Shown here: in pieces, positions 1-64,000 of the stretch
Position numbering within the stretch: the first letter of the stretch is position 1
How the letters are laid out: each line of letters starts with the position of its first letter
Origin: Silicimonas algicola
GTDB lineage: Bacteria > Pseudomonadota > Alphaproteobacteria > Rhodobacterales > Rhodobacteraceae
Length of the DNA stretch: 64,000 nucleotides
Direction: 5' to 3'
Assembly (NCBI RefSeq): GCF_003148765.1
Contig: NZ_QGGV01000009.1
Coordinates: 1-64,000 of the forward strand
Position numbers and translations under genes: made by a program
The notes under the pieces: model-generated
Database searches by the model: none
Told to the model about the DNA's origin: nothing
Seen by the model: only the letters and a program-made list of their open reading frames with translations

Positions 1-95
1 TCGCGCCGATCGCGATGGAAGACGGCCTGCGCTTCGCCATCCGCGAAGGCGGCCGCACCGTCGGTTCGGGCGTCGTCTCGAAGATCCTCGCGTAA
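1..95 (+). CDS. tuf: Elongation factor Tu, C-terminal end (partial)
   Basis: Only the last 30 residues are present, reading [20 protein letters not shown] and a short tail to a TAA at 93-95. This matches the beta-barrel domain III end of EF-Tu, the GTPase that delivers aminoacyl-tRNA to the ribosome. The frame enters at base 3; the start lies outside the window. In many proteobacteria tuf directly precedes rpsJ, and here rpsJ follows after 112 bases, which supports the call. Confidence 0.95.
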
Positions 96-207
96 GGCTA
101 TCGCATGGGTGTCCCGGACCATGTCCGGGCTCCCTCGCTGACACATGGTTCGACGTGGCGCCCCCGGAGAGGCCGGGGGCTCCACCTCTCAACAGAAGGA
201 AAAGACA

Positions 208-522
208 ATGGCTATCGCCAGTCAGACCATCCGCATCAGGCTGAAGGCCTTCGACTACCGCGTCCTGGATGCCTCGACGCAGGAAATCGTCAATACCGCA
301 AAGCGGACCGGCGCCCAGGTGCGCGGGCCCATCCCGATGCCGAACAAGATCGAGAAGTTCACCGTTCTCCGCGGTCCGCACATCGACAAGAAGTCGCGCG
401 ACCAGTACGAGATCCGGACGCACAAGCGTCTTCTCGACATCATTGACCCGACGCCGCAGACCGTGGACGCGCTGATGAAGCTCGACCTCGCCGCCGGCGT
501 CGACGTCCAGATTTCCGTCTGA
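208..522 (+). CDS. rpsJ: 30S ribosomal protein S10
   Basis: S10 (104 residues; family usually 102-105) sits in the head of the 30S subunit and is also NusE in transcription antitermination. The ATG at 208 is preferred because the product [18 protein letters not shown] aligns with the normal S10 N-terminus; in-frame codons back to 145 would add unrelated residues. An AGAAGGA ribosome-binding site lies just upstream. It is the first gene of an S10-type operon and is followed 13 bases later by rplC. Confidence 0.98.
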
Positions 523-535
523 GGAGGGCACGACC

Positions 536-1420
536 ATGCTGCGCTCCGGCGTTATCGCAAAGAAGGTGGGCATGACCCGCCTGTTCATGGAAGACGGCCG
601 CCAGATCCCGGTGACCGTGCTTCAACTCGACGGTCTCCAGGTCGTCGCCAACCGCACGCCCGAGAAGGACGGCTATTCGGCTGTTCAGCTTGGCGCCGGC
701 ACGGCGAAGGCCAAGCGGACCTCCCAGGCCATGCGCGGCGTCTTTTCCGCCGCCAAGGTCGAGCCCAAGCGCAAGATCGCGGAATTCCGGGTCGATCCGG
801 ACAACCTGATCGACGTGGGCGAGGAGATCACCGCGAACCACTACTTCGAGGGCCAGTTCGTCGACGTGTCCGGCACGTCGATCGGCAAGGGCTTCGCGGG
901 CGCCATGAAGCGGCACAACTTCGGCGGCCTTCGGGCGTCGCACGGCGTGTCGATCAGCCACCGCTCGCACGGCTCGACCGGCCAGTGCCAGGACCCCGGA
1001 CGGGTGTTCAAGGGCAAGAAGATGGCCGGTCACATGGGCGCCGCCCGCGTGACCACGCAGAACCTGCAAGTCGTCCGGACCGACGCCGACCGTGGCCTGA
1101 TCATGGTCAAGGGCGCCGTTCCGGGCTCGAAGGGCGGCTGGGTGACCATCAAGGACGCGGTCAAGAAGCCCGTTCCCGACAACGTGATCCTGCCGGCAGC
1201 ACTGAAGTCCGCCGCTGAGGAAGCTGCGAAGGCCGCCGAGGCCGCCGCAGCAGCGGCTGCCGCCGAAGCCGAAGCCGAGGCCAAGCGCCTGGCCGAGGAG
1301 CAGGCGGCGCAGGAAGCCGCCGCGCTGGCCGATGCCGAAGCCTCGATCGCTTCGGAAAACGACACCGATGACCAGGCTCAGCCCGAGGGCGATGCCGAGA
1401 AGAAGGACGGTGAGGAATGA
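536..1420 (+). CDS. rplC: 50S ribosomal protein L3 with long Ala/Glu-rich tail
   Basis: L3 helps to nucleate 50S assembly near the peptidyl-transferase centre. The conserved body covers about residues 1-215 and includes the internal [20 protein letters not shown] loop. After that comes an unusual tail of about 75 residues, first alanine/glutamate-rich (probable long helix) and then acidic, ending EKKDGEE. The total of 294 residues compares with about 209 in E. coli. Such tails are known from relatives, as far as I recall. The stop overlaps the rplD start in an ATGA, which indicates translational coupling. Confidence 0.97.
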
Positions 1421-2034
1421 AACTCGACGTGATCAAACTGGACGGCGGGAAGGCCGGCTCGGTCGATCTGGGCGATGAGATCTTCGGTCTCGAACCCCGC
1501 GCCGACATCCTTCACCGCGTCGTCCGCTGGCAGCGTGCAAAAGCCCAGCAGGGCACGCACAGCGTGAAGGGCCGGTCCGAGGTCAGCTATTCGACCAAGA
1601 AGATCTATCGCCAGAAGGGTACCGGCGGCGCACGCCACGGCTCGCGCAAGGCGCCGATCTTCCGAAAGGGCGGCGTCTACAAGGGCCCGACCCCGCGCAG
1701 CCATGCTCATGAGCTGACGAAGAAGTTCCGGGTTCTGGGTCTGAAGCACGCGCTGTCGTCGAAGGCCGCGACCGGCAACCTCGTCATCCTCGACGCGGCG
1801 ACGGCCGAGGGCAAGACGGGTGCGCTGGCCAAGCAGGTCCGCGACCTCGGCTGGAAGCGCACGCTGATCATCGATGGGGCCGCAGTGGACGAGGGCTTTG
1901 CCCGCGCCGCCGCCAACCTGAACGGCATCGACGTCCTGCCCATCATGGGCGCGAACGTCTACGACATCCTCCGCAGTGACACGCTGGTGATCACCAAGGC
2001 GGGCGTCGAAGCTCTGGAGGCTCGTCTGAAATGA
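1417..2034 (+). CDS. rplD: 50S ribosomal protein L4
   Basis: L4 (205 residues) lines the nascent-peptide exit tunnel. The basic tunnel loop is visible around residues 45-95 ([20 protein letters not shown] and the following [13 protein letters not shown]). In E. coli, L4 represses its own operon by binding the S10 leader; whether that happens here is not visible. It overlaps rplC by four bases at its start and rplW by four bases at its end. Confidence 0.97.
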
Positions 2035-2327
2035 GCGTGAAGACCGAACATTACGACGTGATCCGCAAGCCGTTGATCACCGAGAAATCGACGATGGCGT
2101 CCGAGTACAACGCCGTCGTCTTCGAGGTGGCCATCGACTCGACCAAGCCACAGATCAAGGAGGCTGTCGAAGGTCTCTTCGGTGTGAAGGTGAAAGCCGT
2201 CAACACCTCGATCTCGAAGGGCAAGGTCAAGCGGTTCCGCGGTCGCCTCGGCACCCGGAAGGACGTTAAGAAGGCCTATGTCACGCTCGAAGAGGGCAAC
2301 ACGATCGACGTGACGACCGGTCTCTGA
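2031..2327 (+). CDS. rplW: 50S ribosomal protein L23
   Basis: L23 (98 residues) surrounds the exit tunnel and is the docking site for trigger factor and SRP. The N-terminus [14 protein letters not shown] is the family signature. Its start overlaps the rplD stop (ATGA). It is the last gene before a rho-independent terminator at 2364, so this S10 operon ends here and does not run on into rplB as it does in E. coli. Confidence 0.97.
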
Positions 2328-2363
2328 GGTTTGGCGGGGAACCTCCGCCAGAGACAATCCCCG

Positions 2364-2393
2364 AGGCCCCGCTCCGGCGGGGCCTTGTCGTTT
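2364..2393 (+). terminator. Rho-independent terminator after rplW
   Basis: A 9-bp perfect stem (2364-2372 with 2377-2385) closes on a TCCG tetraloop and is followed by a short T-rich tail. It lies 36 bases after the rplW stop and between rplW and the converging kinase gene, so it may serve both strands. Confidence 0.85.
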
Positions 2394-2408
2394 GCGCGAG
2401 AGCTCCGG

Positions 2409-4001
2409 CTACTGTCCGATGACGATCCGGCGAGGCATTATGCGCGGCTCGTCCTCCGGGGCGTCTGATGACAGGGCACTGTCCGCGATGCCCGCGAGCG
2501 TCATCCTGAGCTCTTCGGGCGACACCGAGTCGAACAGGAACACGAACCCCGTCAGCACGCAGGCATAGGCCACCACGCGCGTGGGCCAGGGGGCGGTGCG
2601 GCGCGCAGGGCGGTGGTCCGCCCTGTCGGTGGCGGTGCGGAGCGGCGGACCGGACACCGGGCAGTCGGGGTCGGCCGCCGGATCGGGCAGCAGCCCGAGA
2701 TGCGCCTCGCGTTCGCGCAGTTCGCGCTCATTCCGGCGATTGATCCGCTCGATCCAGTTTGTTTCGCTGGTCGTGCGCGCGATCTTGGGCTCAGGACGGC
2801 TGCCCGGCGCGTCGGCACTCCCGACATCCGGGCGGAGGGTATGCGCCGTGACCGATGTCTCGCCGGTCGAGTCGCGGTTGAACTCCTCGACCCAGTCCGG
2901 CTTCGAGGGCTTCTCCGGCGGACGCGGGATGGCGGCAGCGACCTCGATTTGGGCCGTCCGGCCCTTGCTGACTTCCTTGTTGGTTTCCTCGACAAGGCGC
3001 GTGAGCGAGCGTTCGAACGCGAGGCTGACGTCCGTCTTCGACACGCGCGGGACCGACTTCACCAGCACGTCCGACCCTGCAGCGGAGTCCGCGATGAGGC
3101 CCCTCCACTGCGCCGCCGATTTGAGCCGGTCGCTCGGATGGACCTGCATGGCGCGGTCGATGGCCTCGAGGAAGGCGGTGTCATAGCCCGCGACGCGTCC
3201 GGCCAGCGGCTTGCAGGGATCGGACTTGCGGCCCGCCAGTTCGATAAGCCGCATCTGGCTGTGGGGTGGAGGTTCGCCACTGAGAAGGTGATAGAAGCTT
3301 GCCGCCAGCGCATAGAGGTCGCTCGAAGGCGATTGCCGGCTGCCTTCGACATAGAATTCCTGGGGCGAGTAGCCGTCCTTGACGACAAGAAGCGACGACA
3401 CCGCACGGGTCTGCCGGCTTGCCTCGCCGCGCGCTGCGCCGAAGTCGATCAGCACCGGGGCGCCCGACGCTTCGATGATGATGTTGTCGGGCGAGATGTC
3501 ACGGTGCAGAAGATCCAGCGTGTGGACCTCTTCGACGGCGTCGAGGAGCTTCAGCAGGATGTCGCGTATGCGCGCGGGCGACAGATCCGGGCCATCCGGG
3601 TGGATGAAATCGGCCAGCTCCGCGCCCTCGATCAGGTCGAGCACCATGTAGGCGGTGCCGAACTCCTCGAACGCGCCGTGGACGCCCACGATGTTCGGGT
3701 GCCGCAACCGGGCAAGGCTTCGCGCCTCGCGCATGAACATGGACACGATCTGGTGGAAAGGCTGCGCATAGGAGTGACTGCGCACGACGACCGAATTCCG
3801 CTCGCGCATGCAGAAGTCGTAGGGGAAGCACTCTTTGAGAACGACCGTTCGCCCGAGAACGTTGTCCTGGGCGGTATATGTTATCCCAAAGCCACCGGCA
3901 CCGAGATGCCCTTTAATCGTGAACTGACCATCTGATAACACCGCGCCTACTGGCAGCGCATACTCGGCGAAGGCGGCCTCCGTGGCTGCGTTGGCGACCA
4001 T
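2409..4001 (-). CDS. Serine/threonine protein kinase with C-terminal membrane segment
   Basis: This Hanks-type kinase of 530 residues is inserted on the opposite strand between rplW and rplB. With the start at 4001, the order is glycine loop GHLGAGGFG at 31-39, ATP-binding Lys56 (VVLK), catalytic HRD at 166-168 and DFG at 186-188, so all key catalytic residues are present. The kinase domain runs to about 310. A proline- and charge-rich linker follows, then one hydrophobic segment near 476-492, so the kinase domain is probably cytoplasmic and tethered. An in-frame start at 4208 is possible, but it would read through a terminator-like hairpin and add low-complexity basic sequence. The beginning (LPVGAVLSDGQFTIKGHLGA) resembles PpkA-like kinases. 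The substrate is unknown. Confidence 0.9.
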   Translation of the reverse strand: MVANAATEAAFAEYALPVGAVLSDGQFTIKGHLGAGGFGITYTAQDNVLGRTVVLKECFPYDFCMRERNSVVVRSHSYAQPFHQIVSMFMREARSLARLRHPNIVGVHGAFEEFGTAYMVLDLIEGAELADFIHPDGPDLSPARIRDILLKLLDAVEEVHTLDLLHRDISPDNIIIEASGAPVLIDFGAARGEASRQTRAVSSLLVVKDGYSPQEFYVEGSRQSPSSDLYALAASFYHLLSGEPPPHSQMRLIELAGRKSDPCKPLAGRVAGYDTAFLEAIDRAMQVHPSDRLKSAAQWRGLIADSAAGSDVLVKSVPRVSKTDVSLAFERSLTRLVEETNKEVSKGRTAQIEVAAAIPRPPEKPSKPDWVEEFNRDSTGETSVTAHTLRPDVGSADAPGSRPEPKIARTTSETNWIERINRRNERELREREAHLGLLPDPAADPDCPVSGPPLRTATDRADHRPARRTAPWPTRVVAYACVLTGFVFLFDSVSPEELRMTLAGIADSALSSDAPEDEPRIMPRRIVIGQ

Positions 4002-4312
4002 GCCAGTCAACACCCCGAGGTCCGATTGTCCTTTCCGAGTCTTTTCGTCCGAAAATGTGACTTCATTGAGATGATTGTGGGACGAAGATGCGGAGTGACG
4101 CCTGCGCCGGCGGCTCTTGCCACCCATCCCCATCCCTGCTACCCACCCGCATCTCAAGTCGCCCCGGATTCGTCCGGGGTGCGCTTTTTTGGGGAAACCC
4201 AATCTCAACCGGGGACCTACGGGGCCCTATACCCCGGCCCGCCCGACTTAGACCGGTGGGCCCATACATAGCGGGGCGCCAAGCCCTGCAAAGCTGACGG
4301 AAGACAGAAAGC
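4002..4312. promoter_or_regulatory. Divergent intergenic region between kinase and rplB
   Basis: This 311-base stretch has no convincing gene. It must hold the promoters for the reverse-strand kinase and for the second part of the S10 cluster beginning at rplB, but no clear -35/-10 pair could be assigned. It contains a strong hairpin with a T-run, listed separately. The rplB ribosome-binding site is a GGAAGACAG-like run just before the ATG at 4313. Confidence 0.45.
4162..4190 (+). terminator. Terminator-like hairpin in the rplB leader
   Basis: A perfect 7-bp stem CCCCGGA / TCCGGGG (4162-4168 with 4173-4179) closes on TTCG and is followed, four bases on, by GC and six Ts (4185-4190). By structure this is an intrinsic terminator reading in the + direction, yet no + strand gene ends just before it; rplW is already terminated at 2364. 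It could attenuate the rplB transcript or end an unseen small RNA. Confidence 0.6.
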
Positions 4313-5152
4313 ATGGCACTCAAGTCGTATAAACCGACGACGCCTGGCCAGCGCGGGCTGGTTCTGATCGACCGTTCGGAGCTTTGGAAAGGACGCCCGG
4401 TCAAGGCCCTCACCGAGGGACTGACCAAGAAAGGCGGCCGGAACAACACCGGACGGATCACGATGCGCCGCAAAGGCGGCGGGGCGAAGCGGCTGTACCG
4501 CATCGTCGACTTCAAGCGTGGCAAGCGCGACATGGACGCCGTCGTGGCGCGGATCGAATACGATCCCAACCGCACCGCCTTCATCGCGCTGATCCAGTAC
4601 ACCGACGGTGAGCAAGCCTATATCCTCGCGCCGCAGCGCCTGGGCGTCGGCGACAAGATCGTCGCGGGCGTCAAGGTCGACGTGAAGCCTGGCAACGCGA
4701 TGCCCTTCACCGGAATGCCCATCGGCACCATCGTCCACAACATCGAGCTGAAGCCCGGCAAGGGCGGCCAGATCGCGCGCGCCGCGGGCACCTACGCCCA
4801 GTTCGTCGGCCGTGACGGCGGCTATGCCCAGATCCGGCTCTCCTCGGGCGAGCTTCGCCTCGTGCGCCAGGAATGCATGGCGACCGTGGGCGCGGTGTCG
4901 AACCCCGACAACTCGAACCAGAACCTCGGCAAGGCCGGACGCAACCGCCACTACGGCAAGCGTCCCTCGGTCCGCGGTGTCGCGATGAACCCGATCGACC
5001 ACCCGCACGGCGGCGGCGAAGGCCGCACCTCGGGCGGCCGGACGCCGGTCACGCCCTGGGGCAAGGACACCAAGGGCCGCAAGACCCGGAACAAGAACAA
5101 GGCGTCGCAGAAGCTGATCATCCGCTCGCGCAATGCCAGGAAAGGCCGCTAA
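4313..5152 (+). CDS. rplB: 50S ribosomal protein L2
   Basis: L2 (279 residues, usual length about 275) is needed for subunit association and peptidyl transfer. The C-terminal signature [20 protein letters not shown], containing the conserved histidine implicated in activity, is intact near residues 229-248. It starts a fresh transcription unit after the kinase insertion and is followed three bases later by rpsS. Confidence 0.98.
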
Positions 5153-5155
5153 TCC

Positions 5156-5434
5156 ATGTCACGTTCTGTTTGGAAGGGCCCCTTCGTCGACGCCTACGTG
5201 CTGAAGAAAGCCGAGAAGTCGCGGGAATCGGGCCGCAATGAAGTCATCAAGATTTGGTCGCGCCGTTCGACCATCCTGCCGCAATTCGTCGGCCTCACCT
5301 TCGGCGTCTACAATGGCCAGAAGCACATCCCGGTGAACGTCTCCGAGGACATGATTGGCCAGAAGTTCGGTGAATACGCGCCGACGCGGACCTACTACGG
5401 TCACGCGGCCGACAAGAAAGCGAAGAGGAAGTAA
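5156..5434 (+). CDS. rpsS: 30S ribosomal protein S19
   Basis: S19 (92 residues) forms a complex with S13 in the head of the 30S subunit. The N-terminus [12 protein letters not shown] and the internal [19 protein letters not shown] are typical. It lies between rplB (3-base gap) and rplV (3-base gap) in an unbroken run. Confidence 0.98.
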
Positions 5435-5437
5435 GCC

Positions 5438-5818
5438 ATGAGCAAGGAAAAGAATCCTCGCCGCGTGGCGGACAACGAGGCGATGGCGAAGACGCGCATG
5501 CTGCGCACCTCGCCGCAGAAGCTGAACCTGGTGGCGGCGATGATCCGCGGCAAGAAGGTGGAAAAGGCCCTGTCGGACCTGACCTTCTCGAAGCGCCGCA
5601 TCGCGGGCGACGTGAAGAAGTGCCTTCAGTCCGCCATCGCCAACGCCGAGAACAACCACAACCTGGACGTGGACGAGCTGGTCGTGGCGGAAGCCTACGT
5701 CGGCAAGAACCTCGTGATGAAGCGCGGCCGTCCGCGGGCGCGGGGCCGGTTCGGCCGGATCAACAAGCCGTTCTCTGAACTCACCATCAAGGTCCGCCAG
5801 GTCGAGGAGCAAGCCTAA
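5438..5818 (+). CDS. rplV: 50S ribosomal protein L22
   Basis: L22 (126 residues) contributes a beta-hairpin to the exit tunnel; the loop with [16 protein letters not shown] is visible near residues 96-111. It is about 16 residues longer at the N-terminus than the E. coli protein ([20 protein letters not shown]), which is common in alphaproteobacteria. Its stop shares one base with the rpsC start at 5818. Confidence 0.97.
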
Positions 5819-6540
5819 TGGGTCACAAGGTAAACCCCGTCGGGATGCGGCTTCAGGTCAACCGGACCTGGGACAGCCGCTGGTACGCCGACACGAAGGA
5901 ATACGGCGATCTTCTTCTTGAGGACATCGCCATGCGCAAGTTCATCAAGGAAGAGTGCAAGCAGGCCGGCATCAGCCGCGTGATCATCGAACGTCCGCAC
6001 CGCAAGTGCCGCGTCACGATCCACACGGCCCGCCCGGGCGTCATCATCGGCAAGAAGGGCGCGGACATCGAGACGCTCCGCAAGAAGCTTGCCAAGATGA
6101 CCGACAGCGACCTGCACCTGAACATCGTCGAGGTCCGGAAGCCCGAACTCGATTCCGCGCTGGTGGCCGAATCCATCGCCCAGCAGCTCGAGCGTCGCGT
6201 GTCTTTCCGCCGCGCGATGAAGCGGTCGGTGCAGAACGCGATGCGCATGGGTGCCCTCGGCATTCGCGTCAACGTCGCGGGCCGCCTCGGCGGCGCCGAG
6301 ATCGCGCGGACCGAATGGTACCGCGAGGGTCGCGTGCCGCTGCACACGCTGCGCGCCGACATCGACTATGCCCTTGCCGAGGCGAAGACGCCTTACGGCA
6401 TCATCGGAATCAAGGTCTGGATCTTCAAGGGCGAGATCATGGACCACGATCCGCAGGCCCGCGACCGGCGCCAGCAGGAGTTGCAGGAGGGCCCCGCCCC
6501 CCGTGGCGCCGGCGGCGGACGTCGCGACCGCGACCGCTAG
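5818..6540 (+). CDS. rpsC: 30S ribosomal protein S3
   Basis: S3 (240 residues) lies at the mRNA entry channel. The KH-type RNA-binding motif with [18 protein letters not shown] is at about residues 73-90. The C-terminus carries a low-complexity Gly/Arg-rich tail ([11 protein letters not shown]) typical of this lineage. It overlaps the end of rplV by one base and precedes rplP by 13 bases. Confidence 0.98.
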
Positions 6541-6553
6541 GGAGTGAAAGAAG

Positions 6554-6967
6554 ATGCTGCAACCAAAGCGCACCAAGTTCCGCAAGGCCCACAAGGGCCG
6601 CATCCACGGCGAGGCCAAGGGCGGGTCTGACCTGTCCTTCGGCACCTACGGCCTGAAGGCTCTCGAGCCCGAGCGGGTCACAGCCCGCCAGATCGAAGCC
6701 GCGCGCCGCGCCATGACGCGTCACATGAAGCGTCAGGGCAAGGTCTGGATCCGGATCTTCCCCGACACCCCGATCTCGGCCAAGCCGATCGAGGTCCGGA
6801 TGGGCAAGGGCAAGGGCTCGGTCGACCGCTGGGCCTGCAAGGTCAAGCCGGGCCGCGTCATGTTCGAACTCGACGGCGTCAACGACGCCATCGCGCGCGA
6901 AGCCCTGCGCCTCGCCGCGATGAAGCTGCCGATCAAGACCAGGACGATCGCTCGGGAAGACTGGTGA
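6554..6967 (+). CDS. rplP: 50S ribosomal protein L16
   Basis: L16 (137 residues) organises the A-site side of the 50S subunit. The N-terminus [19 protein letters not shown] and the signature [20 protein letters not shown] are both present. Unlike in E. coli, rpmC does not follow directly: hairpins, a terminator and two unrelated genes come between. Confidence 0.98.
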
Positions 6968-7018
6968 CGGCGGCTTCGCCGCCGCATGCGGTGTAGCGAG
7001 AAATCGAAGATTTCTCGC
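6968..7018. repeat. Tandem hairpins, REP-like palindrome
   Basis: Directly after rplP lie two perfect inverted repeats. The first is CGGCGG with a CTTCG loop at 6968-6984; the second has a 10-bp stem GCGAGAAATC / GATTTCTCGC (6996-7005, 7009-7018) closing on GAA. Neither has a T-run. The second resembles intergenic palindromes that I believe recur in Rhodobacteraceae genomes; this is from memory and not checked. Confidence 0.5.
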
Positions 7019-7046
7019 GGGCCGCACCCGGTTGAGGAAGAATGGC

Positions 7047-7076
7047 AGGGCGGGGTTCACCCCGCCCTTTCCTTTT
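7047..7076 (+). terminator. Rho-independent terminator after rplP
   Basis: A perfect 9-bp stem AGGGCGGGG / CCCCGCCCT (7047-7055, 7060-7068) with a TTCA loop is followed by TTCCTTTT. It ends the rplB-rplP transcript. Confidence 0.88.
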
Positions 7077-7198
7077 GGCGTGAGGGATTCATCCCTCGAG
7101 ATTCCCGAACGATCGAGAAACATGTATTGTCACATGATGTTCGATCCAGCCGCGGTCCTTGTTGAGGTCCTGGATCCTGTGGATAAGGAGCAGGGCCA

Positions 7199-7657
7199 TT
7201 GAACCCAAAGATACTTTTCGCGCTGGCTCTTATCGCCCTGCTACCCGCTGCTGGCACTCTGTCGGCGCTTTCACCAAGCCTCAAGGAGACGAGTGCGACT
7301 GGCATCCCCATGGATGCCGAGGAGTACAGGTCCGTCACGAGCGACCGGCAGGTGCAGGACCTTGTTGAAAGGGAAATTCTACGTCGAGCAGCCAGTGCCC
7401 GTGATTTCAATGCAGATCAACTCGCTTCGGACTTTGAGGGCCTTGGCGATGATTTCAGCACGATAAGTGTGGAGGGCGGAGGGCCTGATGGCAGAGATGG
7501 ATTGGTGTTTAAGGTCGACAACTCAGATCGCCTGATCGGGTTAGTTCGCGTTCCTGGCGGGCCGGACGGGACTTTCAGGGCAATAATAGCATACGATGAA
7601 GATAAAGTTATGATGATTAATATAGACGGGATGTGGCGTTCGCTGAAATTCGACTAG
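7199..7657 (+). CDS. Small secreted hypothetical protein
   Basis: This 152-residue protein has a clear signal peptide (NPKILFALALIALLPAAGTL) and no recognised domain. The TTG at 7199 is chosen because a strong AAGGAG lies eight bases upstream and no ATG in frame gives the signal sequence. The last third is markedly richer in A and T than the ribosomal genes around it (for example the run near 7585-7625), which hints at later acquisition. The mature part is acidic and soluble, ending WRSLKFD. Function is unknown. Confidence 0.7.
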   Translation: MNPKILFALALIALLPAAGTLSALSPSLKETSATGIPMDAEEYRSVTSDRQVQDLVEREILRRAASARDFNADQLASDFEGLGDDFSTISVEGGGPDGRDGLVFKVDNSDRLIGLVRVPGGPDGTFRAIIAYDEDKVMMINIDGMWRSLKFD

Positions 7658-7779
7658 CAGGATGGATCGCCCAGGCACTTTGCCATAACACCGGATATCA
7701 GCACATCGCGGGACAAGGTGGCTACGACGACTTAGGCGAAGGTACTGTCAACGCACCCGAGGTCTGCTAAACCCGGCCC

Positions 7780-8388
7780 ATGACCACCCGCAGCCTCTTC
7801 GCCACCCGCCTCTACCATTCCCGCCTGACCGGCATCGACCCGGCCGAGCTGGAAGCCTCCTGCCTCTCCATCGCAGGCGACGACGAGGCCGGCCAGGCGT
7901 GGTGCGAGGCCGAGGGCTATCCCGGCTACACCAGCTACGCGAGCCTCAGCGACCTTCCCTGGCGCTTCCCGATCTTCGCCGACGTGGTCAAGGACCTCGA
8001 CCGCCACGTCGCGGTTTTCGCCGAGGAACTGGCCTTCGACCTCGGCGGCGGCAAGCTGGTGCTCGAGGATATCTGGATCAACATCCTGCCCGAGGGCGGC
8101 ATCCACACCGCGCACATCCACCCGCACAGCGTCATCTCGGGCACGACCTATGTCGCCATGCCCGAGGGCGCCTCCGCTCTGAAATTGGAGGACCCGCGCC
8201 TGCCGATGATGATGGCGGCTCCGCCCCGCCGGAAGGACGCGCCCGAGGACCTGAAGACCTTCGTCTACGTCAGGCCGCAGGTCGGCGACGTCCTCCTCTG
8301 GGAAAGCTGGCTGCGCCACGAGGTGCCGATGAACATGTCCGAGGACGAGCGCATCAGCGTCAGCTTCAACTACCGCTGGGACAGCTAG
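7780..8388 (+). CDS. Putative 2OG-Fe(II) oxygenase family protein
   Basis: This 202-residue protein resembles the TIGR02466 / 2OG-Fe(II) oxygenase_5 group of uncharacterised dioxygenase-like proteins. The expected metal-binding pieces are visible: HTAHIHPHSVISGTTYV near residues 108-124 and a late RHEVPMN followed by ERISVSFNYRW at the end. The substrate is unknown. It sits between the secreted protein at 7199 and rpmC, inside what is a continuous ribosomal operon in other bacteria, and has about 140 bases of spacer before rpmC. Confidence 0.75.
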   Translation: MTTRSLFATRLYHSRLTGIDPAELEASCLSIAGDDEAGQAWCEAEGYPGYTSYASLSDLPWRFPIFADVVKDLDRHVAVFAEELAFDLGGGKLVLEDIWINILPEGGIHTAHIHPHSVISGTTYVAMPEGASALKLEDPRLPMMMAAPPRRKDAPEDLKTFVYVRPQVGDVLLWESWLRHEVPMNMSEDERISVSFNYRWDS

Positions 8389-8532
8389 GCGTAACGCCCT
8401 TCGCAAAAGCGCGAAACAGGGCTTGCCTTCCAAGACGATGCCCTTTAGACGGCAGCCTTCACCTAAGGACCTCCACCGGAATCGGGGTGACGCGGACAGC
8501 GGCCCGCCGGTGATGTTGAAAGGAAGAAGGCG

Positions 8533-8742
8533 ATGAACGCCAAGGAACTGCGGGACAAGACTCCCGACCAGCTTCGCGACGAGTTGGCCAAACTGAAGAA
8601 GGAGGCGTTCAACCTCCGCTTCCAGCAGGCCACCAACCAGCTCGAAAGCACCGCGCGGATGCGCCAGGTGCGCCGCAACGTTGCGCGCGTGAAGACCATA
8701 CTGAACCAGAAGGCGGCCGCAGCCGCCGCGTCGGAGGCCTGA
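8533..8742 (+). CDS. rpmC: 50S ribosomal protein L29
   Basis: L29 (69 residues) is a small helical hairpin near the tunnel exit. [31 protein letters not shown] is the typical beginning, with a short Ala-rich end. A GAAAGGAAGAAGG ribosome-binding run lies just before the ATG. It opens the spc-like half of the cluster and is followed four bases later by rpsQ. Confidence 0.97.
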
Positions 8743-8746
8743 GCCC

Positions 8747-8977
8747 ATGCCCAAGCGTATCCTTCAAGGCGTCGTCACCTCGAACGCCAACGCCCAGACC
8801 GTCACCGTGTCGGTCGAGCGTCGCTTCAAGCATCCGCTCCTCCACAAGACGGTCCGGAAATCCAAGAAGTATCGCGCACACGACGCGAATGACCAATTCA
8901 AGGTGGGCGACATGGTTCGCATCCAGGAATGTGCCCCCATCTCGAAGACCAAGCGCTGGGAGGTGATCGCCGAATAA
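8747..8977 (+). CDS. rpsQ: 30S ribosomal protein S17
   Basis: S17 (76 residues) is an OB-fold protein that binds 16S rRNA early in assembly. [19 protein letters not shown] and the later KRWEVIAE end are characteristic. The spacer to rplN is 78 bases, longer than elsewhere in the run. Confidence 0.97.
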
Positions 8978-9055
8978 GGCGCTCACCCTCCACACATATC
9001 GAAACCCCGGGGTCGATGTCCTGACAAGGCGGCTCCGGAAGTCGGGAGAAACCAA

Positions 9056-9424
9056 ATGATCCAGATGCAGACCAATCTGGATGTCGCTGACAACTCCGGC
9101 GCCCGCCGGGTTCAGTGCATCAAGGTCCTGGGTGGTTCGCACCGCCGCTATGCGTCGGTCGGAGACATCATCGTCGTCTCCGTCAAGGAAGCCATCCCGC
9201 GCGGCCGCGTGAAGAAGGGCGACGTCCGCAAGGCCGTCGTCGTGCGCACCGCCAAGGAAGTCCGCCGCGAGGACGGCACGTCGATCCGTTTCGATCGCAA
9301 CGCCGCCGTCATCCTCAACAACCAGAACGAGCCCGTCGGCACCCGTATCTTCGGGCCGGTCGTGCGCGAACTGCGGGCGAAGAACTTCATGAAGATCATC
9401 TCGCTCGCCCCGGAGGTGCTGTAA
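9056..9424 (+). CDS. rplN: 50S ribosomal protein L14
   Basis: L14 (122 residues, the normal length) lies at the subunit interface and is the binding site of RsfS. The N-terminus [17 protein letters not shown] and the C-terminus [10 protein letters not shown] match the family closely. It is followed one base later by rplX. Confidence 0.98.
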
Positions 9425-9425
9425 G

Positions 9426-9730
9426 ATGGCCGCTAAACTCAAGAAGGGCGACAAGGTCGTCGTGCTGGCCGGCAAGGACAAGGGCAAGGAGGGTGAGATC
9501 ACCCGCGTCATGCCCAAGGACAACAAGGCCATCGTCGACGGCGTGAACATCGCCATCCGCCACGTCCGCCAGAGCCCGAACAGCCAGGGCGGCCGCCAGC
9601 CTAAAGCGATGCCGATCGACCTGTCGAACCTGGCGCTGCTCGACGGCAACGGCAAGGCGACCCGCGTCGGCTTCAAGGTCGAGGACGGCAAGAAGGTCCG
9701 CTTCGCCAAGACCACGGGAGATGCGATCTG

Positions 9731-9731
<1 letters not shown>
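9426..9731 (+). CDS. rplX: 50S ribosomal protein L24
   Basis: L24 (101 residues) is an early assembly initiator with an N-terminal KOW motif, seen here as [18 protein letters not shown] at about residues 6-23. The final base of its TGA is the first base of the rplE ATG (9731), a tight coupling. Confidence 0.98.
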
Positions 9732-10294
<563 letters not shown>

Positions 10295-10312
10295 GCCTGG
10301 GAGAATAGAGAC

Positions 10313-10618
10313 ATGGCAAAGAAATCCATGATCGAACGCGAAAAGAAGCGCCAGCGCCTGGTCGAGCAATACGCCGCCAAGCGCGCGTCTCTGAAAGCGA
10401 TCGTCAGTGACCAGTCGAAATCCGTCGAAGAGCGCTTCAAGGCCAGCCTCAAGCTGGCCGACCTACCGCGCAACTCGTCGGCGACGCGCCTGCACAACCG
10501 CTGCCAGCTCACGGGGCGTCCGCACGCCTACTACCGCAAGCTGAAAATGTCGCGGATCGCGCTGCGGGAACTGGGCCAGCAGGGCCAGATCCCCGGCCTG
10601 GTCAAGTCGAGCTGGTAA
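10313..10618 (+). CDS. rpsN: 30S ribosomal protein S14
   Basis: S14 (101 residues) is of the long, zinc-free type: only one cysteine remains in the region where the short form has two CxxC pairs ([20 protein letters not shown]). It ends with the usual GLVKSSW. It lies between rplE and rpsH in the spc order. Confidence 0.98.
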
Positions 10619-10630
10619 GGAGGAGATGAA

Positions 10631-11023
10631 ATGAACGATCCTCTCGGCGATATGCTGACCCGCATCCGGAACGCCCAGATGCGCGGCAAATCAACCACCG
10701 TCACCCCGGCCTCCAAGCTGCGGAAGTGGGTGCTCGACGTCCTTGCGGACGAGGGCTACATCCGCGGCTACGAAGAGACCACCGACACCAAGGGCCACCC
10801 GGCCATCGAGATCTCCCTCAAGTACTACGAGGGTCAGCCCGTCATTCGCGAGCTGAAGCGCGTCTCGAAGCCCGGCCGCCGCGTGTACATGTCCGTCAGC
10901 GACATCCCGCAGGTGCGTCAGGGTCTGGGTGTCTCCATCGTCTCCACGCCCCGCGGCGTGATGTCGGATGCGTCGGCTCGCCATGCCAATGTCGGCGGCG
11001 AAGTCCTCTGCACCGTGTTCTGA
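10631..11023 (+). CDS. rpsH: 30S ribosomal protein S8
   Basis: S8 (130 residues) binds the central domain of 16S rRNA and in E. coli represses the spc operon. The beginning [20 protein letters not shown] and the C-terminal signature GGEVLCTVF are intact. A GGAGGAGA ribosome-binding site precedes the ATG. Confidence 0.98.
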
Positions 11024-11033
11024 GGAGAGCGCA

Positions 11034-11567
11034 ATGTCTCGTATCGGCAAGAAACCGGTCGCGCTGCCGTCAGGGGTCGAAGCTTCGATCTCGGGCCAGA
11101 CGGTGACCGTCAAGGGTCCGAAGGGCCAGCGCCAGTTCACGGCGACCGACGACGTCAGCCTCGTCGTCGAGGATGGGGCGGTCAACGTGACCCCTCGCGG
11201 CACGTCCAAGCGGGCGCGTCAGCAGTGGGGCATGTCCCGCACCATGGTCGCCAACCTCGTGACCGGCGTCACCACGGGCTTCAAGCGTGAGCTCGAGATC
11301 AACGGCGTGGGCTATCGGGCCCAGGCCCAGGGCAGCAAGCTGACCCTGAACCTCGGCTACAGCCACGACGTCAACTTCGAGGTGCCGGAGGGTGTGACCG
11401 TCACGACCCCGAAGCTCACCGAGATCGTCGTCGAGGGAACCGACCAGCAGCTCGTCGGCCAGGTCGCGGCCAATATCCGCGAATGGCGTGGTCCCGAGCC
11501 CTACAAGGGCAAGGGGATCAAGTACAAGGACGAGTACATCTTCCGCAAGGAAGGCAAGAAGAAGTAA
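11034..11567 (+). CDS. rplF: 50S ribosomal protein L6
   Basis: L6 (177 residues) lies near the factor-binding site. The ATG at 11034 is chosen because it gives [15 protein letters not shown], the family N-terminus, and has GAGGAGAG just upstream; the frame is open further up but would overlap rpsH. The C-terminal signature [14 protein letters not shown] is present. Confidence 0.98.
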
Positions 11568-11578
11568 GGACCGGACAC

Positions 11579-11938
11579 ATGGCACTTTCCAAGAGAGAGC
11601 TGTTCCTGAAGCGCCGCCTGCGCGTCCGGAACAAACTTCGCGCGGTCAACACCGGCAAGCCGCGGCTGTCGGTTCACCGCTCGAACAAGAACATCAGCGT
11701 CCAGCTCATCGACGACGTCGAAGGCCGGACCCTGGCGTCGGCCTCGTCGCTCGAGAAGGATCTGGGCGTCGTCGGCAAGAACAACGTGGATGCCGCGGCC
11801 AAGGTCGGCCAGGCCATCGCCGAGCGCGCCAAGAAGGCGGGCATCGACGCGGCCTATTTCGACCGGGGCGGCTTCCTGTTCCACGGCAAGGTCAAGGCGC
11901 TGGCGGAAGCCGCGCGCGAAGCCGGGCTGAAGATCTGA
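11579..11938 (+). CDS. rplR: 50S ribosomal protein L18
   Basis: L18 (119 residues) binds 5S rRNA together with L5. The start ATG at 11579 gives [20 protein letters not shown]; the frame is open further upstream but would overlap rplF. The ending [19 protein letters not shown] is typical. After it comes a 133-base spacer before rpsE. Confidence 0.97.
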
Positions 11939-12071
11939 ACGGTGCGGCGGGCTGAAGCCCGTCTTGCCGGCACTGTAGGGCGGGGGTTTGCCGCGCCTTC
12001 GATGACCCGGGCCTTCGGGCACCGAGGTTGGACCAACCGGGCGACACGCCCACGACTTTGAAGGAGGCCGG
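11939..12071. other. rplR-rpsE spacer with short hairpins
   Basis: This 133-base spacer is unusually long for the inside of the spc run. It holds short inverted repeats such as CGGGCT/AGCCCG near 11947-11960 and CCCG...CGGG near 12007-12019, without T-runs. AAGGAGG lies ten bases before the rpsE ATG. Possible roles are RNA processing or a translation signal; no gene is seen. Confidence 0.4.
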
Positions 12072-12650
12072 ATGGCCAGAGAACAGCAGAACAGGGGCCA
12101 GCGCCGCGACCGCGACGAGACCCCGGAATTCGCCGACCGCCTGGTCGCCATCAACCGCGTTTCGAAGACCGTCAAGGGCGGCAAGCGCTTCGGTTTCGCC
12201 GCGCTCGTCGTCGTGGGCGACCAGAAGGGCCGCGTCGGCTTCGGCAAGGGCAAGGCCAAGGAGGTCCCCGAGGCCATCCGCAAGGCCACCGAGCAGGCCA
12301 AGCGCCAGATGATCCGCGTTCCCCTGCGGGAAGGCCGGACGCTGCACCACGACATCGAGGGCCGCCACGGCGCGGGCCGCGTCGTGATGCGCACCGCAGC
12401 CCAGGGTACCGGCATCATCGCCGGCGGCCCGATGCGTGCCGTCTTCGAGATGGTGGGAATGCACGACGTCGTCGCCAAGTCGATTGGTTCGCAGAACCCC
12501 TACAACATGATCCGCGCCACGATGAACGGCCTCCAGAAGGAAGCCTCGCCGCGCTCGGTCGCGCAGCGTCGCGGCAAGAAGGTCGCCGACATCCTGCCGA
12601 AACGCGAGGATGCCACCGAATCCTCCAGCCTTGTCGCAGAGGAGGCGTAA
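12072..12650 (+). CDS. rpsE: 30S ribosomal protein S5
   Basis: S5 (192 residues) shapes the mRNA entry tunnel and decoding fidelity. The double-stranded RNA-binding part with [20 protein letters not shown] and the [15 protein letters not shown] helix are at about residues 33-75. It has an extra charged N-terminus of about 20 residues relative to E. coli. It is followed three bases later by rpmD. Confidence 0.98.
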
Positions 12651-12653
12651 ATC

Positions 12654-12842
12654 ATGGCCAAGACCATCGTCATCAAGCAGATCGGCTCGCCGATCCGCCG
12701 CCCCGACGTCCAGCAGCGCACGCTGATCGGGCTCGGGCTGAACAAGATGCACCGCACCCGCGAGCTCGAGGATACGCCCTCGGTGCGCGGCATGGTGAAC
12801 TCGATCCCGCACCTCGTCGAGATCGTCGAAGAGCGCGGCTGA
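12654..12842 (+). CDS. rpmD: 50S ribosomal protein L30
   Basis: L30 (62 residues) is a small 50S surface protein. [27 protein letters not shown] carries the typical core. It ends 24 bases before a strong terminator; in E. coli rplO would follow directly. Confidence 0.96.
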
Positions 12843-12865
12843 CGCCTCTCGTCTCTCTAACGCCC

Positions 12866-12899
12866 AAAGGCCCGCGCCATTCCCGGCGCGGGCCTTTTC
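12866..12899 (+). terminator. Rho-independent terminator after rpmD
   Basis: A perfect 13-bp stem AAAGGCCCGCGCC / GGCGCGGGCCTTT (12866-12878, 12885-12897) with an ATTCCC loop ends in a T-run. It separates the spc run from the converging lipoprotein gene and, being A-rich upstream and T-rich downstream, may act in both directions. Confidence 0.92.
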
Positions 12900-12915
12900 C
12901 GTTGAGGGTAAGGGG

Positions 12916-13806
12916 TCAGTTGCCGTTGCGGTTCAGCGAGAAGTCTCCGGTCTGCGTCTCGCCGCCGAAGCTGCCACCCAAAACGCCCGCCGCCTGTGAG
13001 GCGTCCGCGCCATAGAGCGCGCCGAAGAAGTCCAACGACCCCGCAAAGCTGTCCGACGTCAGCGCGATGGTCCCGTTGATCCGGCTTCCGTCGAGGGTGC
13101 CGCTGACAGCGCCGTCCACGCCGCCCATTCCCGCGAAGGCGCCCGTGAGGCCGCCGCCCACGGCGCCGCTGCCGAAGTCGATGGTCACCTTCAAGGCGCC
13201 GTTGCCTCCGTTGGTGGACCAGGACCCGTTATAGTGCGCCTCGTCGGCAGGCAGGCTGTCGCCCGGCGTTTCCAGGCCGTAGACCGCGCTTTGGCCGTTC
13301 AGCAGAGCGGACGTGTTGGCCGCGCCCTTCCAGCCGACCGTCAGCGTTCCGCCATCGCCCGTCCAGGTGCCGCCGTTCGCGTTCTTCGACGTCCGCGTGC
13401 TCCAGGCGGTCTCGGCGCCGCCGTCGAGCGAGACATAGACGGTCTTCCCGTCCTCGCTCAGCCGAAGCCTGAGTTCACCGATCGAGCCGTCGGCGCGGGT
13501 GTAGAAGCCCGAGAGGCCATCGCCCATCATCGCCGACTTGTTCGTCAGGGAGCCGTCCGAGTAGATCGGGGCGTAAAGGCTGCCGCCGGACGTTCCGCCG
13601 CCCGAGCCTTCTCCACCCGACCCGCCCGGGCCTTCGCTCTCGGACCCGCCGGAGCCGGAGCCCACGGACCCGCCGCCAGACGAGCCGCCAGACCCGCTCG
13701 GCGGCGTGCCGACGCTGCTGCCACCGCCAAAGAACTTGGTCGAGATATCTCCGCAGCCGGCAAGAAGAAGGGGAAGGGCGATCAGGATCAGGGGTTTGAC
13801 TGACAT
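12916..13806 (-). CDS. Lipoprotein with transferrin-binding-protein-like beta-barrel
   Basis: This 296-residue protein starts with a lipoprotein signal; the lipobox LLAGC puts the acylated cysteine near residue 18. A Gly/Ser-rich linker of about 55 residues follows. The C-terminal part, with repeated short strands such as GSGAVGGGLTGAFAG, GTLDGSRINGTI and FFGALYGADASQAAGVLGG, fits the small beta-barrel seen in TbpB-like solute-binding lipoproteins. It is probably exposed on the outer membrane. The ligand is unknown, and true transferrin binding is unlikely in an environmental bacterium. It lies on the opposite strand between rpmD and the A24-like gene. Confidence 0.75.
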   Translation of the reverse strand: MSVKPLILIALPLLLAGCGDISTKFFGGGSSVGTPPSGSGGSSGGGSVGSGSGGSESEGPGGSGGEGSGGGTSGGSLYAPIYSDGSLTNKSAMMGDGLSGFYTRADGSIGELRLRLSEDGKTVYVSLDGGAETAWSTRTSKNANGGTWTGDGGTLTVGWKGAANTSALLNGQSAVYGLETPGDSLPADEAHYNGSWSTNGGNGALKVTIDFGSGAVGGGLTGAFAGMGGVDGAVSGTLDGSRINGTIALTSDSFAGSLDFFGALYGADASQAAGVLGGSFGGETQTGDFSLNRNGN

Positions 13807-14025
13807 CGGTACACACTCTCATTGAAACTCGGGACGGGCTCATACAACCGTGACGAGCAGTCGAAAGTTTGAATTAACTTTGTCTTAACCATGATTTCTG
13901 GTGCGGGCGTCCGATGTGACCCCGACGGCACGGCCGCGGGCAACGGCGTCAAGATGCGCAGGATTGGTCCCTCTTCCGCCACAATCGGTGCAGAGTGTCC
14001 GGGGCATTAACGAACCGGACCGACC

Positions 14026-14778
14026 ATGCCGCCCCTGAACGATCTCCTTCTGGTGACGACGGTCATTCTCGTCGTCCTGGCGCCGATGAACGCCAGTTTC
14101 CTGCAGTGCTGGGCGGATCGCGCGCGCGCAGGCAACACGGCCGTCCCGCAGGGCCGCTCGCAGTGCGACGGATGCGGCAGGACGCTGTCCACCATCGACC
14201 TCGTTCCGATCCTGTCCTGGCTCTGGAATCGTGGCCGCGCGCGCTGCTGCGGAGAAAAGCTGCACCCCACGCTTCTCTATTCCGAGCTTCTGATTCTCGT
14301 CATCGCCCTCTGGGGCGCGGTGGTCGTGCCCTGGCCGCTCAAGATTCCGACAGTGCTGCTCGCATCCGGGCTTCAGGCGGTCGTCCTGCTGACGGGGCCG
14401 CATCCGAAGGCGGCGCGGGGCTTTACCGGCGCGCTGACCGTCCTGGGGCTCGGCATCGCCGCCTTCTTCCTCGACGCGCCTCTTGCCGTCCATGCGGGCG
14501 CGACGCTCCTCGGCCTTGCGCTCTGGGTCGCCGCGCGGCTGCAAAGGGCCGTGGCGCCCGACGCGCTGTTCCTCCTTCTGCCCGCGGGCGCCCTTACGGG
14601 CTTCTGGGGCCTTGCCCTGACGGGCTTCATCGCCATCCCTCTGGCCTTTGCGTTCCGCGCCCTCAAGCCCCTCGCCTATCCCGCCGACCAGCGCCGCCCG
14701 GTCATGCCGGGCGAGGCTGTGGTGATGGGCCTCGCCGCCGCGCTCTGGCTCGTCTGGCTCTATTTCATCGCCGTCTGA
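14026..14778 (+). CDS. A24-like prepilin peptidase homologue, catalytic Asp not evident
   Basis: This membrane protein of 250 residues has about six to seven hydrophobic segments. Residues 45-90 match the N-terminal cytoplasmic domain of type IV prepilin peptidases: [20 protein letters not shown], then [11 protein letters not shown] and a following Glu. The two aspartates that define the A24 aspartyl protease are not visible; the usual GxGDxK site aligns, if anywhere, with [15 protein letters not shown]. It may therefore lack proteolytic activity. No pilin genes lie nearby. It has its own promoter region between it and the lipoprotein gene. Confidence 0.7.
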
Positions 14779-14890
14779 GTTCGGGCTTGAACGGCGCCGG
14801 ACCCTGATCTATACGCCCCCGATCAATCAAAAAACGCCGTGGCCGTCCCATCTTCGCTTCGGGGGCGCGTCCGGCTCGAAAGGAAGCGAC

Positions 14891-15358
14891 ATGAAACTGA
14901 ACCAACTCCGGGACAACCCCGGCGCCGCCCCCAAGAAAAAACGCATCGCCCGTGGCCCTGGCTCGGGCAAGGGCAAGACCGCCGGGCGCGGCATCAAGGG
15001 CCAATCGTCCCGCTCGGGCGTGGCGATCAACGGCTACGAGGGCGGCCAGATGCCGCTCTATCAGCGTCTTCCGAAGCGCGGCTTCAACAAGCCGAACCGC
15101 AAGAAGTACGCCGTGGTCAACCTGGGTCTGATCCAGAAATTCATCGACGCGGGCAAGCTCGGATCCGAGATCACCGAGACCGAGCTGGTCGACTCGGGTC
15201 TCGTCCGGCGCAAGCTCGACGGCGTACGCGTCCTCAGCAAGGGCGAGTTCTCGTCCAAGGCCACCATCACCGTCACCGGCGCGTCGAAGTCCGCGATCGA
15301 AGCGGTCGAGAAGGCCGGCGGCTCACTGACGGTCACGGCTCAGTCGGCTGACGCGTAA
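14891..15358 (+). CDS. rplO: 50S ribosomal protein L15
   Basis: L15 (155 residues) is a late-assembly 50S protein. [20 protein letters not shown], the glycine-rich [17 protein letters not shown] and [13 protein letters not shown] are typical. A GAAAGGAAGCGAC ribosome-binding site precedes it. It begins the rplO-secY-adk unit. Confidence 0.98.
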
Positions 15359-15460
15359 ACGGCTTGTGGGCGGCTTCCCCGCCGCTTACATGACCTGCAG
15401 TTTTCCACGCCGCCGACCGGGAAACGGTCCGGCGGCGTTTGCACATGGAAGGGCCCTCGC

Positions 15461-16822
15461 ATGGCATCCGCAGCAGAGCAAATGGCAGCCAACACCAGTT
15501 GGGGCATGCTTGGGAAGGCGACCGAGCTACGCCAGAGACTTCTGTTCACGATCGGTCTTCTGATCGTCTATCGCCTCGGCACCTACATCCCGGTTCCCGG
15601 CATCGACGGCAGCGCCCTGCGCGAATTCATGGACGGGGCAGCGGGCGGCATCGCGGGCGTCCTCGGCATGTTCACCGGCGGCGCCCTGTCGCGGATGGGC
15701 ATCTTCGCCCTGGGCATCATGCCATACATCTCGGCCTCGATCATCATCCAGCTCCTCGCCTCGACCTGGGGCCCCCTGACGCAGCTGAAGAAGGAAGGCG
15801 AGCAGGGGCGTCGCAAGATCACGCAGTACACACGCTACGGCACCGTCCTTCTGGCGACCGTGCAGGCCTACGGCCTCGCCGCGTCGATGGAGGCGGGCGA
15901 CCTCGTCACCGATCCGGGCTGGTTCTTCCGCATCTCGACCATGGTGACCCTGGTCGGCGGCACCATGTTCCTGATGTGGCTCGGCGAGCAGATCACCGCC
16001 CGCGGCGTGGGCAACGGCATCTCGCTCATCATCTACGTCGGTATCGTGGCCGAGCTTCCCGGCGTCTTCGCCCAGTTCTTCGCCCAGGGCCGCGCCGGCG
16101 CGCTGTCGACGGGCGTGATCCTCGGCATCCTCGCCATGATCCTGGTGACGCTCGTCTTCGTGGTGTTCATGGAGCGATCCCTGCGCAAGATCCACATCCA
16201 GTACCCGCGCCGCCAGGTCGGCATGAAGGTCTATGACGGTCAGTCCTCGCACCTGCCGATCAAGGTGAACCCGGCTGGCGTCATCCCGGCGATCTTCGCC
16301 TCGTCGCTCCTGCTCCTGCCGACCACGCTCGCGACCTTCTCAGGCTCGCAGGCCGGCCCGATCATGAGCTGGATCCTCGCCTACTTCGGCCCCGGTCAGC
16401 CGCTGTACCTTCTGTTCTTCGCGTCGATGATCATCTTCTTCACCTACTTCTACACCCTCAACGTGGCCTTCAAGCCCGACGAGGTGGCCGAGAACCTGAA
16501 GAACCAGAACGGCTTCATCCCCGGCATCCGCCCCGGCAAGAAGACCGAGGAATACCTCGAGTACGTCGTCCGCCGCATCCTCGTCCTCGGCAGCGCCTAC
16601 CTCGCGCTGGTCTGTCTCCTGCCCGAGATCGTCCGCGGCAATTTGGCCATCACCGCCTACTTTGGCGGAACCTCGATTCTGATTATTGTCTCGGTCGGAA
16701 TGGACTTCATCCAGCAGGTCCAGTCGCACCTTCTCGCACACCAGTACGAGAACCTGATCGAGAAATCCCAGTTGCGCGGCAAGAAACGCGGCGGGAAAGC
16801 CAAGGGGACGGCCAGACGATGA
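15461..16822 (+). CDS. secY: Protein translocase subunit SecY
   Basis: SecY (453 residues) is the ten-helix channel of the Sec machinery in the inner membrane. The signature [16 protein letters not shown] is at about residues 86-101, and the later [26 protein letters not shown] is well conserved. The gene lies 102 bases after rplO; its stop overlaps the adk start in an ATGA. Confidence 0.98.
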
Positions 16823-17463
16823 ACATCATACTGCTGGGGCCGCCAGGCGCCGGGAAGGGAACCCAGGCGCGGCGGCTCGAGGAAGGGCGCGGCATGGTCC
16901 AGCTCTCGACCGGCGACATGCTGCGCGACGCCCGCACCTCGGGCACCGAGATGGGTCAGCGCGTCGCCGCGATCATGGACGCGGGCGAGCTTGTCACCGA
17001 CGAGATCGTCATCGGCCTGATCGAGGAAAAGCTGAAGACCTCCCACGGCAGCGGTTTCATCTTCGACGGCTTCCCCCGCACGCTGGCCCAGGCCGACGCA
17101 CTGGGCGAGCTGCTGGAGGCGAACGGGCAGGAGCTGGACGCAGTCATCGAGATGCGCGTCGACGACGCCGAGCTCGTCCAGCGGATCACCGCGCGATCGA
17201 CCTGCGCCACCTGCGGCGAAGTCTACAACGACGCGACGAAGCCGATCCCCGAGGACGGCAAGTGCTCGAACTGCGGCGGGACGGAATTCAAGCGCCGCGC
17301 CGACGACAACGCCGAAAGCCTCAAGACCCGGCTCATGGAATACTACAAGAAGACCTCGCCGCTGATCGGCTACTACTACGCCAAGGGCGACCTGCGCACC
17401 GTCGACGGTCTGGGCGAGATCGACGAGGTGGCCAAGGCGATATCAATGGTTCTCGACGCCTGA
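16819..17463 (+). CDS. adk: Adenylate kinase, zinc-LID type
   Basis: Adenylate kinase (214 residues) catalyses ATP + AMP = 2 ADP. The P-loop [10 protein letters not shown] is at residues 7-16. The LID domain is of the long form and carries four cysteines (129, 132, 149, 152) in two CxxC pairs, so it should bind zinc or another structural metal. It overlaps secY by four bases, the common arrangement in this operon. Confidence 0.98.
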
Positions 17464-17531
17464 GGCGTAACCGTCGGCATCGGATTGCGAAGGGGTGAAG
17501 AAGGGACTTGACACAAGTCGTTCCGCACCCC

Positions 17532-17560
17532 TTGACCCTACCGGCGCGAGCGCATAGTTA
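17532..17560 (+). promoter_or_regulatory. Probable sigma-70 promoter of rpsM-rplQ
   Basis: TTGACC at 17532-17537 and TAGTTA at 17555-17560 are separated by exactly 17 bases. This would start a transcript near 17567 with a leader of about 100 bases before rpsM. The leader contains an 8-bp stem AAGCCCGG / CCGGGCTT (17588-17595, 17609-17616), possibly a regulatory structure. Confidence 0.6.
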
Positions 17561-17670
17561 CCGCCATCTCAACTGAGAATCATATGCAAGCCCGGTGGCA
17601 TCATCGCTCCGGGCTTACGTTGTGAAAAAAGGGCCTGGTATGACGGGCCCGCAACGAAAGGACATACGAC

Positions 17671-18039
17671 GTGGCACGTATTGCCGGCGTGAACATCCCG
17701 ACTGCGAAGCGGGTTCCGATCGCCCTCACCTACATCACCGGAATCGGCCCCTCTTCCGCCAGGGAGATCTGCGAGGCCGTCAAGATCGAACCCAGCCGTC
17801 GCGTGAACGAGCTGTCGGATGCCGAGGTCCTTGCGATCCGCGAGCATATCGACGCCAACTTCACCGTCGAGGGTGACCTGCGCCGCGAGACGCAGATGAA
17901 CATCAAGCGCCTGATGGACCTCGGCTGCTATCGCGGCCTGCGCCATCGTCGCAACCTTCCCGTGCGCGGTCAGCGTACACATACCAATGCGCGCACGCGC
18001 AAAGGTCCGGCGAAAGCTATCGCCGGCAAGAAGAAATAA
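17671..18039 (+). CDS. rpsM: 30S ribosomal protein S13
   Basis: S13 (122 residues) touches the P-site tRNA and the central protuberance. It starts with GTG at 17671, with CGAAAGGA upstream, giving [20 protein letters not shown]. The C-terminal [23 protein letters not shown] is typical. It opens the alpha-type operon. Confidence 0.98.
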
Positions 18040-18054
18040 GGAAGGGTCCGACCA

Positions 18055-18441
18055 ATGGCACGTGAACGTCGCGTCAAGAAGAAGGTCTCCAAGAACATCG
18101 CCACCGGCGTTGCTCATGTGAACTCTTCGTTCAACAACACCAAGATCCTGATCTCGGACGTGCAGGGCAACGCGATTGCCTGGTCGTCCGCCGGGACGAT
18201 GGGCTTCAAGGGCTCGCGCAAGTCGACCCCCTATGCCGCGCAGATGGCCGCCGAAGACGCCGGCCGCAAGGCGCAGGAACACGGGGTCCGCACGATCGAG
18301 GTCGAGGTTCAGGGTCCCGGGTCGGGTCGCGAATCCGCCCTCCGCGCCCTGGCGGCCGTGGGATTCAACATCACGTCGATCCGCGACGTGACGCCGATCG
18401 CCCACAACGGCTGCCGTCCGCCAAAGCGCCGCCGCGTCTGA
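18055..18441 (+). CDS. rpsK: 30S ribosomal protein S11
   Basis: S11 (128 residues) forms part of the platform near the E-site mRNA. The signature ending [19 protein letters not shown] is intact. As usual in alphaproteobacteria, rpsD is absent between rpsK and rpoA. Confidence 0.98.
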
Positions 18442-18555
18442 CGACGCCGAATTTCCCGGTCGGGCCGTGCAGACGCATGGCCCGTCCTTGCTGTTTTGAA
18501 CCTCGGGAGCGTCCGGCAAGGACATGGGCCGGAAGCAGGAATTGAGGAGACACAC

Positions 18556-19572
18556 ATGATCCACAAGAACTGGCAAGAATTGATTAAGCCGACCCAGCTG
18601 GACGTCAAGCCGGGCAACGACCCTGCGCGTCAGGCGACGGTCATCGCCGAACCGCTCGAGCGGGGCTTCGGCCTGACGCTCGGCAACGCGCTGCGGCGCG
18701 TGCTGATGTCGTCGCTCCAGGGCGCGGCCATCACAAGCGTCCAGATCGACAACGTCCTGCACGAGTTCTCGTCCGTCGCGGGCGTCCGCGAAGACGTGAC
18801 CGACATCGTCCTCAACCTGAAGGGCGTGGCAATCCGCATGGATGTCGAGGGTCCGAAGCGCCTGTCGATCTCGGTCAAGGGCCCGCAGGTCGTGACCGGC
18901 GGCGACATCTCGGAATCGGCCGGCATCGAGATCCTGAACAAGGATCACGTCATATGTCACCTCGACGAGGGCGCCGACCTCTTCATCGAACTGACGGTCG
19001 ACACCGGCAAGGGCTACGTCGCCGCCGACAAGAACCGTCCCGAGGATGCACCGATCGGCCTGATCCCGGTCGACGCGATCTATTCGCCGGTCCGCAGGGT
19101 CAGCTACGAAGTGCAGCCGACCCGCGAGGGCCAGGTGCTGGACTACGACAAGCTGACGCTGAAGCTCGAAACCGACGGCTCGATCACGCCGGATGACGCC
19201 GTGGCTCTTGCGGCGCGCATCCTCCAGGATCAGCTTTCGATCTTCGTCAACTTCGACGAGCCCGAAGCGGCCCGCGCGATGGATGACGAGGACGGGCTGG
19301 AGTTCAATCCGCTCCTTCTCAAGAAGGTGGACGAGCTCGAGCTTTCGGTGCGTTCGGCGAACTGCCTGAAGAACGACAACATCGTCTACATCGGCGACCT
19401 CATCCAGAAGACCGAGGCCGAGATGCTGCGGACGCCGAACTTCGGTCGGAAGTCGCTCAACGAGATCAAGGAAGTGCTCTCCGGCATGGGTCTCCACCTC
19501 GGCATGGACGTCGAGGAGTGGCCGCCGGAGAACATCGAGGACCTGGCCAAGAAGTTCGAGGACCAGTTCTAA
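18556..19572 (+). CDS. rpoA: RNA polymerase alpha subunit
   Basis: The alpha subunit (338 residues) dimerises to nucleate RNA polymerase and contacts activators and UP elements through its C-terminal domain. ATG 18556 gives [15 protein letters not shown] and has GAGGAGAC upstream. The assembly domain includes [20 protein letters not shown] (residues 35-54); the C-terminal domain includes [20 protein letters not shown], close to the canonical DNA-binding region. Confidence 0.98.
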
Positions 19573-19579
19573 GCTACAA

Positions 19580-19613
19580 GGTATCGCGTCGGTCGCCGCA
19601 CCGACGCGATACC
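19580..19613 (+). promoter_or_regulatory. Strong hairpin between rpoA and rplQ
   Basis: A perfect 14-bp stem GGTATCGCGTCGGT / ACCGACGCGATACC (19580-19593, 19600-19613) with a CGCCGC loop begins 8 bases after the rpoA stop. There is no T-run, so simple termination is unlikely; an RNA stability or processing element is possible. The right arm is the first member of a short direct-repeat series, ATACCGACG / ATACCGACG / ATACAGACG, extending to about 19638. Confidence 0.7.
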
Positions 19614-19724
19614 GACGCAATACCGACGTCATACAGACGTGGGTTTTCGGGCATTCCGCCCCAAGGAGAGTCGGCGCCACGCACGTCGGCCGGACAAAGC
19701 AAAACCGCCACCGGAGTACGACAC

Positions 19725-20144
19725 ATGCGTCACGCCCGCGGCTATCGCCGCCTGAACCGCACCCACGAGCACCGCAAGGCGCTTTTCGCCAACATGGCCG
19801 GCTCGCTGATCGAGCACGAGCAGATCAAGACGACCCTGCCCAAGGCCAAGGAACTCAAGCGGATCATGGACAAGATGATCACGCTCGGGAAGAAGGGCGA
19901 CCTTCACGCCCGCCGCCTGGCCGCCGCGCGTCTCAAGCAGGATGCCCATGTTTCCAAGCTGTTCGACGTCCTCGGCCCCCGCTATGCCGAGCGCAACGGC
20001 GGCTACACCCGCGTCCTGAAGGCCGGCTTCCGCTACGGCGACATGGCCCCCATGGCGATCATCGAACTGGTCGACCGCGATCTCGACGCCAAGGGCCTCG
20101 CCGACCGCGAACGCCTGGCGGCCGAAGACGTCGCCGAGGATTGA
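19725..20144 (+). CDS. rplQ: 50S ribosomal protein L17
   Basis: L17 (139 residues) lies near the tunnel exit. ATG 19725 gives [20 protein letters not shown], the family start; the open frame further upstream is not conserved-looking. It closes the ribosomal cluster and is followed by a strong terminator at 20171. Confidence 0.98.
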
Positions 20145-20170
20145 TCCGCAGCTGACTTTGGACTCGGAAA

Positions 20171-20199
20171 AGTCGCCCCAAGGGGCGGCTTTTTGTTTT
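20171..20199 (+). terminator. Rho-independent terminator after rplQ
   Basis: AGTCGCCCC and GGGGCGGCT (20171-20179, 20182-20190) pair with one G-T wobble and run into TTTTTGTTTT. It marks the end of the rpsM-rplQ transcript. Confidence 0.88.
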
Positions 20200-20210
20200 G
20201 GACCAGAGAC

Positions 20211-20390
20211 TTATACGGGCGCCACCCGCATTCGCCAGACATGCCCGATCGACGTCAGCAACTGCGTCTCAGGTTCATCAGGCTGCGCTTCGCGTTGGCT
20301 GCTGAAGCTGAGAAATCGGACCAGGACCTCCCGTTCCCCATCCATCAGGCCAGCGAAAAGAGTTTTCTCCAGATCGGTCAGGCGAAGCAT
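20211..20390 (-). CDS. Possible small hypothetical protein
   Basis: This open frame of 59 residues (MLRLTDLEKTLFAGLMDGER ... VWRMRVAPV) diverges from luxR. The ATG at 20390 has GAGGT five bases upstream, which is in favour of a real gene. The composition is protein-like and slightly acidic, but the length is small and no family is recognised. If real, it sits tail-to-tail with rplQ and head-to-head with luxR. Confidence 0.38.
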   Translation of the reverse strand: MLRLTDLEKTLFAGLMDGEREVLVRFLSFSSQREAQPDEPETQLLTSIGHVWRMRVAPV

Positions 20391-20543
20391 TGTGTACCTC
20401 AGGGCGAGCCACCCGCTGAGATACAATTTCAGGTTGACTGGCTGCTTGCCAACCTGTCTAAAAGGACACGTCGTCCCGGCCTCGCTTGAGCGGTCCGGAC
20501 TGACCTATCCATCGTGCGGCGTTCAGCCCAGCGGCAGGCAACC

Positions 20544-21215
20544 ATGTGGCGTGACAACGAAGTCTTCGAAACCCTGACGCGGACGGGCCGGACCGGACGC
20601 GCCACTCCCGACCAGAAGTCTCTGGCAAGCAATTTCGACGCCCTCGCCTCAATCGCGCCCGCCGGCTTTTCTGCCGGGCTCCACATCCGCTTCGCCGCTC
20701 CCCTGATCTATGTCCGGACCTACGACGACGCCTGGACGAAGCTCTACGACGAGAACGCCTATGCCCTGCGCGATCCCCTTGTTTTCTGGGGTCTTGGGGG
20801 CAAAGGCCACACGCGCTGGAGTGCCATCAGGCTTCCAGACCCGTTCAACATTCTTGGGCAGGCCCGCAAACACGGGCTGACCTATGGGGCTGTGGTGTCC
20901 TGTGGTCCGATCAGCTCGCGCAGCATCGTCGGGCTTGCCCACGGCACGCGAGAGTTCACGGACCCGGAGATTGCCGAGGCGGTGAGGATCGTTCACCAAC
21001 TGCACCTCGCGGCCGAGCCTCCTACCGAATTGACGCAGGCCCAGATCGAGGCCTTGCGTCTGCTGGCTGATGGGGACCGACATGCTGCCGCAGCGGCGAA
21101 ACTGGGAATATCCGAAAGCGCCTTCAAGGCGCGGCTTCAGTCCGCCCGCGTCCGTCTCGGCGCCCGGACCACGGCACAGGCACTGCGCAAGGCCAGGGAA
21201 TACCAGCTTATCTAG
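20544..21215 (+). CDS. luxR: LuxR-family quorum-sensing regulator
   Basis: This transcription factor of 223 residues has an N-terminal autoinducer-binding domain in which the conserved pieces Y..AW..LYDE, a following D-P pair and W (YALRDPLVFWGLGGKGHTRW) are visible near residues 62-90. The C-terminal helix-turn-helix is LTQAQIEALRLLADGDRHAA followed by KLGISESAFKARLQSARVRLGA. It lies 59 bases before luxI, so the two form an acyl-homoserine-lactone circuit. The start is ambiguous: a GTG at 20514 would add ten residues. Confidence 0.9.
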   Translation: MWRDNEVFETLTRTGRTGRATPDQKSLASNFDALASIAPAGFSAGLHIRFAAPLIYVRTYDDAWTKLYDENAYALRDPLVFWGLGGKGHTRWSAIRLPDPFNILGQARKHGLTYGAVVSCGPISSRSIVGLAHGTREFTDPEIAEAVRIVHQLHLAAEPPTELTQAQIEALRLLADGDRHAAAAAKLGISESAFKARLQSARVRLGARTTAQALRKAREYQLI

Positions 21216-21274
21216 AACGTCAGATACGCCTCCTCGTCCCGACAGGTTATCCACCCAGTCAGGAGGCTGTAACC

Positions 21275-21865
21275 ATGCAAGTGACGACCCTTTCCTTCGA
21301 GAACATGCACCATCACGGCGAGTTGTTCGCCAACATGCTGCGCGCACGACACCGGACCTTCATCGACCGGAACAACTGGGATCTTCCTCATGCCGACGGC
21401 ATGGAGTTCGACCAGTACGACACCCCCTTCAGCCGTTGGGTCGCGGTCCACGAGTTCGGCGAGGTGCTGGCGGGCGTGCGCCTGACCCCCACGACGGCGC
21501 GATGCGGGATCTATTCCTACATGATCCGCGACGCCCAACTCGGGCTTCTGGACAGCATCCCGCATGACCTTCTCTACCGCGAGGCGCCCGTCGCGCCTCA
21601 CATCTGGGAGTCGAGCAGGGTCTTCGTGGCCGACACCGTGCCTTCCAGGATGCGGTTGCGCGTCCAGTGCTCGCTCATCGACGAGATGGTGCGCTCGGCC
21701 CGAAACCTGGGGGCGACGTCGCTGATCGGCATCGTTCCGGAACACAGCCCCAGGCTCGCGCGTCGCACTGGCATCAACTGCGTCGCGGCAGGCCCGGTGA
21801 TCGAGACGGGCGACGACGAACGCAGCGTCTGCATCGACATCGCGCTGGCGTCCAAGCTGCACTGA
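21275..21865 (+). CDS. luxI: Acyl-homoserine-lactone synthase, LuxI family
   Basis: This enzyme (196 residues) makes N-acyl-homoserine lactones from S-adenosylmethionine and acyl-ACP. The invariant residues are in place: R27 and F29, W35, D46 and D49 within EFDQYDTP, R69 before the TPT motif, and E112/R115 in WESSR. AGGAGG lies upstream. It follows luxR directly and precedes rarA, an order I recall for several roseobacters. Acyl chain length cannot be predicted from this sequence with confidence. Confidence 0.95.
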   Translation: MQVTTLSFENMHHHGELFANMLRARHRTFIDRNNWDLPHADGMEFDQYDTPFSRWVAVHEFGEVLAGVRLTPTTARCGIYSYMIRDAQLGLLDSIPHDLLYREAPVAPHIWESSRVFVADTVPSRMRLRVQCSLIDEMVRSARNLGATSLIGIVPEHSPRLARRTGINCVAAGPVIETGDDERSVCIDIALASKLH

Positions 21866-21909
21866 GGGCTCTTCCAGTCGGCGCGGCGGGGGCGTAGCCT
21901 TCGCCGCGC

Positions 21910-23223
21910 ATGGCCGACCTCTTCGATCAGTCCGACGACGCGATCCCCGGCAAGGGTGCCCCGCGCCCCTTGGCTGACCGCCTGCGCCCCCGCGCGCTGT
22001 CCGAGGTCATCGGCCAAGACCACATCCTGGGACCCGAAGCCCCGATGGGCGCGATGCTCAGGGCCGGAAACCTGGGGTCGCTGATCCTCTGGGGTCCGCC
22101 AGGCGTCGGAAAGACGACCATCGCGCGGCTCCTCGCGGACGCGACCGACCTGCATTTCGTCCAGATCAGTGCCATTTTCACAGGCGTCGCCGACCTGAAG
22201 AAGGTCTTCGAAGCCGCCAAGCTTCGTCGCCGAACGGGGCAGGGGACGCTTCTCTTCGTCGACGAGATTCACCGCTTCAACAAGGCGCAGCAGGACGGCT
22301 TCCTACCCCACATGGAGGACGGCACGATCCTCCTCGTGGGTGCCACCACTGAGAACCCGTCGTTCGAACTGAACGCGGCGCTTCTGTCCCGCGCGCAGGT
22401 CATGGTGCTGAACCGCCTGACGCTCGCTCACCTCGAAAAGCTGGCGCAGCGGGCCGAGCAGGAGATGGGGCGCGCCCTTCCGTTCGACGGACCTGCCCGC
22501 GAGGCGCTCCTCGAGATGGCAGATGGCGACGGGCGTGCGCTTCTGAACCTGATCGAACAGGTGTCGGGCTGGACGGTCGACGGCAAGCTCGACGCTCAGG
22601 CACTGTCGAAACGCCTGATGCGCCGCGCGACTCAATACGACAAGTCGGGCGACGCGCACTACAACCTGATTTCGGCTCTGCACAAGTCGGTTCGGGGGTC
22701 GGATCCCGATGCGGCACTCTACTGGTTCGCCCGGATGCTCGCAGGCGGCGAGGACCCGCGGTACCTCGCGCGGCGTGTGACGCGGATGGCGGTCGAGGAC
22801 ATCGGACTGGCCGATCCGCAGGCTCACACCGTGTGCCTCGATGCCTGGAACACCTACGAACGCCTCGGCTCGCCCGAAGGCGAACTGGCTCTTGCGCAAG
22901 CGGTGACCTACCTCGCCCTCGCGCCTAAGTCGAACGCGGGCTACGTCGCCTTCAAGGCCGCCATGGCGGCCGCGCGGCAGACCGGATCCGAGCCGCCGCC
23001 AAAGCACATCCTGAACGCTCCGACCAAGATGATGAAGGACCAAGGCTACGGCGAAGGCTATGCCTACGACCACGATGCCGACGACGGTTTTTCGGGTCAG
23101 AACTACTTCCCCGAGTCCATGAAGCGCGGCGTCTACTACCAGCCGGTGGAACGCGGTTTCGAACGCGAATTAAAGCGGCGGCTCGACTATTTCGTGAAGC
23201 TCAGGACGAAGCGGCAGAGTTGA
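21910..23223 (+). CDS. rarA: Replication-associated recombination protein RarA (MgsA)
   Basis: RarA (437 residues) is an AAA+ ATPase related to clamp loaders and RuvB that acts at stalled replication forks. Walker [10 protein letters not shown] is at residues 62-70 and Walker [11 protein letters not shown] at about 115-124; the sensor region [19 protein letters not shown] follows. It begins 44 bases after luxI and may share its transcript. Confidence 0.96.
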
Positions 23224-23254
23224 CATCTCACCCCCTTGGCGACAGACGAGGCCG

Positions 23255-23635
23255 ATGGTTGGAAACCTGATGATGGTAGCCCTTGGCGGCGCGCTTGGCG
23301 CCTCGGCCCGCTATCTGGCGGGCATCGGGATCCTGCGGCTTGTCGGGCACACCGCCCTGCCGCTTGGCATCCTCGCCGTCAATATCGTGGGCTCCTTTCT
23401 GATGGGCGTCTTCATCACGCTTGCGGCGCACCGCGGCCTCACGCATCTGTCGCCGCTGGTGGCGACGGGATTCCTGGGCGGCTTTACGACGTTTTCGTCG
23501 TTTTCCCTTGAAACAGTGACGTTATGGGAGAGGGGCGAGGCTGGTCTCGCCGCTCTCTACGTCGCCCTCTCGGTCGGTGTCTCGGTTGCGGCACTGGCCG
23601 GAGGCATCCTTGCAGCGCGGTGGGTTACGGCATGA
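23255..23635 (+). CDS. crcB: Fluoride channel CrcB/Fluc
   Basis: This small four-helix membrane protein (126 residues) exports fluoride as a dual-topology dimer. The signature GFLGGFTTFSSFSLE is at about residues 73-87, and the N-terminal GGALGASARYLAG is typical. No fluoride riboswitch was recognised upstream. Its stop overlaps the next gene in an ATGA. Confidence 0.93.
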   Translation: MVGNLMMVALGGALGASARYLAGIGILRLVGHTALPLGILAVNIVGSFLMGVFITLAAHRGLTHLSPLVATGFLGGFTTFSSFSLETVTLWERGEAGLAALYVALSVGVSVAALAGGILAARWVTA

Positions 23636-24678
23636 GCGGCGTCCAGACTCTGACAATCGGCAAGGACGAGGGCGGGCAGCGGCTCGACCGCTGGTTCCGC
23701 AGGCACTTTCCGCAGGTGTCGCAGGGCCGGATCGAGAAGTTGTGCCGGAAGGGCGAGATCAGGCTCGACGGCGGCCGAACGAAACCGGCGACGCGAATCG
23801 AGGCGGGACAGTCCGTCCGCGTCCCACCGCTGCCGGACGAGGCGGCGCCCGTGCCCACGGCTGCGCCCCGCCTAGCTGACGTTGATGCGCTCATGATCCG
23901 GGACGCGGTGTTCTGGAAGGACGACCACATCATCGCGCTGAACAAGCCGCCCGGTCTGCCCTCGCAGGGCGGATCGAAGCAGACCCGTCATGTCGACGGG
24001 CTGGCCGAGGCGCTGACCTTCGGTCTGGCGGACAAACCGCGTCTGGTCCACCGGCTGGACAAGGACACCTCGGGCGTTCTGATCCTTGCCCGGACCCGCG
24101 CTGTGGCGGACGGGCTGACGAAGGCCTTCCGCGCCCGCGACACCAGAAAGATCTACTGGGCCGCCGTCGCGGGCGTGCCAGACCCGCGCATGGGCACCAT
24201 TCGCTTCGGACTTGTCAAAGCGCCCGGCCATGGCGCGAGGGGCGAGAACGAGAAGATGCGCGTCGTCCATCCGAACGAGGTCGAAGCGACCGAGGGCGCC
24301 AAGCACGCGACGACCGACTATGCCGTCCTGTCCAACCTGGGCACACGAGCGTCCTGGGTGGCGCTTGTCCCTGTGACGGGGCGTACGCACCAGCTTCGCG
24401 CCCACATGGCCGAGATCGGTCATCCCGTCGTGGGCGACGGCAAGTACGGCGGCTCGGGGCAGGAGAACAAGGGCGACGGCTGGGGGGCGCAACTGGGTGG
24501 CGAGATCAGTCGCAAGCTGCACCTCCACGCGCGAAGCCTGTCCTTCACGCATCCCGTCACGGGCAAGCGCGTCACCGTCACCGCGCCTCTTCCCGAGCAT
24601 ATGGCGCGGACGTGGGAAATGCTGGACTGGCACGAGGCTGACGTGCCGGCCGATCCGTTCGACGAGGATCAGGCATGA
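23632..24678 (+). CDS. rluC: RluC/RluD-type 23S rRNA pseudouridine synthase
   Basis: This 348-residue enzyme isomerises uridines in 23S rRNA. The N-terminal S4 RNA-binding domain spans about residues 10-65 (RLDRWFRRHFPQVSQGRIEK), and the catalytic motif HRLDKDTSGVLILART supplies the aspartate. The ATG at 23632 overlaps the crcB stop. The RluC-type assignment is preferred because of the S4 domain and length, but RluD-like specificity cannot be excluded. Confidence 0.9.
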   Translation: MSGVQTLTIGKDEGGQRLDRWFRRHFPQVSQGRIEKLCRKGEIRLDGGRTKPATRIEAGQSVRVPPLPDEAAPVPTAAPRLADVDALMIRDAVFWKDDHIIALNKPPGLPSQGGSKQTRHVDGLAEALTFGLADKPRLVHRLDKDTSGVLILARTRAVADGLTKAFRARDTRKIYWAAVAGVPDPRMGTIRFGLVKAPGHGARGENEKMRVVHPNEVEATEGAKHATTDYAVLSNLGTRASWVALVPVTGRTHQLRAHMAEIGHPVVGDGKYGGSGQENKGDGWGAQLGGEISRKLHLHARSLSFTHPVTGKRVTVTAPLPEHMARTWEMLDWHEADVPADPFDEDQA

Positions 24679-25382
24679 ATCAGTGGAGCATGAAGCGATT
24701 CTGGCAATCCGCGGCGATCGAGGAAACGGGCGAGGAGTTTGCCATACGCCTCGACGGCCGCCCCGTAAGGACGCCCGCGAAACGCGTACTGGCCGTGCCG
24801 ACACGCACCATCGCCGAAAAGATCGCGGCCGAGTGGGAAGCGCAGGACAAGACCGTGGATCCGCGCACCATGCCGTGGACTCGGTCGGCCAATGCCGCGC
24901 TCGACAAGGTCGCGCCTCAGCGCAAGGCGGTGGAGGACTACATTGCCGCCTATGCAGAAACCGATCTTCTGTGTTACCGCGCCGAAGGTCCTGCGAGCCT
25001 CATCGCGCGGCAGGAGGCGGCCTGGGATCCCATCCTGGACTGGATGTCGCAGCGCTACGGCGTTCGTCTGTCGGTCACCCGCGGGGTCATGCCCGTCGAG
25101 CAGGACCCTGACGCCACGGGCCGGCTTGCGAAGGCAATGGCGCCTCTCACGGACTTCCAGTTGACTGCGTTTCACGATCTCGTGACGCTCCCCGGCTCGT
25201 TCGTCCTTGGCCTCGCGGCGATCGAGGAGGCGGCTCCGCCGCTTGATCTTTGGGGGGCCTCGCATGTGGATGAGGACTGGCAGATCGGCGAATGGGGAGA
25301 CGACGAGGAAGCCGCCGAGGCCGCCGCTTTTCGCCAGAAAGCCTACCTCCATGCTTCGGACTTTTATCGGGCTGCCTCCTGA
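24675..25382 (+). CDS. ATP12-family F1-ATPase assembly chaperone
   Basis: This protein of 235 residues matches the ATP12 family, which in mitochondria holds the F1 alpha subunit before assembly; alphaproteobacteria carry homologues. Typical stretches are IRLDGRPVRTPAKRVLAVPT, AAEWEAQDKTVDPRTMPWTR and the later DPILDWMSQRYGV. The start overlaps the rluC-like stop (ATGA). It ends the rarA-crcB-rluC-ATP12 run. Confidence 0.92.
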   Translation: MNQWSMKRFWQSAAIEETGEEFAIRLDGRPVRTPAKRVLAVPTRTIAEKIAAEWEAQDKTVDPRTMPWTRSANAALDKVAPQRKAVEDYIAAYAETDLLCYRAEGPASLIARQEAAWDPILDWMSQRYGVRLSVTRGVMPVEQDPDATGRLAKAMAPLTDFQLTAFHDLVTLPGSFVLGLAAIEEAAPPLDLWGASHVDEDWQIGEWGDDEEAAEAAAFRQKAYLHASDFYRAAS

Positions 25383-25604
25383 AACGGCTAAGGTCGTCTC
25401 AACTGCCCGCTTCTCGGCAATCTCTCCAAAACGCTTTGAACAACGGGTTTATAGGCTCTCAGGCTTGACCTGAGGGGCGGAATGCGCCCAAATTCCGGGC
25501 GTTGGGCGGTCATGCCGCCGAATGAACCAATAAACACCGGCGTCTGCTGTTGACGAGGCCGGGACACACCGCCAGCGATGGTGGAAACTCAGGAAGAGGT
25601 AAAC

Positions 25605-26624
25605 ATGAAACAATCCGTATTCTTTGGCGCGCTGACTGGCGCCGTCCTCGTCGGCGGCATTGCGGGCGCGGCGACGCTTGACGACGTGAAGGCGCGCGGC
25701 AAGCTGAATTGCGGCGTGACGACTGGTCTGGTGGGCTTTGCGGCCCCGGACGCGAATGGCAATTGGGAAGGCTTCGACGTCGCGGTGTGCCGCGCTGTGG
25801 CGGCAGCTGTCCTCGGCGATCCCAACGCGGTCGAATTCGTTCCTACAACCGGAAAGACGCGCTTTACCGCGCTCGCCTCGGGCGAGATCGACATGCTGGC
25901 TCGGAACACGACCTGGACCTTCTCGCGCGACACCGACCTCAAATTCGATTTCGTCGGGATCAACTACTATGACGGCCAGGGCTTCATCGTGCCGAAGGCG
26001 CTTGGCGTCACCTCGGCCAAGGACCTCGACGGCGCGACCGTCTGCATCCAGACGGGCACCACGACGGAACTGAACCTCGCGGACTACTTCCGCGCGAACA
26101 ACATCAGCTACGAGCCGGTTCCGATCGAAACCAACGCCGAAGGCCAGCAGCAGTACCTTGCGGGAGCCTGCGACGCCTACACCACCGACGCCTCGGGCCT
26201 TGCCGCAACGCGCGCCACGTTCGAGACGCCGTCCGACCACGTCATTCTGCCCGAAATCATCTCGAAAGAGCCCCTGGGCCCGCTCGTCCGCCATGGCGAC
26301 AACGACTGGGGCGACATCGTCATGTGGACGCTGAACGCCCTGATCGCCGCCGAAGAATACGGTGTGACGTCGGCGAACGTCGAGGAACTGTCGGCCGCTG
26401 CAGGGGACAACCCCGAAGTGAACCGCCTTCTCGGGACCGAGGACAACCTCGGCGCCATGATCGGTCTCGACGCCACCTGGGCGAAGGACGCCATAGCCGC
26501 CGGTGGCAACTACGGCGAGATCTTCGAGAAGAACATCGGTGAAAGCACTCCGATCGGTCTGGCGCGTGGATTGAACGCGCAGTGGACCGAGGGCGGCCTC
26601 CTCTACGCGCCGCCGTTCAGGTAA
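25605..26624 (+). CDS. aapJ: General L-amino-acid ABC transporter, periplasmic binding protein (AapJ/BztA)
   Basis: This binding protein (339 residues) delivers acidic and other L-amino acids to the AapQMP complex. It has a cleaved signal peptide ending AGA-A near residue 22, then the mature start TLDDVKARGKLNCGVTTGL. The domain FDVAVCRAVAAAVLGDPN is typical of family-3 solute-binding proteins. ATG 25605 is favoured by the AGGAAGAGG upstream. A hairpin after the gene probably keeps its expression above that of the permease genes. Confidence 0.95.
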   Translation: MKQSVFFGALTGAVLVGGIAGAATLDDVKARGKLNCGVTTGLVGFAAPDANGNWEGFDVAVCRAVAAAVLGDPNAVEFVPTTGKTRFTALASGEIDMLARNTTWTFSRDTDLKFDFVGINYYDGQGFIVPKALGVTSAKDLDGATVCIQTGTTTELNLADYFRANNISYEPVPIETNAEGQQQYLAGACDAYTTDASGLAATRATFETPSDHVILPEIISKEPLGPLVRHGDNDWGDIVMWTLNALIAAEEYGVTSANVEELSAAAGDNPEVNRLLGTEDNLGAMIGLDATWAKDAIAAGGNYGEIFEKNIGESTPIGLARGLNAQWTEGGLLYAPPFR

Positions 26625-26633
26625 GAGCGATAT

Positions 26634-26660
26634 CCGGGGCGCGGTACATCCGCGCCCCGG
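26634..26660 (+). terminator. Attenuating hairpin between aapJ and aapQ
   Basis: A perfect 11-bp GC-rich stem (CCGGGGCGCGG with CCGCGCCCCGG; 26634-26644 and 26650-26660) and a TACAT loop follow the aapJ stop by nine bases. There is no T-run, which suits a 3-prime stability element that raises binding-protein levels relative to the permease. Confidence 0.75.
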
Positions 26661-26765
26661 CTGCATTCAGGTGCCGGAAGGTGCCGTGCGACCAAGAACG
26701 ACCCGGCCAGCGGCGCCACCACGGCGCCGTCCAAAAAACAGGACCGGGATACAGGGATACGCTTT

Positions 26766-27980
26766 ATGACGACACTCTCGGATCCAACACAGGAGTCGTT
26801 CCGGCTATCCATGCTGTTGAACGACACGCGTTACCGGTCCATCACATTCCAGGCAATCGCCCTGATCCTTTTGGTCGCGGCGATCTGGTATCTGATGTCC
26901 AACCTCTTCGCCAACCTCGAGGAACAGGGGCTCAACATCTCCTATTCCTTCCTCGGTTCAACGGCGGGGTATGACATCAACCAGACGCTGATCCCCTATT
27001 CCAGTCAGTCCACCAATCTGCGCGCAGCCTTCGTCGGAGTGCTGAACACGCTGCTTGTTGCGGTTCTCGCCTGCGTCATGGCCACGATATTCGGCGTCAT
27101 CGCAGGGGTCCTTCGGCTGTCGAACAACTGGTTGGTCCGCAAGTTGATGGCGGTCTATGTCGAAATATTCCGGAACATCCCGGTGCTGATCTGGATCCTG
27201 ATCATCTATTTCATCATGACCGCAGCGATGCCCGCCCCTAGCGCCTTCCGGGGCGATGAACCTGCGGCATCGATGATCCTGGGGTCCTTCGCCTTTACCA
27301 ATCGCGGCGTCTACATCCCGTCTCCGGTCTTGGAACCGGGTTGGATGATCGTCGTGGCGACGTTCGTGGCGTCGATCATCGGTATTGTCGCCTATCGCCG
27401 TTACTCGACCAAGCTGCTGTACGACACCGGCCGCCTGCTGCCGCGGTTCTGGCCCTCGGTCGCGATCTTCTTCATCCCGACGCTGCTGGTGTTTTTCCTT
27501 ATGGGTCGGCCCATCTCGCTGGACTATCCAGCGCTGGCGGGGTTCAACTTCCGGGGCGGCCTCCAGATCGGCGCGCCGCTGATCGCGCTCTGGTTCGCCT
27601 TGTCGATCTACACCGGAGCCTTCATCGCCGAGAACGTGCGCGCGGGTATTCAGGCCGTGTCCAGGGGCCAAAGCGAGGCGGCGGCGGCTCTGGGGCTGCG
27701 CCCCGGTCGGATCATGAACCTCGTGGTTCTGCCGCAGGCGCTGCGCGTCATCATCCCGCCGCTCATCTCGCAATATCTCAACATCACCAAGAATTCGTCG
27801 CTGGCGATCCTGGTGGGCTATGCCGACATCACCGCGACACTCGGCGGCATCACGTTGAACCAGACGGGACGCGCGATCGAATGCGTCCTGCTCCTGATGC
27901 TGTTCTACCTGACGATCTCGCTGATCATCTCGCTGATCCTGAACGTCTACAACAGTGCCGTCAGACTGAGGGAGCGCTGA
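26766..27980 (+). CDS. aapQ: General L-amino-acid ABC transporter permease AapQ/BztB
   Basis: This permease (404 residues) has an N-terminal membrane segment, a long periplasmic part, and a C-terminal BPD_transp_1 domain. The EAA-type loop is ENVRAGIQAVSRGQSEAAAALGL, near residues 295-317. It forms the membrane channel with AapM. It starts 141 bases after aapJ and precedes aapM by three bases. Confidence 0.95.
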   Translation: MTTLSDPTQESFRLSMLLNDTRYRSITFQAIALILLVAAIWYLMSNLFANLEEQGLNISYSFLGSTAGYDINQTLIPYSSQSTNLRAAFVGVLNTLLVAVLACVMATIFGVIAGVLRLSNNWLVRKLMAVYVEIFRNIPVLIWILIIYFIMTAAMPAPSAFRGDEPAASMILGSFAFTNRGVYIPSPVLEPGWMIVVATFVASIIGIVAYRRYSTKLLYDTGRLLPRFWPSVAIFFIPTLLVFFLMGRPISLDYPALAGFNFRGGLQIGAPLIALWFALSIYTGAFIAENVRAGIQAVSRGQSEAAAALGLRPGRIMNLVVLPQALRVIIPPLISQYLNITKNSSLAILVGYADITATLGGITLNQTGRAIECVLLLMLFYLTISLIISLILNVYNSAVRLRER

Positions 27981-27983
27981 GCC

Positions 27984-29276
27984 ATGTCGGACACGCACGC
28001 CGAATCCGTCGCCTTCGTCCGCGAAACGGCGATCCCGCCCGCGCTGCCGCCCGCCACGGTTTCCGGGCCGGTCAAGTGGATGCGCGATAATCTGTTTCCC
28101 ACCTGGGCAAACGGATTGCTGACCGTCGCAGCGCTCTACATCATCTACCTGATCCTTTCGTCCAGTTTGCCCTGGCTGCTGGGCGGGATATGGAACGCCG
28201 AAAGCCTCGCGCAGTGCCGCGAGATACTGCAGGGCAATTCGGCCGCCTGCTTCGCGGTGCTGTCCGAGCGTTGGAACCAACTGCTCTTCGGGTTCAAGTA
28301 CCCGCCCGAACTGTACTGGCGCCCCACGCTTGCCTTCGTCCTGTTGTTCATCGCTGCAGCGCCGGTTTTGTTTTTCGACCTGCCGCGAAAGCTTCTGATC
28401 TTCACCGGCATCTATCCCTTCCTCGCCTACTGGCTGATCTGGGGCGGCACCATCCTGACGCCGCTGATCGCGCTGCTGGGCGTGGTCGTGGGCTACCTGG
28501 TCTTCAATCGCTTCGTGAAAGGCAGCTTCGCAGCCGGAATGTTCGGGGGTGTCGCCGCCGCGCTCGTGGTCTGGATCCTGGGTGGGATGGTGTTTTCGGG
28601 CGCGGATCTATTTTCGCTTCGTTCTGTCTCCTCACGCGACCTCGGCGGCTTCATGCTGAACATGATGCTTGGCATCACCTGCGTATCCCTGTCTGTTCCC
28701 ATCGGCATTGCACTTGCGCTGGGGCGGCAGTCGGACCTGCCTATCGTCAAATACATCTGCGTCGTCTTCATCGAGTTCATTCGAGGCGTGCCGCTGATCA
28801 CGCTGCTGTTCGTGGCCAGCGTGATGCTGTCCTACTTCTTCCCGCCCGAGCGCACGGTGGACCTGTTTCTACGGGTGGTCATCATGATCACCATGTTCTC
28901 CTCGGCCTACATTGCCGAGGTTATCCGGGGGGGACTCGCGGCTCTGCCGAAGGGACAATACGAGGCGGCGGATTCACTGGGGCTGGATTATCCGCAGGCG
29001 ATGCGGCTGATCATCCTGCCGCAGGCGCTCAAGATATCGATCCCCGGCATCGTCAACATCGCCGTGGGCCTGTTCAAGGACACGACGCTGGTCTCGGTCA
29101 TCACGCTCTTCGACATCGTGGGCATGATCCGTGGCCCGATCTTGGCCTCGACCGACTGGAACGGCGTCTACTGGGAACTCTTCATGTTCGCCTCGGTGCT
29201 GTTCTTCATCGTCTGCTACAGCATTTCGCAATATTCGCAGTGGCTGGAACGCCGCCTCGCGACAGATCATCGTTAA
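27984..29276 (+). CDS. aapM: General L-amino-acid ABC transporter permease AapM/BztC
   Basis: This second permease subunit (430 residues) has many membrane segments. The EAA loop is [21 protein letters not shown], near residues 315-335. The N-terminal half carries extra membrane helices that are a feature of the Aap/Bzt family. It is followed 14 bases later by the ATPase gene. Confidence 0.95.
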
Positions 29277-29290
29277 GGGAGGGCGCTCGG

Positions 29291-30058
29291 ATGACCGAAG
29301 CCGTAGAGATGAAGGTATCCGACGAAATCGCGATCAGCATCCAGAACATGAACAAGTGGTACGGGACGTTCCACGTCCTGCGCGACATTGATCTGACGGT
29401 CTACCGCGGCGAACGCATTGTCATCTGCGGGCCGTCAGGGTCGGGAAAGTCCACGCTGATCCGCTGCATCAACGCGCTGGAGGAGCACCAGAAAGGCAGG
29501 ATCGAGGTGGACGGGACGATGCTGTCCTCGGACATCAAGAACATCGACAAGATCCGCCGCGAGGTCGGGATGGTGTTCCAGCACTTCAACCTCTTCCCGC
29601 ACCTGACCATCCTGGAAAACTGCACGCTGGCGCCGATATGGGTCCGCAAGATCCCCAAGAAGACGGCCGAAGAAACGGCGATGCATTTCCTGAAAAAGGT
29701 GAAGATCCCTGAGCAGGCCGACAAGTATCCCGGTCAGCTCTCGGGGGGTCAGCAACAGCGCGTGGCGATCGCGCGCAGCCTGTGCATGCGCCCGCGGATC
29801 ATGCTGTTCGATGAACCCACATCGGCGCTTGACCCCGAAATGATCAAGGAAGTGCTCGATACAATGATCGAGTTGGCCGAAGAGGGAATGACCATGCTCT
29901 GCGTTACGCACGAGATGGGCTTTGCCCGCCAGGTGGCGAACCGCGTGATCTTCATGGACGAAGGCCAGATCGTCGAGCAGAACGAGCCCGAGGAGTTCTT
30001 CAAGAATCCCAAATCGCCGCGGACCAAGCTGTTCCTCAGCCAGATCCTCGGTCACTGA
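29291..30058 (+). CDS. aapP: General L-amino-acid ABC transporter ATP-binding protein AapP/BztD
   Basis: This ATPase (255 residues) powers the transporter. Walker [10 protein letters not shown], the ABC signature [15 protein letters not shown] and Walker [15 protein letters not shown] are intact, and the switch histidine lies in CVTHEM. ATG 29291 with AAGGGAGGG upstream is the natural start; the frame is open much further up inside aapM only by chance. Confidence 0.96.
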
Positions 30059-30100
30059 CCATCATGCACCCGGTCCTGAAGGCCCGGCGAGGATCGGCGG

Positions 30101-30601
30101 TCAGTTCACGTCGCGCGGCACCATGAAGTCGCGCACGCTACCGCTGTGCCAGCCCACGTCGCTCCAGGTCTCGGCGTCGAAGTCGAGAACGGTCGTAGCG
30201 CCGGTCGGATAGTCATCGAACCGGGCGTGCTGAGGGGGTGTCCTCGCAAGAAGGCTGGCACACTCTCCGATACCCGGGTTGTGCGCCAGAACAAGCACGC
30301 TCGATTGCCGTTTCTGCCGGAGAAGTCGAAGCATCGCGTCGGGGCCGGCGAGATAAAGCGACTTGAGGACTTTGGCCTGCACGGTTGGGAACGCTTCTGC
30401 GACAAGGTCCCAAGTCTCGACCGTCCGGCGAGCAGCCGAGACCAGCGCGATCTCGGGTATGTGTCCTTTGTCTGCAAGCCAACGCCCCACCAAAGGCGCA
30501 GCCCTTCGCCCGCGGTCATTCAGCCTGCGGTCGAAGTCGTCTTGTCCCGGCTCGCTCCAGTCGGACTTCGCATGGCGCATCAGGATCAGCCTCAGGGTCA
30601 T
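30101..30601 (-). CDS. sixA: SixA-type histidine phosphatase
   Basis: This 166-residue protein belongs to the histidine phosphatase superfamily. The RHG-type motif LMRHAKSDW is at residues 6-14 and the second catalytic histidine lies in VLAHNPGIG. SixA in E. coli dephosphorylates phosphohistidine in phosphotransfer proteins; the partner here is unknown. ATG 30601 overlaps the preceding ferredoxin-like gene stop (ATGA). It is convergent with aapP. Confidence 0.85.
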   Translation of the reverse strand: MTLRLILMRHAKSDWSEPGQDDFDRRLNDRGRRAAPLVGRWLADKGHIPEIALVSAARRTVETWDLVAEAFPTVQAKVLKSLYLAGPDAMLRLLRQKRQSSVLVLAHNPGIGECASLLARTPPQHARFDDYPTGATTVLDFDAETWSDVGWHSGSVRDFMVPRDVN

Positions 30602-31251
30602 GGGTGGAAAGCCCTCATGTGAAACGCCGATTGCGCCTCCGACCGCAAGTAACCGGCACCGGCAGGGCACGCGCGACGGACAACGCATCCTCGATTCATG
30701 CAGTCCGCGCCGGGCGCTGTGTTCAGATAGGCGTGACACCGCCCGAGGTCATAGCCGTCAGCGGTCAGTGCGTCCGCCGGACAGGCGGTTCGGCAGGGTT
30801 GCGCACACGTTGGGCAGGGTGAGCTCGTGGCAGCCTCCAGTGGTGGAAGGCCGGGCAGCAAGACAGCTCCCCGGTAGGACAGCCAAAGCCCGGTCACCTG
30901 GTGAACGAGCAGCGTCACGGGCGAGGCATGAGCGCCGGAACGCAGCGCCCAGTCTATGAAAGGCCGGGCGGGGTCGCCGAAGGGAAACAGGGCCGAGCCC
31001 CCAACCTTTTCGGACAGCGTTTCGACAACCCGCCGTGACCAGCGATCCATCGGGTCGGGCCTGCTGTCGCGATACTCGTTGCTCTTGGTGAAGTGCGCCC
31101 AGAATCCCGGTTCGGACGGTCCGAGAAGGCAAAGCGTTCCAATACCAAGCCCATCGTCCGGACGAGTAGCGCAGGCGCCCAGAAGCGTCAGATTGTCCTC
31201 GCCGGCCAGCGACTCGAGGTCCGCCAGGGAAACCCCGACGTCCGGTGTCAC
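30598..31251 (-). CDS. Ferredoxin-like [4Fe-4S] protein
   Basis: This protein of 217 residues has a cysteine-rich C-terminal half: [13 protein letters not shown] near 144-156, and a second set RCHAYLN ... [13 protein letters not shown] further on. This pattern allows two [4Fe-4S] clusters, somewhat like the ferredoxin part of QueG. The N-terminal part has no recognised domain. It overlaps argB at its start and sixA at its end by four bases each, so the three genes are translationally coupled. The partner redox enzyme is unknown. Confidence 0.75.
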
Positions 31252-32147
31252 GCCCGCGACCGGGGCCGGTGAGGCGGCAAGTCCGCCCGTCGGATAAGCG
31301 ACCCGGCGCCGTGCTCGGTGAACAGCTCGAGAAGGCAGGCATTTGGCACCCTGCCGTCCAGGATCACCACGGCGCGAACTCCGTCCTCGACCGCCTTCAG
31401 CGCAGTCTCGGTCTTCGGGATCATGCCGCCTGCGATGGTGCCGTCCTCGATCATGGCGCGGACGTCTTCGGGGGTCATCTGGGTCACGATTTCGCCGGAC
31501 GCGTTCTTCACGCCCTCGACGTCGGTCAGCAGCAACAGGCGATCCGCCTTCAGCGCCGCCGCGATGGCGCCAGCTGCGGTGTCGCCGTTGACGTTGAAGG
31601 TCTCAAGCGCACTCATGCCCGTGGCGACAGGAGCCACGACTGGGATGATCCCCGCCTTGAAGAGGTCGCGCAGCACCTGCACGTTCATTTCGACGGGGCG
31701 GCCGACGAACCCCAGTTCAGGATCGTCCGCCTCGCAGACCATCAGGTCATCGTCCTTGCCGGACAGCCCGACGGCGCGGCCGCCCTCGTCCATGATGGCC
31801 TGAACGATGCGCTTGTTGACGAGGCCGGTCAGCACCATTTCGACGACCTCGACGGTCGCCTGATCGGTCACTCGCTTGCCGCGGACGAACTTCGACTCGA
31901 TTCCGAGCCGCGCCAGAAGGTCGTTGATCATCGGTCCACCACCATGGACGACGACAGGGTTCAGGCCCATCTGGCGCATCAACACGATGTCGCGCGCAAA
32001 ACTTGCCATCGCCTCGGCGTCGCCCATGGCGTTGCCGCCGAACTTAACCACCACGATCGCATCGTCGTAGCGCTGGATGTAAGGCAGGGCCTCGTTCAGG
32101 GTTCGGGCTGTGGCGATCCAGTCGCGGCTCATGTCTCTGGGTCTCAT
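31248..32147 (-). CDS. argB: Acetylglutamate kinase
   Basis: ArgB (299 residues) phosphorylates N-acetylglutamate, the second step of arginine synthesis. The nucleotide-binding [11 protein letters not shown] and the substrate loop [14 protein letters not shown] are clear, as is [12 protein letters not shown]. The start at 32147 is supported by GAGG seven bases upstream; a second ATG at 32132 is possible. It is 45 bases after engB. Confidence 0.96.
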
Positions 32148-32192
32148 CGTGTCACCTCGTGCGACCTTCGATAGAGCGTCGGGAGCCAGGTC

Positions 32193-32846
32193 TCAAGCAA
32201 GGTCCGCAACGATGGCGCGCAGAATGTCGATCCCCTGGCTGGTCTCGGAACTGGTCAGCACGATCTCGGGGAAGGCCGCAGGATGCTTTGCCAGCGCACC
32301 GCGGACCTGATCGAGAACGGCATCGCGCTCTGCCGCCTTGATCTTGTCTGCTTTGGTCAGCACCGCCTGAAACGTCACCGCCGCGCCGTCAAGAAGCTTG
32401 AGGATTTCCTCGTCGACCGATTTGACCCCGTGTCGCGCGTCGATCAGCACGAAGGCACGTCGCAGCGTCGCCCGGCCAGACAGATATGCCTTGAGTAGCC
32501 GCTGCCACTTCTCGACCGTCGCCACGGGCGCCTTGGCGAAGCCATAGCCGGGCAGGTCGACGAGATAGTGGCTTTCGGCGAGCGAGAAGAAGTTGATCTC
32601 CTGCGTCCGTCCCGGCGTGTTGGACGCCCGCGCGAGCGCGCGGCGTCCGGTCAGCGCGTTGATCAGCGTCGACTTGCCCACGTTCGACCGGCCGGCGAAA
32701 CAGACCTCGAGCCGGTCGGCGGGCGGCAACCCGTCCATCGCGACGACGCCCTTGAGGAAGTCTGCCCCGCCTGCAAAAAGCCTGCGGCCGCGCTCCAACC
32801 CGTCGGCATCGACTTCGGCGACCGGGAAAGGCAGGGGCGCGCTCAT
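32193..32846 (-). CDS. engB: Ribosome-biogenesis GTP-binding protein EngB/YsxC
   Basis: This GTPase (217 residues) is needed for 50S assembly. G1 is GRSNVGKSTLIN, the switch region is TPGRTQEINFF, G3 DLPGYGFAK, G4 TKAD and G5 TSS. ATG 32846 is chosen because it overlaps the MOSC gene stop (ATGA) and gives a normal-length protein; the frame is open further upstream only as antiphase of the MOSC gene. Confidence 0.95.
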   Translation of the reverse strand: MSAPLPFPVAEVDADGLERGRRLFAGGADFLKGVVAMDGLPPADRLEVCFAGRSNVGKSTLINALTGRRALARASNTPGRTQEINFFSLAESHYLVDLPGYGFAKAPVATVEKWQRLLKAYLSGRATLRRAFVLIDARHGVKSVDEEILKLLDGAAVTFQAVLTKADKIKAAERDAVLDQVRGALAKHPAAFPEIVLTSSETSQGIDILRAIVADLA

Positions 32847-33595
32847 CCGGACACCTGCACGGCATCGCCCCGGGAAACGCGACCGCCACGCTCGACGACG
32901 GCGAAGACGCCGAACTCCCGGTGACCCAGGTCCGCCAACGCATCGAGCACCTCGGCGTCGCGAACGCCGGTCTCGGGGTTGGCGTGGGTCGTCTTGCAGC
33001 GCGTGATCTCTTCCCGCACGCGCAGGACCGCATTGCCGACAGTCAGGCGGCGGCCGATCCAGGACTTCTCGTCCCACGGCTCGAATCCTTCCAGCCACAG
33101 GTTCCCGCGAAAGCGGTGCCGTGTCAGCGTCCGGCCCATCCTTTTCTCGAGAGAAGCAAGGCTTACGACGGTGTGGACCGATATCCAGGCCTCAGGCGAA
33201 TCCGTCAGATGCGCCCGCCCGGCGCGGTGTACGCTCGTGGGAGCAGGACGGTCTGCGGGCCAGATATGCTTCAGCCAGTCGAGCAGGGCCGGAAGGTCGC
33301 TTTCGTCTTCCGGATCGAACTCGATGCGTCCGGCGAGCGGATGCTCGAGTGTCAGACGGCCTGCCGCCTCGTCCATGTGCGCGGTCACCGCCATCACGCC
33401 GGGGTCCGTCACGCCGCACAGGAAATTGCGCTTGGCGAGCCAGCCCGTACCGTCAAGGTTGGCGCGCTCGTGCGCCACGGCCCAGAGACGGTCATATGGC
33501 ATCCAGTCGCCTGCGCTCAACTCGACCGATGCCACTTCCTCGCGGCCGATCCCCTTGACCGGGTGCCGGTCGATGTGGGCGACGCGCGGCGTCAC
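32843..33595 (-). CDS. MOSC domain protein
   Basis: This 250-residue protein has an N-terminal MOSC_N-like barrel (RVAHIDRHPVKGIGREEVASV) and a C-terminal MOSC domain with the conserved cysteine in REEITRCKTTHANPETG. MOSC proteins handle sulfur or molybdenum cofactor, often as mARC-type reductases. The substrate is unknown. It overlaps both yidC and engB by four bases, a conserved arrangement in this family of bacteria as far as I recall. Confidence 0.88.
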   Translation of the reverse strand: MTPRVAHIDRHPVKGIGREEVASVELSAGDWMPYDRLWAVAHERANLDGTGWLAKRNFLCGVTDPGVMAVTAHMDEAAGRLTLEHPLAGRIEFDPEDESDLPALLDWLKHIWPADRPAPTSVHRAGRAHLTDSPEAWISVHTVVSLASLEKRMGRTLTRHRFRGNLWLEGFEPWDEKSWIGRRLTVGNAVLRVREEITRCKTTHANPETGVRDAEVLDALADLGHREFGVFAVVERGGRVSRGDAVQVSG

Positions 33596-35478
33596 TTCTT
33601 CCGACCCGGCGCGTCGTCCTTGTTCGCGGTGGCCGGGACCGGGGTCTTGTTCTTTCCCCGTATGTTGCCCCAGAGGTCAGGTTTGTAGCCGTGGCTGCGC
33701 ATGATGAGGTACTGCTGGCTGAAGGTGATCGTGTTGTTCGCGATCCAGTAGACCACCAGTCCGCTGGCGAAGCCGCCGAGCATGAACATGAAGATCCACG
33801 GCATCCACGCAAAGATCATTTGCTGCGTCGGGTCCGCTGGCGCCGGGTTCAGCTTCTGCTGAATCCACATCGAGATCCCCAGAAGGATCGGCAGAATGCC
33901 GATAAAGATCGTCGCCAGAAGCGTCCCCGTGTCGGGCGCAGCCCAGGGAAGCAGACCGAAGAAGTTCCAGATCGAGGTAGGATCGGGCGAGGACAAATCC
34001 TGGAACGGCCCGAAGAAGGGCGCGTGACGCAGTTCGATGGTGACGAAGATCACCTTGTAGAGCGAGAAGAAGATCGGGATCTGCATCAGGATCGGAAGGC
34101 AACCCGCGGCCGGGTTGACCTTGTTGTCCTTGTAGAGCTGCATCATCCCCGTCTGAAGCTTCTGGCGGTCGTCGCCCGCCCGCTCCTTCAGCTTCTCCAT
34201 CTCCGGCTGAAGTTCCTTCATTCGTGCCATCGAGATGTAGGACTTCCGCGCCAGCGGGAAGAGAAGCGCCTTGATGAAGAATGTCAGAGCGATGATCGCG
34301 ATGCCCATGTTCCCGATCAGGACGTTCAGTTCGTGCAGGACGAAGAAGATCGGCTTCGTCAGGAAGTAGAACCAGCCCCAGTCGATCGCGTCGACGAATC
34401 CGTCGATCTGGGCGTCGCCCTCGAGCCCGAGGAAATAGGTCAGCGACGGAAGAAAGCCCGTGATCTCGCGACCGGCCTCGTAGTCGCGGATCGTGTCCCA
34501 TTCCTTTGCGCCCGCGAAGACACGGGTGGTCGAGGTCTCGGTCTGCCCCGGCGCCACGTCGACAGCCGGCATTCGGGCGATGGTGCGATAAATCTGTTGC
34601 TCGGGCACGTACTGAACGACGGACGTGAATGGCTCGCCCTGTTCGGGGATCAGCGTCGTCATCCAGTAGTGGTCGGTGAAGCCGACCCAACCCGTCGACT
34701 GCGCCTCCTCGACACTGGCCGCGGGGCCCCAGACATCGTCGGCGTCAAGATCGGGAATGTCGCCGTAGCCGATCTCTTCCAGGGTGCCGTCGGTACGCCG
34801 GATCGCCCCTTCGTGAAGGATGAAGAATCCCGATTGGTCGGGCGGCTCGCCGTGGCGAGCGACGAGGCCGTAGGGGGCGAGCCGAACGGTGGTCTGCGTC
34901 GGGTTTTCGACCGTTTGAGTCACGGTGAACATGAACTTGTCGTCGACGGAAATGGTGCGGCGGAAGACCAGACCGGCGGGACTTTCCCACCGCAGCGTGA
35001 CAGGGGTCTCAGGCGTCAGGGTCGCGCCGCCCTCGATTTCCCACACCGTCTCGGGCGTAGGCACCTCGGAAGCGTCGAGATCGCGGCCCGGAACCCAGCC
35101 GAAGACGGCGTAGTAGGGGTGCGCATCGCCGACGGGTGACAGAAGTCGAACTTCGGGCGAGCCGGGTTCCACGGCGACATCGTAGTTCTTGAGCGACAGG
35201 GTGTCGATCCGACCGCCCGCAAGCGAGATGGAGCCGTCCAAGCTGGGGGTCTCGATCGTTACGCGCGGTGCCTGCGGAGTGGCGGCGATGGCGTCCGAGG
35301 GCGTCGCCTCGCCTTCGGCGGCGGGTGCCTCGGCGCCTGGGACGGCGCTGGTGGCTGCGGGACTGTCGGCGGTCGTGGGTGCCTCGACCGGGTCAGGCGC
35401 GAACAGGATCATCCAGACGATCAGCACGAGCGAACTCAGTACCATCGCCAGGATCAGGTTCTTGTTCTGGTCGTCCAT
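33592..35478 (-). CDS. yidC: Membrane protein insertase YidC
   Basis: YidC (628 residues) inserts and folds inner-membrane proteins with or without Sec. It has the gram-negative layout: a first membrane helix (NLILAMVLSSLVLIVWMILFA), a large periplasmic beta domain to about residue 365, and the 60-kDa insertase core (ALTFFIKALLFPLARKSYIS ... AGCLPILMQIPIFFSLYKVI). The C-terminus is basic (PGRKK). Its own promoter must lie in the 312-base space upstream. Usually yidD precedes it; here other genes come between. Confidence 0.97.
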   Translation of the reverse strand: MDDQNKNLILAMVLSSLVLIVWMILFAPDPVEAPTTADSPAATSAVPGAEAPAAEGEATPSDAIAATPQAPRVTIETPSLDGSISLAGGRIDTLSLKNYDVAVEPGSPEVRLLSPVGDAHPYYAVFGWVPGRDLDASEVPTPETVWEIEGGATLTPETPVTLRWESPAGLVFRRTISVDDKFMFTVTQTVENPTQTTVRLAPYGLVARHGEPPDQSGFFILHEGAIRRTDGTLEEIGYGDIPDLDADDVWGPAASVEEAQSTGWVGFTDHYWMTTLIPEQGEPFTSVVQYVPEQQIYRTIARMPAVDVAPGQTETSTTRVFAGAKEWDTIRDYEAGREITGFLPSLTYFLGLEGDAQIDGFVDAIDWGWFYFLTKPIFFVLHELNVLIGNMGIAIIALTFFIKALLFPLARKSYISMARMKELQPEMEKLKERAGDDRQKLQTGMMQLYKDNKVNPAAGCLPILMQIPIFFSLYKVIFVTIELRHAPFFGPFQDLSSPDPTSIWNFFGLLPWAAPDTGTLLATIFIGILPILLGISMWIQQKLNPAPADPTQQMIFAWMPWIFMFMLGGFASGLVVYWIANNTITFSQQYLIMRSHGYKPDLWGNIRGKNKTPVPATANKDDAPGRKK

Positions 35479-35790
35479 TGCCCGTACCCGACTTCAAAGG
35501 ATCAGCGCCCGTGGTTCAATCCTCCGACGCCCGAAAGGTCAAGGCGTTTTCCCTTGTGCCGCAGCGCATCGACCCGGCCGGAACCTGCGCTGAGAGCTTT
35601 CGCGAAAAGCCTGTCGCGGGTGCACGCCGGCATGCTTGCAGAGGCGAACAGGCTTGCACCCCTCGGTATTTTCGGTCCCGGCCTCTTAAGCGTGCAGGAT
35701 CCTGTCGACGGGACCTCGATCCGATGTACCGACCATCAATGGGGGTATGGCGAACCACACTCCTGCGTGATGTCGCAGGCAGTGACGGAG
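35479..35790. promoter_or_regulatory. Intergenic region upstream of yidC
   Basis: This 312-base stretch lies between the EAL gene stop and the yidC start. No convincing gene was found on either strand. It presumably holds the yidC promoter and the end of the EAL transcript, but no clear consensus or hairpin with a T-run could be picked out. Confidence 0.35.
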
Positions 35791-37338
35791 TCAGGCATAC
35801 CTGCCCGTCCGTCGTGGCACCACGACCGCGTCGTCCTGGGGGGCGAACCCGTTGTCGTCCAGCCACAACAGCGTCTCGCCGAGGGGCATTGGCCGCGCGG
35901 TGACGTATCCCTGGATTTCGGCACAGCCCAGCGCGTTCAGCGCCTCGACCTCTGCCTCGGTCTCGACACCTTCCGCGAGCGCGTCAATTCCCAGCATTTC
36001 GCTGAAGGCAAGTAGGGCCGACAGCATCTTGCGCTGATCGGCGTCGCGGTCCGCATGCGTGACGAGGCTGCGGTCGATCTTGATGCGACTGACGTTGAAG
36101 CGACGGATGTTGATGAGGCTCGTGAAGCCGGTGCCGAAGTCGTCGAGGTCGATGAGGCAGCCGTGCTGCGACAGGGCGGTCAGGGTGCGAGATATTACGT
36201 CCTCACTGGATTCCGCGACGACGCTTTCCAGAACCTCGATGACGAGACGTTCGGGCAGGAGGTCGTGGCGGTCGAGCTCCCACCTGACATAGTCGGGGAG
36301 ACGGGGATTGCGCAGTTCCTCGCCGGAAAAGTTGACCGAGACCGTCGGCACCCGGTAACCCGCCGCGTCCCAGGCGTTCAGCGCCGTCAGAGAGTGTTTC
36401 AGGATGACCTCGGCCAAGCGCTGTGACAGCCCCGCTTTCTCGATGTCGTGGAGGAAGCTGTTGGGTGACACGAGACCGCGTTCAGGGTGCTCCCACCGCG
36501 CCAGCGCTTCGAACCCGGTGATCTCGCGCGTATCGGTCCGGACCTGCGGCTGGAACCAGGCATAAATCTCGCCGGTGTCGAGAGCCGTCGACAATTCGCG
36601 CGCGACGTCGCGTTCGTGCGCGCGGCTGGAGGACAGACCCTCGTAGTAAACCCTGACGGATCCCGGCCCCGAAACAGTCGCCAGTTCACAAGCCCGTTGC
36701 GCGCCCGCGACCACATTGGCGCCGCAGCCGCCCTTGACATGACACTCCGCCGCAATGCCGAGCGAAAGCGAGCAGAAGGTCCGCGTCGGGCCTTCGCTGA
36801 ATGGGTCGTCGAAGACCGACTGAAGCCTGCGCGCGAGTTGCAGAAGCATCTCGGTCTCGGGCTGACGCACGTTGCGCAGGCCGATCGCGAAACCGGGGCT
36901 GATGCGCGCCATGATGTCGTCGTCACGCAGGAAGGCCTGGATCCGCTCTGTCGCTTCGCGCAAGACCGCATCGCGCATGCTGCGTCCGAAGCGTTCTTCC
37001 AGCCCGTCGATGTCGTCGATCGACAGGCACATCACTGCAACTTGCCGGTTCGCCTGATGGGCGTTCGCAATGGCGGCGTCGGCCCACGCAATCAGCCCGT
37101 CGCGCAGGATCAGCCCTGTCTGCGCGTCACGTTCCGAGGTCAGTACCGGGCTGACGCGGTTCAGCGCCGACAGGACGGCCAGGGCCAGCGGCAAAGCGAC
37201 GGCAGCGACTAGCATCGCCACCTGACTTCCGCCCCAAGACGAGGCGAGAGCGGCAGGAGGAATGAGCGCAAAGGCGCTCGGACCGTCCAGCGCGCGACGC
37301 ATTGCCGACGATAATCGGCGTGATTCTGGGAAAGTCAT
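35791..37338 (-). CDS. Diguanylate-signalling protein: degenerate GGDEF plus EAL domain
   Basis: This 515-residue protein has one or two N-terminal membrane segments (AMLVAAVALPLALAVLSAL), then a GGDEF-type domain at about residues 75-220 in which the signature is replaced by ARISPGFAIGL, so it should not make c-di-GMP. The EAL domain (about 245-500) keeps FEALARW, NFSGEEL, EVLE, DLDDFGTGFTSL, KIDRSL and AEGVETEAE, so phosphodiesterase activity is likely. It lies between ttcA and yidC on the same strand. Confidence 0.9.
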   Translation of the reverse strand: MTFPESRRLSSAMRRALDGPSAFALIPPAALASSWGGSQVAMLVAAVALPLALAVLSALNRVSPVLTSERDAQTGLILRDGLIAWADAAIANAHQANRQVAVMCLSIDDIDGLEERFGRSMRDAVLREATERIQAFLRDDDIMARISPGFAIGLRNVRQPETEMLLQLARRLQSVFDDPFSEGPTRTFCSLSLGIAAECHVKGGCGANVVAGAQRACELATVSGPGSVRVYYEGLSSSRAHERDVARELSTALDTGEIYAWFQPQVRTDTREITGFEALARWEHPERGLVSPNSFLHDIEKAGLSQRLAEVILKHSLTALNAWDAAGYRVPTVSVNFSGEELRNPRLPDYVRWELDRHDLLPERLVIEVLESVVAESSEDVISRTLTALSQHGCLIDLDDFGTGFTSLINIRRFNVSRIKIDRSLVTHADRDADQRKMLSALLAFSEMLGIDALAEGVETEAEVEALNALGCAEIQGYVTARPMPLGETLLWLDDNGFAPQDDAVVVPRRTGRYA

Positions 37339-37404
37339 CGTCGCCGTTCGATCCGGTGCACAGCCTGGTTCGACTCGACCTAGCAGTGCCCCGTGACCAG
37401 CGGG

Positions 37405-38241
37405 TTAATCGTGGGTCACCCCGCGCACGAGCCCCGCGAAGTCGAACAGCTTCGGATCGAGAAGGTGCGATGGACGCGCGTTCATCAGCGCGCGGAACAT
37501 CACCTGCCGTCGGCCCGGCGAGTTCTTCTCCCACCCGTCCAGGATCGCCTTCACCTGGACGCGCTGTAGCCCGTCCTGGCTGCCGCAGAGATTGCAGGGG
37601 ATGATCGGATAGCCCATCGCTGCCGCGAATTTCTCGCAGTCCGCCTCGGCCACATGGGCCAGCGGACGATAGACGAAAAGGTCGCCGTCCTCGTTGACCA
37701 GCTTCGGCGGCATGGTCGCCAGCCGACCACCGTGGAACAGGTTCATGAAGAACGTCTCGAGGATGTCGTCGCGGTGGTGGCCGAGGACGACCGCCGAGCA
37801 TCCCTCCTCGCGGGCGACGCGGTACAGGTTCCCGCGCCGAAGGCGGGAGCAGAGAGCGCAGTAGGTCCTGTTTTCGGGGATCTTGTCGGTGACGATGGAA
37901 TAGGTGTCCTGGTATTCGATCCTATGCGGCACGCCCATCCGCGCCAGAAAGTCGGGCAGGACGGTTGCCGGAAAGCCGGGCTGTCCCTGGTCGAGGTTGC
38001 AAGCAAGAATCTCGACCGGCAGAAGGCCGCGCCACTTCAACTCATTTAGGATGGCCAGCAGCGTATAGCTGTCCTTTCCGCCCGAAAGGCATACCAGCCA
38101 CCTCGCGTCGCGCTCGATCATTCCATACTGCTCGATCGCCTCGCGCACGTCTCGAACGAGCCGTTTCCGAAGCTTCCGGAACTCGGTCGTCCTGGGCGCG
38201 CCCTGGAATAGCGGATGGATTTCCTCGGCGTCGTCGAGCAT
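37405..38241 (-). CDS. ttcA: tRNA 2-thiocytidine(32) synthetase
   Basis: TtcA (278 residues) thiolates C32 of certain tRNAs in an ATP- and iron-sulfur-dependent reaction. The PP-loop [10 protein letters not shown] and two CxxC pairs, CALC and CNLC, are in place. The ATG at 38241 ([12 protein letters not shown]) is preferred over a codon 36 bases upstream that adds a poorly conserved stretch; neither has a strong ribosome-binding site. It lies 45 bases downstream of the glutathione transferase gene. Confidence 0.94.
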
Positions 38242-38286
38242 GGATGCGGGCCTACTCCAACCCACAGCACCCGGCAAGCCGCCACC

Positions 38287-39153
38287 TCATTCGGCGGCGC
38301 GCCTGTCTTCGGTCGCAGTTTCGAAGTCGGCAGCGGAATGGCGTTCGTGAAGCTGCATCGACGGCTCGCCGAAGGTTCGGTTCACCATCCTGCCCCGCGT
38401 GACGGCAGGGCGCGCATCGATCTCTCGGGCCCACCTCGTCACGCTGGTGTAGGTCTTCACGTCGAGGAAGGTCGCGGCATCATAGAGACGCCCTAGCGCA
38501 AGCTGCCCGTACCAGGCCCAGATCGCCATGTCCGCGATGGTGTAGTCCTCACCCACCATATAGCGGTTGTCAGCCAGGTGACGGTCCAGGACATCCATCT
38601 GACGCTTCGCCTCCATCGCATAGCGGTCGATGGGATAGCGCAGCTTTTCGGGGGCGTAGGCATAGAAGTGTCCGAAGCCGCCGCCCAGGAACGGGGCGCT
38701 TCCCATCTGCCAGAAAAGCCAGGACAGCATCTCGGGCCGCTTCCCGTCCGGACCGAGGAACCGGCCGAACTTCTCTGCGAGATGAAGCATGATGGCGCCG
38801 GACTCGAAGATGCGAACCGACTGTTCGCCCCAGACGTCCAGGAGTGCCGGGATCTTCGAGTTCGGATTGATCTCGACGAAGCCAGATCCGAACTGCTCTC
38901 CATCGCCGATGCGAATTGGCCAGGCGTCGTATTCGGCGCCGGTCTCACCCGCTTCGAGTAGCTCCTCGAACAGGATGGTCACCTTCACACCGTTCGGCGT
39001 GGCGAGCGAATAGAGTTGGAACGGATGGCGTCCGGAATCGAGAGGACGATCATGCGTCGGCCCTGCGATAGGGCGGTTCGTTTTAGCGAACTCGCCGCCG
39101 TTCTCCCTGTCCCACGTCCAGACTTCGGGGGGCGCATAGGTGTCGTCGGTCAC
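38287..39153 (-). CDS. yghU: YghU-type glutathione transferase / disulfide-bond oxidoreductase
   Basis: This 288-residue protein belongs to the Nu-class glutathione transferases. The family-specific N-terminal extension (APPEVWTWDRENGGEFAKTN) and the thioredoxin-like part with LYSLATPNGVKVTILFEEL are clear, followed by NPNSKIPALLD and FESGAIMLHLAEKFGRFL. YghU in E. coli reduces disulfides and peroxides with glutathione. It probably shares a transcript with ttcA. Confidence 0.92.
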   Translation of the reverse strand: MTDDTYAPPEVWTWDRENGGEFAKTNRPIAGPTHDRPLDSGRHPFQLYSLATPNGVKVTILFEELLEAGETGAEYDAWPIRIGDGEQFGSGFVEINPNSKIPALLDVWGEQSVRIFESGAIMLHLAEKFGRFLGPDGKRPEMLSWLFWQMGSAPFLGGGFGHFYAYAPEKLRYPIDRYAMEAKRQMDVLDRHLADNRYMVGEDYTIADMAIWAWYGQLALGRLYDAATFLDVKTYTSVTRWAREIDARPAVTRGRMVNRTFGEPSMQLHERHSAADFETATEDRRAAE

Positions 39154-39441
39154 GATGATCTCCGTTCTGAATACTTCGAAGGAGCATCCTAGAGCCGCAG
39201 ACGGCGCCCGCCATGTGCGAATTCGAACAGAGGTTCCGCGCCGATGCCTTCCAGCTTGGATTCAAGAGATGAAGTTTCGGTCCGGCGACCAGTCGCCGCC
39301 GTCGCAAGCGGATTTCGGCTGGATCCGGCGTGGAATGGGAAAAGCGTGATCCCGTCGTGGGAACGCGGCGGAGGGCACGCCGTTGACCCTCCGAGCGACG
39401 GAATGGTCCGCCGCACATCGAACTGCTTCGGAGGTATCCTC

Positions 39442-39969
39442 ATGCAGAAGAAAATTGAAACACTCGTCGCCCTCGCCATTGCTGCCAGTCTTGGTGGCGC
39501 TGCCATTGCGCAAGACACAGATGCATCGGCAAGCCCCGAAACGGGCTCCATCGGTACTGACGGTGAGCTCGACTCGTCGACGACAGCAGAGACGATCCCG
39601 AATACCAACGAGACTGGCGACACGACCGCTATCGCCGACGCCTCGGCCAATGCCGACATGAACTATGGATCGGTGATCTCGACTCTGAACTCGGGCGCTC
39701 TGGCCAACGTCGACCTGTCGATGGTCGATGCCGACAGCACCATCAACTGGGTGCTCCTGTCGCAGATCGAAGGGTCCGAGCAAGCCAACGCGCTTGACCA
39801 GGCTCTCGAGTCCGACGCCCAGATGCTCGACGACTTCCAGGCGCAGATCGGCTCGAACGCCGCTCTGACGGCTGCTCTGGTCGAAGAGGGTTACACGCCG
39901 GAAGACGTCGTGGCCGCCAGCGTTTCGGCTGACGACAGCGTCACCGTCGTGATCGACGACCGCTCGTAA
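39442..39969 (+). CDS. Small secreted acidic protein of unknown function
   Basis: This protein of 175 residues has a signal peptide (MQKKIETLVALAIAASLGGA, cleavage near AIA-QD). The mature protein is strongly acidic and rich in Asp, Ser, Thr and Ala, with no cysteine or known domain. GGAGG lies seven bases before the ATG at 39442. It stands alone on the + strand, with a terminator following, between reverse-strand genes. Confidence 0.8.
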   Translation: MQKKIETLVALAIAASLGGAAIAQDTDASASPETGSIGTDGELDSSTTAETIPNTNETGDTTAIADASANADMNYGSVISTLNSGALANVDLSMVDADSTINWVLLSQIEGSEQANALDQALESDAQMLDDFQAQIGSNAALTAALVEEGYTPEDVVAASVSADDSVTVVIDDRS

Positions 39970-39988
39970 GCTGACGTCGACACCAGGA

Positions 39989-40019
39989 AAGGCCCTCGCC
40001 CCCCGGCGGGGGCCTTTTC
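39989..40019 (+). terminator. Terminator after the secreted protein gene
   Basis: AAGGCCCTCGCC (39989-40000) pairs with GGCGGGGGCCTT (40005-40016) with one T-G wobble across a CCCC loop and is followed by TT. The gene on the other strand, yidD, ends at 40031, so this may serve both. Confidence 0.8.
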
Positions 40020-40030
40020 ATGTGCGGGGA

Positions 40031-40252
40031 TCACTCCGGGACGTTGTCTATGCCTGAGCCGCCCCACGGATGACACCGTGCAATACGCCGAGCGGCAAGC
40101 CAGGCTCCCTTCACCGCGCCATGTCGTTCCAGCGCCTCAAGTGCATAGGCAGAACAGGTCGGTTGAAAGCGGCAGCCGTGTCCGACCCAAGGACTGAAAA
40201 CCAATCGATAGACTCGCACCGGGGCGGCAAAAGCTCGCGCGAGCGGGCTCAT
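40031..40252 (-). CDS. yidD: Membrane protein insertion efficiency factor YidD
   Basis: YidD (73 residues) is a small membrane-associated helper of YidC-dependent insertion. The signature [19 protein letters not shown] and the ending [14 protein letters not shown] are typical. Its start overlaps the rnpA stop by four bases. Unlike in most bacteria, yidC does not follow directly. Confidence 0.95.
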
Positions 40253-40596
40253 GAGTGAAGGCGCTGCAGGGCCCGGACAAAGTCCTGGCGCATCTCGGAG
40301 AAGTCCCGGGTCGCTGTCACTTCGCGACGCCCGACGAGGACATAGTCGAACCCGTCCCTCCCATGCTCCGGCAATTCGAGGCGCGCGACCTCGCGAAGGC
40401 GTCGCTTGGCGCGGTTGCGCGCGACCGCATTGCCGACCTTCTTCGAGCAGGTGAAACCGACGCGAATGCCCGCTGCCTCGGCGTCCTGTCGGACCCGCGC
40501 CTGAAGATCGAAGCCCGGTGTCCGTTCGCGCCTTGCTGAAGAGGCTCGAACGAAATCCGCGCGCTGCGTCAGGATGTGCAGACCTTCAAAAGTCAT
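40249..40596 (-). CDS. rnpA: Ribonuclease P protein component
   Basis: RnpA (115 residues) is the protein subunit of RNase P, which trims tRNA 5-prime ends. The RNA-binding motif [13 protein letters not shown] (RNR motif) is intact. The ATG at 40596 is preferred over a TTG 18 bases upstream because GGGAG lies eight bases before it. It forms the usual rpmH-rnpA-yidD trio. Confidence 0.95.
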
Positions 40597-40710
40597 GATC
40601 CGCTCCCGATCCAAGGCGAAGTGGCGGCATCACATCCATACAGTGGCCGGACATGAGAAGACCGCCGGCAGTTTCCCGCGGCGGCCCTGATCTTACCCGA
40701 CCATCGACGC

Positions 40711-40848
40711 TCAGGCGCTCAGCGATTTCCGTCCGCGAGCGCGGCGGGCGTTCAGAACCCTGCGGCCGCCCTTTGTGGCCATGCGCGCGCGAAACCCGTG
40801 GCGCCGCTTGCGGACAAGGTTCGACGGTTGGAATGTGCGCTTCGACAT
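40711..40848 (-). CDS. rpmH: 50S ribosomal protein L34
   Basis: This 45-residue protein is read from the reverse strand: [20 protein letters not shown], then [20 protein letters not shown] and KSLSA. It is an almost consensus L34. It lies 114 bases upstream of rnpA and has a good promoter behind it at 40902-40930. Confidence 0.97.
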
Positions 40849-40901
40849 AGCCAGTCTCCAGTCGTGGCCCGGATTCGGACCCAATTCTTTACGAAGCCCG
40901 G

Positions 40902-40930
40902 TCTCTAAGGGCTGGTTTCAGGCAAGTCAA
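40902..40930 (-). promoter_or_regulatory. Probable promoter of rpmH-rnpA-yidD
   Basis: On the reverse strand, TTGACT (40925-40930) and TAGAGA (40902-40907) are separated by 17 bases, about 54 bases upstream of the rpmH start. The rest of the 269-base region to the next gene on the + strand shows no gene. Confidence 0.55.
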
Positions 40931-41117
40931 CGCCTCCAGAGCGTCAAGCTGCAACATTCTGGGGGCCATCCTCCAGGAAATTGTTACAGGCAGGCCTGCC
41001 CTGCACCCTTTCTGGCCGCGGCGGCCTCTCCCCGGATCAAGGCAGCGTGATCTCGACGGTTTCGCCACAGCGAGTGCGCCATGTTCTGCTAGGTGCGGGT
41101 GTGGAAGGATACGTACG

Positions 41118-41852
41118 ATGACCGAGATGACCCAGGGAACCTCTGCCCGCGACGGCTGGATCAGGCGTCTGCCGTTGATCGCGGTCGTCATCGCTGCCGC
41201 CGTGGGTGTGCTGGCCTTCGGCGATACGCTCAGTTTCGAGACGCTGGCGCGCCATCACGAAACGCTCTCGGACACCCGGGATGCGCACTACGGACTCACT
41301 GCCCTGGCGTTCGTGGCGGCCTATATCTGCGTCGTGACCTTTTCGCTTCCCGGTGCGACGGTGGCGACCCTGACCGGCGGTTTCCTATTCGGCACATTCC
41401 CCGGCGTTGTGTTCAATGTTCTCGCTGCCACAGTTGGAGCGTCGCTTCTGTTCCTCGCCGCACGCTGGGGCGCGGGCGAGCGTCTGGCTGCGCGCATGGA
41501 CGTTTCGGACGGTGCGGTGAAGCGCCTGAAGGACGGCATCGATAACAACCAGTGGCCCATGCTTTTCCTGATCCGGCTGGTTCCGGCGGTGCCTTTCTTC
41601 GTCGCAAACCTGCTGCCGGCGCTCGTCGGCGTACCCTTGCATCGCTTCGTGATCTCGACCGCCCTCGGCATCGTCCCAGGCGCCCTGGTCTATACCTCGG
41701 TCGGTGCAGGGCTTGGAGAAGTCCTGGCGCGGGGCGAAACTCCGGATCTGGATGTCATCTTCGAGCCGCACATCCTTCTCCCGATCCTCGGCCTCTGTTG
41801 CCTCGCGGCTCTACCCCTTGTCGTGAACGCCGTCCGGGGGAAACGACTGTGA
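41118..41852 (+). CDS. TVP38/TMEM64-family (SNARE-associated-like) membrane protein
   Basis: This 244-residue inner-membrane protein has an N-terminal helix, then the DedA-like domain with the conserved pieces FSLPGATVATLTGGFLFG (residues 76-93) and FLIRLVPAVPFFVANLLPAL (residues 152-171). The function of the family is thought to involve lipid or solute handling but is not settled. Its stop overlaps the GTG start of the next gene (GTGA); the two are often adjacent or fused in other bacteria. Confidence 0.88.
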   Translation: MTEMTQGTSARDGWIRRLPLIAVVIAAAVGVLAFGDTLSFETLARHHETLSDTRDAHYGLTALAFVAAYICVVTFSLPGATVATLTGGFLFGTFPGVVFNVLAATVGASLLFLAARWGAGERLAARMDVSDGAVKRLKDGIDNNQWPMLFLIRLVPAVPFFVANLLPALVGVPLHRFVISTALGIVPGALVYTSVGAGLGEVLARGETPDLDVIFEPHILLPILGLCCLAALPLVVNAVRGKRL

Positions 41853-43228
41853 CCCGCATCGACACGGACCTCCTGGTCATAGGCGCCGGGTCCGGTGGCC
41901 TGTCCGTCGCCGCGGGTGCGGTCCAGATGGGCGCTCGGGTGGTCCTCCTGGAAGGCCACAAGATGGGCGGCGACTGCCTCAACTACGGTTGCGTGCCATC
42001 GAAGGCGCTTCTGTCTGAGGCGAAGCGCGCGCATCAGACCGGATCGGGCAACTATGCCGCCGCGATGGCCCACGTCGCGCGCGTGATTGAGACCATTGCG
42101 CCCGTCGACAGCCAGGAGCGGTTCGAGGGTTTGGGAGTCACGGTCATTCGCGAATTTGGCCGGTTCGTCAGTGATACCGAGGTTCAGGCGGGCGACACGA
42201 CCATCTCCGCGCGCCGCATCGTCCTCGCGACCGGCTCCTCGCCGCTCGTCCCTCCGATACCCGGTCTCGATGCAGTCCCCCACCTGACGAACGAGACGCT
42301 CTTCGATCTGCGTCAGAAGCCGGACCACCTGGTCATCATCGGCGGCGGTCCCATCGGGATCGAGATGGCGCAGGCTCATGTCCGTCTGGGCTGCGCTGTG
42401 ACCGTCATAGAGGGTGCCAAGGCGCTCGGACGCGAGGATCCGGAGGCCGCCGCTCTCGTGCTCGACACGCTTCGTCGCGAAGGGGTCACGATCCTCGAGG
42501 ATGCGAAGGCCGAGCAGGTCCGCCAGGACGGCGACCGGATCGTCGTCGAGACCTCGAAGGGTGCCGTCACGGGAAGCCACCTCCTTGTCGCGGTCGGTCG
42601 CAAGGTGAACCTCGACCGTCTCGACCTGAAGGTGGGCAATGTCGACCACGAAAAGGGCGTGTCGGTGGATACGGGGCTGCGCTCCAAGTCGAACAGGCGC
42701 GTCTACGCCGTCGGCGACGCCGCGGGCGGGATGCAATTTACCCACCTTGCGGGCTACCACGCCGGGGTGGTCATCCGCTCGATCCTCTTCAGCCTGCCGT
42801 CCAAGGCCAAGACGCACCACATCCCGCGCGTCACCTATTCCGAGCCGGAGCTCGCACAGGTGGGCATGACCGAGACCGAGGCGCGAGAAGCATACGGCGA
42901 CCGCGTGACCGTTGCCCGCTTCGACTACGACGAGAACGACCGCGCCATCGCCACCGGCCAGACTGCCGGCTTTGCCAAGGTGATGGTCGTCCGGGGCCGG
43001 CCTGTTGGAGCGACCATCGTGGGTGCCGAGGCGGGCGAACTGATCGGCCTCTGGGCCCTGGTTCTGGCCAACGGTCTGAAGATGAGCGCCGTCGCCAGCA
43101 TGGTTGCGCCCTATCCGACGCTCGGCGAGGTGAACAAGAGAGCCGCCGGGGCCTATTTCTCTCCCAAACTCTTTGGTAACCCTTGGGTGAAACGGGTCGT
43201 CGGGGCCGTGCAGCGGTTTCTGCCGTAG
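41849..43228 (+). CDS. Pyridine nucleotide-disulphide oxidoreductase (mercuric-reductase-like)
   Basis: This 459-residue flavoprotein starts with GTG at 41849, giving the FAD-binding LLVIGAGSGGLSVAAGAVQM. The redox-active pair is in GGDCLNYGCVPSKALL (CxxxxC). The NAD(P)-binding site is VIIGGGPIGIEMAQAH, and the dimerisation domain ends with GEVNKRAAGAYFSPKL. No mercury genes lie nearby and there is no C-terminal cysteine pair, so it is probably not a true MerA; the substrate is unknown. It is translationally coupled to the membrane protein before it. Confidence 0.9.
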   Translation: MTRIDTDLLVIGAGSGGLSVAAGAVQMGARVVLLEGHKMGGDCLNYGCVPSKALLSEAKRAHQTGSGNYAAAMAHVARVIETIAPVDSQERFEGLGVTVIREFGRFVSDTEVQAGDTTISARRIVLATGSSPLVPPIPGLDAVPHLTNETLFDLRQKPDHLVIIGGGPIGIEMAQAHVRLGCAVTVIEGAKALGREDPEAAALVLDTLRREGVTILEDAKAEQVRQDGDRIVVETSKGAVTGSHLLVAVGRKVNLDRLDLKVGNVDHEKGVSVDTGLRSKSNRRVYAVGDAAGGMQFTHLAGYHAGVVIRSILFSLPSKAKTHHIPRVTYSEPELAQVGMTETEAREAYGDRVTVARFDYDENDRAIATGQTAGFAKVMVVRGRPVGATIVGAEAGELIGLWALVLANGLKMSAVASMVAPYPTLGEVNKRAAGAYFSPKLFGNPWVKRVVGAVQRFLP

Positions 43229-43246
43229 GGCCCGGAGAAGGGGCTG

Positions 43247-44683
43247 ATGTTCAATTCGCTGTCCGGACGCTTCCTCGTGCTCACGATCCTGTTCGTGATG
43301 CTCGCCGAGGTGTTCATCTTCGTGCCGTCCATCGCGCGTTTCCGCCAGGACTACATGACGAACCGGCTCGAACGCGCGCAGATCGCGTCGCTGGCGCTTC
43401 TGGCCGACGACATGATCGACCCCGATCTGGAAACGGAGCTTCTGAAGAATGCGGGCGTCTACAACGTCGTGCTGCGCCGGGACGAGATGCGCGAGCTCGT
43501 CCTCAACTCCGACCTGCCGTCGCCGGTCGCCGCGACCTTCGACCTGCGCGCTCCGTCGTCGTGGTCACTGATCCGGGACGCGATCGCCTGCCTCCTCGAT
43601 CCCTCACCGCGTGTCGTGCGCGTGATCGGCCAACCCGTGCAGGATGCGGGTCTCCTGATCGAGATCACCATGCCGACGCAGCCGCTTCGCGCCGCGATGC
43701 TCGATTACGGCCTGCGCATCCTCGCACTCTCCGCCGTCATCTCCGTCGTGACGGCGGCACTCCTGTTCTTCGCCGTGCGCCAGTTCCTCGTGAAGCCTAT
43801 CAAGGGTGTCGTGTCGGCCATGAAGAGCTATGCGGCCGCGCCCGAGGACGCACGCCGGATCATCCAGCCCTCGGCGAGCGTGCGCGAACTGGCCGAGGCC
43901 GAGGCCGCGCTGAGATCGATGCAGACCGACCTGACCTCGATGCTGCGCCAGCGCGAGCGTCTCGCGGCGCTCGGCAGCGCCGTCGCCAAGGTCAGCCACG
44001 ATCTGCGGAACATCCTGGCCTCCGCTCAGCTTTTTGCCGACCGGATAGAGACCAGCGAGGATCCGGCCGTCGCACGACTGGCGCCGAAGCTCGTCAACTC
44101 CATCGGCCGCGCGGTGAACCTCTGCGAGTCGACGCTTGCCTTCGGGAAAGCCGAGGAGCCGCCGCCGGCGCTGTCGCAGGTGCGGCTCTCGGGAGTCGTG
44201 ACGGATGTCATCGAGGGCGAGAAGCTGTCCGACGAGGGCGGCGCCGTCGAGTTCGTTGACGAGGTCCCCTCCGGCCTCACGCTTCGCGCGGATCCCGAGC
44301 AGCTTTACCGTGTGCTATCGAACCTTGTCCGCAACGCGCGGCAGGCCATCACAGCAAAACGCGCGCCCGGCCGAGTGACCGTCTCGGCTGAGGAAGATGA
44401 CGAAAGCTGGCGGATCCGCATCGCCGACACTGGACCCGGACTTCCGCCTCGCGCTCGCGAGCATCTGTTCACGCCTTTTCAGGGCGGCGCCACGAAGGGC
44501 GGCGCGGGTCTGGGCCTCGCCATTGCGGCGGAACTAGTGAAGGGTCACGGTGGAAGTCTGACCCTCCGCTCGACAGGACCTGAAGGCACGCTGTTCGAGA
44601 TCCGTCTGCCCAAGAACGTCATCGGAATGGACCGCGCCGCAGAAGTCCGTCTTCCGTCGCCCAAGCGTGCCTCGGCCGAATAA
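43247..44683 (+). CDS. Membrane sensor histidine kinase
   Basis: This 478-residue protein has two membrane segments (RFLVLTILFVMLAEVFIFV near the start; ILALSAVISVVTAALLFFAV near 160-180), with a periplasmic sensor between. A HAMP-like stretch follows, then a HisKA box with the phospho-acceptor in KVSHDLRNILAS, and an ATPase domain with NLVRNARQAI and DTGPGLP ... GGAGLGLAIA. No response regulator is next to it. It lies 18 bases after the oxidoreductase gene, so it may be co-transcribed. Confidence 0.9.
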   Translation: MFNSLSGRFLVLTILFVMLAEVFIFVPSIARFRQDYMTNRLERAQIASLALLADDMIDPDLETELLKNAGVYNVVLRRDEMRELVLNSDLPSPVAATFDLRAPSSWSLIRDAIACLLDPSPRVVRVIGQPVQDAGLLIEITMPTQPLRAAMLDYGLRILALSAVISVVTAALLFFAVRQFLVKPIKGVVSAMKSYAAAPEDARRIIQPSASVRELAEAEAALRSMQTDLTSMLRQRERLAALGSAVAKVSHDLRNILASAQLFADRIETSEDPAVARLAPKLVNSIGRAVNLCESTLAFGKAEEPPPALSQVRLSGVVTDVIEGEKLSDEGGAVEFVDEVPSGLTLRADPEQLYRVLSNLVRNARQAITAKRAPGRVTVSAEEDDESWRIRIADTGPGLPPRAREHLFTPFQGGATKGGAGLGLAIAAELVKGHGGSLTLRSTGPEGTLFEIRLPKNVIGMDRAAEVRLPSPKRASAE

Positions 44684-44732
44684 CTTCCGCCTTGCAATGC
44701 CGGGACCGGGCCGCTACATCCGCTCCGTCCGC

Positions 44733-44809
44733 GCGCTGGTAGCTCAGTTGGATAGAGTACTTGACTACGAATCAAGGGGTCGGGGGTTCGAATCCTCCCC
44801 AGCGCGCCA
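44733..44809 (+). tRNA. tRNA-Arg(ACG)
   Basis: This 77-base gene folds as a complete cloverleaf: acceptor GCGCTGG/CCAGCGC, anticodon stem CTTGA/TCAAG with the loop CTACGAA (anticodon ACG), T arm GGGGG-TTCGAAT-CCTCC, discriminator G and an encoded CCA. ACG is read as ICG after deamination. The part from the anticodon loop to beyond the CCA is duplicated at 53812-53861, which marks this gene as the attachment target of the element to its right. Confidence 0.97.
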
Positions 44810-44813
44810 ATTT
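44764..44813. repeat. attL core, 50-bp direct repeat
   Basis: The copy begins in the anticodon loop (ACTACGAATC...) and runs through the T arm and CCA to GCCAATTT. It is identical over 50 bases with 53812-53861; the flanking bases differ on both sides. Confidence 0.95.
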
Positions 44814-44874
44814 ACAAAGCAAAAACAACTACTTAACCTGTTTGAGTTTTCGGCCCGCGCGTCACCATGGAGGT

Positions 44875-44895
44875 CGTGCTAGCGTCATGCTAGCC
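44875..44895. repeat. GCTAGC repeats at the left end
   Basis: Two GCTAGC palindromes (44878-44883, 44889-44894), preceded by GT and by AT respectively, lie just inside attL. The same hexamer occurs three times near the right end (53667, 53675, 53724). They may be arm-type sites for the integrase. Confidence 0.45.
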
Positions 44896-44958
44896 GCCGA
44901 AGCCATTGTTGGTCGCCAAGACCTTGTCCAAGAGTGGTTCCCAAGTTAGGAATCGCCA

Positions 44959-45330
44959 ATGGTCGCATTCCTTCGAACGGTACTCTTGATCTTTGTTCCG
45001 CCGTTAGCACTTCTCATTGTGTCCGGAATCGTGATTGGGATTCAGTACGCTTGGCACGGACCCAACTGGTTCACCGATTTTGCTGGGATGGCTGGCGGCA
45101 GCTATGCTGCCATCCATCTTGCCAAGGAAGTTGCAAAGTCAGCCAAGATGGGCTGGGCGCTGTATGCGTTTTTGTTCTGTCTGCTCTATTCTGGCTTGTG
45201 CTGGTTTGTCGTTCTTCAAGTCGGCGATGCTTCTCAGCTGCCGTTGGCCGTGGGTAGTCTTGTCGGCGCAATCGTTGGCCTGACCTTGGTACTCCAAGAG
45301 CTTCGGGAAGAACCTTCGACTGACGTGTAA
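44959..45330 (+). CDS. Small membrane protein of the island
   Basis: This 123-residue protein has three hydrophobic segments (VLLIFVPPLALLIVSGIVIG; LYAFLFCLLYSGLCWFVVLQ; LPLAVGSLVGAIVGLTLVL) joined by a short basic/amphipathic stretch HLAKEVAKSAKMGW, and an acidic end. No family is recognised. It is the first gene inside attL and reads away from the tRNA gene; a membrane-acting effector or an exclusion protein are possible but unproven. Confidence 0.65.
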   Translation: MVAFLRTVLLIFVPPLALLIVSGIVIGIQYAWHGPNWFTDFAGMAGGSYAAIHLAKEVAKSAKMGWALYAFLFCLLYSGLCWFVVLQVGDASQLPLAVGSLVGAIVGLTLVLQELREEPSTDV

Positions 45331-45463
45331 AAGCGCCCCGGACACATGTCCCGACGCGCTTTACCGTTGCGAGCGACACGGAGAGTAATCGCTGACGGCT
45401 TGCTCCGTTTGAATTGCGTCCGACGGTTGCCTATGGGACGTGCATGTGGCTTGCCTGTGCCGC

Positions 45464-45691
45464 TCAACACAAGCCTTCCTCTTCCCACCGGCGAAGGCAC
45501 CGCAGCACGCCGCCATCGCCCTTTTCGCCGAGCCAGTCGATCCGGTCCAAGGCGCCAGCTTCCACTTCTTCGTGTATCTGCGCCTGAAACGCGTCAAACG
45601 AACCGTGGGCGCGGGCGATGTGCGAGAGCCGGGGTCGCCGAGCATGTTCGAGGCGGGCGATCCGCGCCAAAAGCGACCTTGGGCTACCCAT
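45464..45691 (-). CDS. Small hypothetical protein of the island operon
   Basis: This open frame of 75 residues (MGSPRSLLARIARLEHARRP ... RRWEEEGLC) is charged and probably helical. It overlaps the end of the preceding gene by eight bases, which supports it as the last gene of the reverse operon. No domain is recognised. Confidence 0.5.
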   Translation of the reverse strand: MGSPRSLLARIARLEHARRPRLSHIARAHGSFDAFQAQIHEEVEAGALDRIDWLGEKGDGGVLRCLRRWEEEGLC

Positions 45692-45983
45692 CGTCTTTCA
45701 GCACTTTCAGTGTCGCACCGAGGCGCAGGGCGGCAGCGAGGTTCGAGTCCGCCTCGGCTTGCCGATCTTCGGCCGCTTCCAGACGGCGCTGGTGCAGCAA
45801 CTTCTGCTCGGTGGGCGTGATGGTGTTGTCGGGGTCGTCTCTCGCTACGACACTTTCGTTGCGCCAATGGCGACCATAAGCGAACGTCACTCCCCGATCC
45901 TCCTCCGCCGGCACAGGGCGAGGCGTCGGGACGGACACGCGGGCCGGGTCGAACCAGCGATCGGGCGGGGACGCGCGTCTCAT
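45684..45983 (-). CDS. Hypothetical protein of the island operon
   Basis: This 99-residue protein has a basic, proline-containing start (DRWFDPARVSVPTPRPVPAE) and a helical C-terminal part rich in Ala, Glu and Gln (LLHQRRLEAAEDRQAEADSN), perhaps a short coiled coil. Its ATG overlaps the stop of the gene before it (45980-45983). No family is recognised. Confidence 0.6.
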   Translation of the reverse strand: MRRASPPDRWFDPARVSVPTPRPVPAEEDRGVTFAYGRHWRNESVVARDDPDNTITPTEQKLLHQRRLEAAEDRQAEADSNLAAALRLGATLKVLKDDG

Positions 45984-46396
45984 GTCACGACCCCCATGCC
46001 CTGGAGCGTTTCCATCGCGTCGGCCCGGACTCTCGGGTCCGAGCTGTTGCGCAGTGCTTCGAGACAGGTCGTCTTGATGGCTTGGTACATTTCCTCCGCC
46101 TGTTCTGGCGTCTCTGTCGCAGCCAGTTCTTCCGCAAAGCTGAAGCGGAACACCGTCTCAACCTCACGTCGGGACAGACACAGCACCTTGATGACGACCG
46201 GGCGGTCAGCCCGGATGCGGTTCGCAAACGCAACAGCCAGCTTCACCGCCCGTTCGTAGTCGGTGATTGGCCAACTCCACGCGAACTTGCCGTGGACCAT
46301 GACCTCGACGAACAAGTCACCGGGGCTTGGCGGGAGCACGGCCACTACGTTGTGGCCCGGACCCCAAAGGTCGTGTTCTGAGACAGTGAACTTCAT
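45980..46396 (-). CDS. Hypothetical protein of the island operon
   Basis: This protein of 138 residues begins MKFTVSEHDLWGPGHNVVAV at 46396, where the ATG overlaps the DUF5681-type gene stop; the frame is open further upstream but only as antiphase sequence. It contains a strand-rich first half and a helical second half with FAEELAATETPEQAEEMYQA. No domain is recognised. Confidence 0.65.
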   Translation of the reverse strand: MKFTVSEHDLWGPGHNVVAVLPPSPGDLFVEVMVHGKFAWSWPITDYERAVKLAVAFANRIRADRPVVIKVLCLSRREVETVFRFSFAEELAATETPEQAEEMYQAIKTTCLEALRNSSDPRVRADAMETLQGMGVVT

Positions 46397-46827
46397 ATCG
46401 CTTTGGCCTCCAATACGATGATCCGTTCTTCCAACTCTTCGACCGCCCTTATCCCGGCGACCGAGTTGATGCACGCGATCAGGGCGCGGCCTGTGTCCAC
46501 GTCCAGTTTGCCCTCCGAGACGGCCAACAGGATTTGATTGGCCTGCCCCGAGAGGGGCAGTTCGGTGTCCAAGTCGAACTCAACGCGCTCGCCCGTGGAC
46601 TTGAGTGGGGGCGCGAGACGGGCCAGCGACATGCTCAAAGCCTGCATGTCGCCCGCCAGTGCGGCGTCTACCGCCGTCTGCACCAGTGCCTCGCCCTTGT
46701 CGCTGAAGATCTTCTGAAGCCGCTGCCGCTTGTCGATGATGCCCCTTGGTCGTCCCTTGGGGTTGGGCGACGGCATCCCCGGAAACCAGTGACCCGGCTT
46801 CGCTTCGTCTGTAGATGCGTCTGTCAT
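46393..46827 (-). CDS. DUF5681-type phage-associated protein
   Basis: This 144-residue protein carries the motif WFPGMPSPNPKGRPRGIIDK near residues 14-33, typical of DUF5681 proteins often found beside phage packaging genes. The rest is helical and acidic. A role in DNA packaging (a small-terminase-like function) is an inference only. It lies 29 bases after the 249-residue gene and overlaps the next one. Confidence 0.7.
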   Translation of the reverse strand: MTDASTDEAKPGHWFPGMPSPNPKGRPRGIIDKRQRLQKIFSDKGEALVQTAVDAALAGDMQALSMSLARLAPPLKSTGERVEFDLDTELPLSGQANQILLAVSEGKLDVDTGRALIACINSVAGIRAVEELEERIIVLEAKAI

Positions 46828-46856
46828 GGCGTTACCCTGATGTAATCGGACTGCGA

Positions 46857-47606
46857 TCAGGCGAGCTTCCGGTAGACCTCGGCGCTCGCGTTCCGCTTGG
46901 CGCGAACCTCGTGCGCTTTGACGTGACCGACGATGCGGGAGATGCCAGCTTTGTCTTTCTGGATGACCGGCACGGTGCCCACTGCCTTCAACATCTCGCG
47001 CAAAACCAGCGGCCCCCTGTTGTCGATGTGGTCCCGTGCTGCGATCAACGCCTTCAGCCGTTTCGCCGTCTCCGGCTTCACCAGCTCGTTGTAGCGGAGG
47101 GTGAAGAATTGGTGCATCTCCTTCGTAATGGCGGAAAGCATCGGGGACGCGCCGCAGACGGCGGACAGCACTTCCGTATCTTTGTCGACCAGCGCTTGCT
47201 CCAAAAGCTTGATGCGGTCTGGGCCAGCAGCCTTGATGTGCGCCCGGATCTCGCCGCTCACCATTTTGCTCCCCTCCTCCTTCACGCCAGCGGTCAGGTC
47301 CTTCTGGAGCGCGTTGATGGTCGTCGTGAAGCGCTTCGAGGTGCCGTCGAGCATCTTGGTCACCGCTGTGAGCTTGCTGTTCGCGTAGTCGTCGGTCTTA
47401 AGAAGCGCGGCTTCCGGCGTCAGTGTCGGGTCGGCAAACGCGGCATTGCGCATGTCGTGGACTGCGCCGATGAACTTGTAGGCGGCATCGAAGCATTCGA
47501 CTGCGCCAGACACGAACGTCGAGGTGTCGGCGTCCACTCCATCAAGGTTGTCGATGATCTGCGGGTGAAGGTCGACACTGACCCGCACGTCAATTTCAGT
47601 GTTCAT
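46857..47606 (-). CDS. Hypothetical protein, first gene of the reverse island operon
   Basis: This 249-residue protein is mainly helical (long runs such as TPEAALLKTDDYANSKLTAV and KEMHQFFTLRYNELVKPETA) with a basic C-terminus (HEVRAKRNASAEVYRKLA). No cysteine cluster, signal or membrane segment is visible beyond one cysteine pair in the middle. No family is recognised. A 340-base AT-richer region with likely promoters lies upstream. Confidence 0.65.
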   Translation of the reverse strand: MNTEIDVRVSVDLHPQIIDNLDGVDADTSTFVSGAVECFDAAYKFIGAVHDMRNAAFADPTLTPEAALLKTDDYANSKLTAVTKMLDGTSKRFTTTINALQKDLTAGVKEEGSKMVSGEIRAHIKAAGPDRIKLLEQALVDKDTEVLSAVCGASPMLSAITKEMHQFFTLRYNELVKPETAKRLKALIAARDHIDNRGPLVLREMLKAVGTVPVIQKDKAGISRIVGHVKAHEVRAKRNASAEVYRKLA

Positions 47607-47946
47607 GTTGTCCTCGTGGTGTCTGATAGGGCTATGACTGCACTGTTACGGTAGCGGATCTCGCCTTCGGTCAGCTAGGAATATTATTTAATGACAATGC
47701 CTTAGGTCGAGTTCGAGTGCGTGATTGGGAATATTCGGGTTGACCGTTCGCCAACCCCTTCAGGAGACCATTGCGCGCAGAATGGGGAAGCAATGTTTGA
47801 CTGTCCGCTTAGAGCCACCATCGCTCTCAACGTAAGTGCGTGATCAAAACCCTGTATCATGGCTGGTCGTCGCATCTAGATATGGTTTCCTTTGTGCTCG
47901 CCATTCGGTAAAGTGTAGATGTTGAACCACAGCGAGGGCTCGAAGG
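47607..47946. promoter_or_regulatory. Divergent control region inside the island
   Basis: This 340-base region separates the reverse operon from the forward DUF5343/HEPN pair. It is lower in GC than the core genome. It contains GGAATATTA near 47678-47686 and the palindrome GAATATTC at 47729-47736, which could be operator half-sites, and TTGACC at 47740-47745. No gene was accepted here. Confidence 0.4.
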
Positions 47947-48603
47947 TTGTCAGCGAAGTTGCCATACATGGCCTCTCCAGGAACTGTTAAGACAGTCTTG
48001 GACAAGATCATTGAAGCGAAGACGCCGGAGCGTTTTACGCAGGATTTCTTGGAAACCAAGCTTGGCGCCAAAGGTGGTAGCGCTAGGCCTATCATACCGC
48101 TGCTCAAGCGTATTGGCTTTCTCCAGCAAGACGGATCAACGACTGAATTATATCGAAAGTTTAGGAATACATCGACCTCGAAGGCGGCAATGGCGAAAGC
48201 GATAAAGCATGGGTATGCAGAGTTATTTGAGCGGAATGAATACGCTTACGAACTTCCCAAGCCAAAACTCCTTGAGCTCATAGGTGAAGTTTCTGGTGCG
48301 GAGAAAGGAAATTCGGCAGATGCTTTGACCGCTTCGACATTCTTGAATCTTAAAGAGTATGCCGACTTTGAAGATGATTTAGAGATGGATGATACTGCCG
48401 AAGTCGCTCAAGTTAACATCTCTCAAAACCTTCCTGCTTCAAATCATCATACGCCAATGGAGCAGACAGTGGCGACGCAACAGGGGGGCACGCCACTGAA
48501 TCTATCCTACACAATCAATCTCAATCTCCCAGAGACGGACGACATAAAAGTGTTCAATGCCATTTTCCAATCTCTGAACGAAAACATCCTGAAGCGAAAT
48601 TGA
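47947..48603 (+). CDS. DUF5343 family protein
   Basis: This 218-residue protein begins with a TTG at 47947 that keeps the family-like LPYMASPGTVKTVLDKIIEA and the following ERFTQDFLETKLG; starting at the ATG 21 bases later would remove the LPY motif. The N-terminal half looks like a winged-helix-type domain (IIPLLKRIGFLQQDGSTTEL); the second half is acidic and probably flexible. GC is clearly lower than in the surroundings. The stop overlaps the next start (TGATG), so the two are made together. Confidence 0.78.
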   Translation: MSAKLPYMASPGTVKTVLDKIIEAKTPERFTQDFLETKLGAKGGSARPIIPLLKRIGFLQQDGSTTELYRKFRNTSTSKAAMAKAIKHGYAELFERNEYAYELPKPKLLELIGEVSGAEKGNSADALTASTFLNLKEYADFEDDLEMDDTAEVAQVNISQNLPASNHHTPMEQTVATQQGGTPLNLSYTINLNLPETDDIKVFNAIFQSLNENILKRN

Positions 48604-49184
48604 TGGACAGCCATAGCATCAGATATTTCATGCTCAACAACCTCAGCATTGAGAGTGAGGTTCGATCTGTTGCAAAGGAGCTCGATCTCGATCTTGGGCC
48701 AACGCACAAGCGCGAAAAAGAAATAGAGAATAAATTCTACCCTCAGTTTTCATTGCGGGTGAGAAGTGAGGCTGAGAGGATGGCGAGAAATTACACCATA
48801 TTCTACAGCTTGGAGAATTCCATCCGTGAACTCATTTCTGATGTCCTAAAGAAGCATGGAAACGACTGGTGGAGCGTGGCTGGTGTGGTTCCGACCGTCG
48901 TCAAAGATAACGCCGAAAAAAATCGAAAGAAAGAATTGGCTGCCGGTGTAACACCTCGATCGGGTAGTATGCTCGACTACACCAATTTTGGAGAGCTAGG
49001 TGAAATCATTAAATCTAACTGGAATGACTTCGCTGATATTTTTACCGATATTCAGGCGGTTGAGAGGATTCTAAAGAATCTCAATACGCTTCGCGCTGCT
49101 ATCGCGCATTGCACGCCTCTCGCGGAGGATGAGGAAGTCCGACTTCACCTTTCATTAAGGGATTGGTTCAGGCAGCAAGCCTAA
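48603..49184 (+). CDS. Swt1-type HEPN domain protein
   Basis: This protein of 193 residues matches the HEPN group found at the end of Swt1-like endoribonucleases. FYSLENSIRELISDVL near 68-82 and FGELGEIIKSNWNDFADIF near 129-147 precede the catalytic-type RxxxxH motif, R164-AAIA-H169, in NTLRAAIAHC. HEPN domains commonly act as RNases in defence and toxin-antitoxin systems. It is coupled to the DUF5343 gene and is likewise low in GC. RNase activity is inferred from the motif. Confidence 0.8.
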   Translation: MDSHSIRYFMLNNLSIESEVRSVAKELDLDLGPTHKREKEIENKFYPQFSLRVRSEAERMARNYTIFYSLENSIRELISDVLKKHGNDWWSVAGVVPTVVKDNAEKNRKKELAAGVTPRSGSMLDYTNFGELGEIIKSNWNDFADIFTDIQAVERILKNLNTLRAAIAHCTPLAEDEEVRLHLSLRDWFRQQA

Positions 49185-49328
49185 TCCTCAACGACTCTTG
49201 AGCCGGGTAATGCAGAGGCCGGGGCCCGCCTTACAGCGCCCAGCCCCCTGAGTCCCCTTGTGCCCCCTACTATAAAAAGTGCTGCATGGGGGTGTGCAAG
49301 GTGGGCCCATAGTTACAGCCTCTCTAGG

Positions 49329-51644
49329 TTAGGGGGCGGTAGGGGGCTCAGGGGGCGCGGGCAGGCGGGCCAGTTCCTGTTCCACGGCGTGCGCAAGGGC
49401 TCCCCGCCACCGCTGTGGGTTCCGCACGATCCAGACCTTCACTTTCGGTCGCCCGAACAGGGCGAAGGGTTTCGGCATCGGTTCAATGCCGACCTTCCGG
49501 GCGATGGGTGCGAGGAGTTTCCATTTGCGGCTGGTGTCCGCCCCCGCCGTGTGCATGGGCGAGAAGCCGAACACCTCGTCGAACAGGTCGTCCGCCGTGA
49601 TGAGGTCGCGAGGATGGCTCTCCACCAGCGCCGCCGCATTCTCATCCTCGGTCGTCATGCTGGCCGCGACAACCGCCCTCTTCGCGTCGTTCATCGCCGC
49701 CCGTGCGCCGGGGTTGAAACCGGCGATGTTGCGCGTCCGGAGGAACTGTCGAACCGAGGCGATGAATAGCGGATCTGGGTGGGGATAGAGGGTGGCGTAG
49801 AGCTGCCGGTAATACGCTTCGTCCCGAGGTTCGTCGGGATTCATGATTGCGTTCCAGCGCCGGTCGTCGTTGGTCAGCGGCAGACCGGTTTCATAGTTAG
49901 AGAAGATTAGGAAGCGACAACAGTTCTTCTCCGTGAACTGAAGGCCATATTTCATGTTGATGAAGCGATGCGAGGCGGTGACCATCGACTTAAGCTTCTC
50001 ACTGTGCTGCCACCGCTCGCCCGTGCCGCCCTCGTTGATCTCGTCCACCACGGCCAGCAGCTTGCGCGAAAGCTGGCCGTTGAACCCGCTGGAGAGGCTG
50101 GACTTGAGGTCGAAGTCCATGGCGACGTTCCCGGACCAGACATGCGCCAGCAGCGCGGCCAACCAGTTCCGCCCAACCCCCTGTTGGGTCGCGATCATCA
50201 GGTAATGGTTGTGCGGCAGGACGCCGGGGTGCTGTTCGATATGTGCCAGCCAATCGAGGAACCGCTCACGCTCGATCTTGCCCGGAACGAGATACTCTAC
50301 ATGATTGAGGAAGATGCCGATCCGCTGTGCCCAATCGCGCGGGGGATTGTGCGGGCGTGGCTTCCACATATTCAGGGCGTGTCGGCCGTCGTCGGCCTTA
50401 CAGAACTCCCCGGCGCTCGGGTCAAAAGTCATGGTATACGCCACCTGGCGGTTCGCGCTGCTCTGCCAGAGAGCGAAGGTTGGCACCTTCTTCTCGTCCT
50501 CATCCTCGGTGGCCGGGATCGTGGTCGTGTTGTGCTTCAGCAGTTGACCCATGCTGGGGGGCGGAAGCTGGACGGCAGTGTTGTCACGGAACACGATCAT
50601 CGTCTTTTCAGCGGCGATGTAGACGAGCGCCCTGTGCATTTCGCCAATGTCCATAGTCGGAGGGAGCGCGGCGGCTGAGAAGCCTTCTTCGCCAATCATC
50701 TTGAAGGCGGCGCGCGACTGCTCGGCTTGCTGTTTCTCGAATGCTTGGCGGCGGCGGATCGCATCAATACTGCGGCTCAGGTATCGGTCTTCTTTTGTCG
50801 CCTTCTCGCGCTTCCCAAGCTCGCTCTTGCGAAAGAGGCGCATCACCTGCCCATTGTTCGGGCTGTAGAAGGCGAGGATGCCGAGCAACGCCATGTCCGC
50901 CTCGGATTGGGACGGGTAGTTTGGCTTGCCTTTCCAATTGCCGTCCCAGAGCATCTGGAACTTCACGGCGTTCGCTGCCTTCTTGGCTCGCCCCAAAACC
51001 TCGTCGTCAATCTCCTTCTCCGGTTCGTCGGGAACCGGAGCCAGGTTGACCGAGGGAACCTTCTGGCGCAGGCGAAGCTCCGTAACCAGCGCATCAACCG
51101 ACTCCTGCTGCTCAGCGACGGGTAGTTCGCAATGAACCATGCCGGTGCAGATCAGGAAGCGGCGTTCACTATAGATCTCGACGTTTCCGACATGGCACCC
51201 CTTGCCGATGTCCGCCTGAACGATGAGGTGCAGACCGAGGCCGGATCGCGAAACCTCGGTATAGGTGTTCATGTGGGCGACGATGCGAAGGTAAGCGTCG
51301 CGATCCCCCTCGGTGGACCATTTGGTCGGGTCAACCGGCTGACCCTTCGCAAGCTGCGTCTGTTCGTTGACCCAATCGAGGTCGATACAGGCGAACGGAT
51401 CAGCGGCAGTGAAGACGAAGCCGATCCGCCAGCCTTTCTCCGATGCCACCCGGCAGGCGGTGTCAAAGTCCATCCACGTGCTCGGGTCGTTCACCTTGGC
51501 GGGCTGTCCGTCCGCCGCCCGGGGTGCCTTGTCGATGGCCGTTCCCGGCGTGACGCACCATTGCGAAAGCGCGCGAAGCTCTGTGGGCAGTCGCTCGTAA
51601 GGGCTCGTTTGCGGACCGATTCCGGCCTCTGTTACCGTGTGCAT
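49329..51644 (-). CDS. PrimPol-helicase replication protein (NrS-1-like)
   Basis: This 771-residue protein combines primase-polymerase and helicase parts. The N-terminal part has GFVFTAADPFACIDLDWV (acidic pair D88/D90) and SRSGLGLHLIVQ with H139, as in the phage NrS-1 primase-polymerase. The C-terminal helicase (DUF5906-like) has a Walker A-like TQQGVGRN at 487-494 in which Arg492 stands where lysine is expected, Walker B LLAVVDEINE, and FLIFSNYETGLPL. It would let the element start its own replication. It is transcribed in the same direction as the integrase. Confidence 0.85.
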   Translation of the reverse strand: MHTVTEAGIGPQTSPYERLPTELRALSQWCVTPGTAIDKAPRAADGQPAKVNDPSTWMDFDTACRVASEKGWRIGFVFTAADPFACIDLDWVNEQTQLAKGQPVDPTKWSTEGDRDAYLRIVAHMNTYTEVSRSGLGLHLIVQADIGKGCHVGNVEIYSERRFLICTGMVHCELPVAEQQESVDALVTELRLRQKVPSVNLAPVPDEPEKEIDDEVLGRAKKAANAVKFQMLWDGNWKGKPNYPSQSEADMALLGILAFYSPNNGQVMRLFRKSELGKREKATKEDRYLSRSIDAIRRRQAFEKQQAEQSRAAFKMIGEEGFSAAALPPTMDIGEMHRALVYIAAEKTMIVFRDNTAVQLPPPSMGQLLKHNTTTIPATEDEDEKKVPTFALWQSSANRQVAYTMTFDPSAGEFCKADDGRHALNMWKPRPHNPPRDWAQRIGIFLNHVEYLVPGKIERERFLDWLAHIEQHPGVLPHNHYLMIATQQGVGRNWLAALLAHVWSGNVAMDFDLKSSLSSGFNGQLSRKLLAVVDEINEGGTGERWQHSEKLKSMVTASHRFINMKYGLQFTEKNCCRFLIFSNYETGLPLTNDDRRWNAIMNPDEPRDEAYYRQLYATLYPHPDPLFIASVRQFLRTRNIAGFNPGARAAMNDAKRAVVAASMTTEDENAAALVESHPRDLITADDLFDEVFGFSPMHTAGADTSRKWKLLAPIARKVGIEPMPKPFALFGRPKVKVWIVRNPQRWRGALAHAVEQELARLPAPPEPPTAP

Positions 51645-51837
51645 GGTTGCTGCTCTTTCCTCAATCTGGGGCAGTGGCTTCGGTCTGGTTGGCGGTCGGG
51701 TTCTTGGAGCGGAACCCGACCGCTTCTCGGTTGGGGCTATGACCGCGCTGGAACGGGGGCACGCCCGACACAGGCGCGCGCTTACTGCATTCCGCGCTGT
51801 GGCGGCTGACGTTCGTATTCGTCATAATGGAGCCGAC

Positions 51838-52107
51838 TTACGCGGCGGCTTCGCTGGTATTGAGCTTCGATCCGCTGGCCAGCCAACGCAGCACATCAAC
51901 CTCGGCATACCAAATGCGGCGGGTGCCGGGAGGCTGGAAGAAGCGCGGTCCCTCACCGCGCGCCCGATACGCCTCGAAGGTCATGGGATGCACGTCAGCC
52001 ATGGATGCAGCTTCTTTGGTCGAGACTGGACGCCCTTTCGGCGTGTAGCCGAAATGCGCGCACAGTTCCTCAAAGGTAGCATCGGTCAGGTCGAGATATT
52101 CAATCAT
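51838..52107 (-). CDS. AlpA-like helix-turn-helix protein
   Basis: This 89-residue protein has an AlpA/excisionase-like DNA-binding part: VSTKEAASMADVHPMTFEAY, then RARGEGPRFFQPPGTRRIWY and EVDVLRWLAS. Such proteins switch integrase or replication genes of islands. ATG 52107 has AGGAGACC upstream. It lies between the replication gene and the integrase. Confidence 0.8.
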   Translation of the reverse strand: MIEYLDLTDATFEELCAHFGYTPKGRPVSTKEAASMADVHPMTFEAYRARGEGPRFFQPPGTRRIWYAEVDVLRWLASGSKLNTSEAAA

Positions 52108-52173
52108 GTCGGTCTCCTGAACAGGTGACCGGCGTTTCCCAATCCCGGCTTCGGGTGCCCCATACCGACACAC

Positions 52174-52372
52174 TACATGTAGTGGCTGGCGGTGGGCTAT
52201 GGGTATAGGCTAGCGAAAACTGGCAAAAGTCGGCAAGGGGTTTCTGCAGTCGGAGACAACGGCACGGCCCGCAGCGCGTCGGCTACAGCGCGATCCCGCC
52301 CCGCCGCCGGGGTAGGGGCGGCAGGCCCTGATCCCCGGCTGGTGCCCGATATTTTCGGGGTGGCAGCACGCA
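52174..52372. other. Spacer between AlpA-like gene and integrase
   Basis: This 199-base spacer contains no gene that can be supported. A GGGCGGGATCGC-type GC-rich stretch and TACATGTAG palindrome near 52172-52180 (ACTACATGTAGT) are seen; the palindrome is upstream of the AlpA-like gene and could be an operator. Confidence 0.35.
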
Positions 52373-53653
52373 TTACGCGCGGCTTTCCAAGGAGACGACA
52401 TTCGCGCCGCTGGCCTTTGCGGCTGCAATACGCGCAGCGCCCTCAATATAGTCGCCAATCGCCTGCACCTCGCGGTGATAGTCGCGGAGGTCGGAGGTCT
52501 GAAGGTAATGTTTCTGCGTGACTGACTGAGGCACATGGTTCGTGAGAAGCTCTAGCTTAGCGGTGTCCAGACCGCAGGCATTGATGCCGAGGGTGATCGC
52601 CGTTCGCCTGAGATCGTGCATTGAGAAACGCTTCATGCCTGTGCGCTTCGCCCACCGTTCAAACGGAGCACGGGGGTCCATGATGTGGCCGAGTTTTCCG
52701 CGCGATGGAAACACGAACTTGCTGTCGCTCAGGCCGCGCCGCAGTTTCAGCACCTCGACGGCCTGTGTGCTGAGCGGCAACCACACCGGGTTCTTGTTCT
52801 TCGGGTCGGGGATGTGCCACCAGCAGTTCGTCGGGTCGTCGTCGATGTTGACACGATCCCAAGTGAGAGTGCGGGACTCGTCTTTGCGCCCGCCGCAGAG
52901 GGTGACGAACTTGATGAAGTCCACACCAGTCGCGGCGTCGTCGTTGATGGCTTCGGCGCGAACGTCATCAAGCCAGTTCCAGAATTCGCCGATCTGCCGC
53001 TTGTCGATATGCTCGGTGCGCGGCGGTGACGGTTTTAAGTCCCGCTTCAAGATCGAGACCGGGTTGTGCAGGATGATCGGTGTCCCGTCCTGAAGGCGGT
53101 ATTCCTCGATGGCGAAGTTCAGCAACGTGCGCAACGTGACCATGTAGAGGCGCGCGGCGCTGGGGGCGGGCGCGGGTTTCTTGCGCAACCCCTCAGCGGC
53201 GATCTTCTCGAACAGCGCCCGGCATTCGGCAGGCGTGATGCTGGTGATGGCGCGGTCCTTCCACTTCTTGAACGCGGTTTCGATGTGACGGTCCATATCG
53301 CGCCGGGTGCTTTCCTTCAGCAGCCCTCGGGCCAAATAAGCGTCGGCCAGTTCGCGCAATGTGATCTGCTTGGTGGCATCGACCTTCTTCGCGTCCCGAG
53401 GGTCGATGCCTTCGCGCATCTGCTGGAGGATACTCTGCGCCCGCTTGCGAGCTTGGTCCTCGGTATAAAGACCAAATCTCCCGATGGTGACGATGACTGC
53501 TTTCCCGTTCACGCGCCCCTGGGCGACGAAGGCACGGACCCCGCTCGCAGTAATGCGCAGGCCGTATCCTGACACTCGGTCATCCCAGTGAATTTCGTAA
53601 CCTTTTGCGGGCGGTTGGACCCGGTCGATGAAGGTCTTCGTAAGCTTCGCCAT
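52373..53653 (-). CDS. int: P4-type tyrosine integrase
   Basis: This site-specific recombinase has 426 residues. The N-terminal arm-binding domain (DUF4102) is seen in AKGYEIHWDDRVSGYGLRI. The catalytic residues are R256 (CGGRKDES), H346/R349 (MHDLRRTA), H373 and the nucleophile Y383 (TQKHYLQ). It should integrate and excise the element at the tRNA-Arg gene. Its start faces the right attachment site, 158 bases away, and it is read inward. Confidence 0.96.
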   Translation of the reverse strand: MAKLTKTFIDRVQPPAKGYEIHWDDRVSGYGLRITASGVRAFVAQGRVNGKAVIVTIGRFGLYTEDQARKRAQSILQQMREGIDPRDAKKVDATKQITLRELADAYLARGLLKESTRRDMDRHIETAFKKWKDRAITSITPAECRALFEKIAAEGLRKKPAPAPSAARLYMVTLRTLLNFAIEEYRLQDGTPIILHNPVSILKRDLKPSPPRTEHIDKRQIGEFWNWLDDVRAEAINDDAATGVDFIKFVTLCGGRKDESRTLTWDRVNIDDDPTNCWWHIPDPKNKNPVWLPLSTQAVEVLKLRRGLSDSKFVFPSRGKLGHIMDPRAPFERWAKRTGMKRFSMHDLRRTAITLGINACGLDTAKLELLTNHVPQSVTQKHYLQTSDLRDYHREVQAIGDYIEGAARIAAAKASGANVVSLESRA

Positions 53654-53665
53654 GTGGCTCTCCTT

Positions 53666-53792
53666 GGCTAGCGTGCTAGCAACATACCAGCACGCTAGAA
53701 CCGTTTAGGACATTCTCGCGCCGGCTAGCAATGGCGTCAAGTATCTGACTATGTGAGGAAAAATTGGTTGATGCTGGCAATCGCTGGCAATC
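53666..53792. repeat. Repeats between integrase and attR
   Basis: GCTAGC-GT-GCTAGC (53667-53680) is an inverted pair; CAGCACGCTAG at 53688-53698 repeats it in reverse, and GCTAGC recurs at 53724-53729. A tandem decamer GCTGGCAATC follows at 53773-53782 and 53783-53792. Together these look like arm-type binding sites for integrase or excisionase. Confidence 0.5.
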
Positions 53793-53811
53793 GCAGGCGT
53801 GCCGCTGGAAA

Positions 53812-53861
53812 ACTACGAATCAAGGGGTCGGGGGTTCGAATCCTCCCCAGCGCGCCAATTT
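53812..53861. repeat. attR core, 50-bp direct repeat
   Basis: This copy of the 3-prime portion of the tRNA-Arg gene, from the anticodon loop to CCAATTT, lacks the 5-prime half and so is not a tRNA gene. It marks the right border of the element. Confidence 0.95.
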
Positions 53862-54225
53862 TCTGACACTTATTGGTGTAAGGCAACGACTTGCGGGGTT
53901 TCTGGGTGAGGCGTTCCCCCAATTATTCCCCCACTCGGCCGCTTTCCGTCACCCGACGTCGCCTCACCCTTCGCGTCGAGAGAGGCCAGCTGTCCACGGG
54001 GTCAATATGGGAACAACCTCTCTCTAAAGTAGTCGTTCACCTTCTCGACTTGGTCTACTACGGGCCATTCAAAATGCTCATCAAGCTCTTCTTGCACGAA
54101 AGGCTTCGGGAGCGAGCACTGACCAGGCCAGCACAGCGACGATGTCGCTGTTGCGCACCCCGATGAAACGGCGCATGCCTGTCATTCATCGCTATCGCCC
54201 TTCTGGAGCTCTTACCCGCTACGGG
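53862..54225. other. Gene-free stretch right of attR
   Basis: These 364 bases show no open frame that looks like a protein by composition or similarity, no tRNA and no clear repeat. The segment may be debris of an earlier insertion next to the tRNA gene or the 3-prime end of the phosphorelay transcript. Confidence 0.35.
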
Positions 54226-54552
54226 TTACCTCTGACCGCCGGACACCGCCCCTCTCAGCGTCGACTGGAGCGATGCGATGGGGCGCTCCAACTGTTCCAG
54301 TCGGGCGTTTCCCGAACGGAAGTCCTGGATGTGGTCCTCAAGCGTGAGGGCCGCATCCCCCACCTCAGGGAAGTCGAAGCTGGCCGCGGCCCCCGCGAGA
54401 TTGTGTGCAAAGGATTCAAGATCTCCAAGCGGGGCCGGGTCCCCCTTCGAGAGCGCTCTGCGATACGTCTCGAGCCTCGCTACGCCCTCTTCCAGGCGGA
54501 CAGCGAACCGCGCGCGCACGGCTGCCAGTCGAGCCTCAGTTCTCTTATCCAA
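54226..54552 (-). CDS. Histidine phosphotransfer (Hpt) protein
   Basis: This 108-residue protein is a four-helix-type Hpt domain. The phospho-accepting histidine is in LESFAHNLAGAAASFDF. The TTG at 54552 (MDKRTEARLAAVRARF) is chosen because AAGGAG lies seven bases upstream; the frame is open a little further but has no such site. It lies about 70 bases downstream of the response regulator gene, completing a kinase-regulator-Hpt set. Confidence 0.78.
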   Translation of the reverse strand: MDKRTEARLAAVRARFAVRLEEGVARLETYRRALSKGDPAPLGDLESFAHNLAGAAASFDFPEVGDAALTLEDHIQDFRSGNARLEQLERPIASLQSTLRGAVSGGQR

Positions 54553-54623
54553 CAATTGACTCCTTCCATCCTGCCGCCGCTTCGGCAGCCGAGCGCCGCC
54601 AGGCGTCTCCACCCGGGCTCTTC

Positions 54624-55028
54624 CTACCCCGGCTCGCCGAACCCGCCCTCCGCCTGCCCGATTAAGCCACGCACTTGCCTGGCAAGCGCCGTTGGATCGA
54701 ATGGCTTGGTTATTACCGCACAGGCGCCGAGCTCCATTATCCGCTCAACCTCATGGGGTCGCGTCTTCGCGGTCATGAAGGCCACCGGCGTGTCGCCCAG
54801 AAGTTCCTCCCGCCTCATCGCCGCGAGCGTCTCGCCGCCATTCATCCCCGGCATCATCCAGTCGAGCAGGACCAGGTCAGGGCGGCAATGGCGCAACTCG
54901 CGCAGGGCTTCCTCGCCGTCGCTGCAGGATACGACCGAGAACCCTCCTAGCGCCTCCAGACTCAAGGCCACGATTTCCCGGATGTCGGGGTCGTCCTCGA
55001 CAAGAAGGATAGTTTCGGGGTCAGCCAT
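54624..55028 (-). CDS. Single-domain response regulator
   Basis: This 134-residue protein is a receiver domain alone. The acidic pocket is in LLVEDDPDIRE, the phosphorylated aspartate in DLVLLDWMMPGMNGGE, and the conserved lysine in VITKPFDP. It has no output domain, so it probably works as a phosphate shuttle or by protein contact. ATG 55028 lies inside the end of the kinase gene (8-base overlap). Confidence 0.9.
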   Translation of the reverse strand: MADPETILLVEDDPDIREIVALSLEALGGFSVVSCSDGEEALRELRHCRPDLVLLDWMMPGMNGGETLAAMRREELLGDTPVAFMTAKTRPHEVERIMELGACAVITKPFDPTALARQVRGLIGQAEGGFGEPG

Positions 55029-57720
55029 GGCGCTCCCTCGCAATCTCCCGAACGGTCTCAGCAAGCTGCGTCACGCCGCTTCGCGACTTCATCAGCACCC
55101 GATGGACCATTGCGGAAACGTCACTCGAGGGTTCTATGCCCGAGAAGATGACTACCGCCGGTGGATGTGGGCCGGCGGCAATCATTGGGAGCAAGTCCAG
55201 CGCCGATCCGTCCGGCAGCGCAATGTCGAGGATGACAACGTCGTACTCCTTCGAAACTAGCCGCAACCGTGCTGTCTCGAGGTCCGTCGCCAGATCCACG
55301 CCAGCCGTGCTGCCTAGGGCGATGGCGACGACCTGGGAGAGGTCCGCGGCATCCTCCACGTGGAGCACGCGCAGGGCCCGATCGAAAAACCTGCCCCGCC
55401 GCTCCACGGCGCTCGTAAGCCGGTTAATGTCCAAGTCGCCCTCGATCCAGTCCAAGATGTTGAGCGCCACCGTCTCGACCGAGTTGCGGCGCGGATCAGG
55501 GCGGGAGGCGGTCACGACGACCGCGAGTTCGTTCCCGTTCCGCAAAGCCCGCGCCCGGCGAACCAGATCGAAGCCGTCGCCATCGGGGAGCAGGAGGTCG
55601 GTCACGAGCACTTCGAAGAGCTGCGCATGGATCGCACTCAGTGCAGCCTCCAGCCCTTGGGCGATCTCGACCGTGAGCCCCGCCTGCTCGAGAGCGTGCC
55701 GGATCCGATCGCTGGCCAGCTCGTCGCCCTGGCAGACGAGGCACTGCACCCCGGCCCCGGACGGATCCGGCAAGGCACTTGAGTCGGCCAGCGGCAGCTC
55801 GAGGTCGAAGCGGGTGCCGATCCCTATCGTGGACTCGTAGGAGATCGTGCCGCCGTGCCGGTGGCAGATCGCCAGGGCAATTGCCAGGCCCAGCCCGCTG
55901 CCCTCCTGGCTGCGACGGTCCGAGGCGTCCGCTTGGGAGAAGCGCCGGAACATCTGCGATCGGAACTCTTCGGGGATGCCGGGGCCCCGGTCGATCACTG
56001 ACAAGCAGGCACGTTCGCCCTTGAGCCCGACCGTGACCGTCACCGACTGTCCCGGGGCGGAATACTTAATGGCATTCGACACGAGATTGTCGGCGACTTG
56101 GAGCAGCCGGTTGACGTCTCCTTCGACCAGAATCGGCTTGGGGGCGGTGCGCGCCTCGATCGCTACGTTAACCCTCTCGGCGAGGGGGTGGCTCTGCTCG
56201 ACTGCTTGGACCGCCAGAACATTCAGGTCTATTCTTTTCAGCTCGAATTGCATTTGGCCCGACTCGACCTTATCGATGTCAAGAAGGTCGTTGACCAGTC
56301 GGGTGAGCCGGTCCGTGTTGCGGTGGGCTATCCCTACGAGGCGCGCTGCCGCGGGCGGCAGTTCACCGGTGGCTCCCGCAGCCATGAGGCCCAGCGACCC
56401 GGCGATTGAGGTGAGGGGCGTCCGGAGCTCGTGGCTCACCGTCGAGACGAACTCGTCCTTGAGGCGTTCGACCTCCTTGCGCTCGGTGATGTCGAGGCAG
56501 GTTACGACCAGACGGCCGTCATCGAGCGCGGCCATGGTGGTGGACAGCACCCGTCCGCCGTCAAGCCGCAGCTCGAAGCGGCGCGTGCCACGATCCCTCA
56601 GAAGCTCTTCAGGACGCGGCAGGTCGCCCCCTGCCTCACGCCCCAAAACGACTCCGCGCCGGGCAAGGTCGTGGATCATGGTCTCGAGCCTCGTGCCGTT
56701 CCTGCGCAGCTTGGGGGAGACGTCGAATAGGTCAAAGTAGGCCTTGCTGCAGGCCACCAAGCGCCGGCCCGAGTCAAAGAGGGCAAGGCCTTGGTCGATA
56801 TTCTCCAGCGTGGTTCTCAGGACCGCCGCCTGTTCCGCAGCAACCGCCTCGCGCTCCTTGAGCGCGGTGACATCAGCAAAGCTTGCGACAAGCTCTCCCG
56901 CCTCCGTCCGGGTCTCGTGGCAGAGTAACCATTGTTGACCGTCTATCTGGATGTAGTACGGGCTGACTCCCTCGCGCCGCAACTCCATCCGGCGGGTCTT
57001 CCAGTCGACGGTCTGCCCCTCGATCCATATCCGCCGCCCGCCGGCTGCGATCCGGTCAAATAGGTCAGAGAGCGTAATCAGCGCATCAAGTTTCACTTCC
57101 GCGCTTCCTAAGAAGGTCTCGCGGTACCTGCCGTTGCTGAGCAGCAGGCGATCTTGGGCATCGTATACCGCCATCGCTACAGGGTTGCTTTCAATGATGC
57201 TTTCCAGGCGCCTTTCGGCAGCAGCGTGGCGGATGTTGCCGAGCCGAAATTGAATCAGGTCCTCCGCTGTCCGAGCGAGGCCCTGCAATTTACGCAGTCC
57301 AGGTCCGCTCAGGTCGCGCGGCGTTGTGTCAATGATGCTGAGTGTCCCTACCGGCTGCCCCAGCGCGCGTACGGGCACGCCGGCGAAGAACCTGATGTGA
57401 GGAGGCCCGAGGACGTGCGGATTGTCTACGAATCGCTCGTCCAAAAGCGCATCCGGGACCACGAGCGGGTTCCCCAGGATCGTGTACCCGCAGAATGCGA
57501 CCTCACGTGGGCCTGGCCCGGTCGGCAGACCCACCGCGCCGATGATGTTGCAACTCTTATTCTCGACGAAGCTGAGGTACGCGATCGGCACTTCTAGCGA
57601 CTCGGCTACAATCGCTGCCAGCCTACCGAAGGCCGGCTCGGCCGAGATGTTATCAAGGCAGTAACTCTTGAGCGCAGAAAGGCGATCGTCCTCGTCCACA
57701 GGAAGGGGGGGAAGAATCAT
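55021..57720 (-). CDS. Hybrid sensor histidine kinase (GAF-PAS-PAS-HisKA-HATPase-REC-REC)
   Basis: This is a soluble-looking 899-residue kinase. In order: a GAF domain (LPVDEDDRLSALKSYCLDNI to about residue 170), one or two PAS regions (about 185-425), HisKA with STVSHELRTPLTSIAGSLGL, and HATPase with NLVSNAIKYS, DRGPGIPEE and GSGLGLAIAL. Two receiver-like parts follow. The last one keeps the aspartate site in DVVILDIALPDGSALDLLP; the first reads FEVLVTDLLLPDGDGFDLV. The ATG at 57720 fits the GAF start and has GAGGGA ten bases upstream. It precedes a single receiver and an Hpt gene. Confidence 0.88.
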   Translation of the reverse strand: MILPPLPVDEDDRLSALKSYCLDNISAEPAFGRLAAIVAESLEVPIAYLSFVENKSCNIIGAVGLPTGPGPREVAFCGYTILGNPLVVPDALLDERFVDNPHVLGPPHIRFFAGVPVRALGQPVGTLSIIDTTPRDLSGPGLRKLQGLARTAEDLIQFRLGNIRHAAAERRLESIIESNPVAMAVYDAQDRLLLSNGRYRETFLGSAEVKLDALITLSDLFDRIAAGGRRIWIEGQTVDWKTRRMELRREGVSPYYIQIDGQQWLLCHETRTEAGELVASFADVTALKEREAVAAEQAAVLRTTLENIDQGLALFDSGRRLVACSKAYFDLFDVSPKLRRNGTRLETMIHDLARRGVVLGREAGGDLPRPEELLRDRGTRRFELRLDGGRVLSTTMAALDDGRLVVTCLDITERKEVERLKDEFVSTVSHELRTPLTSIAGSLGLMAAGATGELPPAAARLVGIAHRNTDRLTRLVNDLLDIDKVESGQMQFELKRIDLNVLAVQAVEQSHPLAERVNVAIEARTAPKPILVEGDVNRLLQVADNLVSNAIKYSAPGQSVTVTVGLKGERACLSVIDRGPGIPEEFRSQMFRRFSQADASDRRSQEGSGLGLAIALAICHRHGGTISYESTIGIGTRFDLELPLADSSALPDPSGAGVQCLVCQGDELASDRIRHALEQAGLTVEIAQGLEAALSAIHAQLFEVLVTDLLLPDGDGFDLVRRARALRNGNELAVVVTASRPDPRRNSVETVALNILDWIEGDLDINRLTSAVERRGRFFDRALRVLHVEDAADLSQVVAIALGSTAGVDLATDLETARLRLVSKEYDVVILDIALPDGSALDLLPMIAAGPHPPAVVIFSGIEPSSDVSAMVHRVLMKSRSGVTQLAETVREIARERHG

Positions 57721-58567
57721 GCTGAAGTAGTCCCTCGATTGCAGCAGAAGCATACTGTTGCGTGGCGAACTGGAGGACGCGGACGGCGCTGCCAATCACG
57801 TCAGCGGAGCATTTGGCGCCTGTTGGTACCTTTTACATTCCCTTCTCCCTTTTCAAACCGCATGAGCGGCCTGCCCACGGCGGAACCGGGAAACGTCCGC
57901 GCCTTCGCCGTCTGCGAAACCATTGGTCTGTTCCATTTAGATACCGGAAGCGCGTAACTATGGTCGCTGTCCGACCGACTTGCCATTTAGGGAACGTGAT
58001 GTGGTGAGACAGCGCGCATCCACCGTGCTTTGCAGCGAGCATACACGGCGCGGGACGGAAGCGACACACTCTCTGCGAGGATGTTCCGCCCGGCCGAACT
58101 TAACCTCAAGACCACCATAGGGCGCCTTATCCTGGCGATGATACGCCGATGCGATGCCTACGTCATCCTCACCCCCGCAGTGCGCAGGCTGTCTCCCGCT
58201 TCTCCTGTCCTGGGAGAGGAAAATGGTGTCCTTTTACCCAAACTGCTTGCATTAGGCTTCAGCTATCAGAGTTGCTGGCCGTTGCCATGTAGCGCACACG
58301 GATGCCCACAAAGCAGCCGAGGCGTAGGCGCACGAAATCCCATGAACCAACGGCCCGCACGTGAGCGCGTCGCAAAGGTTTCGAGCGTTGGGGCTGCAAA
58401 AGCTGAGGGCAAGGAGCCTCTGTGGCACGCTGTTTTCCGTCGTGGACGCCACGCTGCGAGCATAGGAAAAAACAATGGCGTCGGCCAAGGGCCTGAAGCG
58501 TCTCCCCGACGTGGCACGCAGGACGATCTGACGCTTAAAGGCGACGCTGTGGCTGCGGTGTCCGGGG
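57721..58567. other. Long stretch without a recognisable gene
   Basis: About 850 bases lie between the divergent hybrid kinase and the next gene. Open frames occur on both strands, but their translations look like chance sequence or antiphase shadows and none carries a domain or good ribosome-binding site. The composition is more even than in the neighbouring genes. It may be decayed DNA or a promoter and regulatory zone for the kinase. Confidence 0.35.
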
Positions 58568-59701
58568 ATGGGCTTTTTCCCTCAGCTACACCGATCTTCG
58601 GTCAATCGCTTCCGCCCCAGTCAGGCGTGCACTCCAGACCCTACTTACACACCGCTCGTTCTTGCCCTATGGAGGGCTCAGCGATATGCTAAACTAGATA
58701 CGCCTGCGGAGGACACCATAGCCTCGCATCGCCTCAATATTGATTGGTCTGGCAAGATCATCTTGAGCCTGGGCCTTATCTTTGCATGGGGCTCGTTCGA
58801 TCATGGCGGTGGCGGTCCGGCCAAGCGGGAAGCGCAGCGTGTCGGGCTTCCGCCTCCGGACGAGGTGCCCGCCCAGCTAGAAGTCGCCGCGCCGGCCGAG
58901 ATCCTTTCACTCTTGCTGACGCGGAACGCCATGCCTGCTCAACCCGTTCTCCTGTACGGCTCGCCTGATCGGGCGCAGGCCGTCGCCGCCTCGCTGCTGC
59001 GCGGCCTTCCGACCTCCAATTTGGTGCACGAGCTTAACGCGCTGGGCCTCGCCCTGCTACCCCGGAACGGGGGCCGGACCTTACTGCGTGAGCCCGGAAA
59101 GGAAGGGGTCGGGCTCGGCTCCTATCTGTTGGTGCCCGGAGGAGCTCCGGTCCTCCTCCAAGCCCCCCACAGCGACACCGACCTCGACACCGGCCGGATT
59201 CTCGACTTCCTCCTAGTGGAAGGCAACTTCGCGTCGGGGGCTTGGAACTCCGTGCCCCGCGCCTTCGAGGCGGATGGCGGGCGCGTCAACGCCGATCTCA
59301 CTCGTGCACCGGTCAGCTTTTTTAACTCCTTCGGCCTCGCCTTCGCCGAGGTCCACCCTGAGGGACTTGTCGTCCAGATCCATGGCCACGCGCGGGAGAA
59401 GCGGCGGAGCGCCGAGGGCCGCTCGGCCAGCGTGATCGTCTCCTCGGGTACGCATGAGCCGAGCGCACAAGCGCGGGCTGTCGCGAACTGTCTCGCCGCG
59501 ACCATGCCAGAGGAGACCGTGCGGCTCTTCCCCGAGGAAGTGTGCGAACTCGGGGCGACCATCAACACGAATGGGCGAGCTCTGCGTGCCGCTGGCTTCA
59601 GCGGCTTCGTCCATCTCGAGCTCTCGCGGGAGCTACGGTGGAAGCTCGTCGCTGAGGCCGGGCTCCGCGCTCGCCTAGCCGCCTGCCTCCGTCCGCTCTG
59701 A
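58568..59701 (+). CDS. Unrecognised protein, possible N-formylglutamate-amidohydrolase-like hydrolase
   Basis: The body of this protein runs from a signal-anchor-like RLNIDWSGKIILSLGLIFAW to LAACLRPL. It has APHSDTDLDTGRILDFLLVE, VNADLTRAPVSFFNSFG, VVQIHGHAREKR and, near the end, GFVHLELSRELRWKL. This order recalls zinc hydrolases of the N-formylglutamate amidohydrolase or gamma-PGA hydrolase fold, but the match is weak. The only canonical start giving the full frame is ATG 58568, which adds 50 unlikely residues. A perfect GGAGG (58708-58712) lies five bases before an in-frame ATA at 58718, exactly where a start is expected. Confidence 0.6.
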   Translation: MGFFPQLHRSSVNRFRPSQACTPDPTYTPLVLALWRAQRYAKLDTPAEDTIASHRLNIDWSGKIILSLGLIFAWGSFDHGGGGPAKREAQRVGLPPPDEVPAQLEVAAPAEILSLLLTRNAMPAQPVLLYGSPDRAQAVAASLLRGLPTSNLVHELNALGLALLPRNGGRTLLREPGKEGVGLGSYLLVPGGAPVLLQAPHSDTDLDTGRILDFLLVEGNFASGAWNSVPRAFEADGGRVNADLTRAPVSFFNSFGLAFAEVHPEGLVVQIHGHAREKRRSAEGRSASVIVSSGTHEPSAQARAVANCLAATMPEETVRLFPEEVCELGATINTNGRALRAAGFSGFVHLELSRELRWKLVAEAGLRARLAACLRPL

Positions 59702-59719
59702 CAGGACCGGGCATAGCGC

Positions 59720-62254
59720 TCAAGGTAGGGCTGCTCCGCAGGACCAGGCGCCCGCCGCGTCCTGCCCACAGTTCATGGCGCCAATCGTCCCCTCCTCCCC
59801 AAGAGCCACCTGCGCCGCCAGATCGGGGCCCGACCGGGTGAAGGCGAGGTATCCCGCCAGTCCTTCGAGGCGCAGCCGCAAATCATAGGTCCCCGGGAGC
59901 AGGTCGGCCCCGAAGGGAACCACCACCGTCCGCTCGGTGCCCAGTTGCTCGCCGGAACGTTGCAGGAAGCCCTCGCCGGTCCCGGAAGCCCCGTCTAAGT
60001 CGGCTCGCCACAGCCCAGACGTCCAGTCGGACAGGGGGCCGACCCTCCGGGGACCGATCCCGAGCTCCACCTCCAGCCGGCCTCTGCCGCCGACCTCCTC
60101 CGGGTGGACGTGGATGACGAGGAATTCGCGCCCCTCCTGCCGCTTGTCGAAGCTCAGGCTCACGCCCTCACCAGCGCCGAGGCGGATTGCCCGCCGCCTG
60201 ACCCAGGCCTGTGTCGTTGGGTCGACTTGGCCGATCATCAGCCGGCCCGATCCGGACCAGCGAGCCTCAACGGAGTGCCACCGGGGCGCGAAGGGGGGCA
60301 GGCGGAGGCTGGCGCCCGGGCCGGCGACCTCCTGCGCGCGGGCAAGCTGGCCGTCCAGGGTGATCCGGACTTCTGTCGGCTCTGCCGCGGGGGACAGGAA
60401 AAGCAGCTCCGGCTCCACGGTCGCCGCGCCGGAGGCGGGCAGAAAGTCGAAGAAATGGGGCCGCCCAGCCGCCAAGGGCACAAAGATATCGCCGCTGAAG
60501 GTGCTTAACAGACCTGGGCGACGGTTAAAGGGGGACAGGATTTCGACGCGAGGCAGGGGTACGTCTGGTTCCCAAGGCTCCCAGTTCAGGCGCTGAAACA
60601 GGAGAGCCGTCTCGTCTGGCACCACCCGCTCCTGCACGACCAGCGACGTCGAGCCGTCACCCTCCACGAACTCCTTCCAGCCGATCGGCCGGAGTGGGAA
60701 CCAAACCCGGGCCTCACGCGGCGCGACCTCCTCGGCCACTGGCTCAGCCTCGGGAGCGATCATCGCTGCCAAGACTGGCATATCTGGCGGGCGATTTGAC
60801 GCGGCGACGAGGTAAGGCTGCGGCCCCGAGACGCGGATGGCGCGAACGGACAAAGGCAGGTTGAAGTGCGCAAAGGCCGGCCCGAGCACCCGTAGCGAGG
60901 GGTCGCCCGGAACCTGCTCAAGCGGCGCGGGCCCGAGGGCCGCCTCAAGGCTGCCGGCCCCAACCACCTCTCCCTTCGTCCCCAGGAACTCGTAGTCCAC
61001 GCGGCGGGGTGCCGGTACTGTCTCCTCGGCCCCGCAGAGGCAGCGCAGGTGAAGTCTGAACGGCGTCGGCTCGCCGCCGACATGGGTAACCGGGAAGGTG
61101 ACCGGGGCCTCCGCCGTTGCCTGCACCATGCGGAGGTGGAGCGGGCGGAAGTCGATTTCTGTCCCGCTGGCCGATTGCCCAGAGGACCGCGCGTGTAGCA
61201 CGAGCGGCCGGTCCGGGATCACTTCCAGAGCCGCGCCTCGCACCGGCAAAGCAAGGGCGCCCTCGGCCATCGACCAGCGCGCGCGGGTGACGAGCGGAAG
61301 GCCGGGCACGGGGCCGTGCCAGCGAAGCTCCAGCATGCCCGCCTCTGCCCCCGCATCCTCCCCGAACGGAGGTTCGAACGACAGGACCAGGCCCTCGGCA
61401 TCGGGAGGGAATTGTATGATGGCGTGGCGAAGGGCGTCCGCATAAAACCCTGGCGCCAGGGTCGGCTCCGCCACCGGATCGTCGCAGCCGCCAGGCCAGA
61501 CATATAACGCGCGCACTAGGTAGTCTTTTCCTTCCAGCCCCTGCGGGCCGACCGGATGCCAACGGTTGCGCAAGACCTCCAACTGTTCCGCGTTGTCAAG
61601 GAGCGCGACCGGCAGGCCGACTTCGGCGGCGAGCCGCTCCCGCTGCCCTTCGCTCAGCCGCTGCCAAGAGGACTGGGCCCGGAACTCAGCGAGGGGCTCT
61701 CGCTCGTAAACCCGAGCAATGACGTGATCTACCTTGGGATCGAGCGATATAAAGCGGAGCCGGATCTTAGCCGCCTCCGGCTGCTCCGACAGGTCGAGGA
61801 CGGTCACCTTGGCGAGCGTCGGCTGCAACCTTTCCTCAATGTAGGCGACTGACGAGGCGAGGTCCCCGGTGAGAGGATCTCGGCAAATCTCGACGGCAGC
61901 TAAGGCGTGCCGCAGCCCTTCCGCCAGGACCCGGCCGTCCGCCGCGACGATCTCGTAGGCGATCGCATAAGTCCATCGGCCCTGGTCGGTCCCTAACCCG
62001 GCTCCTTCGACCGCTGCTATGGGCAGAGCGGCCTGGGTTACGAGGCGGACCCTGTCGCGGCCGCCGACGAGCGGAAAGATGGTCCAGCGCTCCCGGTCGA
62101 GCTCATAGGCGACGGTCCGGTCGACCTTGTCGAGCTGGTTTCCCGGCTCGCGGTCGCTGATGAGGCCCAGGCTAGCGTTCCATATGGGCCACACCCCCCA
62201 GGCCAGCAGAGGCATGAGGATAGCAAGGAAGAGGAGGCGCCCAAGGATCCGCAC
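59720..62254 (-). CDS. Large membrane-anchored protein of unknown function
   Basis: This 844-residue protein starts with a probable signal anchor (MRILGRLLFLAILMPLLAWG) and continues as a long, presumably periplasmic, beta-rich part with many Pro, Glu and Arg residues. Cysteines occur in HLRCLCGAEE and at the end in NCGQDAAGAWSCGAA. GTG 62254 is preferred over an upstream GTG at 62281 because GGAGGGG precedes it at the right distance and it begins two bases after the upstream stop. No family is recognised. It converges with the gene at 58568. Confidence 0.65.
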   Translation of the reverse strand: MRILGRLLFLAILMPLLAWGVWPIWNASLGLISDREPGNQLDKVDRTVAYELDRERWTIFPLVGGRDRVRLVTQAALPIAAVEGAGLGTDQGRWTYAIAYEIVAADGRVLAEGLRHALAAVEICRDPLTGDLASSVAYIEERLQPTLAKVTVLDLSEQPEAAKIRLRFISLDPKVDHVIARVYEREPLAEFRAQSSWQRLSEGQRERLAAEVGLPVALLDNAEQLEVLRNRWHPVGPQGLEGKDYLVRALYVWPGGCDDPVAEPTLAPGFYADALRHAIIQFPPDAEGLVLSFEPPFGEDAGAEAGMLELRWHGPVPGLPLVTRARWSMAEGALALPVRGAALEVIPDRPLVLHARSSGQSASGTEIDFRPLHLRMVQATAEAPVTFPVTHVGGEPTPFRLHLRCLCGAEETVPAPRRVDYEFLGTKGEVVGAGSLEAALGPAPLEQVPGDPSLRVLGPAFAHFNLPLSVRAIRVSGPQPYLVAASNRPPDMPVLAAMIAPEAEPVAEEVAPREARVWFPLRPIGWKEFVEGDGSTSLVVQERVVPDETALLFQRLNWEPWEPDVPLPRVEILSPFNRRPGLLSTFSGDIFVPLAAGRPHFFDFLPASGAATVEPELLFLSPAAEPTEVRITLDGQLARAQEVAGPGASLRLPPFAPRWHSVEARWSGSGRLMIGQVDPTTQAWVRRRAIRLGAGEGVSLSFDKRQEGREFLVIHVHPEEVGGRGRLEVELGIGPRRVGPLSDWTSGLWRADLDGASGTGEGFLQRSGEQLGTERTVVVPFGADLLPGTYDLRLRLEGLAGYLAFTRSGPDLAAQVALGEEGTIGAMNCGQDAAGAWSCGAALP

Positions 62255-62256
62255 GC

Positions 62257-64000
62257 CTAGCTCCCCTCCACCAGGAGCCACGCCAGTCGGCCGTGGACGA
62301 AGCGCGACACCACCAAGGGGTCCGGATCGCCAGGGACAACCTTGACCGCGTCGGCCGGCTCCCTCGCGCCGATATTCGCCATGGCGATCGGCGCCCCGCC
62401 GGGATCGGTGATTAAGAGAAAGGTCTGGGCGCTCGCCGGGTCTGCGAGCCGAGTGAGCCTGAGCTGGGAGAACTCCTGCTGCAGACGCGCCAGGGACACC
62501 GCGTCGCGGTGGAGAAGGAAGTCATCGACGAGAGCACGGGCGCGGGCGGGAAGGGGCTGCACTGTGGCGGGGGCAGGCGCCAGTAGGGCGTCGAGAGGCT
62601 CCGCCTCAACCGTAGGAATCGCCAGCGCCTCGAATAGCGCCGCTTCGATATCATCCGTCAGCCGCTCGGCGAAGCTCGACCGCAGGATGGGGGACAGCCA
62701 GACCGCCGCGACCCCTTGGGTAGCTTTGGGCTCGAGGTGCCGGGCCAGCGGCACCTGCCCTATCTCGTATCTTACCCGGTCGGCCCCGCCGTCCACGAGG
62801 CCTACCTCGAAACCCAGCTCGAGGAGGTCCCTGCGGAGATTGCCAGCGAGGGCGGTGGGCGGCTCCTCTCCGAGCCCGGAGCGGTCGAAGGCCAGGAGGG
62901 CCTCGAGGGAAGCCACGTCCCCCTCAAGCGGGGCAGCCATGCCGCGCACAAGGAGGTGCATAAGCGGCTCCTCTTCCGCCTGGCGAACCACCGCGCGGCT
63001 CGCCAACGCGTAGAGCGAGAAGGGTGCGTCCGCCCGAAGCACGTCCGCCTCCCCTCCCCGCCCTGCCCCTGGATGGGCTCCGGCGACGAGCAGCGCGCGT
63101 GCCTTGAGCGCACCGTACAAGGCGAGGCCCGCCTCAAGGGTGCCGATGTCGGGGAGCGGCCGGGGCACGTAGACCGCGTAGCTCCCCTGCCCCCCGACCC
63201 GGAAGGCGAACGCCCCCCAATGTCGGCGCGACGAGTCGCCCTTTGGCCGGGGCAACAGCAGCACATGATCGCTGCCGCTGCGCCTGTGCCGGTGGAGCAG
63301 GAGCTGGTAGTCGAGAGCCCGGGCAGAGGTGTCGATCGCCGCCAGCCTCGCCGCGTCGGGCTCCGGCCCCGCGGCGAGGCTTTCCAGCAGTGGTGCGAGG
63401 ACCGCTCGGTCGAGGTAGATCAGCTCCTCTGTCCGCGGCGGGCGATACTCTTTGCTGCCCGCTTGGGCGATCCTGTCGAGCATCCACTCGACGAGGAACC
63501 CATCGAGGCTCGAAGTGCCCTCGACCTTGGCCACAGTGGCTAAGGCACCGAGCCCAGCTAGCGCGTTGCGGACAGCCTCTTCGCCCACGAACAGCTCGGC
63601 GAAACCGCCGCGTGCGGTGTCGCGCTGCAGGTTAGCCTCCTCTCCGCCGCCGAAGTCCACCTCGAGGTCTCCGAAAAGAACCTGGAGGCGCGGCAGGTCC
63701 AACACATCAGGGATGGCTCCGTCCACCTGAAGGCGGGCTCCTGGACCCAAGGAGCCGCGGAGCTGTAGCGTCCCCATCGCGTCGAGCATCTCGTGAAAGG
63801 CTTGGAAGAAGGTCCCGAGCTCCCCCGCCACGCCCAGGGCCTCGCCGCCGTTCCGTGAACTGGTGCCGGCGACCGCTAGGGCGCCGACGCCAGGCTCCCC
63901 GAGCAGTGCGGCGCCGGCCGAGACCAGGAGGGGGACCTCCAGCGGATCGGGCACTTGGACAGTCAGGCCGCCTGAGGCGGAGGGGTCCAACACATAAGTG
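62257..64000 (-). CDS. Unrecognised protein, 5-prime end outside the window (partial)
   Basis: The frame is open to the edge of the window, so at least 580 residues belong to it and the true start is not visible. It has no signal or membrane segment in the visible part. Residues near the middle, GSYAVYVPRPLPDIGTLEAG, VLRADAPFSLYALASRAVV and MHLLVRGMAAPLEG, follow the same order as segments of the gene at 58568, but the histidines of that protein are missing. Its stop lies two bases before the membrane-anchored gene, so the two form one transcript. No family is recognised. Confidence 0.6.
   Translation of the reverse strand, partial: TYVLDPSASGGLTVQVPDPLEVPLLVSAGAALLGEPGVGALAVAGTSSRNGGEALGVAGELGTFFQAFHEMLDAMGTLQLRGSLGPGARLQVDGAIPDVLDLPRLQVLFGDLEVDFGGGEEANLQRDTARGGFAELFVGEEAVRNALAGLGALATVAKVEGTSSLDGFLVEWMLDRIAQAGSKEYRPPRTEELIYLDRAVLAPLLESLAAGPEPDAARLAAIDTSARALDYQLLLHRHRRSGSDHVLLLPRPKGDSSRRHWGAFAFRVGGQGSYAVYVPRPLPDIGTLEAGLALYGALKARALLVAGAHPGAGRGGEADVLRADAPFSLYALASRAVVRQAEEEPLMHLLVRGMAAPLEGDVASLEALLAFDRSGLGEEPPTALAGNLRRDLLELGFEVGLVDGGADRVRYEIGQVPLARHLEPKATQGVAAVWLSPILRSSFAERLTDDIEAALFEALAIPTVEAEPLDALLAPAPATVQPLPARARALVDDFLLHRDAVSLARLQQEFSQLRLTRLADPASAQTFLLITDPGGAPIAMANIGAREPADAVKVVPGDPDPLVVSRFVHGRLAWLLVEGS

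Follow-up and report, generated by a model that had tools for sequence, protein, structure and literature searches.

PDC-M34, a widespread DUF5343–HEPN gene pair, as a candidate sensor–effector module of abortive infection

Two overlapping genes at positions 47947–49184 of the window, by which we mean the whole 64,000-nucleotide stretch of Silicimonas algicola DNA that was analyzed, form a real and well-conserved system that is already listed as a candidate under the name PDC-M34. We lean towards reading the pair as a self-contained two-gene sensor–effector module of abortive infection, in which a DUF5343 protein would hold a HEPN RNase in check until a phage is perceived. What is new is the anatomy of the system: a predicted winged-helix N-terminal domain that, among solved folds, comes closest to BrxA and SspB, a linker followed by a near-invariant C-terminal tail, and three interchangeable families of HEPN partners. 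The genes and their parts are as follows.

47947–48603, + strand: gene of the DUF5343 protein (PDC-M34A; 218 aa, TTG start), proposed sensor or regulator; based on Pfam, PADLOC and an AlphaFold2 model
47947–48369, + strand: N-terminal helical/winged-helix domain of the DUF5343 protein (residues 1–141; winged helix at about 28–75), confident in the model
48370–48504, + strand: variable, low-confidence, disordered linker (residues 142–186; pLDDT about 52–56 over residues 151–190)
48505–48591, + strand: near-invariant C-terminal tail SYTINLNLPETDDIKVFNAIFQSLNENIL (residues 187–215; strand-helix), proposed HEPN docking element
48601–48605, + strand: TGATG stop/start overlap indicative of translational coupling (TGA at 48601–48603, ATG from 48603)
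48603–49184, + strand: gene of the Swt1-type HEPN protein (PDC-M34B; 193 aa, ATG start), proposed RNase effector; based on Pfam, PADLOC and a structural model
49092–49109, + strand: Rx4H motif R164AAIAH169 of the HEPN protein

The preliminary description of this region had reported two overlapping genes with a TGATG junction and a higher AT content than their surroundings. Both the coordinates and the junction were borne out, a single base within TGATG being common to the two genes, and the GC content of the pair is about 46.5–47% (46.5% at 48001–49000) compared to 62–65% in its immediate surroundings and 60–66% for most of the window. The DUF5343 protein likely starts at TTG 47947, because a GAGGG sequence is located 8 nt upstream and the match to the profile begins at 47962, ahead of the internal ATG at 47968; for the HEPN protein, an alternative TTG start is listed at 48600, one codon 5′ of ATG 48603. 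Pfam assigns the first gene to DUF5343 (PF17278, E = 7.8e-45) and the second to HEPN_Swt1 (PF18731, E = 1.2e-11, 45.3 bits against a gathering score of 27.5), and the PADLOC profiles PDC-M34A and PDC-M34B match them nearly over their full length (4.2e-48 and 9.1e-37, respectively). Searches of PHROGs and NCBIfam gave nothing useful for the pair, and a search for promoters and terminators around it gave nothing convincing. The pair is adjoined by a divergent 249-aa gene at 46857–47606 (− strand) that has no Pfam match and displays a weak, trivial match to HamA (E = 0.023).

The pair resides in a 9.05-kb integrated element (window 44764–53861), and the features of this element agree with the satellite-like carrier that had been proposed earlier. 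Besides those given below, the element contains a DUF5681 gene, and no capsid genes were recognized in it.

44764–44813, + strand: attachment repeat at the 3′ end of tRNA-Arg and element boundary (50-bp perfect direct repeat, overlapping tRNA-Arg at 44733–44809)
49329–51644: NrS-1-like primase/helicase
51838–52173: excisionase-like HTH gene
52373–53653: tyrosine integrase
53812–53861, + strand: second attachment repeat and element boundary (50-bp perfect direct repeat)

The adjacency of the two genes, on which the preliminary description had let its reading depend, is a general property of the family. A search with a profile of five DUF5343 proteins, which was built from DUF5343 only and from seeds that all had HEPN partners, found 80 DUF5343 loci; these span more than ten phyla, Woesearchaeota and Patescibacteria among them. 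A HEPN gene is located directly downstream in 75 of these 80 independent loci, and the adjacency is therefore not due to chance. In three further loci the start of a HEPN gene is visible before the contig end (L014, L053) or before an IS3-type insertion (L074), and the contigs of the remaining two (L036, L080) end too early to judge. The intergenic gap ranges from −17 to +17 nt across 83 aligned pairs, most of which overlap, and the evolutionary distances of the two proteins co-vary (Mantel r of 0.74, not reached in any of 5000 permutations). The family is nevertheless sparse, with DUF5343 present in 10 of 385 genomes of the class and in 11 of 398 and 6 of 284 genomes of two other samples. Viral contigs also carry the pair.

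The defense-type setting supposed for the window’s pair did not generalize. Elsewhere, most neighbors of the pair are housekeeping genes of diverse kinds and a minority are mobile or defense genes (TIR, Gabija-like, integrases), and a third gene conserved beside the pair was not found across the loci. Guilt by association is thus weak for this pair, as its neighborhoods are for the most part not defense islands. Individual pairs do lie beside a RES-domain-like gene (L139), a TIR protein (L161) and an OLD/Gabija-like ATPase (L018/L096). Two others adjoin an apparent lepA gene (elongation factor 4; L137, about 1500–2733, and L054, 5983–7240), one of them in the window’s own family, and the side of lepA is possibly a recurrent insertion spot. 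The system is widespread and reaches into archaea and lineages with small genomes, but PDC-M34, DUF5343, PF17278 and PF18731 were not named in any paper found by a search of the literature. In this respect its designation as an uncharacterized candidate stands; it is to be amended in that PADLOC already carries the pair. Such PDCs are unpublished guilt-by-embedding candidates, most of which await experimental validation (2026 study, PMC12988326).

The HEPN protein is modeled with high confidence (pLDDT of 90). Its best solved fold is AbiF in complex with a noncoding RNA (8vz6; Foldseek probability 0.94; VIA Z of 7.9, 4.0 Å over 137 residues), followed by Csm6 (Z of 7.8) and a HEPN-MNT toxin (Z of 5.5), and a sequence search of the PDB returned only Csm6, at E = 0.024. 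The RxxxxH motif pointed out in the preliminary description proved to be strictly conserved, with both R164 and H169 retained in every one of the 83 HEPN proteins that were aligned. Taken together, the AbiF-like fold of the model and the invariant motif make RNase activity the natural inference. Participation of HEPN proteins in abortive infection and toxin–antitoxin systems is established (PMC3710099).

The DUF5343 protein (pLDDT of 84) is built from parts that differ sharply in conservation, with a mean column entropy that is lowest in the tail (0.63 bits), intermediate in the winged-helix part (1.53) and highest in the linker (3.15). The winged helix, which had been suspected from the sequence of the protein’s front, is well supported by both the model and profile comparison. 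Among solved structures, the N-terminal domain is closest to BrxA (3bhw, Z of 6.0, 137 residues aligned) and SspB (6juf, Z of 5.0, 143 residues), with the next fold at a Z of 3.7; Z values below 8 are beneath the tool’s safe level and may reflect a common arrangement, and the BrxA and SspB scores fall in this range. Foldseek by itself produced no significant match for the model, nor did it do so among viral models, and a PDB search with the sequence yielded peptide noise only. BrxA and SspB belong to anti-phage systems, and they have independently been reported to be mutually similar and to have a tripartite DNA-binding architecture in common with DUF4007 (PMC9240713, PMC12839542).

Alignment of the DUF5343 and DUF4007 profiles with hhalign gave scores of about 25–29, above those of all shuffles (28.9 compared to a maximum of 22.6 among 150 column shuffles, over 125 columns in the same register). 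Of the control profiles, MarR scored 24.8, also above its column shuffles, GntR 14.6 and BrxA 12.2, and a sequence match between DUF5343 and BrxA was not found. As MarR scores about as well as DUF4007, we scaled back the notion that DUF5343 is, by sequence, specifically derived from DUF4007, and DNA binding by DUF5343 may be presumed no further than for a generic winged helix. A specific kinship with BrxA and SspB is suggested by the fold comparison, and is suggestive only.

The tail is the most conserved part of the DUF5343 protein, and residues Y188, L192, L194, P195, T197, V202 and F207 are invariant among 79 DUF5343 proteins. We compared it with the identity of the partner in 20 more distant DUF5343 proteins, judging the tail on their C-terminal sequences because a quick regular expression missed several real tails. 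DUF5343 is partnered by three families of HEPN proteins, Swt1, DUF4145-like and Ymh, of which Ymh and DUF4145 are recognized HEPN families (PMC3710099). Thirteen of the 20 proteins adjoin a Swt1-type HEPN protein and four a DUF4145-like one (L007, L140, L141, L160; the Pfam DUF4145 score is below the cut-off for L140 and L141, the two that were tested, and L007 and L160 were assigned by sequence likeness). Ymh is a separate neighbor in one locus (L010) and is fused to DUF5343 in another (L008), and one DUF5343 protein (L006) has no HEPN protein nearby. The tail is present in all 18 DUF5343 proteins that have a separate HEPN partner and is absent from both the fusion and the HEPN-less protein. 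Furthermore, its wording follows the partner, with LP.T.D..VFNAIF accompanying Swt1 and SPESSAEQIDKIF accompanying the DUF4145-like proteins. Most simply, this distribution would reflect docking of the HEPN protein by the tail, although the decisive cases are few, namely the one fusion and the one HEPN-less protein. A search of viral contigs and plasmids for more DUF5343–Ymh fusions found none.

Two observations touch on this comparison. All four DUF4145-like HEPN proteins (L007, L140, L141, L160) carry K in place of R in their motif (KEVGDKSSH). DUF5343 or DUF5343-like proteins lacking a recognized HEPN neighbor (L006, 1417–2187, and L142, 196–1125) have another C-terminal segment, LPxxGtxWT..., and this segment may serve to dock some other partner.

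Combining these findings, we propose the following mechanism, the first testable one for what has been a name on a candidate list. The HEPN protein would dimerize and then cut RNA through R164 and H169. The N-terminal domain of the DUF5343 protein, with its winged helix and BrxA/SspB-like fold, would bind nucleic acid, and its strand-helix tail would grip the HEPN protein and thereby keep the RNase off. A phage cue at the N-terminal domain, which might be the DNA of the phage or a phage protein bound to DNA, would then change the complex and free the RNase, and translation and phage growth would stop, resulting in abortive infection.

The strongest alternative, which we regard as possible and rather unlikely, is that the pair is a type II toxin–antitoxin addiction module, in which the tail of a DUF5343 antitoxin neutralizes a HEPN toxin, the winged helix represses the operon, and the pair persists by stabilizing mobile elements, with phage defense being incidental. 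A DNA-binding domain, a disordered linker and a toxin-binding tail encoded by an upstream, translationally coupled gene constitute the classic antitoxin arrangement. The layout predicted for DUF5343 matches it: the DUF5343 gene comes first and overlaps its partner, the pair is solitary among unrelated genes and is carried on an integrative element, and the modeled HEPN fold resembles the HEPN-MNT toxin. However, an operator-like palindrome was not found upstream of the window’s pair (half-sites could be missed). Plasmids, where addiction modules usually abound, also speak against this alternative, as tblastn found no DUF5343 match on 72,556 plasmid records; four weak matches to the HEPN protein were found on plasmids, and a search of plasmids with the tail alone gave no match. 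A tblastn search of phages for DUF5343 likewise found none. Finally, five loci (L020, L082, L159, L160 and L007, the last in a single-contig genome) combine an interrupted DUF5343 gene with an intact HEPN frame, which would be hard to tolerate if the HEPN protein were freely toxic; draft errors being possible, this is a hint that it is not. On balance, we favor sensor–effector abortive infection over a pure addiction module, while noting that the mechanisms of the two overlap.

It is improbable that the pair is a housekeeping or stress regulator in which DUF5343 acts as a transcription factor and the HEPN protein as a non-toxic RNA-processing or binding partner. The mannitol repressor MtlR is such a case among HEPN proteins, and both the mostly housekeeping neighbors and the MarR-like winged helix of the profile comparison would fit this role. 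The patchy presence of the pair within the class, its occurrence across bacteria and archaea with differing neighbors, its carriage by viral contigs and the strict invariance of the catalytic R and H would not. Control of the HEPN protein by an unrecognized structured RNA, to which the ncRNA-bound AbiF as best structural match of the model lends some appeal, is very improbable, as no noncoding block conserved between relatives, close strains excepted, was found in the 350 bp upstream or the 300 bp downstream of the pair, and the usual overlap of the DUF5343 and HEPN genes leaves no room for an RNA between them.

Compared with known systems, the pair has no substantive difference from PDC-M34, both components of which are matched and adjacent; PADLOC gives no mechanism for this candidate. 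With AbiF/Abi2 it shares the Rx4H motif and, in the case of AbiF, the closest solved fold, Abi2 and Swt1 belonging to one broad HEPN group (PMC3710099). In contrast to the ncRNA-bound AbiF, the pair’s HEPN gene is adjoined by the gene of a protein partner, and a conserved RNA was not found. HEPN-MNT toxin–antitoxin systems are likewise two-gene operons with the regulator upstream and a HEPN RNase, here a predicted one, downstream, but the regulator of the present pair is DUF5343 and not a nucleotidyltransferase. AbiJ-NTD sensor domains and CARF-HEPN proteins (PMC3710099) resemble the pair in coupling an exchangeable sensor domain to several HEPN families, whereas DUF5343 mostly stands as a protein of its own that carries a proposed docking tail, and a Pfam search gave no AbiJ-NTD match. 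Lastly, BrxA of BREX and SspB/DUF4007 of Ssp and type-4 BREX are linked to the N-terminal domain of DUF5343 as its closest solved folds and by the colinear alignment with DUF4007, but BREX and Ssp genes are absent from the conserved neighborhood of the pair. If this kinship is true, DUF5343 would help to explain what these poorly understood defense proteins recognize, since in DUF5343 this fold is tied to a simple read-out. We put forward, tentatively and as a doubtful extension of the model, that DUF5343 is a stand-alone, BrxA/SspB-related sensor of invader DNA that controls interchangeable HEPN RNases of at least three families via one conserved C-terminal tail that docks them; if so, the pair would amount to an immune system of minimal, modular design that joins DNA recognition of the BREX/Ssp type to the destruction of RNA.
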